This document shows, piece after piece, positions 1 through 26,655 of a stretch of DNA of 26,655 nt (positions are counted from its first letter, which is position 1; every line of letters begins with the position of its first letter). This DNA is from a virus. The notes under the pieces were generated by a model, which had not been told where the DNA came from, did no database searches, and saw only the letters and a list, made by a program, of their open reading frames with translations. Made by a program: the position numbers and the translations under genes. Where the stretch lies: the IMG/VR virus record IMGVR_UViG_3300043425_000446, positions 1 to 26,655 of that record; one strand, given 5' to 3'.

Positions 1-1
1 A

Positions 2-1204
2 ACAGATGCTGCAAACGCATCCGGCGCCATGCCGTCGTGGTCTGGGGCTGCTGCCCCGTCCACACTGGACGATGCGGGTCGCGCGCTTCAGGGCGCTGTC
101 ACCCGTGAGTGGAACTGGCGCAATTTCACTTTGACGGCGGCAGGCACGGCGGATGTAAAGACCCTGACCTATTCCGTGGCCCCGGCTGCGTACTACAACG
201 GCCAGCGGTTTGCCTTCATTGCCAACACGACGAACACGGGCAGCGTTACCCTGAACGTCAACGGCCTTGGTGCCAAGACGATCAAAAAAGGCATCTCTGG
301 CGCACTCAGCAACCTTGCATCCGGTGACATGGTATCGGGTGTTTTTGTTGAAGTCGCCTACAACCTAGCCAACGATTGCTTCGTATGGACTGGCAACAGC
401 GCGGCTGCGTACTTCAGCAGCATTGAGCTTGGCAACGCCAGCGACACGACGATCACCCGCTCGGCAGCAGGCGTCATTGCTGTGGAAGGGGGCGTTGTTC
501 CCAAAGAGAACCGCGCAAACACATTCACGGCAGCGCAGACGATTAACAGCACGCTCACCGTTGGTGCGTCCAATGACCTGACGCCGGATGCAAATTGGTC
601 CGGTCAGCTTAACATCGCTGGCGCGTCTTATACTGGCGGCATTGCGCTGAATGCGACGGGCATGTGGGTTGGTCATAACTCAGCGGCCCGCGCCCTAATC
701 CTTGCCACGGATGAAACCGAGCGAGTTCGCGTAACAGCCGCAGGCGGCGTATCATTCGGAACCAGTGGCACCGCGTATGGTACGACTGGTCAGGTGCTTA
801 TCTCTCAGGGCAACGCCCCGCCTGTTTGGGGCAGTGCTGGTGCAACATTACTTGGCACGCTCACGACCACATCCGGCACCTCGCAGACCCTCTCTAGCCT
901 TGTGCTGACAAGCTACAAGTTCCTGCGTCTTGTGTTCAACGGCGTATCAGGAACATCGACGGGCACTTTCTCGTTCGGCAGTTTCCAGGTTTCACAGGCT
1001 AACGCTGCTGGTGACGCATGGATTGGCATCGTTGACGTTGACCTAGCGACTGGCATCGGATCGGCTAACATTGGAAACGCAGCAGGCGCGTCAACTCCGC
1101 GTGTCGGATCGACTGGCTACACAACTGCATCAACGTCCGTCGCTCTGACGGTTGGCGCTGGCAACTTCGACGCTGGTTCCGTGGCCGTTTACGGTGTCGC
1201 GTAA
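2..1204 (+). CDS. Phage tail fibre protein, 3' part (5' end outside window)
   Basis: The frame is open from the first complete codon, so the ATG at 29 is probably internal and the gene starts upstream of the window. The visible 400 residues are rich in Thr, Ala, Gly, Ser and Asn and poor in Cys, as expected of a fibrous beta-structured protein. Near residue 255 of the visible part is a G-T-x-G-Q-V-L-x-x-x-G-x-x-P-x-W motif, which is common in C-terminal segments of phage tail fibre and tail-collar proteins. The C-terminal 120 residues (from about position 840) look like a beta-sandwich head. The likely role is receptor contact at the particle surface. It is followed by small genes and the lysis cassette, which is usual after tail genes. 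Tail protein is fairly certain; exact position in the tail is inferred. Confidence 0.8.
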   Translation, partial: TDAANASGAMPSWSGAAAPSTLDDAGRALQGAVTREWNWRNFTLTAAGTADVKTLTYSVAPAAYYNGQRFAFIANTTNTGSVTLNVNGLGAKTIKKGISGALSNLASGDMVSGVFVEVAYNLANDCFVWTGNSAAAYFSSIELGNASDTTITRSAAGVIAVEGGVVPKENRANTFTAAQTINSTLTVGASNDLTPDANWSGQLNIAGASYTGGIALNATGMWVGHNSAARALILATDETERVRVTAAGGVSFGTSGTAYGTTGQVLISQGNAPPVWGSAGATLLGTLTTTSGTSQTLSSLVLTSYKFLRLVFNGVSGTSTGTFSFGSFQVSQANAAGDAWIGIVDVDLATGIGSANIGNAAGASTPRVGSTGYTTASTSVALTVGAGNFDAGSVAVYGVA

Positions 1205-1237
1205 TGAACGCCAACCTTCAGATTATCTGGTGATGCC

Positions 1238-1453
1238 ATGCCCGAACTGGAAGAACGCATAGCCGTGCTTGAAACCAATCAACAATTTATGCGGGCGCAA
1301 CTGACTGACATGAATGAGAAGCTGACGGCGGTGCATGAACTCATGCTCGCTGCCAAGGGTGCGCGGTACGCCATCATCGGCGCTGCGGCCCTCGCTGGCT
1401 TCCTGTCAGGCAAGGTGGGCGGTCTGTTCTCTGCCCTTGGCTTTAAGATGTAG
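1238..1453 (+). CDS. Small coiled-coil plus membrane protein, XhlA/holin-like
   Basis: This is a 71-residue protein. Residues 1-40 form a heptad-like amphipathic helix (E-x-R-I-A-V-L-E start, then several Met/Leu positions). Residues about 43-69 are a hydrophobic Ala/Gly-rich segment that could cross the membrane once. A coiled coil followed by a membrane segment near the lysis genes is the pattern of haemolysin XhlA-type phage proteins, which help holins. There are no further domains. The start follows a GGTGATG stretch, a modest ribosome site. It lies 33 nt after the tail fibre gene and 2 nt before the next gene, so it is probably co-transcribed with both. An alternative is a small tail-associated chaperone. 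Role inferred. Confidence 0.6.
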   Translation: MPELEERIAVLETNQQFMRAQLTDMNEKLTAVHELMLAAKGARYAIIGAAALAGFLSGKVGGLFSALGFKM

Positions 1454-1455
1454 CC

Positions 1456-1689
1456 ATGCGCCGCATCCGCTTCACCCACCGCCGCAATAAGGGCTGCTGG
1501 GGATTAGCGCACGCAGAGCAATGGCGCATCGAGTTAGACCCCGACCTAGAAGACAAGACCCACATGGATATTGCGATCCATGAGGGCTTGCACTGTCTTT
1601 TCCCCGACCTCTCCGAAGAGGCGGTCAACCAAGCCGGGATTACCCTAGCCGATCTTCTTTGGCGACTTGGGTATAGGCGCGAAGAGTAG
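1456..1689 (+). CDS. Small HEGLH (HExxH) putative zinc metalloprotein
   Basis: This 77-residue protein contains His42-Glu43-Gly-Leu-His46, a textbook HExxH zinc site. Acidic residues Glu54/Glu55 about ten positions later could supply the third ligand. The segment after the motif (F-P-D-L-S-E-E) and a C-terminal L-W-R-L-G-Y-R are features I associate with small conserved phage/prophage proteins. It is much shorter than SprT or other typical metalloproteases, so it is either a minimal peptidase-like domain or a metal-binding scaffold. There is no signal peptide. It starts 2 nt after the preceding stop with no clear ribosome site, suggesting translational coupling. Substrate unknown. Confidence 0.65.
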   Translation: MRRIRFTHRRNKGCWGLAHAEQWRIELDPDLEDKTHMDIAIHEGLHCLFPDLSEEAVNQAGITLADLLWRLGYRREE

Positions 1690-1697
1690 GAGCGTGA

Positions 1698-2702
1698 ATG
1701 GCACCCTCTAAGTTCTCTGATGAAGAGTTCATTTCCTGCTGGCGGCGGTTCGGTTCGCCCGCAGCCGTGGCAAGAGCATTAAGCCTGAACGTCAGGAATG
1801 TTCTGGCGCGACGGTCACGGATTGAGGAACGGCTAGGGATTATTCTTGACAGCGTGGAGAACGTAAGAAACGGCAGGGCCAAGGCCCACGTTGACCGCAT
1901 CGGACACCGCATCACGCTTGACATTCCAGACGGCACTGTTGTCATCTTCGGGGACGCGCATTACTGGCCCGGAGACAGGTCAGTTGCCCATCAGGCGCTT
2001 GTCCAGCTTATCAAGGACGCCAAGCCTGACGTTGTGATCTGCAACGGTGATGCCTTTGATGGCGCGCGCATCTCCAGGCACCCTGCCACCTCATGGTCAA
2101 AGATGCCGGAAGTGGCCGACGAACTGGCCTACTGTCAGGAGATGCTGGGCGAGATTGCCAGCGTGGCGGATGGCGCAAAGCTGGTCTGGAACATGGGAAA
2201 CCACGATACCCGCTTTTCTGCCCGACTGGCGCAGCAGGCCGGAGAATATGTCGGCGTTCATGGCACGGACTTGGTTGACCATTTCGAGGAATGGAACTTT
2301 GCGTGGTCAACGCAGATCAACGATGACACTATGGTCAAGCATCGCTGGCACAACGGCGTTCATGCCACTTGGAACAACACGCTCAAGAGCGGTTTCAACA
2401 TCTTCACGAACCATATCCACAGGCTGTGCGTTACGCCGCTGACGGATTATCGCTCACGGCGCTACGGCGTGGACTGCGGAACGCTCAGTGACTTCGGGCC
2501 TGCCGTTGACAAGTTCATCTATGGCGAAGACAACCCGTTCAATTGGGGTTCCGGCTTTGCTGTCGCCACGTTCAAGCGTGGGAAACTTCTCCCGCCTGAG
2601 TTGGCTGTTGTGCAGGATGGCGTCTGTTATTATCGCGGAAAAGAAATTAATCCGTGTACTGCCAAACTATCGCCACAGAAGGCTGTCAAGAATGCAGCAT
2701 GA
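1698..2702 (+). CDS. Calcineurin-like metallophosphoesterase
   Basis: The 334-residue protein has the ordered metal-binding motifs of calcineurin-like phosphoesterases: GDAH at 85-88, GDAFD at 117-121, GNHD at 167-170, a His cluster (R-W-H-N-G-V-H) at 217-222 and N-H-I-H at 238-241, where the family usually has GHxH. These would bind two metal ions and hydrolyse a phosphoester. The first 60 residues form an extra helical part with a possible helix-turn-helix (A-A-V-A-R-A-L-S-L-N-V-R-N-V), as in several phage versions. The start has TAGGAG upstream. The next gene begins inside its last codons (ATGA overlap), so the two are coupled. The substrate (nucleic acid, nucleotide or other) cannot be read from sequence. 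Confidence 0.85.
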   Translation: MAPSKFSDEEFISCWRRFGSPAAVARALSLNVRNVLARRSRIEERLGIILDSVENVRNGRAKAHVDRIGHRITLDIPDGTVVIFGDAHYWPGDRSVAHQALVQLIKDAKPDVVICNGDAFDGARISRHPATSWSKMPEVADELAYCQEMLGEIASVADGAKLVWNMGNHDTRFSARLAQQAGEYVGVHGTDLVDHFEEWNFAWSTQINDDTMVKHRWHNGVHATWNNTLKSGFNIFTNHIHRLCVTPLTDYRSRRYGVDCGTLSDFGPAVDKFIYGEDNPFNWGSGFAVATFKRGKLLPPELAVVQDGVCYYRGKEINPCTAKLSPQKAVKNAA

Positions 2703-3028
2703 ACCTTCTCAAGCAGCGCGAACAAACGCACGGATCGTTTAAGGACGTTGCCCGCGTGGCGCAGCGTCTCAAGGATGAAGTCTGGTCATCGACCATCCCT
2801 GACATTCACCAAGAGTCGCTTGACATGATCTGCGTGAAAATGTCTCGCATCGTGAATGGCGACTACAACGAACTGGACCACTGGACCGACATTATCGGCT
2901 ACGCCCAGCTTGTTATAAACCACATAAAATCCGTGCCTCCGGGGTCCGCATCAATTCAGGAACCCGACGATGATCCGCACGACGATAGCCGCGACTATTA
3001 CATACCTCGCAGCGGCCTCCCTCGCTAA
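2699..3028 (+). CDS. DUF6378-like phage protein
   Basis: The 109-residue reading starts at the ATG overlapping the stop of the phosphoesterase gene. An upstream in-frame start at 2654 would add 15 residues with unrelated composition and was not chosen. The core pattern (R-x-x-T-H-G-S-F at residues 6-13, L-D-M-I-C-V-K-M-S-R-I near 40-50, then H-W-T-D-I-I-G-Y-A near 61-69) matches what I know of the DUF6378 family, common in phages and distantly like MazG-type all-helical pyrophosphohydrolases. The C-terminal 30 residues are acidic and look disordered. The last 59 nt overlap the next gene. Family call is good; catalytic role is inference. Confidence 0.75.
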   Translation: MNLLKQREQTHGSFKDVARVAQRLKDEVWSSTIPDIHQESLDMICVKMSRIVNGDYNELDHWTDIIGYAQLVINHIKSVPPGSASIQEPDDDPHDDSRDYYIPRSGLPR

Positions 3029-3353
3029 CGCTCACGACCTGTACGTTGGAACCACGGACCCTGTAACCAAGGGCGTTTGCTGCACGACCAGCGAACATGA
3101 GGGGTATGGCGACTGCGACAAGCTGGACCTGGAGCCCGGCGTTCTCACTGGCGAGGTTGGCGGATACCGCCTTCGCCTGACGGTCCAGCAGGCCCAGCGC
3201 ATCAATCCACTGCGCCGCACTCCGGTTGACACGTTCATCCCCGATGCCCGCGTGCAGCCTTCGATGGACGGCAATTACCATGTCTGCATTCCGGCGACCT
3301 ACACGCCGGGGCGGGGTGACTTCTTCTGTTTCTTCCAGCCGGGGGCCTCATGA
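2970..3353 (+). CDS. Exported Cys-containing protein of alphaproteobacterial type
   Basis: The 127-residue product begins with a signal peptide: Arg3, a hydrophobic core at residues 5-17, and a likely cleavage after A-N-A at 21. The mature part starts H-D-L-Y and carries a Cys-Cys pair (37-38), Cys49, Cys106 and Cys120. This suggests disulphides and a periplasmic location. The pattern HD-Y...CC...DC...H-x-C...C-F is one I recognise from small secreted proteins of alphaproteobacteria with no known function. It starts inside the end of the DUF6378-like gene (59 nt overlap) behind a CAGGA ribosome site and is coupled by ATGA to the next gene. In this setting it may alter the lysogen's envelope or help lysis. 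Confidence 0.7.
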   Translation: MIRTTIAATITYLAAASLANAHDLYVGTTDPVTKGVCCTTSEHEGYGDCDKLDLEPGVLTGEVGGYRLRLTVQQAQRINPLRRTPVDTFIPDARVQPSMDGNYHVCIPATYTPGRGDFFCFFQPGAS

Positions 3354-3691
3354 AACAGGACACACACACCTTCGCAATGGCCTGCCTGTTCCTCGCGCTG
3401 CTGCTGGCGCTGATGTACGTCATCGCCACGCCGTCGCGGTCACAGGTTCCGCCCACTCAGAACCCCTGCATTCCGACGCCCAGCGTCACCAAGATGCTCA
3501 AGGACAAGTACGGGGAGACTCCCGGCGTTGCGGCCATAACGGATGACGGCGCACCCATGCTGATCTTCACCAACCCCAAGACGGGAACCTTCACCATCAC
3601 AATTCGGCGTCCCGGTGGCCTGTCGTGCCTGATGACGGGCGGCAACTCATGGACGCTGGTCGAGCAGCCAAAAGAAGGGACGGACCTGTGA
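3350..3691 (+). CDS. Membrane-anchored or secreted small protein
   Basis: This 113-residue protein has one hydrophobic segment at residues 9-26 that is either a signal anchor or an uncleaved signal peptide. After it come Cys40 and a second Cys near residue 95 (G-G-L-S-C-L-M). The segment G-x-P-M-L-I-F-T-N-P-K-T-G-T-F-T-I followed by R-P-G-G-L-S-C-L is typical of short secreted proteins in alphaproteobacteria, probably a small beta domain with one disulphide. It overlaps the upstream exported gene by ATGA and the amidase gene by GTGA, so all three form one translation unit. It lacks a lipobox, so it is not an obvious Rz1-type spanin. Function unknown. Confidence 0.65.
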   Translation: MKQDTHTFAMACLFLALLLALMYVIATPSRSQVPPTQNPCIPTPSVTKMLKDKYGETPGVAAITDDGAPMLIFTNPKTGTFTITIRRPGGLSCLMTGGNSWTLVEQPKEGTDL

Positions 3692-4122
3692 ACCGCAAAT
3701 CAACAAACTGGATCGTCATTCACTGCTCTGCCACGCGGGCCATCCAGGACGTTGGCGCGGCTGACATTCGCAAGTGGCACCGTGCGAAGGGCTGGGCTGA
3801 TATTGGCTATCACTATGTCATCCGGCGCTCTGGAAAGGTTGAGGCGGGCAGGCCCGTTGATACCGTTGGCGCGGGCGTGCAGGGCCACAACGCTGACTCG
3901 GTTCATATCTGCCTCGTTGGTGGCCTGAACGACGATACGTGGAAACCTGAATCCAACTACACGCCCCAGCAGTGGGAAAGCCTCACGAAGCTGGTTGCGA
4001 CCCTATCCAAGAAATACCCGAAAGCTCGGGTGTTGGGGCATCGAGATTTTCCGAATGTCGCCAAGGCATGCCCCTGCTTTGCGGCGAAGACATGGGCCAA
4101 GAAGAACGGCTTTCAAACATAG
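3688..4122 (+). CDS. N-acetylmuramoyl-L-alanine amidase endolysin, T7 lysozyme-like
   Basis: The 144-residue enzyme, read from the GTG at 3688, matches T7 lysozyme along its length: I-V-I-H-C-S-A-T near the N-terminus, G-Y-H-Y-V-I, V-E-A-G-R, C-L-V-G-G and K-A-C-P at the end. The expected zinc ligands are His12, His118 and Cys128; Tyr41 and Lys126 correspond to the T7 catalytic residues. It cuts the bond between N-acetylmuramic acid and L-alanine in peptidoglycan. The GTG has GAAGGGA upstream and overlaps the previous stop (GTGA). A longer reading from 3625 adds residues with no counterpart in the family and was rejected. It has no signal peptide, so release needs a holin, plausibly one of the next two genes. 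Confidence 0.93.
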   Translation: MNRKSTNWIVIHCSATRAIQDVGAADIRKWHRAKGWADIGYHYVIRRSGKVEAGRPVDTVGAGVQGHNADSVHICLVGGLNDDTWKPESNYTPQQWESLTKLVATLSKKYPKARVLGHRDFPNVAKACPCFAAKTWAKKNGFQT

Positions 4123-4133
4123 GAGTTACGATT

Positions 4134-4307
4134 ATGAACTGGGATACCATCCAGCAGTTTATCCGCATCATCATGCAGGTGGTCGCGGGCATGCTTGTCA
4201 GCAAGGGCTTCCTCACTGAGGAAATGGGCGTCAGCCTGACGGGTGCCGTCCTCTCGCTCGCGGGCATCGCGTGGTGGGTCTTCTGGCAGAAGGGCAAGAC
4301 TGCCTAA
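4134..4307 (+). CDS. Small two-helix membrane protein, probable holin
   Basis: The 57-residue product has two hydrophobic stretches (about residues 10-24 and 33-51) separated by a short polar turn (S-K-G-F-L-T-E-E), then a Lys-rich tail. This size and topology, directly after the endolysin gene, fit small holins of the kind known in alphaproteobacterial phages (Pam3 gp28-like). A holin would form the inner-membrane lesion that releases the amidase. An AGGAG ribosome site lies 8 nt before the ATG at 4134; in-frame upstream starts lie inside the amidase gene and lack one. The stop overlaps the next start by one base. Confidence 0.7.
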   Translation: MNWDTIQQFIRIIMQVVAGMLVSKGFLTEEMGVSLTGAVLSLAGIAWWVFWQKGKTA

Positions 4308-4570
4308 TGTCTGAAGGGCTCGTTGTATTTGCTCTTGTCGTGGCGGTCCTCATTGGTGTGGGGGCCGCTTCTTTTTTGGTGATGCGAACCCCGGCGTTCT
4401 GGGGGGAAGTCATCAAGGAACTGGCGACGAAGGCTTGGCCTCAGATTTGGGCCATCCTGTCCAAGCGCATGCCTGCGGAACAGGAAGCCGAATGGCGGAA
4501 GTCTCAGCGCCTACCGGACGGGGATACGGAGTTCAACCGCAAGCGCCGGGGTGCGCCCCCCAAGGGCTAG
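4307..4570 (+). CDS. Single-helix membrane protein of the lysis cassette
   Basis: The 87-residue protein starts at the ATG overlapping the holin stop (TAATG). Residues 4-25 are strongly hydrophobic (V-V-F-A-L-V-V-A-V-L-I-G) and then a charged, mostly helical tail follows that ends in a basic, Pro-rich, probably disordered segment. One membrane helix plus a polar tail behind amidase and holin suggests an antiholin or an inner-membrane spanin-like role, but I see no specific family signature. Its end overlaps by 4 nt the end of the convergent gene at 4567-4728. Confidence 0.55.
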   Translation: MSEGLVVFALVVAVLIGVGAASFLVMRTPAFWGEVIKELATKAWPQIWAILSKRMPAEQEAEWRKSQRLPDGDTEFNRKRRGAPPKG

Positions 4571-4728
4571 TAGTATTTCAGGCTGCGGGCGAGGTTCAGC
4601 AGCAGTTTCCTGACCTCTGGAACCCCGTCAAGGGCAATCAGCTTGCCAAGGGCCAGTTCCATAGCCTTATGGCACAGGAGCCTGTCGTGACGGTCTACAG
4701 CGTCCTGTGAGATGCGGTCCAGGTTCAC
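4567..4728 (-). CDS. 53-residue hypothetical protein, last gene of leftward operon
   Basis: Read from a GTG that overlaps the stop of the preceding tiny gene (GTGA). The product is mostly helical (L-D-R-I-S-Q-D-A-V-D-R-H-D-R then A-L-G-K-L-I-A-L) and ends K-Y-Y. The overlapping chain of three small genes from a strong ribosome site at 4986 supports it being real. It ends in the convergent lysis gene with a 4 nt overlap and no recognisable terminator between the two operons. Function unknown. Confidence 0.5.
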   Translation of the reverse strand: MNLDRISQDAVDRHDRLLCHKAMELALGKLIALDGVPEVRKLLLNLARSLKYY

Positions 4729-4784
4729 GGCTTATCCTTCAGCGCAAGGCAAACCTCGTCGGGGATTTGCTCAGGCTTGATCAT
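4725..4784 (-). CDS. 19-residue peptide, probably a shortened phage protein
   Basis: The ATG has GGAGAAG upstream on the minus strand and lies inside the end of the preceding gene. The peptide begins M-I-K-P-E-Q-I-P-D-E-V, a start I associate with longer (40-60 residue) small phage proteins, but a stop follows after only 19 codons. It may be a truncated remnant that still serves as a coupling leader for the next gene, whose GTG overlaps its stop. The I-P-x-x-x-x-E pattern is also seen in its upstream neighbour, hinting at common origin. Confidence 0.4.
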   Translation of the reverse strand: MIKPEQIPDEVCLALKDKP

Positions 4785-4986
4785 CTTGCTTCTCCGTGAG
4801 GGGGAGGATGAGGGCGGCTCCGGGGTCGGCATCCATGTCCAGCCATTTCGGCCAAGCCGTCACCATCGCCACGAAGGCGGCGCGGGCTATGTCATCAGCA
4901 CCGTAGATGTGCGTGGCGTAACGCATATCTTGGATCGCCCTCGCGCCCGCCTCAAGCGCAGCGGGTGGGATGTGTATGTCAGTCAT
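4771..4986 (-). CDS. Small conserved phage protein (71 residues)
   Basis: Start chosen at the ATG at 4986 because a strong AGGAGG lies 4 nt upstream. A longer frame up to 5193 would run through the attP site and is not credible. The product begins M-T-D-I-H-I-P-P-A-A-L-E-A-G-A-R-A, then D-D-I-A-R-A-A-F-V-A-M near 31-41 and A-W-P-K-W-L near 44-49, a helical pattern common in small uncharacterised proteins of alphaproteobacterial phages. It lies on the far side of attP from the integrase, so after integration it would sit at the opposite prophage end. Function unknown. Confidence 0.65.
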   Translation of the reverse strand: MTDIHIPPAALEAGARAIQDMRYATHIYGADDIARAAFVAMVTAWPKWLDMDADPGAALILPLTEKQDDQA

Positions 4987-4999
4987 GGGGCCTCCTGGG

Positions 5000-5023
5000 G
5001 TTTCTGGGTAATCACCCAGAAAC
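5000..5023. repeat. Perfect inverted repeat, candidate left-arm integrase sites
   Basis: GTTTCTGGGT at 5000-5009 and its exact complement ACCCAGAAAC at 5014-5023 are separated by 4 nt. The same 9-mer CCCAGAAAC recurs twice on the other side of the tRNA-like core (5166-5174, 5177-5185). Paired or repeated short sites on both sides of a core are what arm-type sites of tyrosine integrases look like. The arm lacks a following T-run, so a terminator is less likely. Confidence 0.5.
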
Positions 5024-5042
5024 GGGTGAACGATAACGACAC

Positions 5043-5062
5043 CAAACGCGAACAAACGCGAA
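5043..5062. repeat. Tandem 10-bp direct repeat beside attP
   Basis: CAAACGCGAA occurs twice head to tail (5043-5052, 5053-5062). The spacing is about one helical turn, so a protein bound to both copies would sit on one DNA face. Excisionases often bind such phased direct repeats in the attP arm. This is an inference from position and spacing only. Confidence 0.4.
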
Positions 5063-5104
5063 CAGAGCACACGCAATTTCAATGGCTTAGCTGCTGGCTG
5101 TTTT

Positions 5105-5149
5105 CTGGGGGGATAGGGGTCGCTGGTTCGAATCCAGTCGCTCCGACCA
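5105..5149 (+). other. attP core: 3' part of a tRNA-Pro gene (anticodon loop to CCA)
   Basis: From 5116 the sequence reads as the variable loop, T-arm (GCTGG, TTCGAAT loop, CCAGT), acceptor 3' strand CGCTCCG, discriminator A and CCA of a tRNA. The GGGGTCG before the T-arm and the CGCTCCGACCA end are typical of tRNA-Pro. Upstream, CTGGGGG at 5105-5111 sits where a tRNA-Pro(GGG) anticodon loop would be, but the bases before it do not complete the stem and there is no D-arm. It is therefore not a working tRNA gene but the copy that restores the host tRNA on integration. It lies 265 nt past the integrase stop. Confidence 0.8.
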
Positions 5150-5164
5150 TTTTTACCCTTAAAA

Positions 5165-5200
5165 CCCCAGAAACTCCCCAGAAACCCCGTCATTCTGGGT
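5165..5200. repeat. Direct repeats, candidate right-arm integrase sites
   Basis: CCCCAGAAAC occurs at 5165-5174 and 5176-5185 (11-nt period), and CATTCTGGGT at 5191-5200 is a reverse partial copy (ACCCAGAA on the other strand). Together with the inverted pair at 5000-5023 this gives four full and one partial copy of the same motif flanking the tRNA-like core and none in the core. Confidence 0.5.
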
Positions 5201-5417
5201 ATCCGTCAGATGACCAATTCTGAAACGCCAATTCATATTCTTGCGCTGCCACTGCGGCCTTGTCTCCCAAAATCCGGTATTCTACAGCGGATTTGGCCCT
5301 TTCTTCCGGCGTCAGGTTGGCAATGTTACGCATCCCGGCCCATTTAAGGGCTTCGGATGCTGCATGTGCCTCGGCTGCGTACCGCTCAACGTCTGCCTTT
5401 TTGAATATTCCCCTCAT
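5190..5417 (-). CDS. Small Ala/Glu-rich helical protein after integrase
   Basis: The 75-residue product is predicted to be almost all helix, rich in Ala and Glu (Y-A-A-E-A-H-A-A-S-E-A-L near 12-23; L-T-P-E-E-R-A-K-S-A near 35-44). Its ATG overlaps the integrase stop (ATGA) and is preceded by AGGAAGG, which supports translation. The last codons run into the right-arm repeats of attP, so they would lie at the very edge of the prophage. No family recognised; a small accessory of integration is possible but unsupported. Confidence 0.55.
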   Translation of the reverse strand: MRGIFKKADVERYAAEAHAASEALKWAGMRNIANLTPEERAKSAVEYRILGDKAAVAAQEYELAFQNWSSDGYPE

Positions 5418-6583
5418 TCCTTCCTCGCTTTCGGGTTCACAAAACCCCGGTGCTTGCCGTCCAGTTTGTGATGGCCGTAAACCCTGTCAATGGTGGCAGC
5501 GTCAGCCCCGACGATCTGGCCGACCTCCCAAGTCGTTTTCCCGTCCCACAGGTGCCATGAGACACAGGTATGGCGCAGGGTGTGGGGGGTAACGTCTGGC
5601 CCCAGCCCAGCGGCTTCCCTTACCGTGTTCCAGGCGCGGCGCATCTTGGTCACGCGCTGGCCTCTGTAATGGATGACAGTTTGTACTTCTTCTTGATCCA
5701 CAAATCTCCATCGACCCACCCAAGCGTTAATTCTCGCGGGGACCATGACAGGTGGACGTCTCTTACTTGTCTCTCGTTCATGAGACCCTCTGCGAAAGAT
5801 AACGCCTCTCGCAAGGTCAATATGTCCGCCTGATTTCCCAGGATTCCACTGAAGTTTGATGAGCGCGTCATGCCGTGTCCCTGTATAAAGCCCTATGAGG
5901 ATGAACCGCGCAACGTGGCTATAGTCCGTATACTGAACTGCGCCTTTGGCGGCTTTGTGACCTTCGCGCGATAGCCTGCGACATGCCCACAACATGCGGG
6001 CGACTTCACTTCTTTCGAGCACCCTTTCGCGCCTTGCCCCCGGCTTTGGCAGGCTTACCTTTGGCACCGCACTCAACGCGCTTTCCTTGTGCCAGTGATT
6101 GATGGCAGCTTGTAGCGTCTTTAACTCCTGACGGGCTGTCGAGGTCTTGACCGTGCGTTGCACGCCATTCGTCAAGGCATTGGGCGGCGTATGCGGCGAC
6201 AATTGCTTTGGCGGCAATGTACGTTGCTTCAGATATTCTCGGCATGTTGATCCTTTCACATCTGCCAATGACTTCTCGCCCCAGAACGCACTCAACGCTT
6301 TCACATGATACCTGATCGTATTCCGCGTGGGGCTGTCTTCCGGTAGATCGGTCAGGTACAGCATCAGAACCTCGGCGCAGCTTATCCGGTTGAGGCTGCG
6401 TTCGCCCGTGTCGGGCCGGAAGTGGTCTGCGAGGTAATCCCGCAAGGCTTGGCTGGCCCCGTCAACATCCGTTGCAGCGCATCCAGTGCTAACTTCCGTT
6501 TCTCCGTCTCTGATAACATAGACGGACGCTTGCCCCGGCCTTTTCCTGAGATAGAGGCGCGGGCCTTTGCGCGGGCGTGGCAT
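5414..6583 (-). CDS. int: Tyrosine-family integrase
   Basis: The 389-residue protein has an N-terminal arm-binding part (starts P-R-P-R-K-G-P-R-L-Y-L), a SAM-like core-binding domain (about 65-165) and a catalytic domain. Visible catalytic residues are Arg237 (T-G-T-R-H-D), His334 and Arg337 (H-T-L-R-H-T) and the nucleophile Tyr369 (R-V-Y-G-H-H). The usual His of the L-G-H box is replaced (V-G-A-D), as in many alphaproteobacterial integrases that end V-Y-G-H-H. It recombines attP with a host tRNA gene. The start at 6583 gives the full arm domain; it overlaps the upstream HTH gene by 178 nt. It is the 12th gene of the leftward operon, so it is probably made early together with the excisionase candidate. 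Confidence 0.95.
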   Translation of the reverse strand: MPRPRKGPRLYLRKRPGQASVYVIRDGETEVSTGCAATDVDGASQALRDYLADHFRPDTGERSLNRISCAEVLMLYLTDLPEDSPTRNTIRYHVKALSAFWGEKSLADVKGSTCREYLKQRTLPPKQLSPHTPPNALTNGVQRTVKTSTARQELKTLQAAINHWHKESALSAVPKVSLPKPGARRERVLERSEVARMLWACRRLSREGHKAAKGAVQYTDYSHVARFILIGLYTGTRHDALIKLQWNPGKSGGHIDLARGVIFRRGSHERETSKRRPPVMVPARINAWVGRWRFVDQEEVQTVIHYRGQRVTKMRRAWNTVREAAGLGPDVTPHTLRHTCVSWHLWDGKTTWEVGQIVGADAATIDRVYGHHKLDGKHRGFVNPKARKE

Positions 6584-6759
6584 GTGTTCTCCCTCCAGTC
6601 CTGGACGGCTCTGGCTGTTACCATGTAGCCGCGTCCGATAATCTCTGCTGCCAGTTCCCCGGCCCTGATGGCGCGGCGCAGCGTGCTGACGGTGGCTCCC
6701 CCGTGGGGGAAGCAGACTTGCACGGCTGTTTCGAGCGGCATGGGCGTCATGTCTGCCAT
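6382..6759 (-). CDS. HTH DNA-binding protein, excisionase-like
   Basis: The 125-residue reading starts at 6759 behind GAGGAAG. Residues about 10-57 look like a winged helix-turn-helix/MerR-type unit (T-A-V-Q-V-C-F, then V-S-T-L-R-R-A-I-R-A-G-E-L-A-A-E, then G-Y-M-V-T-A-R-A-V-Q-D-W), as in phage excisionases. The C-terminal 60 residues are Lys/Arg/Ser/Thr-rich and overlap the start of int by 178 nt. Such long Xis/Int overlaps are known in this group and tie the two expression levels. Directly upstream of the integrase, a role in excision or int control is likely. An alternative is a general repressor of the operon. Confidence 0.65.
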   Translation of the reverse strand: MADMTPMPLETAVQVCFPHGGATVSTLRRAIRAGELAAEIIGRGYMVTARAVQDWRENTCHARAKARASISGKGRGKRPSMLSETEKRKLALDALQRMLTGPAKPCGITSQTTSGPTRANAASTG

Positions 6760-7058
6760 TGGAACTTCCTCTTCGGCCACTTCCACTTCCGCTTCACGCC
6801 AGCGGCGGCTTTCTTCTGATTGTCGGCCTTCTGCATGATTGGCCTGTCCTGTCCGTGCGTCTTGATCCGGTGGCACTTCCCACACAGAACGGCGCAGTTC
6901 TCAAGGGTAGGTTCCCCGCCCAAGCCATCCGGCTTGATGTGGTCATATTCGCAAGTCCCGAGGATACGTAAGCCGCACATTTCGCAGTGTGGTTTGTCGT
7001 TCACAAGGCATCGCTGATACGCAGCCCATTTGACCTTTGACGGAAACTCACGCCGCAT
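6747..7058 (-). CDS. HNH endonuclease (small)
   Basis: The 103-residue protein starts at M-R-R-E-F-P (7058), a start typical of this family. It has a zinc-binding Cys25-x-x-Cys28, the catalytic D-H pair (39-40), Asn54, and Cys59-x-x-Cys62-His63, forming a complete HNH fold. The C-terminal 30 residues are very basic (K-R-K-W-K-W-P-K-R-K) and probably bind DNA. Such nucleases act in phages as packaging cofactors or free-standing homing endonucleases; its place in the early operon favours recombination or homing. It overlaps both neighbours (11 and 13 nt). Longer in-frame starts at 7088 and 7208 lie inside the upstream gene and were rejected. Confidence 0.85.
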   Translation of the reverse strand: MRREFPSKVKWAAYQRCLVNDKPHCEMCGLRILGTCEYDHIKPDGLGGEPTLENCAVLCGKCHRIKTHGQDRPIMQKADNQKKAAAGVKRKWKWPKRKFQWQT

Positions 7059-7566
7059 TGGCGGCCCCGTGATTGGGGTGGAACCCATATTTGCGTTCAG
7101 CCGCGCGGCGCGCTGAAATGGCTTCCGATTTTTCCTCATACCGACCAAGATGAATGGTTTTGCGTTCAACCTTGATTTGCGCCACCCACATGCAACGCAC
7201 TTTGTCAAACGTCACACCAACGTGTCCGCTGGTGTTTTTTGTCCCACGACTTACATTGCGGCAGTTCTCTGATTTGGTAACGCTCCGAAGGTTTGCCAAT
7301 CTGTTATCGGCGCGCCAATGGTTTACGTGGTCAATAAATGGCGGCTCATCGCCATGCACATATTTCCATATGATGCGATGGGCATAGTATGTCTTCCCAT
7401 TGATGCGGCCACACAAATATCCATTCTTCATCGGAGTTTTGAATGCGCGCGTCCACGCGTCTCTGGCGTTGAATGACGCATCTCCCTTGCGCGGAAGCCA
7501 AGTTAATTCCCCGCTTTCGGGGTTGTAACTCAGCAATGAGCGCAGGATGGCCTGTGATGGAAGCAT
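7048..7566 (-). CDS. HNH homing endonuclease with AP2-type DNA-binding domain
   Basis: The 172-residue protein has an HNH nuclease core (A-H-R at 62-64, then D-H at 79-80, N-x-x-x-D-N-R around 82-89, N-L-R at 92-94) followed by an N-C-R-N linker. Residues 113-150 are AP2/ERF-like (S-G-H-V-G-V, W-V-A-Q-I-K-V, H-L-G-R-Y). HNH plus AP2 is the classic arrangement of free-standing phage homing nucleases. Its ATG shares one base with the upstream stop (TGATG), so it is translated by coupling. Base composition is more AT-rich than neighbouring core genes, in keeping with mobility. Confidence 0.9.
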   Translation of the reverse strand: MLPSQAILRSLLSYNPESGELTWLPRKGDASFNARDAWTRAFKTPMKNGYLCGRINGKTYYAHRIIWKYVHGDEPPFIDHVNHWRADNRLANLRSVTKSENCRNVSRGTKNTSGHVGVTFDKVRCMWVAQIKVERKTIHLGRYEEKSEAISARRAAERKYGFHPNHGAANAA

Positions 7567-7844
7567 CAGAACGGAACCTCGTCATCCAGTTCAAACACGC
7601 GCTTGGCTTCGTCCTTGAACTCCTGGGCCTTCTGTTCCTGCGACGGCCTGTCAGCCGTGCCGTCCTTGCGCTTCACGGACAGCGAAAAGAATTTGTTGCC
7701 GTTCTTGTCAGTCTTCAACCAACCGCTCAACCAATGATCTGTGCCACCTACATTGAGACTTCCCGTGTAGTCAGGGTGCTTTTCAGTTTCCTTGCGGTTA
7801 TTCTTAAATAACGCGCCTGAATTGGTGTTGTCGTATTGGGTCAT
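7566..7844 (-). CDS. Conserved phage protein, possible single-strand DNA-binding role
   Basis: This 92-residue protein starts [15 protein letters not shown] and has a short beta-rich middle ([24 protein letters not shown]) and an acidic end (E-L-D-D-E-V-P-F). The pattern is widespread in phage and prophage early regions and usually annotated hypothetical. The acidic tail ending in Phe resembles the tail of single-strand binding proteins, and it is in the operon of an Erf-like annealing protein, so an SSB-like role is possible but unproven. Its start overlaps the HNH gene upstream (ATGA). Confidence 0.65.
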
Positions 7845-8371
7845 GCTACTGTTCTCCTGTTAAACTTCTTGGGAACGGCACCCGGAAGGTGCGACCATGT
7901 TTTGCCAAGCGATATGTCAATGACAGTGCCAAGCGGGATGCCGTATTTCTTGCTGAGGGCCGTGTAGACCATTCCAGCCGCCCTATCTGCGCGCATAGCC
8001 AGCACCATTTCTGGTGTGCATTTTGTGGCGTGATGCTCTGTTCCCCGCCGTCTAGGTGCTGTGCGAGACGCTTCCCGCGCAACCCGATTGTCAGCGCGTC
8101 CCTTACGCGCCATGTCGGCCATATTTTCGGCGTGGGTGCCAAGGAACAAATGGGTTGGCTCAAAGCAGGCTCGATTGTCGCACCTGTGGCAGACGCACAT
8201 ACCCTCCGGTATGTCGCCGTGCATCATTGACCAAACAAGACGGTGAACGCGATACACCTTGTTATTATGTCCAACCACGCCATAGCCAGTTGGGCCTGTG
8301 TGTCCTGTCCAGACAAGACACCCAAATTCATCGCGCTTTGACTTCCGCATGATGCGGTCAATTACATCCAT
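7841..8371 (-). CDS. HNH homing endonuclease with C-terminal helix-turn-helix
   Basis: The 176-residue protein has an HNH_3-type core: V-H-R at 42-44, C-H-R-C-D-N at 61-66, Cys69, P-x-H-L at 72-75 and G-T-H at 78-80, followed by E-N-M-x-D-M-x-x-K-G-R. That is the usual consensus. Residues about 114-160 contain an HTH segment ([15 protein letters not shown]) for target recognition. The ATG at 8371 shares a base with the upstream stop and has GAGGG 7 nt before; a GTG at 8374 is an alternative. It separates two small genes that otherwise sit with the Erf-like gene, suggesting an insertion that kept the coupling. Confidence 0.9.
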
Positions 8372-8703
8372 CACGCAGCCCTCAACGTGCGCTGTGTCGC
8401 GCTAAGGCTTCTCCAGCATTCTATCCGCGCGGTTGCGGCGTCCTTTAGCGCCCGCGCTTCCTCGTACTCGCCTGCTGCCTGTGCTTCAGCCTTGATGGCT
8501 TCTAGGTAGGCATCAGATGCCCGCGCATCACGTTCCCGCTCTGCCACGGTCTTTGCATCGCTGCGGGCAATCTCAATCGCCAGTACGCGCTTTGTCATGC
8601 TTTCCGTCAGGACTGCATTGCGCTTGAGTTCTCCGAGCGTTTTGGCGTGACGCACCAGCCACTCCAAAGCACTGCTTGCGGCCTCATCCGTCACGAAACT
8701 CAT
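8371..8703 (-). CDS. Coiled-coil protein between Erf-like and HNH genes
   Basis: The 110-residue product is almost wholly helical, with heptad-like Ala/Leu/Glu/Lys content (residues about 20-100) and no Cys-rich or catalytic motif, apart from a single Cys near the C-terminus. Its ATG overlaps the stop of the Erf-like gene, so the two are coupled. Small helical partners of recombination proteins (nuclease inhibitors, loaders) are common in this position, but no specific family is recognisable. Confidence 0.6.
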
Positions 8704-9353
8704 GCCAGCACCGACTTCAGTTCGGACAGCTTGTCATTGTATTCAACGCGCAACTCGTCAATGAAGTCGGGCGGCAGGGCATCAATCGTTGTGACGTTGT
8801 CCTGATACCAAGACTTCAGCGCATTGACCGTTGAGGCGTTGCGGATCGCCTTTACCAGCGCGGCGTAGGTGTCGCGGCTCGCGGCCTTGGAAGCCCCCGG
8901 CGTTCCGTTTACAGCGGGCATTGCGGGCTTGTGCTGCACATCCTGGTCAATGTCCGGGTCATCGCCAGTTTCAAGGCCCAGCGCCTTCAGGAGCGCATAC
9001 TTGACGGCGTAGGAGATAGCCTTTCCAGGCCCCTTGTCCTGATCGTCAATGCCGTACCCAGCCGTTGAGACGGCCATGAAGTCGGCGCGGTCATCAATGT
9101 TCTGGAACACAACATCACAAGCAAGCTGGGTGCGGTTTCCGACCTGATCCATGCGGAAGTTGGTGGGGAAGTACACCACGCCATGCTTGACCATGAGCGG
9201 GCGCACCTTGGCGGTGACGGCATCATGCGAAACGATGCTGTAGCGCATGCCCTGCCGCTTTTCCTTCTGGATGTAGTCAACCTCCTGCATCACGGCATGG
9301 AGGCGCTGGTAGATGTTGCGTCTGTCAATCTCAGGCGTAGATGCTGCGGTCAT
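8700..9353 (-). CDS. erf: Erf-family single-strand annealing recombinase
   Basis: The 217-residue protein shows the ERF domain (about 15-130): I-Y-Q-R-L-H-A-V-M-Q-E-V near the N-terminus, then G-Y-G-I-D-D-Q-D-K-G-P-G-K-A-I-S-Y-A, then K-Y-A-L-L-K-A-L-G-L, the hallmark motif of P22 Erf relatives. The Erf segment ends with an acidic D-D-P-D-I-D, and the last 80 residues are a separate helical tail. Erf anneals complementary single strands and helps circularise phage DNA after entry. The first 23 nt overlap the upstream 58-residue gene. It fits a phage that packages permuted DNA and needs circularisation, but that link is inference. Confidence 0.92.
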   Translation of the reverse strand: MTAASTPEIDRRNIYQRLHAVMQEVDYIQKEKRQGMRYSIVSHDAVTAKVRPLMVKHGVVYFPTNFRMDQVGNRTQLACDVVFQNIDDRADFMAVSTAGYGIDDQDKGPGKAISYAVKYALLKALGLETGDDPDIDQDVQHKPAMPAVNGTPGASKAASRDTYAALVKAIRNASTVNALKSWYQDNVTTIDALPPDFIDELRVEYNDKLSELKSVLA

Positions 9354-9507
9354 GGCGTGCCTCTCTCAGGGCTTCGATGCGTGCGGTTTCGGGGTCAATG
9401 TTCCAGCGGCAGACGGCTTCAAAGCATTCATCGTCGCTGGCTTCGGGGTGTTCGGAGCGGTAAACCTCCATGAGGTCAAACAGGGTTTCTGCGTCCTCTC
9501 TGGTCAT
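9331..9507 (-). CDS. 58-residue hypothetical early protein
   Basis: Start at the ATG at 9507, preceded by AGGTG. A longer frame to 9702 has a Cys/Arg/Pro-rich, non-conserved front and overlaps two genes. The product is acidic then basic (T-R-E-D-A-E-T-L-F-D-L-M-E-V-Y, then R-I-E-A-L-R-E-A-R-H-D-R), likely helical. It begins 2 nt after the 26-residue membrane peptide and overlaps the erf start by 23 nt. Function unknown. Confidence 0.55.
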   Translation of the reverse strand: MTREDAETLFDLMEVYRSEHPEASDDECFEAVCRWNIDPETARIEALREARHDRSIYA

Positions 9508-9509
9508 CG

Positions 9510-9590
9510 CTACACCTGAAAGGCTGCGAGGAAGCCAAGGGACAGCGCCAGCAGCGCGGCGAGTACATGCACAGGAAGGGTCCAAGTCAT
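9510..9590 (-). CDS. 26-residue membrane peptide
   Basis: The ATG at 9590 shares a base with the stop of the upstream gene (TGATG) with AGGTG just before it, and the stop lies 2 nt before the next start. The peptide M-T-W-T-L-P-V-H is followed by an unbroken hydrophobic stretch (V-L-A-A-L-L-A-L-S-L-G-F-L-A-A-F) long enough for one membrane helix. Exact fit between two genes plus a clear hydrophobic helix argues that it is expressed. Tiny single-helix phage peptides can alter host membrane enzymes or exclude other phages; no function can be assigned here. Confidence 0.55.
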   Translation of the reverse strand: MTWTLPVHVLAALLALSLGFLAAFQV

Positions 9591-9946
9591 CACCTGTACT
9601 CCATGAAGGCGCGGTCATTGGATGCGGCGTAAATCTGGTCAGACAGGCTTTCGCTGATGCCTTCCAGAATGCGCGCCCGCAGCTTCTCGGCAACGTTATC
9701 AATCCCGCGCTTGAGGATGACCCACATATCCGGGTCAGACTTCGGCGTGATGATGTGGCGGTTCTTGCCCCATTCGACGGTCACGGCGTCAATGCGGTAG
9801 GTGTAGCCGTCGCCGTAGTAGTCGGGTTCCCAGTCAATGCTCAGTTCGCAATCAAACTCAGCGATGAAGGCCGACTTCTGCTCGGCGGCTTGGGCAATGT
9901 GCTTGCCCCAGAGTTCGAGGGTCCAAGGGATGGTGAGGGAGGGCAT
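9590..9946 (-). CDS. 118-residue hypothetical early protein
   Basis: Read from the ATG at 9946, which overlaps the previous stop (TAATG) and follows AGAGGTG. Residues 1-65 are a beta-rich, acidic part with aromatic residues (I-P-W-T-L-E-L-W-G, then W-E-P-D-Y-Y-G-D-G-Y-T-Y-R-I-D). The second half is helical (N-V-A-E-K-L-R-A-R-I-L-E). A longer frame to 10003 lies in the upstream gene. I do not recognise the family. Confidence 0.65.
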   Translation of the reverse strand: MPSLTIPWTLELWGKHIAQAAEQKSAFIAEFDCELSIDWEPDYYGDGYTYRIDAVTVEWGKNRHIITPKSDPDMWVILKRGIDNVAEKLRARILEGISESLSDQIYAASNDRAFMEYR

Positions 9947-10137
9947 TACTGCACCTCTACATTCATCAGGGCGCGGGCGCTGGCGGCGTACTGAGCCGAC
10001 CACATCGCGGCGTCTGCGGCGTCATTGAACCAGCGCGTGTCACGCAGCTTGCGGGCGCGTGCCGCGTATTCGGCGGCAAGCACTTGGCACTGCACTGCGC
10101 GGTATTCGGCATTGGTGAGGTGGCTGAACTTGGTCAT
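9946..10137 (-). CDS. 63-residue Ala-rich protein, first gene of leftward operon
   Basis: The ATG at 10137 has GGGAG 8 nt upstream and lies about 22 nt after the predicted leftward transcription start. The product is Ala/Arg-rich and helical with aromatic residues (A-E-Y-A-A-R-A-R-K-L-R, W-F-N-D-A-A-D-A-A-M-W-S-A-Q-Y), possibly a small helical hairpin. First position in the operon means it is made earliest; small leading early proteins are often host-modulating. Function unknown. Confidence 0.6.
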   Translation of the reverse strand: MTKFSHLTNAEYRAVQCQVLAAEYAARARKLRDTRWFNDAADAAMWSAQYAASARALMNVEVQ

Positions 10138-10151
10138 TTGCGTTCTCCCGA

Positions 10152-10196
10152 CTTGCGTAAGAACGGTGTTACCATGAAGGGAACCTCTTACGCAAG
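10152..10196 (-). promoter_or_regulatory. Leftward early promoter with operator and flanking inverted repeat
   Basis: On the minus strand TTGCGT (10195-10190) and TAACAC (10171-10166) are spaced 18 nt, giving a start near 10159. Between and into the -10 lies CCTTCATGGTAAC (10180-10168), 12 of 13 bases identical to the operator copies of the rightward promoter. The region is bracketed by CTTGCGTAAG (10152-10161) and its complement CTTACGCAAG (10187-10196), which could bind a second regulator. The same layout as the rightward promoter (GGTTCC then the operator) makes this a convincing early promoter. Confidence 0.6.
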
Positions 10197-10238
10197 CGGA
10201 AAATCACCGTGTAGGAAACAATAAACGTAAGTCATTGA

Positions 10239-10263
10239 AGTACCGATTAAAAAGAATCGTACT
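10239..10263. repeat. AT-rich dyad downstream of repressor gene
   Basis: AGTACCGATT (10239-10248) pairs with AATCGTACT (10255-10263) with one bulge and an A-rich 6-nt loop; a further partial copy GTACTGATTA follows at 10265. It lies between the repressor stop and the leftward early promoter. It could slow read-through from the repressor gene or bind a protein, but no T-run follows on either strand, so a classic terminator is not shown. Confidence 0.35.
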
Positions 10264-10289
10264 TGTACTGATTAATCTACGGCCGCTAC

Positions 10290-10637
10290 CTAATGTTTGG
10301 CCTTGGTTGCATCTGAATCCACGTTCAGAACCCCATCGTCCTCTTCAAGAAGGGTTCTGACGAGGGCCAGCGCCTTGCGCCGCAGGGTGGGCGGGGCTGC
10401 TGCCAGCATCTCATCCAGAGACAATTCATCAGGGTGTCTGAATAATTGGATGGGCGACAAGTTTAGCGCCCATGCAATGGAGGAAAGAACCTCGCCCGTC
10501 ACATCACGCTTGCCGCCTTCCCAGCGAGACACCGAGGCTTTGGTGGTTCCGATCCGCTCGGCAAGCTGGTCCTGAGACAGGCCGCGCCGCTCCCGCCATT
10601 CCGCCAGGAACAGCTTGAGGGGGGGTGCTTGCCTCAA
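10290..10637 (-). CDS. XRE-family HTH repressor, CI-like
   Basis: The 115-residue reading has a clear HTH_3 domain at about residues 8-62 (W-R-E-R-R-G-L-S-Q-D-Q-L-A-E-R-I-G-T-T-K-A-S-V-S-R-W-E-G-G-K-R) followed by a short helical tail. It has no S24 peptidase domain, so RecA-driven self-cleavage is not expected. It faces the Cro-like gene across the operator region and is the likely lysogeny repressor. The start is uncertain: in frame only a TTG at 10637 with no ribosome site is available, while an ATG at 10650 is in another frame and would join only if the run of seven G (C on the coding strand) had one base fewer. Confidence 0.8.
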   Translation of the reverse strand: MRQAPPLKLFLAEWRERRGLSQDQLAERIGTTKASVSRWEGGKRDVTGEVLSSIAWALNLSPIQLFRHPDELSLDEMLAAAPPTLRRKALALVRTLLEEDDGVLNVDSDATKAKH

Positions 10638-10690
10638 TGCGCTTAATCATCTGGCCCCGGTGTAGCACCAATCGCCCAACCCCGCGTCTC

Positions 10691-10703
10691 CCTACATGGT
10701 AAC
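10691..10703 (+). promoter_or_regulatory. Operator copy O1
   Basis: CCTACATGGTAAC, identical to the copy at 10735-10747 and 12/13 to the minus-strand copy at 10180-10168. It lies 44 nt from the second copy (about four helical turns) and on the repressor-gene side, where it could give the repressor control of its own promoter. Confidence 0.6.
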
Positions 10704-10720
10704 ATTTTTTCAGAGCGTCA

Positions 10721-10749
10721 TTGACACAAAGGTTCCTACATGGTAACGA
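10721..10749 (+). promoter_or_regulatory. Rightward early promoter with operator O2
   Basis: TTGACA (10721-10726) and TAACGA (10744-10749) are spaced 17 nt. The operator CCTACATGGTAAC (10735-10747) overlaps the -10, so a bound repressor would block polymerase. With the start about 7-8 nt after the -10, the transcript would begin at or next to the ATG at 10757. That gives a leaderless mRNA and agrees with the absence of a ribosome site there. The half-sites GTTCC...GGTAAC form an imperfect dyad. Confidence 0.65.
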
Positions 10750-10756
10750 TTGGCCC

Positions 10757-10960
10757 ATGAATGAACTCAAGACATACCGCAAGCGTCACAATCTCAGCTG
10801 CGCCGCCTTGGGCGAGTTGCTGGGTGTCACGCGCGTCACGGTGTTCCGCTGGGAAGAGGGAAGCCGGAAGATCGGCGTAACGCTGGTTAATAAAGTTTCC
10901 TCACTGACCGGGATACCGCGCGAGAAGCTGAGGCCCGACATTTTTGGTTCAGTGCAATGA
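10757..10960 (+). CDS. Cro-like HTH protein
   Basis: The 67-residue protein is essentially one XRE-type HTH: L-K-T-Y-R-K-R-H-N-L-S-C-A-A-L-G-E-L-L-G then V-T-R-V-T-V-F-R-W-E-E-G-S-R-K-I. It starts at the ATG at 10757, likely the first base or bases of the transcript. A longer reading from the TTG at 10721 would translate the promoter and was rejected. Divergent from the larger HTH gene and first in the rightward operon, it is in the place of lambda Cro and probably binds the same operators to turn off repressor synthesis. Confidence 0.8.
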   Translation: MNELKTYRKRHNLSCAALGELLGVTRVTVFRWEEGSRKIGVTLVNKVSSLTGIPREKLRPDIFGSVQ

Positions 10961-11211
10961 ACTCCCCCGCCTTGTCGTTCCCCCCGGAAATGACAGCACT
11001 CCTCCCTGTGTGCGGCGGCACCTTGGCCCGCGTTACATGTAACGCTTCATCCTCCCAGGTGGGCCTCTTTCATTCAGTTCCGGCGGCTGGGTTTGCTTCC
11101 TTCCCCAGCCACGGCGAGAGCGGCGCAGATAGGTGTCTGCCGGAAGACGCCAAGTCGCTCTCGCTACCCCCTCACAATACCGTGCTTACAGATTTGTTCC
11201 ATGCGTATTGA
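10957..11211 (+). CDS. Doubtful 84-residue ORF
   Basis: An ATGA overlap with the Cro-like stop is the main argument for translation. The product is rich in Pro, Ser, Ala and Cys with no clear secondary structure or family, and the DNA beneath it holds an unusually dense set of dyads (11030-11164). The stretch may be a non-coding control region and the frame accidental. Confidence 0.3.
   Translation: MNSPALSFPPEMTALLPVCGGTLARVTCNASSSQVGLFHSVPAAGFASFPSHGESGADRCLPEDAKSLSLPPHNTVLTDLFHAY
11030..11045. promoter_or_regulatory. Perfect 16-bp palindrome
   Basis: GCGTTACATGTAACGC is an exact palindrome. Its core TTACATGTAA resembles the operator core TACATGGTAA of the early promoters with one base fewer, so it could bind the repressor, the Cro-like protein or another dimeric regulator just after the start of the rightward operon. 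Confidence 0.5.
11085..11164 (+). ncRNA. Hairpin cluster, possible antitermination or leader RNA
   Basis: GGCTGGG (11085-11091) pairs with CCCAGCC (11104-11110). Immediately after, GCGAGAGCG (11114-11122) pairs exactly with CGCTCTCGC (11156-11164) and encloses GCAGA/TCTGC (6-nt loop, from 11125). Two adjacent stem-loops early in an operon recall the put sites of HK022, which act in RNA. A smaller CCC-AGGT-GGG hairpin precedes them at 11054-11063. No T-run follows, so these are not ordinary terminators. The role is inferred. Confidence 0.4.
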
Positions 11212-11265
11212 GTGAAAATTAACCAGCAGAAACACCGTACACGGATTAATTGCGGAGGGCGCTGA

Positions 11266-11367
11266 ATGTTGTGGTGGTTGAGACACTGGTTGCTGCTGGC
11301 GCAGATCGAATTGCTGACATGGCGTGCCGCTTGGCTCATGGCCTACAGGTCCAGGAGGATGCGTTGA
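11266..11367 (+). CDS. 33-residue Trp-rich amphipathic peptide
   Basis: An ATG with GGAGGG upstream opens a 33-codon frame: M-L-W-W-L-R-H-W-L-L-L-A-Q-I, ending in a basic tail R-S-R-R-M-R. It looks like a single amphipathic or membrane-surface helix. Its stop overlaps the TTG start of rusA (TTGA), so its translation would deliver ribosomes to rusA; the AGGAGG for rusA lies inside it. Small Trp/Leu-rich peptides in front of rusA occur in other phages of this type as far as I know. Function unknown. Confidence 0.55.
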   Translation: MLWWLRHWLLLAQIELLTWRAAWLMAYRSRRMR

Positions 11368-11744
11368 AAACCCGTCTCACCCTCCAGCAACTTCCTCCCT
11401 CCGTCAACGCGATCTGGCGTTTCACCAAGGGCGGCAAGATGTACCGCACCTCGGAGTATCAAACGTGGGCAAACTCAGAAGCCTGGACCGTCTCAGCCCA
11501 GCTTCGCGGCCAGCACAAGTTTGATGGCCCGGTTTACCTCACCATCGCCATGAAGCGCCCGCGCGCCAACAGCGACCTCGACAACCGACTGAAGGCCACG
11601 ATCGACCTTCTCCAGACCCTTGGCGCGATTGCGAATGACAAGGACGTTCACGGCATCAACGCCTACTGGACGGCAGACCTTCCTGCTGGCGTGGCCGCTG
11701 AAATCACCATTGTAGAGGCGGATGCACTGGAGGACGCGGCCTGA
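11364..11744 (+). CDS. rusA: RusA-type Holliday junction resolvase
   Basis: Read from the TTG at 11364 (AGGAGG 5 nt upstream), the product is 126 residues, close to E. coli RusA (120). It contains D71-L-D73-N-R-L-K77 and D92, aligning with the three catalytic Asp and the Lys of RusA. The N-terminal L-P-P-S-V-N-A-I-W is also typical. The enzyme binds and cuts four-way junctions and would resolve recombination or replication intermediates before packaging. An in-frame start at 11250 would add 38 unrelated residues read across the small peptide gene. Its stop shares a base with the next ATG (TGATG). Confidence 0.92.
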   Translation: MKTRLTLQQLPPSVNAIWRFTKGGKMYRTSEYQTWANSEAWTVSAQLRGQHKFDGPVYLTIAMKRPRANSDLDNRLKATIDLLQTLGAIANDKDVHGINAYWTADLPAGVAAEITIVEADALEDAA

Positions 11745-12505
11745 TGCCTGCACCCGTCTTTGAATGGACTGAAGCCCGCGTTGACGAACTCATGAAGATG
11801 TGGCGCGAGGGGTTCACCACGTACCAGATGGCAGATCACTTCGGCGTCACCCGTAACACTGTCTGCGGAAAGCTGCACCGCACGAAGATTGCGCGCGGCA
11901 TCATGGAGAAGAAACCCCGTATTCGCAGAGCTTCCGCGACAGACAAGCCCCCAAGGAGAAAGCCGATGCTGACGCTTCCTGGCCGTGCCGAGTTTGTAAT
12001 TACTGCGTACAAGATGAACGCAGAACAGTACATCAAGAGTCAGCTTGACGGAAAGTTCTTCAACTTCAACGTCCAGCAACAGAAAACTTTGGTCAGGAAG
12101 GTTCCCAAGGACTTTATCCCAGACCATACGCCGAAGTTCTCGATTGTCGTGGAGACGCCGAGCGTCAACGCCCGCCAATGGACTGAGGAAGAGGATGACC
12201 ACCTCGTCAGCATGTTCAAGCAGGGTGTTTCCTACAAGGAAATGGGGAAAGCCATCGGCGTCAGCACATCGGCGGCAATCAACAGGTATCGGGTCTTGTG
12301 CTTGAGGCGTGGCCTTGAGTCGAACAGGCGCGACCTGAACGAAAAGCACTCCGACGAAACTTGCCACCGCGTGGCGTATCTCAAGGTGGTGAAGAAACTG
12401 TCCTTCCTTGAGATTGGTGCCGAGCTTCTGCTGTCACGCGACCAGGTGGCAGGGCTCTGGAAACGTTACAAGACCAAGAACCTTCAGCAGTCAGAGGCAG
12501 CGTGA
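11744..12505 (+). CDS. GcrA-like DNA-binding protein with extra HTH/Myb-type repeats
   Basis: Residues 6-50 match the DNA-binding domain of the alphaproteobacterial cell-cycle regulator GcrA (W-T-E-A-R-V-D-E-L-M-K-M-W-x-E-G, then V-T-R-N-T-V-C-G-K-L-H-R). The rest differs from GcrA: a 90-residue beta-rich linker region, then a second W-T-E-E-E-D-D-H-L-V unit (about 145-190) with Q-G-V-S-Y-K-E-M-G-K-A-I-G-V, and a third HTH-like segment near the end (L-S-F-L-E-I-G-A-E-L-L-L-S-R-D-Q-V). The Cys/His-containing sigma-binding part of host GcrA is missing. It may sense methylated DNA or act as a multi-repeat promoter binder. It starts by overlap with rusA and is followed by coupled small genes and a methyltransferase. 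Confidence 0.75.
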   Translation: MPAPVFEWTEARVDELMKMWREGFTTYQMADHFGVTRNTVCGKLHRTKIARGIMEKKPRIRRASATDKPPRRKPMLTLPGRAEFVITAYKMNAEQYIKSQLDGKFFNFNVQQQKTLVRKVPKDFIPDHTPKFSIVVETPSVNARQWTEEEDDHLVSMFKQGVSYKEMGKAIGVSTSAAINRYRVLCLRRGLESNRRDLNEKHSDETCHRVAYLKVVKKLSFLEIGAELLLSRDQVAGLWKRYKTKNLQQSEAA

Positions 12506-12600
12506 GCGGCGCGGCGTTCGGGACCGTGCTTCTGATCGCCGTGTGTTGTGTTGTTGTGCTTGCGTATCGCCTTGGTGTTGAAAACGGGCGTGTTTCTTGA
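12502..12600 (+). CDS. 32-residue membrane peptide
   Basis: A GTG overlapping the stop of the GcrA-like gene (GTGA) with AGAGG upstream opens 32 codons. The product has a hydrophobic core with two adjacent Cys (V-L-L-I-A-V-C-C-V-V-V-L-A-Y) and a short polar end, a probable single membrane helix. Position and coupling support expression; function unknown. Confidence 0.5.
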   Translation: MSGAAFGTVLLIAVCCVVVLAYRLGVENGRVS

Positions 12601-12655
12601 ATGTGACCGCTCCTTTGCCGTTTCGTTGCCACAGAACGTAGAGATAAACTGAACG

Positions 12656-13321
12656 ATGACCGTTTCTGTTACCAGCCTTCAGAAACTTATGTCCCTCGGC
12701 CTGACCACTGAGCAGATGGCAGGTGTCGTGGAGGTGCTAGCTGTGGAGTTGGCACCTCTTGAGGCGATGCGCCGTAAGGCGGGTGATAGGCAGGAACGTT
12801 ACAGGCAACGTCATTGTAACGTTACGGTTGACGTTACCCCTTCCCCCCTTGTTCCCCCCCTTTCCCCTGCACCCCTATCCCCCCCTATAATCCCCCCAAC
12901 CCATTCTGAGCCGGATGGCTTCGCGGAGTTTTGGGAGGTTTACCCCAAGCGGGACGGGAACGCCGACAAAAAGGGCGCACTCAAGGCTTTTGGGCCTGCG
13001 GTGGGAAGGGCAGGGAGCAAGGAAAGCGTGCTGCGTGCTGCGGTTCGCTACGCCTCTCATTGCCGCGAAAAAGGCAAGGTCGGCACTGAGTTCGTGAAGC
13101 AGGCACGCTCATGGCTCAACGGCGATTTATGGCGCGAATGGTTGCCCCAGGAACTTCCGCCCGAAGTCGTGAGCAGCCGCGTTTACGTCACAACTGGCAC
13201 CGACGCGATGGACGCTTGGGACGATTATTTCAAGCGAACCAAGGGCAAGTTGGCTCCGCGCGACCAGCGCGGCGGCTGGTGGTTCGAAACTGAATATCCC
13301 CCAATGGAGCAGGCGGCATGA
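12656..13321 (+). CDS. Phage replication protein (helicase-loader/initiator-like)
   Basis: The 221-residue protein has three parts. An N-terminal helical part (1-53) is followed by a Pro-rich linker (about 61-83) encoded by a striking C-rich tract. The conserved C-terminal domain starts F-A-E-F-W-E-V-Y-P-K-R (89-99) and continues K-K-G-A-L-K-A-F, then F-V-K-Q-A-R-S-W-L-N-G-D-L-W. The F-x-x-F-W-x-x-Y-P...W-L-N pattern is common in phage replisome-organiser and DnaC-like proteins, which load helicase at the origin. ACGTTAC repeats inside the gene may be the origin. It overlaps the methyltransferase start by ATGA. Exact subclass is uncertain. Confidence 0.7.
   Translation: MTVSVTSLQKLMSLGLTTEQMAGVVEVLAVELAPLEAMRRKAGDRQERYRQRHCNVTVDVTPSPLVPPLSPAPLSPPIIPPTHSEPDGFAEFWEVYPKRDGNADKKGALKAFGPAVGRAGSKESVLRAAVRYASHCREKGKVGTEFVKQARSWLNGDLWREWLPQELPPEVVSSRVYVTTGTDAMDAWDDYFKRTKGKLAPRDQRGGWWFETEYPPMEQAA
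12795..12837. repeat. ACGTTAC repeats in replication gene, candidate origin
   Basis: ACGTTAC occurs at 12796-12802, 12819-12825 (inside the palindrome GTAACGTTAC, 12816-12825) and 12831-12837. A C-rich, G-poor tract follows on the + strand (12836-12900). Lambda has its origin iterons inside gene O in the same relative place. Only three irregular copies are seen, so this is tentative. Confidence 0.35.
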
Positions 13322-14205
13322 GCGTTGACATTTGCATCGGGGATTGCCGAGAACTGGTTGAGTTTCTTGAACCGGGATCTGTGCAATGTTGCGTCACCAG
13401 CCCACCATACTTTGGGCTGCGCGATTATGGCATGGATGATCAAATAGGCCGCGAAGGTGACGTTGGTTCGTTTCTGCATGAATTAGTGATGGTTTTTGAT
13501 GGGATACGCGAAGCGATTGCGCCGGATGGATTATTGTTTGTGAACTTGGGCGACACCTACGGCCGTAACGGATTATTGGGTGTGCCGTGGCGCTTTGCGA
13601 TTAAGATGCAGGAAATGGGGTGGATATTACGCCAGGATATAATCTGGTCAAAACCAAACCCTATGCCGGAAAGCGTAAAAAACCGTTGCACCCGCGCGCA
13701 TGAATATATTTTCATGTTTAGTAAAACCATGAAATATTACTACAATTCGGAATCCATTGCAGAGCCCGCGCTTTATTCTGGAGTAACCGGACAAGACGCA
13801 AGCGGGTTTAAGGATGCCAAGAAATTCAACGGCAAGCACTCCGACAAGCAGCGCGGGCATGGACGCAGGCACGCCGGGTTCAATGACCGGTGGGACGCCA
13901 TGTCTCGCGCGGAACAGTGCAGCGGCACCCGCAACAAGCGTTCAGTTTGGCAGATAGCCACACGCCCATTTCCCGATGCCCACTTTGCCACGTTTCCGCC
14001 AGAGCTGCCCGAACTCTGCATTAAGGCAGGGTCTAGGCCGGGAGACACTATTCTGGACCCGTTCGGCGGAGCAGGGACCACGGGTTTGGTTGCTGACCGT
14101 CTTGGCCGCAATGCCATCTTGTTTGAGTTGAACCCGGAATATGCCGCCATTGCCAAGCGGCGGATCCACGGAGATGCACCCTTGTTCGCGGAGGTCAGCG
14201 CATGA
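13318..14205 (+). CDS. Site-specific DNA methyltransferase (amino-methylating, beta class)
   Basis: The 295-residue enzyme has catalytic motif IV T-S-P-P-Y at 27-31 followed by F-G-L-R-D-Y-G, and SAM-binding motif I D-P-F-G-G-A-G-T-T-G at 247-256. Motif IV before motif I is the beta-class order. SPPY enzymes methylate the exocyclic amino group of cytosine (N4) or adenine (N6). No restriction enzyme lies beside it, so it is an orphan, perhaps protecting phage DNA or marking promoters. The first 450 nt are clearly more AT-rich than neighbours, suggesting recent transfer. Start and end both overlap neighbours by ATGA. Target sequence unknown. Confidence 0.92.
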   Translation: MSVDICIGDCRELVEFLEPGSVQCCVTSPPYFGLRDYGMDDQIGREGDVGSFLHELVMVFDGIREAIAPDGLLFVNLGDTYGRNGLLGVPWRFAIKMQEMGWILRQDIIWSKPNPMPESVKNRCTRAHEYIFMFSKTMKYYYNSESIAEPALYSGVTGQDASGFKDAKKFNGKHSDKQRGHGRRHAGFNDRWDAMSRAEQCSGTRNKRSVWQIATRPFPDAHFATFPPELPELCIKAGSRPGDTILDPFGGAGTTGLVADRLGRNAILFELNPEYAAIAKRRIHGDAPLFAEVSA

Positions 14206-14384
14206 GTGACATTCCATATTGCTTGGAAAGGCTTGAAGCAGAGTTCCAAATTTTGCGGCATACATATTTGATGGTTCAGCGAGAGAGAGACAATTTGGCC
14301 GTTCGCTACGACCAAGCCCTGAAGCGCATCAATGACCTTACTGCCGAACTGGAATACCTGCGCCGAGAGGTGAACCGTGGCTAA
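14202..14384 (+). CDS. 60-residue coiled-coil protein
   Basis: The product is one long helix with leucine heptads (C-L-E-R-L-E-A-E-F-Q-I-L-R, Q-A-L-K-R-I-N-D-L-T-A-E-L-E-Y-L-R-R-E). It overlaps the methyltransferase stop (ATGA), and its last codons provide the GAGAGGTGA ribosome site for the NusG-like gene. Possibly a dimerising partner for one of its neighbours. No family recognised. Confidence 0.6.
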   Translation: MSDIPYCLERLEAEFQILRHTYLMVQRERDNLAVRYDQALKRINDLTAELEYLRREVNRG

Positions 14385-14847
14385 CTGGATCATTCTCCGC
14401 ACCGACACCCGCAAGGAAGCGTTTGTAGCGCGTCAGATTGCCCAGATGGGGTATCAGGCATGGGTGCCTATCCAAATCATCGCAAGCCGCCCCAGCGCCG
14501 CCCGCAGGGTCACGGCGAAGGCACATCTGACCAGCATCAAGGAATTGCCAATCCTGCCGCGCCGCGTGTTCGCCAGGATTGTTGATTACCTCGACCGCGA
14601 GACACAATCAGAGATTCAAAGCATTCGTTATTTCGATGCTTTCGAGCGTGACGCAGAACAGCGGTTTGCTTTGGTGCCGGATGACCAGATCGCCGCATTC
14701 CGCGCGGTGATTGAGGCGGAAAACACCGCATCGCTGGCGTTGAGCCAAAGAGCGTCACGCAAGCAAAAGGCGAAGTGGAAGTCGCTTCATGGCGCACTGG
14801 TGGAGATGATTGAGGGCGCGAAGGCACAGTTGGAGCAGGCGGCATGA
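14377..14847 (+). CDS. NusG N-terminal-domain protein, candidate late antiterminator
   Basis: The 156-residue protein, from a GTG at 14377, begins with an NGN fold pattern: N-W-I-I-L-R-T (strand 1), E-A-F-V-A-R-Q-I-A-Q-M-G-Y-Q-A-W-V-P (helix 1 and strand 2), then L-P-I-L-P-R-R-V-F-A-R-I (strand 3) with the usual Pro and Phe. The C-terminal 50 residues are helical and basic (A-S-R-K-Q-K-A-K-W-K) and no KOW domain is present. NusG-type proteins bind the RNA polymerase clamp and prevent pausing. Last substantial gene of the early operon, directly before a structured leader and the late genes, it sits where lambda has Q. NGN fold is well supported; late control is inference. Confidence 0.78.
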   Translation: MANWIILRTDTRKEAFVARQIAQMGYQAWVPIQIIASRPSAARRVTAKAHLTSIKELPILPRRVFARIVDYLDRETQSEIQSIRYFDAFERDAEQRFALVPDDQIAAFRAVIEAENTASLALSQRASRKQKAKWKSLHGALVEMIEGAKAQLEQAA

Positions 14848-14969
14848 TTGTTGACCTGACTTACATGGCGCGCATCTGGCGGGTGTTCAGTGTTCCCAAA
14901 TTGGGAAAAGCGGCGAACAAAGAAACATGCCATAAAAAAGTTACAATTACCCCCGATATTGCACGATGA
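14844..14969 (+). CDS. 41-residue small ORF after NusG-like gene
   Basis: The ATG overlaps the NusG-like stop (ATGA), with GGAG upstream. The product is short and basic (M-I-V-D-L-T-Y-M-A-R-I-W-R-V, later K-A-A-N-K-E-T-C-H-K-K-V). The same frame continues open after the TGA to 15083. Real translation is plausible from coupling; no function seen. Confidence 0.4.
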   Translation: MIVDLTYMARIWRVFSVPKLGKAANKETCHKKVTITPDIAR

Positions 14970-15083
14970 CGAATTGCATATGGCGCTCAAGAGGGTTCGC
15001 CCCGTGCCTGCAAACGCTGCTCCCTGCGGCGTGATTGCGTAGAATTGCCTGAAATTCTGACGGCAAGGCGAAAGACGGCTTAA
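14970..15083 (+). pseudogene. Possible remnant of a small zinc-knuckle protein
   Basis: The frame continuing after the TGA at 14967 has no start codon but encodes C-K-R-C-S-L-R-R-D-C-V-E-L-P-E-I-L from 15009. This is a compact Cys-x2-Cys-x6-Cys unit like those in small phage proteins that read C-x-x-C-x-x-R-x-x-C. ATGs at 14966 and 14980 lie in the other two frames and could be joined to it by a one-base change near the GTGCCTGC at 15004-15011. So this looks like a broken gene, or one with an assembly error, but it is too short to be sure. Confidence 0.3.
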
Positions 15084-15118
15084 CCAGCAATCCTAGCTGC
15101 CAAGGAAATCACGGCCTG

Positions 15119-15206
15119 TTAGGGCTCCCTGTGGTGGGGATGCACCGAAAGGTGGGGAAAGGGCAAAGAGGATCACGGTCCTCTTGTCGTTGTAAGAGCC
15201 CCTTAA
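15119..15206 (+). ncRNA. Structured leader element upstream of late genes
   Basis: An outer stem GGGCTC (15122-15127) with GAGCCC (15196-15201), extended by TTA/TAA past a bulge, encloses two hairpins: CACC-GAAA-GGTG with a GNRA tetraloop (15143-15154), and AAGAGGA/TCCTCTT (15166-15172 with 15179-15185). A multi-branched fold with a tetraloop in a non-coding interval suggests selection for RNA structure. It lies between the NusG-like gene and terminase, so it could be the loading signal for that factor, a cos-adjacent element or a small RNA. Folding has only been judged by eye. Confidence 0.45.
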
Positions 15207-15233
15207 AATGATGGCGGCCCGTCAGTAACCTAA

Positions 15234-15304
15234 TTCCCCTGCGTCCCTTCAACCACGCGCCGTTCCCCGACTGCATCCGTCTCGGGTTGATAAGCGCAGG
15301 GGAA
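15234..15304 (+). repeat. Long-range inverted repeat before terminase
   Basis: TTCCCCTGCG (15234-15243) and its exact complement CGCAGGGGAA (15295-15304) enclose a further CAACC/GGTTG pair (15250-15254 with 15285-15289). Together they form a 71-nt nested stem structure, next to the multi-branched element. Either an RNA leader structure or a terminase recognition (cos/pac-like) DNA element would fit this position. Confidence 0.45.
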
Positions 15305-15473
15305 CCCAACCATCAGGTGTTTGTCCGAGCCTGAGCCCGATTGGCGCGTCCTAGACGCATCGGACTCCAGTTCACAACAATTCCCGCCCGCACCACTGCC
15401 ACCCTCTCCCAGGTATTGCGTAGAGCAGATTGCGCTTGCGCGGCGGGAACCCTTCACAAGCAAAGAGGCCAGC
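15305..15473 (+). other. Rest of late leader, no gene seen
   Basis: Between the inverted repeat and the terminase start I find no convincing ORF, tRNA or promoter. The only frame open here is an N-terminal extension of the next gene from 15321 with a Pro/Ser-rich, unconserved sequence and no ribosome site. It is probably untranslated leader. Confidence 0.4.
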
Positions 15474-15827
15474 ATGAGCGACCAAGCCAATCCGGCAGTC
15501 GCGGATGACGCTACGGCAGAAGACACTAAAGAAGTGACCTCTAGTGAACGCCGCAAGCCGCCCGCTGCTGGAATGGGACGCCCAAAAGGCTCCCTGAACA
15601 AGACAACCGCATTGCTCAAGGACGCTATCTTGCTGGCCGCTCAGAAGGCTGGCGGTGACGGCGAAGATGGGCTGGTGAATTACCTTCAGGTTCAGGCGCA
15701 GACCAACCCCGGCCCGTTCATGTCTCTTCTGGGCAAGGTGCTGCCCATGACTGTGGCGGGTGACAAGGACAACCCTGTTGTTGGCGAAGTCCGAGTGACA
15801 ATCGTTGATCCGCTCAATAGATCGTAA
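15474..15827 (+). CDS. terS: Terminase small subunit-like protein
   Basis: Read from the ATG at 15474 with AGAGG upstream, 117 residues. The first 40 residues are acidic and disordered. Then comes G-R-P-K-G-S-L-N-K-T-T-A-L-L-K-D-A-I, a basic start followed by a helical segment common in small-terminase-like proteins beside P22-like head genes, and N-P-G-P-F-M-S-L-L-G-K-V-L-P-M. It would recognise the phage packaging site and recruit the large subunit. It overlaps the large subunit gene by 23 nt. Size and position support the call; sequence alone does not prove DNA binding. Confidence 0.7.
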   Translation: MSDQANPAVADDATAEDTKEVTSSERRKPPAAGMGRPKGSLNKTTALLKDAILLAAQKAGGDGEDGLVNYLQVQAQTNPGPFMSLLGKVLPMTVAGDKDNPVVGEVRVTIVDPLNRS

Positions 15828-17091
15828 GGTTGCCCGCAAACTTGTCCCACTTCTCCAGCCAGCACGCTATCTCGCGGCATTTGGGGGAAGAGGCAGCGGT
15901 AAATCGCATTTCTTCGCTGAACAGCTTATTCAGGACGCGATTGCAAATCCTGGCCTCCGCGCGGTCTGCATCCGCGAAGTCCAGAAGTCCCTTAAGGAAA
16001 GCGCCAAGCGTCTTCTTGAAGACAAGTTGAAAGAATTTGGCCTTGGTGAGGCAGACGGCTTCCGCAGCCTTCAGGACCGCATAGAAACCCCTGGCGGTGG
16101 CATCATCATTTTTCAGGGCATGCAGGACCACACTGCGGAAAGCATCAAATCCCTCGAAGGCTATCAGAGAGCATGGATTGAGGAAGCGCAGACACTTTCG
16201 GCTCGGAGCCTCGGCCTTCTACGTCCTACAATTCGCGCGGAAGGTTCGCAGATTTTCTTTTCGTGGAACCCCACGCGGAAGTCAGACCCCGTAGACCAAA
16301 TGTTCCGCAGTGGTGATCCGCCGACCAATAGCGTTGTTGCCAATGTGAACTGGTCAGACAACCCGTGGTTCCCTGCGGTTCTCGAACAGGAACGCCTAGA
16401 CTGCCTCAGAAGCCAGCCTGACCAGTACCCGCATATCTGGGAGGGCGACTACGCCACGGTTCTCACGGGCGCATACTACGCCAAGCACCTTCAGGAAGCC
16501 CGCGAGCAGGGCCGCATCGGCAAGGTACAGCCTGACCCCTTGATGCAAGTGCGGGCCTTCTGGGACATTGGCTTCAATGACAGCACGGCAATCTGGATCG
16601 CGCAGTTCGTCGGCAGGGAAATCAGGGTTCTCGACTATTACGAAGCGCAAGGCCAGCCGCTCGCGAGCCATCTGGTATGGCTTAGAAGTCGGGGCTGGGA
16701 TAACTGTCTATGTGTACTCCCCCACGACGGTTCCCAGCATAGCAACATTACTGGAATCCGCTTCGCAGATCATATCCGCCAAGCTGGTTTCAAAGCTGAG
16801 ATAGTAGACAACCAGGGCAAGGGCGCTGCCATGAAGCGCATTGAAGCGGCCCGCAGGCTGTTTCCGTCCATCTGGTTCAACGAAGACACAACCCGCGCCG
16901 GATTGGATGCTATTGGCTGGTATCACGAGAAGCGCGACGAAGCCCGCAACATTGGCCTTGGACCGGATCACGACTGGTCCTCGCACGCCGCAGACGCATT
17001 CGGCCTGATGGCCGTGGCTTACGAAGCCCCGAGAGAGAAAACCAAACCCCGTGAACGCGCCCATGTCGGCGGCGGATCGTGGATGAGTTAG
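15805..17091 (+). CDS. terL: Terminase large subunit (PBSX/Terminase_3 type)
   Basis: The 428-residue packaging motor has Walker A G-G-R-G-S-G-K-S (27-34), a Walker B-like R-A-W-I-E-E-A-Q (about 124-131) and an adjacent coupling segment F-F-S-W-N-P-T. The C-terminal nuclease domain includes W-D-I-G-F-N-D-S-T-A (about 252) and a late D-H-D-W-S-S-H-A-A-D-A-F. It cuts concatemers and pumps DNA into the head using ATP. The only available start in this frame is the TTG at 15805, inside the end of the small subunit gene, so translation is probably coupled. Length is normal for the family. Confidence 0.93.
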   Translation: MIRSIDRKVARKLVPLLQPARYLAAFGGRGSGKSHFFAEQLIQDAIANPGLRAVCIREVQKSLKESAKRLLEDKLKEFGLGEADGFRSLQDRIETPGGGIIIFQGMQDHTAESIKSLEGYQRAWIEEAQTLSARSLGLLRPTIRAEGSQIFFSWNPTRKSDPVDQMFRSGDPPTNSVVANVNWSDNPWFPAVLEQERLDCLRSQPDQYPHIWEGDYATVLTGAYYAKHLQEAREQGRIGKVQPDPLMQVRAFWDIGFNDSTAIWIAQFVGREIRVLDYYEAQGQPLASHLVWLRSRGWDNCLCVLPHDGSQHSNITGIRFADHIRQAGFKAEIVDNQGKGAAMKRIEAARRLFPSIWFNEDTTRAGLDAIGWYHEKRDEARNIGLGPDHDWSSHAADAFGLMAVAYEAPREKTKPRERAHVGGGSWMS

Positions 17092-17099
17092 GAGGCCCG

Positions 17100-19298
17100 A
17101 TGGCTTCGGAACGTGATAACCTCGCTGAAGAGCGCGAAGAGTTTGAAGAGGCCCATGACGCGGAGGCTGAGAACCGCAACGTGGCCTTGGATGACCTGAA
17201 GTTCGCCCGCCTCGGTGAGCAGTGGCCGGAACAGATCAAGCGCCAGCGCGAGTTGGAAGGCCGCCCCGTCCTGACCATCAACAAGATGCCGTCGTTCATC
17301 CGTCAGGTGGTGAATGATAGCCGTCAGAACCGCCCGCAGATCAAGGTTAAGCCCGTCGATGACAAGGCTGACGTTGCCACGGCTAACGTGCTGGAAGGTC
17401 TGGTCCGCAATATCGAACGCACGTCCAAGGCGGATGTGGCGTATGATACGGCGGTTGACTACGCGGTTTCGATGGGCTGGGGCTACATCCGAGTCGCCAT
17501 TGATTACGAGTACGATGACACTTTCGACAAGTGCCTTAAGATCGAGCGGGTTGCGAATCCGTTCTCGGTTTATGGTGATCCGAATAGCACCAGCATGGAC
17601 GGCTCCGACTGGAACCGCGCATGGGTCACGGACCTGAAGTCCAAGGATGAGTTCAAGGCCAAGTACAAGGGCGCTGACCCCGTTGACTGGACGGATTTGG
17701 GCTATGACAGCCTGAAACTGCCTTGGCGTGACGGTGATGACGTTCTGATCTGCGAAAGCTGGCACCGCGAGGAGACGGAGCGCGAGATTTACCTTCTCTC
17801 CAGCGGCGAAGTGGTCGGCGCGAAGGAATATCAGGCCGGGGCCGATGTGTTCCAGATGGCAGGCATTGTGCCTGTCAATTCCCGCATGGCGAAGGCGTAC
17901 AAGATTACGCAGCGCATTATGACGGGCGCTGAAATTCTGGAAGAGAACGAGTGGCTGGGCCAGTATTTGCCCATCATTCCGGTCTACGGCGAAGAGATCA
18001 ACGTAGAGGGCAAGCGGTATTTCCGCAGCCTCATTCACAACGCGCTCGACGCACAGCGCATGTTCAACTACTGGCGCACGACGGCGACGGAACTGGTTGC
18101 CCTTGCGCCCCGCGTGCCGTTCATTGGCGAAGAAGGCGCGTTTGACGCTGACCCTAACTGGCTGACGGCCAACTCGCAGAGCCACGCCTATCTCCAGTAT
18201 TCGCGCGGTTCACAGCCCCCGATGCGCCAGCCCATCGACGGTGGCGGCGCTGCGGGTGCCATGTCTGAGGCCCTTGCGGCGTCGGATGACATGAAGTCCA
18301 TCATCGGCATGTATGACGCCTCTCTGGGCGCACGCAGCAACGAAACGTCGGGCCGCGCCATCATGGCCCGTCAGCGCGAGGGTGATGTTAACACCTTCCA
18401 CTTCATCGACAACCTTCAGCGGTCCATCCGCCATGTCGGTTGCGTCCTGATTGACCTCATTCCGAAGGTCTACAGCGGCCAGCGCATCGTTCGCATCCTG
18501 GGTGAGAACGGCGCAGAGGGCAACGTGAAGCTGGGCCAGCGTGACCCGCAGTCGCCTCCGCCTCCGCAGCCCCCGGCTGGGATGCTTCCGGGCATCGAAC
18601 ACGTCTATGACCTTGGTCTGGGCCGCTATGATGTGGCCGTTGATACGGGTCCGTCGTTCACCACCCGCCGCGAGGAAAGCGCGCAGCAGATGGTCGAGAT
18701 GATCCGGGCCTATCCGCAGGCCGCGCCGCTGATTGGCGATATTATGGTCAAGGCCCTGGACTGGCCGCAGGCTGATGAGATTGCCGAACGCCTCAAGGCG
18801 ATGCTTCCGCAGCAGATCAACGGCGGCCCGCCGCCTGAATTGCAGCAGATGATCGAACAGGGCCAGCAGCAGATACAGCAGTTGCAGTCCGAGAACGAGC
18901 AGTTGAAGTCCAAGACCCAGCTTGACGCGATGAAGCTGGAGATTGACCGCCAGAAACTCCAGATTGAGGCTTACAAGGCCGAGACGGACCGCATGGCGGC
19001 GGATCAGGCGATGGCTGGCCCGCTTCCCCCGCAGGCTCCTGCGCTGGCAATCAACATGCCGGAACAGGTTGGCGGGGCCTTGGCAACCAACATGGCGCAG
19101 ACGATTGCCCCGATTATCGCGCAGACGGTTGCCCAGACCATGCAGCAGGCCATTACGACGATGCCGCCGCTCCAGGTCAACCAGCCGCGCATGAAGCGCA
19201 CGCCTGTCCGTGACCCGCAGACGGGCCTGATTATGCATACGATTGACGAGCCGATGGACGAGGCTCCGCAACCCCCTCAAGAGCCGATGGTGAACTAG
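17100..19298 (+). CDS. P22-like portal protein
   Basis: The 732-residue protein matches the P22-type portal in size and sequence pattern: R-P-V-L-T-I-N-K-M-P-S-F-I-R-Q-V-V-N-D-S-R-Q-N-R-P near the N-terminus, the R-V-A-N-P-F-S-V-Y-G-D-P segment near 155, and E-T-S-G-R-A-I-M-A-R-Q in the stem/wing region near 415. From about residue 580 the sequence is a Gln-rich coiled coil and then a Pro/Ala/Met-rich tail, as in the C-terminal barrel of P22 portals. It forms the dodecameric ring for DNA entry. Start at 17100 has TTAGGAGG upstream; a GTG at 17079 would add 7 residues across that site. Confidence 0.93.
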   Translation: MASERDNLAEEREEFEEAHDAEAENRNVALDDLKFARLGEQWPEQIKRQRELEGRPVLTINKMPSFIRQVVNDSRQNRPQIKVKPVDDKADVATANVLEGLVRNIERTSKADVAYDTAVDYAVSMGWGYIRVAIDYEYDDTFDKCLKIERVANPFSVYGDPNSTSMDGSDWNRAWVTDLKSKDEFKAKYKGADPVDWTDLGYDSLKLPWRDGDDVLICESWHREETEREIYLLSSGEVVGAKEYQAGADVFQMAGIVPVNSRMAKAYKITQRIMTGAEILEENEWLGQYLPIIPVYGEEINVEGKRYFRSLIHNALDAQRMFNYWRTTATELVALAPRVPFIGEEGAFDADPNWLTANSQSHAYLQYSRGSQPPMRQPIDGGGAAGAMSEALAASDDMKSIIGMYDASLGARSNETSGRAIMARQREGDVNTFHFIDNLQRSIRHVGCVLIDLIPKVYSGQRIVRILGENGAEGNVKLGQRDPQSPPPPQPPAGMLPGIEHVYDLGLGRYDVAVDTGPSFTTRREESAQQMVEMIRAYPQAAPLIGDIMVKALDWPQADEIAERLKAMLPQQINGGPPPELQQMIEQGQQQIQQLQSENEQLKSKTQLDAMKLEIDRQKLQIEAYKAETDRMAADQAMAGPLPPQAPALAINMPEQVGGALATNMAQTIAPIIAQTVAQTMQQAITTMPPLQVNQPRMKRTPVRDPQTGLIMHTIDEPMDEAPQPPQEPMVN

Positions 19299-19299
19299 A

Positions 19300-19716
19300 A
19301 TGGCTGTTACCTATCTTGCATCCCTGCGAACGAACCGCCTCAATCTGGTGGTGAACGCGCTCGGCACGGCCACTGGGCCGACCATTTCCACGACTGGCAC
19401 GGCAGCGGGTACGCTGGTCATTGGCACCTCGGCGCTGTCGGGCGGCACGGGCGTTCTGGCGACCATTACGCTGTCTACCACGCCTGCCACGGTGTCGGGC
19501 GATACCCTGACCATTTCGGGCGTGCCTCTCAGCGCCACGGCCTCGGCTACTGGTACGGCGGCACTTGCTGAACTGCGTAACAACGCAGGCACGGTGATTG
19601 TGGGCGGCCTGACGGTTGGCACCTCTGGCACGAACGTCATCATTTCCTCGACCTCGATCACCTCCGGTCAGACGGTCCAGGTGACTTCCGGCACGATTAC
19701 CCACCCGACCACGTAA
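19300..19716 (+). CDS. Small beta-rich virion protein, possible head decoration
   Basis: The 138-residue protein is Thr/Gly/Ser/Val-rich with short repeated beta strands (G-T-L-V-I-G-T-S-A-L-S-G, G-V-L-A-T-I-T-L-S, G-L-T-V-G-T-S-G-T-N-V-I-I-S) and no Cys. The pattern L-N-x-V-V-x-A, then T-L-S-x-x-P-A-T-V-S-G, then S-T-S-I-T-S-G-Q-T-V is one I associate with short unannotated proteins beside P22-like portals. It lies between portal and other virion genes, so a decoration or minor capsid role is likely. Start follows the portal stop by 1 nt. Confidence 0.6.
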   Translation: MAVTYLASLRTNRLNLVVNALGTATGPTISTTGTAAGTLVIGTSALSGGTGVLATITLSTTPATVSGDTLTISGVPLSATASATGTAALAELRNNAGTVIVGGLTVGTSGTNVIISSTSITSGQTVQVTSGTITHPTT

Positions 19717-19725
19717 GGCAGGGCG

Positions 19726-19914
19726 ATGAAAACGCACGATTTCGTGTTTTCGCATGAGACTGACTCGGACCACGTATTCGTGTGTTCCAAGTGCGGCATG
19801 GAATTGGGCTTCAACAAGCCGGGAATTGGCACGCCGACTGCTGACTTGAGCGGGGATGTGCCGCTGCCTGCGTATGACGCTGAAGTTTACGTTCCCCCAT
19901 GCGAGGTTCAATGA
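19726..19914 (+). CDS. 62-residue protein with Cys pair
   Basis: The product has H-D-F-V-F-S-H-E-T-D-S-D-H-V-F-V-C-S-K-C-G-M-E-L-G. The C-S-K-C with two nearby His could bind one zinc ion. The rest is acidic with many Pro. GGCAGGG is upstream of the ATG; the stop overlaps the next start by ATGA. It lies in the late operon but is not obviously structural. No family recognised. Confidence 0.6.
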   Translation: MKTHDFVFSHETDSDHVFVCSKCGMELGFNKPGIGTPTADLSGDVPLPAYDAEVYVPPCEVQ

Positions 19915-21083
19915 ACGCTCCGAAGACCATTAAGCGCCGTTCGATCCACTCTGCCCGCCTGGAGCGTTGGCTGGGGAAGGAGAAGATCGAAAAGCTCGCT
20001 AACGACATGAGGAATGGCGGTGGTCCGGGCAATCGCTGGTATTGGAAGCCGATTAACCTCCGTGATGTTCCCGGTAGCGTCTGGATCACGGCGGATGGTG
20101 ATTTTGTGGGTGATTTTGAGCGCGGTTACTTTGACACTGCGCTTGATAGTCTATCTCGCCACCTTCGTGACCTTTGGAAGGCTGCTGGAAAGCCCATTTA
20201 TCAGCCTGAACCCGTCTTTGGCGCTGGCTTTGCATCCATTTCCGATGCTCTGAGCCGCGCTTCTCAGGGCTACGGCCAGCCACTCAACGGGGCCATCAAC
20301 AAGGCTGGTCCGACTGGCGTGCAGGGCGTCTCCTCGACGCTGTGGCGCGTTGGCAATACGCCTGCGGGTGGCTCTGCGGGCGCTGCGGCCCCCGGTGGCA
20401 CGGCGCACACGGAAGCGAACACGGGCGCGTTGCAGTACGAAAACCCGGCATCCGGCACGCTGCACCTTGTCGGTGCCGATATGTCGGCCCAGATCGCCAA
20501 CAACTCGCTGATGCTTTATGACCGTCTGTTCTCGGTTGCCAAGACCATGAACAGCACGACCACGGAAGCGGTCACGGGCGTTCCGACCCGCTACCAGTCC
20601 ACGACGGCTACGGCTGCTGACTACATCGGCGGCAACTTCCTGTTCATTGAGGTTGGCGGCACGGCGCTTGCGGCCACGGCTCACAACTGGACCGTCTGCA
20701 CCTACACCGACCAAGCCAACGCGGCGTCCACGCTGCCCTCCGTGACGGGTAACGCCTCGGCCATCGTTGACCGCTTCGATATGCCCACCCAGTCGTGGTT
20801 CTGCCCGCTGGAAAGCGGTGACGTTGGTATCAAGGCCCTGACCCAGATGCAGTGTTCCGCACTGGTTGCCACGGGTGCCATCAACTTCGTCATCGGCCAC
20901 CCCATCGGCATCATGGCATTCCCGATTGCCAACACGATGACGCCGTTCGACTGGCTGACCAACCGTCTCCAGGCCCCGCGCATCTTCGACAACGCCTGCC
21001 TTGCCTTCATCGAACTGGTGAAGCCGTCCACCAACGCCAGCACCTACACGGGCCAAGTCTACGCGACCAGCGCAGCCCCGTAA
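19911..21083 (+). CDS. Phage virion-associated protein of unknown function
   Basis: This 390-residue product starts at the ATG at 19911 (GAGG 5 nt upstream, overlap ATGA); a start four codons earlier has none. Residues 1-95 are charged and helical with a short P-x-N-L-R-D-V-P-G-S-V-W-I-T-A-D-G-D-F-V-G-D-F stretch. The remainder is a Gly/Ala/Thr-rich, low-charge beta protein (G-T-L-H-L-V-G-A-D-M-S-A-Q, Q-S-W-F-C-P-L-E-S-G-D-V-G) that resembles capsid-associated proteins. Its size and place between portal and scaffold suggest a head or vertex component. I cannot name a family. Confidence 0.65.
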   Translation: MNAPKTIKRRSIHSARLERWLGKEKIEKLANDMRNGGGPGNRWYWKPINLRDVPGSVWITADGDFVGDFERGYFDTALDSLSRHLRDLWKAAGKPIYQPEPVFGAGFASISDALSRASQGYGQPLNGAINKAGPTGVQGVSSTLWRVGNTPAGGSAGAAAPGGTAHTEANTGALQYENPASGTLHLVGADMSAQIANNSLMLYDRLFSVAKTMNSTTTEAVTGVPTRYQSTTATAADYIGGNFLFIEVGGTALAATAHNWTVCTYTDQANAASTLPSVTGNASAIVDRFDMPTQSWFCPLESGDVGIKALTQMQCSALVATGAINFVIGHPIGIMAFPIANTMTPFDWLTNRLQAPRIFDNACLAFIELVKPSTNASTYTGQVYATSAAP

Positions 21084-21092
21084 GGAGGCGCT

Positions 21093-21983
21093 ATGAGCAT
21101 CCTTTTCACCCGGTACATCAAGCACGGCTACCAGTTCAGGAACCAATACGAAGGCTTCTGGGCGCTTGGCAATCTGGACGGCACGAACGACCCGTCCATT
21201 CCAACGCTGGCACTTGAGGGAAGTCCCACCGCGACGGCGGCTCTTGCGGCTACCGAGTCCTCCGATACCGTAGCCATCAACGCCGATGTGTCGGGCGGCA
21301 CGATTACCGCAAGCCTCGCGGCGACGGAAACCAGCGATACCGTTGCCATTACAGGCACGAACCGCACCACGGCCTCGCTGGCTGTCACTGAAACGTCCGA
21401 TACCGTAGCGATTACGGGTTCCAACCGCACCACCTTCACCCTCGCGGCTACGGAAACGTCGGATACCGTTGCCATCAACGGAACGAACGTCACAACCGCC
21501 TCTCTGGCTGCGACGGAAACCGCCGATACCGTCGCAATCACTGGCACGAACAGGACAACGGCCAGCCTCGCCGCCACGGAAACGGCGGATACTGTCGCAA
21601 TTGACGTATCTCTGGCCTCTTCAACGGCAACCGTCAGTTTCGCCATCACGGAGCCGAGCGATACCGTCAGCATCTCCGTCGCGGCAGAGGCAGACGATCA
21701 ACCTATTGGCGGCGGCCACGCCTGGAAAGGCCCCGCAGAGCCAAGGTATCGGGTTCATCCCGAATACGAAGACAAACCGAAGAAGAAACGGAAGCGCGAG
21801 AAGGTTGGCGAACAGGTCATCCTTGCGGGCGAACCGGAAATTCAGACGGGCATCATCGAAGTCACCCCGGCGCGCGATGTTCTGGGCGAACTTCAACGCA
21901 AACAGGCGGAAGCTGAACAGGCCCGCCGTGACAGGCTGAGAGCCATCGCACTAGCCGACGATGAATGGCTGATGGTGGCATAA
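21093..21983 (+). CDS. Repeat-containing virion protein (21-residue repeats)
   Basis: The 296-residue protein has seven tandem copies (residues 46-197, nt 21228-21683) of a 21-24-residue unit with consensus T-T-A-S-L-A-A-T-E-T-x-D-T-V-A-I-x-G-T-N-R. Each unit probably forms two beta strands, giving a solenoid or Ig-like stalk. The N-terminal 45 residues are aromatic-rich, and the C-terminal 95 are highly charged with a K-K-K-R-K-R block and a helical end. Start has AAGGAGG. A surface spike or decoration is plausible; repeat number may vary between relatives. Confidence 0.7.
   Translation: MSILFTRYIKHGYQFRNQYEGFWALGNLDGTNDPSIPTLALEGSPTATAALAATESSDTVAINADVSGGTITASLAATETSDTVAITGTNRTTASLAVTETSDTVAITGSNRTTFTLAATETSDTVAINGTNVTTASLAATETADTVAITGTNRTTASLAATETADTVAIDVSLASSTATVSFAITEPSDTVSISVAAEADDQPIGGGHAWKGPAEPRYRVHPEYEDKPKKKRKREKVGEQVILAGEPEIQTGIIEVTPARDVLGELQRKQAEAEQARRDRLRAIALADDEWLMVA
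21228..21683 (+). repeat. About 63-nt tandem repeats in coding sequence
   Basis: Seven degenerate units keep protein sequence better than DNA: the T-E-T-x-D-T-V-A-I core uses different codons in each copy. That indicates selection on the protein and an older duplication, but it still offers sites for unequal recombination. Confidence 0.75.
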
Positions 21984-21994
21984 GGAGAACGAAC

Positions 21995-22477
21995 ATGGGC
22001 GGCAGCGCAGGCAATTTGGGCGGTTTTGGTAGCCGCTTCGGCAACAAGGGCAGCGGTGGCTTTACCAACTACAAGCCTCCGGGCGGCTATTTCGGCGGCA
22101 ACACTGTGGGCGCAGGCCCGCAGGCCCCCGGCAATGGTCCGATGGGCGGTCAGGTGTTCCCCGGCGGTGAGCGCCCCGGTGCCTATGGCGTTGATGGTCC
22201 CTCCAATCCTTACCTTCCTAAAGGCTATGACCCGTCTCAGGGTCAGCAGATCAGGCCCCCGATGGGTGGCCCGCTTCCGCCGTTTCAGGGCGGTTCCATG
22301 AACGCAGGCCCGCAGGCTCCCGGTGGTAGCCCGATGGGCGGCAACATGTTCCCCGGTGGCGAACGTCCCGGCGCTTACGGCGTTCCCACTGACATGATGT
22401 GGCGCGGCCCGGAGCCGATGCCGCCCCAACCCATTATTGGCCGTTCCCTGATCAGGGGACCACGCCCGCGCGGCTAA
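21995..22477 (+). CDS. Gly/Pro-rich protein with internal duplication
   Basis: The 160-residue product starts at the ATG at 21995 (AAGGAG 7 nt upstream). It is dominated by Gly and Pro and probably unfolded. A 27-residue block (A-G-P-Q-A-P-G-x-x-P-M-G-G ... P-G-G-E-R-P-G-A-Y-G-V) occurs twice, at nt 22112-22192 and 22304-22384. It may be a flexible ejection or assembly protein, or a linker that coats other proteins. No family recognised. Confidence 0.6.
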   Translation: MGGSAGNLGGFGSRFGNKGSGGFTNYKPPGGYFGGNTVGAGPQAPGNGPMGGQVFPGGERPGAYGVDGPSNPYLPKGYDPSQGQQIRPPMGGPLPPFQGGSMNAGPQAPGGSPMGGNMFPGGERPGAYGVPTDMMWRGPEPMPPQPIIGRSLIRGPRPRG

Positions 22478-22478
22478 C

Positions 22479-22528
22479 GCCCGCACCCAATTCGGGCAAT
22501 AACGCCCGGATGCCCCGCTGTGAAGCGG
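22479..22528 (+). other. Two short hairpins before scaffold gene
   Basis: GCCCG (22479-22483) pairs with CGGGC (22493-22497), and CCGCT-GTGA-AGCGG (22515-22528) is a perfect 5-bp hairpin. No T-run follows. They may tune expression or stability of the scaffold message, which must be made in quantity. Confidence 0.35.
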
Positions 22529-22561
22529 CGCTGTCCCAGTGAGCAAGCGAAAGCACTCCCG

Positions 22562-23467
22562 ATGGAAATGAACGACACGACCAATCCTGAAGCCGAAGCC
22601 CCCGAAGCAGAGGCCCCGGAAGTCGACACAGAGGAAACCCTTGCCGCCGACGAAGCGGATGAGAATGACGCTTCCGAAAGCGGCGAGGGTGAAGATGAGT
22701 ATGAGGAACTGGACCTTGACGGCGACCCTCTGAGGGTTCCCAAGTCAGCAGCCGAAAAACTCAAGGCCCGCATGATGATGCAGGCCGACTATACACAGAA
22801 GACGCAGGCCCTTGCCGAGCAGCGCCGTGAAATTGAAGCACAGCGCCAAGCCACGGAATGGGAAGCACAGACGAGGCAGGAACTCTTCAACGAAGAGGCC
22901 CAGCTTCTCAGCGTGCGTTCGCGTCTCAACCAGTTCGCACAGGTGAACTGGCAGGCATTGGCGAACGAGGATGCGTCCCAGTACGCCGCTCTCCATGCCG
23001 AATACACCCAGTTGAAGGACGTTCACGACGGCCTCGCTGGGAACATCGACAACCGTAAAGGCCAACTGGCCGCCATGAGGGAACAGGCGACTGCAATCTC
23101 TCTGGAACGCGCCGTTGCTGACCTGAGCAGACCCGATCCCACCACTGGATGGGACGGCAAATTTGACGCCGACAAGAGCAGGAAGATTACGGACTTCCTT
23201 GTGACCAAGGGCGCGAACCCGGACTCGCTTCGGACAATCACGGACCCGTTTGTCATCAAGATGGCCCACCTTGCCATGATTGGCGATGAAGCCCTGCGCA
23301 AGAGCAATGCTGCGCTCAAGAAGGCCGCGCCTGAAGCCAAGCCCGTTCCCACGGTCACTTCAGGCAAAACGCGCACGGGGCCAAGCAATCCCGACAAGTT
23401 GTCGGCTGATGAATGGCTGAAGTGGCGTGAAAGCCAGTTGGCGCGAAAGCAGCAACGCTCCCGCTAA
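22562..23467 (+). CDS. Capsid scaffolding protein
   Basis: The 301-residue reading starts at the ATG at 22562; a GTG at 22520 is in a hairpin with no ribosome site. The product is acidic at the N-terminus (E-A-E-A-P-E-A-E-A-P-E-V-D) and highly helical and Gln/Glu/Ala-rich in the middle (Q-R-R-E-I-E-A-Q-R-Q-A-T-E-W-E-A). It ends in a short basic helix (W-L-K-W-R-E-S-Q-L-A-R-K-Q-Q-R-S-R). An acidic front, coiled middle and basic coat-binding end are the layout of P22 scaffolding protein. Directly upstream of the coat gene, it would guide procapsid assembly and then leave. Confidence 0.82.
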   Translation: MEMNDTTNPEAEAPEAEAPEVDTEETLAADEADENDASESGEGEDEYEELDLDGDPLRVPKSAAEKLKARMMMQADYTQKTQALAEQRREIEAQRQATEWEAQTRQELFNEEAQLLSVRSRLNQFAQVNWQALANEDASQYAALHAEYTQLKDVHDGLAGNIDNRKGQLAAMREQATAISLERAVADLSRPDPTTGWDGKFDADKSRKITDFLVTKGANPDSLRTITDPFVIKMAHLAMIGDEALRKSNAALKKAAPEAKPVPTVTSGKTRTGPSNPDKLSADEWLKWRESQLARKQQRSR

Positions 23468-23519
23468 ATCCAAACCTAGCAGCGTCGGATGACGCCGCGT
23501 CTCAGAGAAAGAAACGGCA

Positions 23520-24704
23520 ATGCCGAATACCATTCTTACGCCTACCGCAGTGACCCGCGAGGCCCTGCGCATCCTCCACCAGAAGTGCAACTTCATTGGC
23601 AACGTCGTGCGCGAGTACGATGACTCCTTCGCCAAGTCGGGTGCCAAAATCGGTGACTCGCTGAAGATTCGCCTCCCGAACCAGTACACGGTTCGCTCCG
23701 GTGCGACCCTCTCCACGCAGGACACCACCGAGTCGAGCGTGACGCTCCAGGTTGCGACCCAGAAGGGCGTTGACCTGAACTTCACCTCGGTTGACCTCAC
23801 CCTGTCGCTGGATGACTTCTCCAAGCGCATCCTTGATCCGGCCATGTCGGTTCTGGCTGCGAACATCGAGTCGGACGTTCTGTCCAACGTCTACAAGGAC
23901 GTTTACAACTCGACCTGGAACGGCGGTTCTGCGGCGACCTACAACCTTGCCCTTGATACCCGCACCATCCTCCAGCGTTCGCTTGCCCCGGCTAATGACC
24001 GCATCGCGCTCATGGACCCGAAGGCGATGGCCGACGTGGTGAAGGACACCAAGACGCTGTTCAACGATAGCACCTCGATCTCGAAGCAGTTCAAGGAAGG
24101 CTATATGGGCCGCGCCGCTGGCTTCGACTGGATGGAAAATACCATGATGCCGTCGCACACCCGTGGCGCTGCTGACGCGGCTTACGTGTGTAACACCTCG
24201 ACGGGCATCGTCTCTGGTTCGTCCACCATCACCCTGTCCACGGGTACGGGTTCGTCTGCGGTTGGTGACGTGTTTACCATCGCTGGCGTGTTCTCGGTCC
24301 ACCCCGAAACCAAGGTATCCACGGGCATCCTTCAGCAGTTCGTCGTTGTGACCGCTGGCACGACCACTCAGGTTGTGTCTCCGACCCCGATCACTTCGGG
24401 CGCGCAGCAGAACATCACCATTGTCGGCGCTGGCGCTGGCAAGGCGGTTACGTGGTCCGGTACGGCTTCTACTGCCGTGCAGACCGCTCTGCTGTTCCAG
24501 AAGGAAGCCTTCGCGTTTGCGACTGCCGACCTTCTCATGCCGAAGGGCGTGGACTTCGCCGCCCGCGAAGTGATGGACGGCATCTCCATGCGTATCGTCC
24601 GTCAGTACGACATCACGAACGACAAGTTCCCGTGCCGTCTGGACGTTCTGTATGGCTCCAAGACGCTGCGCCCGCAGTTTGCGGCTCGCTTCCACAACAA
24701 CTAA
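23520..24704 (+). CDS. Major capsid protein, P22 coat-like
   Basis: The 394-residue protein has the P22 coat (gp5) pattern: R-E-A-L-R-I-L-H-Q-K-C-N-F-I-G-N-V near the N-terminus, G-D-S-L-K-I-R-L-P near 47, and the region R-I-L-D-P-A-M-S-V-L-A-A-N-I-E-S-D. A long Thr/Val-rich insert at about 215-325 (T-V-V-S-P-T-P-I and others) could be an I-domain-like surface fold. The C-terminal end is L-D-V-L-Y-G-S-K-T-L-R-P-Q-F-A-A-R. This is an HK97-fold capsid, near 430 residues in P22. It is preceded by a hairpin (GCGTC/GACGC, 23482-23495) and followed by a strong terminator. Confidence 0.92.
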   Translation: MPNTILTPTAVTREALRILHQKCNFIGNVVREYDDSFAKSGAKIGDSLKIRLPNQYTVRSGATLSTQDTTESSVTLQVATQKGVDLNFTSVDLTLSLDDFSKRILDPAMSVLAANIESDVLSNVYKDVYNSTWNGGSAATYNLALDTRTILQRSLAPANDRIALMDPKAMADVVKDTKTLFNDSTSISKQFKEGYMGRAAGFDWMENTMMPSHTRGAADAAYVCNTSTGIVSGSSTITLSTGTGSSAVGDVFTIAGVFSVHPETKVSTGILQQFVVVTAGTTTQVVSPTPITSGAQQNITIVGAGAGKAVTWSGTASTAVQTALLFQKEAFAFATADLLMPKGVDFAAREVMDGISMRIVRQYDITNDKFPCRLDVLYGSKTLRPQFAARFHNN

Positions 24705-24711
24705 CGACGAT

Positions 24712-24746
24712 GGGGCAGGGGCTTCGGCTCCTGTCCCTCCTTTATT
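24712..24746 (+). terminator. Rho-independent terminator with UUCG loop
   Basis: An 11-bp stem (24712-24722 with 24727-24737; two G-T pairs) capped by TTCG is followed by TCCTTTATT. UUCG loops make extremely stable hairpins. It ends the head operon 8 nt after the coat stop and 10 nt before the next start, so tail gene transcripts must either read through or start downstream. Confidence 0.75.
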
Positions 24747-24756
24747 GGGGGCGTAA

Positions 24757-26655
24757 ATGATAGATGTCGTTGTAACCGTCTCGACTGGCTCCCCCGTCTC
24801 TGTGTCGGTGGATGACACGTTTGACGTTGCCGCCGCTGGCAATCCGTCCGTCATCAGCCATACGCACCCCATTGCACAGTTGCCGGACCTTCACAGTTCT
24901 GTTGCAGACTACATTGATTTTCCGAGCGTTGCGGCGATGGTTGCCGACACTGCCCTGACCTATACGTCGGGGAGTGCCAACAGCGTCAGCGCGGGCGTCT
25001 ATATCACAGTCAAGGAGATGGGGTTTACCTACTCCGTCCTATCTTCTGCCGCCAGCAGTTACGACCTCATCACGGCAGGCGGAGTAAAGCTGAGTGTTGT
25101 CCCTAATTCCGACGGTTGCAACGTCAAGGCATGGAATGCCAAGGGCGACGGCCTGACAGATGACACAGCCGCTATTCAGGGCGCTATTAACGCGGGCAGC
25201 GTGATCTATTTCGAGCCGGGGAAAACCTACAGGATTACTTCCACGCTCGACCTGTCTGCCGGAAACAAGACGCTTTTCGGCAATGGCGCAACCATTGACC
25301 AGTCAGGGATTGCAAGCGGCAATAAATTTGCCATGCAGGCCATTGGTGGCCTTTCAAGCACAACCTCCACCCTGACGGCCAACTGCACAACGTCTTCCTA
25401 CTCGGCAACGGTGACCTCTGCATCGGGGTTTAGCGCCGGGGATTGGGTGCTAATCGGAAGCAATGCGACTTACGACAACTACAACCCCACCTACAGTGTG
25501 GCAGTTGGTGAGTTCGTTCGCATTCGCAGCATATCGTCCAATACGCTGTACTTCACCACGCCGACGAAGAGCGCAGATTACAACACCGCAGACTCCGCAT
25601 TCGTTACGAAGGCCAGCTTTTGCAACAACATCAGGGTATCTGGCCTGACGTTCCAGGGGCGCAACACCCCCGGCGCTGGCGAACGCGGCCTCGTCCTTCA
25701 GTATGTGAACGGCTTTGCAATTGAGGACTGCTCGTTCATCCAGCAGGACATTTACCAGCTTGAATTGACGATGTCGATTCGCGGTGATGTCACGAACAAT
25801 ATGTTCTACGGCGTCTACTACGATGGCGTCACCGGGACAATCTTTTATGGCGTCTTTGTTGGCGACAGTTCGCAGTACATAAACATCGGAGACAATATCT
25901 TCGAGCGCGTGCGTCATGGCGTCATTACGTCAGCGAAGACCAGCGGTCAGAATGCGTGGGGCCAGCCGCTCTATATCAACATCCACCACAACCAGATGTA
26001 CGATGCACAGGCTGGCGGCGCGGGGCGGTCTTGGGGCTTTGAGCATCACGGCTTCGGTTTGTACGTGTCGTTTAACAACAACATGGTGGACGGCGCGTAT
26101 GGTGGCGTAAACATTGACGCAGCGTATGGCGTTGAAGTGCTGAACAATGTTTTCACGAACATTTCGCATTACGGCGTTGACATTGGCGGCAGTGCCAAGC
26201 GGATCGGCAACATCCTCATTTCCGGCAACCATATTTCGCGGGAAACGAACGACATTGTTGCCACCAGCTACGGCGTGTTTCTTGAGTCTGGAATTGTCAC
26301 ATCCGCAACCGATATTGTCATTTCCGACAATTTCATAATTGGTTTCGACCAATCGGCGTCTGTTGGCATCTACATTGGCTCAACGACAACGAACTACAAC
26401 CTTGTCGTCAAGAACAACACCATTGCCACAGGTGCATCAGGGCAGGATGCGGACAGCGGATATGGAATTGCCATTTACGCCGCTGAAACCGAAGTGATTG
26501 GCAACACGATCTGCAATTACAAGCAGGGCATTTACGTCAACAGCACGGCAACAAGGGCTGTCATCAAGGGCAATATCAACCGCTACGATACGTCCCCAAC
26601 TTCGGGATACTCGATCTATACGGCGGCGTCTCACAGCATCGTTGATGGAAACACG
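24757..26655 (+). CDS. Tailspike with pectate-lyase-like beta-helix (3' end outside window)
   Basis: The frame is open from 24757 to the end of the window (633 codons) and lacks a stop. Residues 1-60 include H-T-H-P near 36-39, common in tail fibres. Then comes N-A-K-G-D-G-L-T-D-D-T-A-A-I (about 128-141), the signature entry to a right-handed parallel beta-helix of the pectate lyase type. Repeated short N-N/G-N units follow (I-E-D-C-S-F, I-S-G-N-H-I-S, V-V-K-N-N-T-I), typical of coils of such helices. The protein would trim and degrade surface polysaccharide of the host. GGGGG lies near the start. Confidence 0.88.
   Translation, partial: MIDVVVTVSTGSPVSVSVDDTFDVAAAGNPSVISHTHPIAQLPDLHSSVADYIDFPSVAAMVADTALTYTSGSANSVSAGVYITVKEMGFTYSVLSSAASSYDLITAGGVKLSVVPNSDGCNVKAWNAKGDGLTDDTAAIQGAINAGSVIYFEPGKTYRITSTLDLSAGNKTLFGNGATIDQSGIASGNKFAMQAIGGLSSTTSTLTANCTTSSYSATVTSASGFSAGDWVLIGSNATYDNYNPTYSVAVGEFVRIRSISSNTLYFTTPTKSADYNTADSAFVTKASFCNNIRVSGLTFQGRNTPGAGERGLVLQYVNGFAIEDCSFIQQDIYQLELTMSIRGDVTNNMFYGVYYDGVTGTIFYGVFVGDSSQYINIGDNIFERVRHGVITSAKTSGQNAWGQPLYINIHHNQMYDAQAGGAGRSWGFEHHGFGLYVSFNNNMVDGAYGGVNIDAAYGVEVLNNVFTNISHYGVDIGGSAKRIGNILISGNHISRETNDIVATSYGVFLESGIVTSATDIVISDNFIIGFDQSASVGIYIGSTTTNYNLVVKNNTIATGASGQDADSGYGIAIYAAETEVIGNTICNYKQGIYVNSTATRAVIKGNINRYDTSPTSGYSIYTAASHSIVDGNT

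Follow-up and report, generated by a model that had tools for sequence, protein, structure and literature searches.

In the virus analysed here, a NusG paralogue without a KOW domain may stand in the place of lambda Q, where it would be recruited via a conserved leader hairpin (H1) and antiterminate late transcription. We put the probability of this reading at about 0.62, the binding to H1, the promoter and the antitermination all being predicted steps. Antitermination through H1 is favoured by the homology of the protein to NusG, by the lambda Q-like position of its gene, by the precedents of LoaP and RfaH, and by the occurrence of RfaH together with its ops element in related phages.

Gene order around the late leader

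The window (the whole stretch of DNA analysed, a virus record of 26,655 bases) has a lambda-like gene order on its plus strand. The cI-like/cro-like genes are followed by RusA, a GcrA-like regulator, the replication initiator, a DNA methylase, a 60-aa ORF, the NusG-like gene, the late leader, terS, terL, the portal gene and the major head protein gene. The NusG-like ORF begins before the one preceding it has ended, an arrangement seen in translated operons. Downstream of it lies a gap of 0.6 kb, the late leader, and the earlier statement that no convincing gene is present there holds over this whole length. The order found, in which a candidate antiterminator gene ends the early operon and is followed on the same strand by a leader and the late genes, is that of Q-type late antitermination. 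The features are as follows.

14377-14847, plus strand: NusG-like gene, last of the early operon; 156 aa, GTG start
14929-14960, plus strand: upstream block, GCCATAAAAAAGTTACAATTA...GATATT, candidate late-promoter region; near-fixed spacing in relatives
14974-15013, plus strand: H1, conserved RNA hairpin of 40 nt, UUGCA-UAU-GGCGC-UCAA-G-A-GGG-UUCG-CCC-C-GUGCC-UGCAA
15014-15032, plus strand: H2, second hairpin; stem kept in relatives while its sequence turns over almost completely
15041-15058, plus strand: H3, short AGAATT/AATTCT inverted repeat at the end of the conserved block; conserved in relatives, mostly invariant
15057-15233, plus strand: variable cassette, the multi-branched fold that includes the GNRA hairpin and the 7-bp hairpin; each relative has another insert or none
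15234-15304, plus strand: element A, 71-nt nested inverted repeat, CCCCTGCG/CGCAGGGG; invariant stem in 9 aligned sequences
15309-15376, plus strand: element B, optional GTCCGA/TCGGAC hairpin; in L002, L003, L094, L095 and L100
15381-15449, plus strand: element C, hairpin TTCCCGCC/GGCGGGAA just upstream of the first late gene; two double-changed pairs
15474-15827, plus strand: first late gene, in the place of the terminase small subunit; PHROG 11043, with terL directly after
15805-17091, plus strand: terminase large subunit; Terminase_3

Elsewhere in the window, the repeated sequence CTACATGGTAAC is found around the repressor region (10692-10703, 10736-10747 and 6617-6628), and the palindrome GTTACATGTAAC occurs at 11032-11043 as well as in the late-leader upstream block of L002 (~1452-1463); both are possible repressor operators. 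At ~4990-5150, beside the integrase, a reading frame containing GVAGSNPVAPT, typical of a tRNA 3' end, marks a possible attP.

The NusG-like protein

The protein matches the Pfam NusG profile PF02357 with 27.9 bits (cut-off 22.2) over residues 3-108 and profile positions 2-92 of 93, and three of eight family members pass the same cut-off. It also matches PHROG 6386, 'transcription antiterminator' (5e-6). UpxY (NF033644) is the sole NCBIfam family matched, and all 8 members scanned match it; for the window protein the score (E 8.9e-9, 35.5 bits) is far below the model cut-off of 100, and UpxY, known from Bacteroides capsule operons, regulates different genes. In a profile-profile comparison with hhalign, the family aligns with four KOW-bearing phage NusG proteins at E 7e-5 and a probability of 62%. 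A PDB profile search with the protein returned chance matches only. The KOW domain that is usual in NusG, RfaH and LoaP was not matched by any KOW model, and the residues after ~108 lack it. The NusG relative without KOW that was described as closing the early operon is thus borne out by the Pfam score and the unmatched KOW models.

The AlphaFold model, built from an 8-sequence alignment, has a mean pLDDT of 58.4, with residues 33-97 below 50; the order of strand, helix and strand is consistent, and the C-terminal tail is predicted as one long helix at pLDDT ~80-90. It counts against the preferred explanation that a model of such low confidence (pLDDT 58) leaves the assignment of the NGN domain to the sequence profiles, by which it is supported. 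The best explanation is that the protein would be a specialised NusG paralogue, in which a putative NGN domain is joined to a helical tail replacing KOW. The family has 11 members that are 53-61% identical to the window protein. No close relative was found in isolate phages, and in bacterial genomes neither a match to the protein nor a prophage was found.

Hairpin H1 in the late leader

The part of the leader shared by all relatives is a block of ~110 bp, which runs from GCCATAAAAAAGTTACAATTA onwards with near-fixed spacing and contains H1. In this hairpin, an outer stem of 5 bp is followed by a 3-nt bulge in the 5' strand and another 5-bp stem, then by a UCAA bulge, again in the 5' strand, and GGG-UUCG-CCC. 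In an alignment of 13 distinct sequences, 97.8% of the cells of its 14 pairs are paired and the bulges are kept. Two pairs are changed on both sides (U-A to C-G, and C-G to G-C). The covariation score is 0.176, compared to 0.101 +/- 0.015 in column shuffles (0/500 reach it), and sliding the partner yields no more than 0.051. RNAalifold recovers the fold unprompted. The covariation that the earlier note had proposed to look for in the leaders of relatives is therefore present, and it lies in H1, a hairpin which that note had missed. Since the stability of H1 is not unusual for its composition, it is covariation and conservation that make the case for it. On the protein tree, at least 2 changes are required for the C-G/G-C swap, a count that leader exchange between phages could lower.

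Of the 20 contigs that bear H1, the window among them, 18 have the tetraloop UUCG or UCCG; UUCG is the loop in most, and the variants, all in divergent contigs, are UCCG in L110 and L111, UUUG in L112 and UUAG in L130. Between divergent members, identity is 75-97% over the 40 nt of H1 and 55-64% in the DNA of the nusG genes. H1 is thus better kept than the nusG genes, even in the presence of unlike terminases, which implies strong selection on it. The invariant G.U pair and the confinement of the bulges to the 5' side fit RNA better than a DNA palindrome.

Two other readings of the H1 region were rejected. In the case of a short encoded peptide (MALKRVRPV...), the paired C/G swaps alter residues yet keep the stem, and the end of the frame differs in L097. 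An alternative pairing between the 5' stem of H1 and the 3' side of H2 is predicted in some relatives, but the window, L097 and L130 do not preserve it. Scans against Rfam returned no meaningful match.

Linkage of the gene and the hairpin

Related contigs were gathered from IMG/VR by a terL search and by DNA patterns; most members are from one clade and come from metagenomes. The NusG-like family is found upstream of the leader in all related contigs that reach far enough. Every contig that carries the protein and extends past its gene also carries H1, and every H1 contig with enough upstream DNA carries the gene. The linkage appears from either side: L110, L111 and L112 were found by the protein and have H1 downstream in all three, and L130 was found by the H1 pattern and carries the protein, the two being ~0.65 kb apart. 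When 67 loci were scanned with an H1 covariance model, matches (3e-14 or better) occurred only in records known to have the gene; none was found in the 58 other loci, which are mostly terL relatives and include some fragments. Part of this co-occurrence is shared ancestry, because most members are closely related.

The terminases of the carriers differ. The terL of L098, L094 and L120 is of the window type (73-90%), that of L100 and L130 is distant (31% over half the length), and in L097 no terL match to the window is detectable, although the pair of gene and hairpin is kept. Alone among the leader elements, H1 is kept throughout, the ~0.2-kb leader of L097 included. Searches of isolate phage and plasmid records did not find the leader. 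H1 pattern matches in bacterial genomes were scattered, lacked a NusG-like gene and were discarded.

Other parts of the late leader

A late promoter may lie in the upstream block at 14929-14960. A sigma-70 consensus scan of the leader found no promoter and a plus-strand scan found no clear intrinsic terminator, and this lack of either signal speaks against the preferred explanation. H2, which adjoins H1 and was likewise overlooked before, is kept as a stem; the six versions of it that diverge most fold more stably than shuffled sequences (combined Fisher p 3e-7).

The variable cassette is inserted between GAAATT (ending at 15056) and TTCCCCTGCG (from 15234), and its insert of ~70-180 nt differs in each relative or is missing. 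The same hypervariable site is seen in L003, L004, L090, L095 and L100, which have unrelated inserts at the identical position. The multi-branched fold that had been described there does exist, with its outer stem CTGACGG/CCGTCAG and its GNRA and 7-bp hairpins, and its closing stem is matched by 2% of shuffles. Its significance was not borne out, and it is not conserved: the fold z of the cassette is -0.69 in the window, and the fold differs or is missing in relatives. Some of the inserts of relatives are well folded (z -4.0 in L090, -2.4 in L095 and -2.3 in L003). As a signal the multi-branched fold was rejected, since it is not conserved and its stability does not exceed that of shuffled sequences. 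Nor does the entire leader surpass such sequences in folding (z -0.72).

The 71-nt nested inverted repeat proposed earlier coincides exactly with element A; its end stem beats all 300 shuffles and its fold z is -4.35. Element B is absent from L004, L090, L093 and L098. For element C, the covariation is 0.154, compared to 0.072 in shuffles. The elements A, B and C behave as modules that are gained and lost among relatives, several of which have 0.4-0.9 kb with minus-strand ORFs between element C and terS. A 60-aa helix-turn-helix-like ORF, absent from the window, lies on the minus strand between leader and terS in L002 (1770-1952), L003 (394-576) and L004 (1158-1340). Between elements A and C, L095 (~600-660) and L107 have an optional hairpin, CCCTACAGGTTCCGGCTTGTAGGG in one version and CCCACGGGTTCCGGCCTGTGGG in the other, with the same loop and a covarying stem.

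NusG paralogues in related phages

Other NusG-family proteins occupy the same region upstream of terL in ppBjS10J-1, L008, L012, L028, L035, L036 and L076. The protein of L035/L036 (records G022 and G023) is a true RfaH of 163 aa (L035 3473-4021; E 1.9e-27 against the E. coli protein of known structure), and a perfect ops element, GGCGGTAGCGTG, lies between its gene and the terS-like first late gene. Among 161 loci, this element occurs only in L035/L036 and L123/L124, which are the same two records; it was not found in L001, the locus with the gene and leader of the window. L035/L036 is likely to be a second and clearer case of a NusG paralogue serving as a late switch.

Two further NusG-family proteins are annotated 'hypothetical protein'. 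One is in Bradyrhizobium phage ppBjS10J-1 (L083 4563-5195), upstream of the gap in front of the terminase genes, and the other is near the record end of Labrenzia phage vB_LagS-V1 (PP058680 37696-38283).

Proposed mechanism and comparison with known systems

On its way into the late operon, transcription, which probably starts at a promoter close by on the 5' side, would produce H1 within the first tens of nucleotides of the transcript. The NusG-like protein would be recruited to RNA polymerase via the H1 RNA, possibly aided by the upstream block, and would then travel with the polymerase. Neither Rho nor the stops within the long untranslated leader and further downstream would then halt late transcription. 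Whether it is Rho or intrinsic stops that the protein counters, and which nucleic acid it reads, are points that we infer.

The closest parallel is LoaP, a NusG paralogue that binds a UNCG leader hairpin, which is needed for antitermination, other factors being unnecessary (PMC12691694). As in the dfn/mln leaders of Bacillus, a specialised NusG paralogue is found in the window together with a leader hairpin of the UNCG tetraloop type. However, LoaP acts on antibiotic operons rather than phage late genes, and H1 differs from its hairpin in the conserved 5'-side bulges and in the UUUG or UUAG loop of two members; the likeness is one of loop type and position, not of established homology, and binding to H1 is predicted. 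It weighs against the preferred explanation that LoaP binds RNA with both domains, whereas the window protein has no KOW. It is the ops element that recruits RfaH, which keeps NusG out, and rfaH-like genes have been mentioned in prophages (PMC7593976). RfaH/ops and the window share an NGN-type paralogue and a short recognition signal ahead of a long operon; the window protein, in contrast, is NusG/UpxY-like rather than RfaH by profile, has no ops and lacks a KOW domain for the fold switch.

Like the genes of lambda Q and other phage late antiterminators, the window gene closes the early operon, and the late leader with the late genes comes next. Q, however, is of an unrelated protein family and loads at a promoter DNA element. 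The put RNA antiterminators of HK022 resemble H1 as structured RNAs near the transcript start; unlike the window system, they act without a phage protein and on early genes.

Alternative explanations

The switch proposed in the earlier note is partly supported: the covariation of H1, the NusG profiles and the co-occurrence of gene and hairpin despite unlike terminases favour it, but the signal it names, the multi-branched fold with its GNRA hairpin, is not conserved. An alternative is that H1 acts as DNA: its non-template strand could be recognised by the NGN domain, in the way that RfaH recognises ops, or it could belong to a promoter, and its folding as RNA would then be incidental. This is unlikely, although it is the strongest of the alternatives. 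In its favour, ops, too, forms a short hairpin in the non-template strand, to which the NGN of RfaH binds (PMC7593976), a promoter-like conserved block lies immediately 5' of H1, and RfaH with ops occupies the same place in L035/L036; yet H1, at 40 nt, exceeds the ops hairpin in length, its stems covary with G.U pairs retained, and the H2 stem, kept through nearly full sequence turnover, fits RNA. The covariation with G.U pairs also speaks against the idea that the leader is a packaging (pac/cos) or replication site beside the small terminase gene. Its location just upstream of terS would suit such a site, but relatives have up to ~1 kb extra between H1 and terS, and the persistence of the gene and H1 with unlike terminases makes a packaging site very improbable.

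Somewhat less probable than a DNA signal is that the leader elements are RNA devices for the stability or translation of late mRNA, the NusG-like protein being a mere neighbour with another target. The covarying element C, which ends 24 nt upstream of the first late start codon, and the gain and loss of leader modules are in keeping with such devices; the retention of H1 even in the short L097 leader, and its co-occurrence with the gene in searches from both sides, are not. It is just as improbable as a packaging site that the protein delays or stops late transcription, as a pausing or Rho-assisting NusG would, with no antitermination. Housekeeping NusG does assist Rho (PMC7819879), but the contact with Rho is made via KOW (PMC7593976), which the window protein is missing, and the known specialised paralogues promote elongation. 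Recruitment through H1 followed by antitermination is thus the reading that we retain.

Biological implications

Literature searches that covered openly accessible papers, and few subscription journals, found no account of phages using a NusG paralogue as the basis of a late switch. Beyond the window, we regard it as an even chance that tailed phages have repeatedly recruited NusG paralogues as late switches instead of Q, that every such paralogue has a leader signal to itself (ops in the case of RfaH, H1 in that of the family without KOW), and that in the window family the NGN domain alone would read an RNA hairpin of the UNCG kind. The targeting of NusG paralogues is known in few systems. 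Here, a small protein without KOW and a 40-nt hairpin stay linked while their surroundings, terminases included, are exchanged, which makes them a compact pair open to testing and adds a new class of candidates for late regulators of phages. The presence of RfaH and ops in the same slot of sister phages would offer, in addition, a natural experiment on how NusG proteins acquire their signals.
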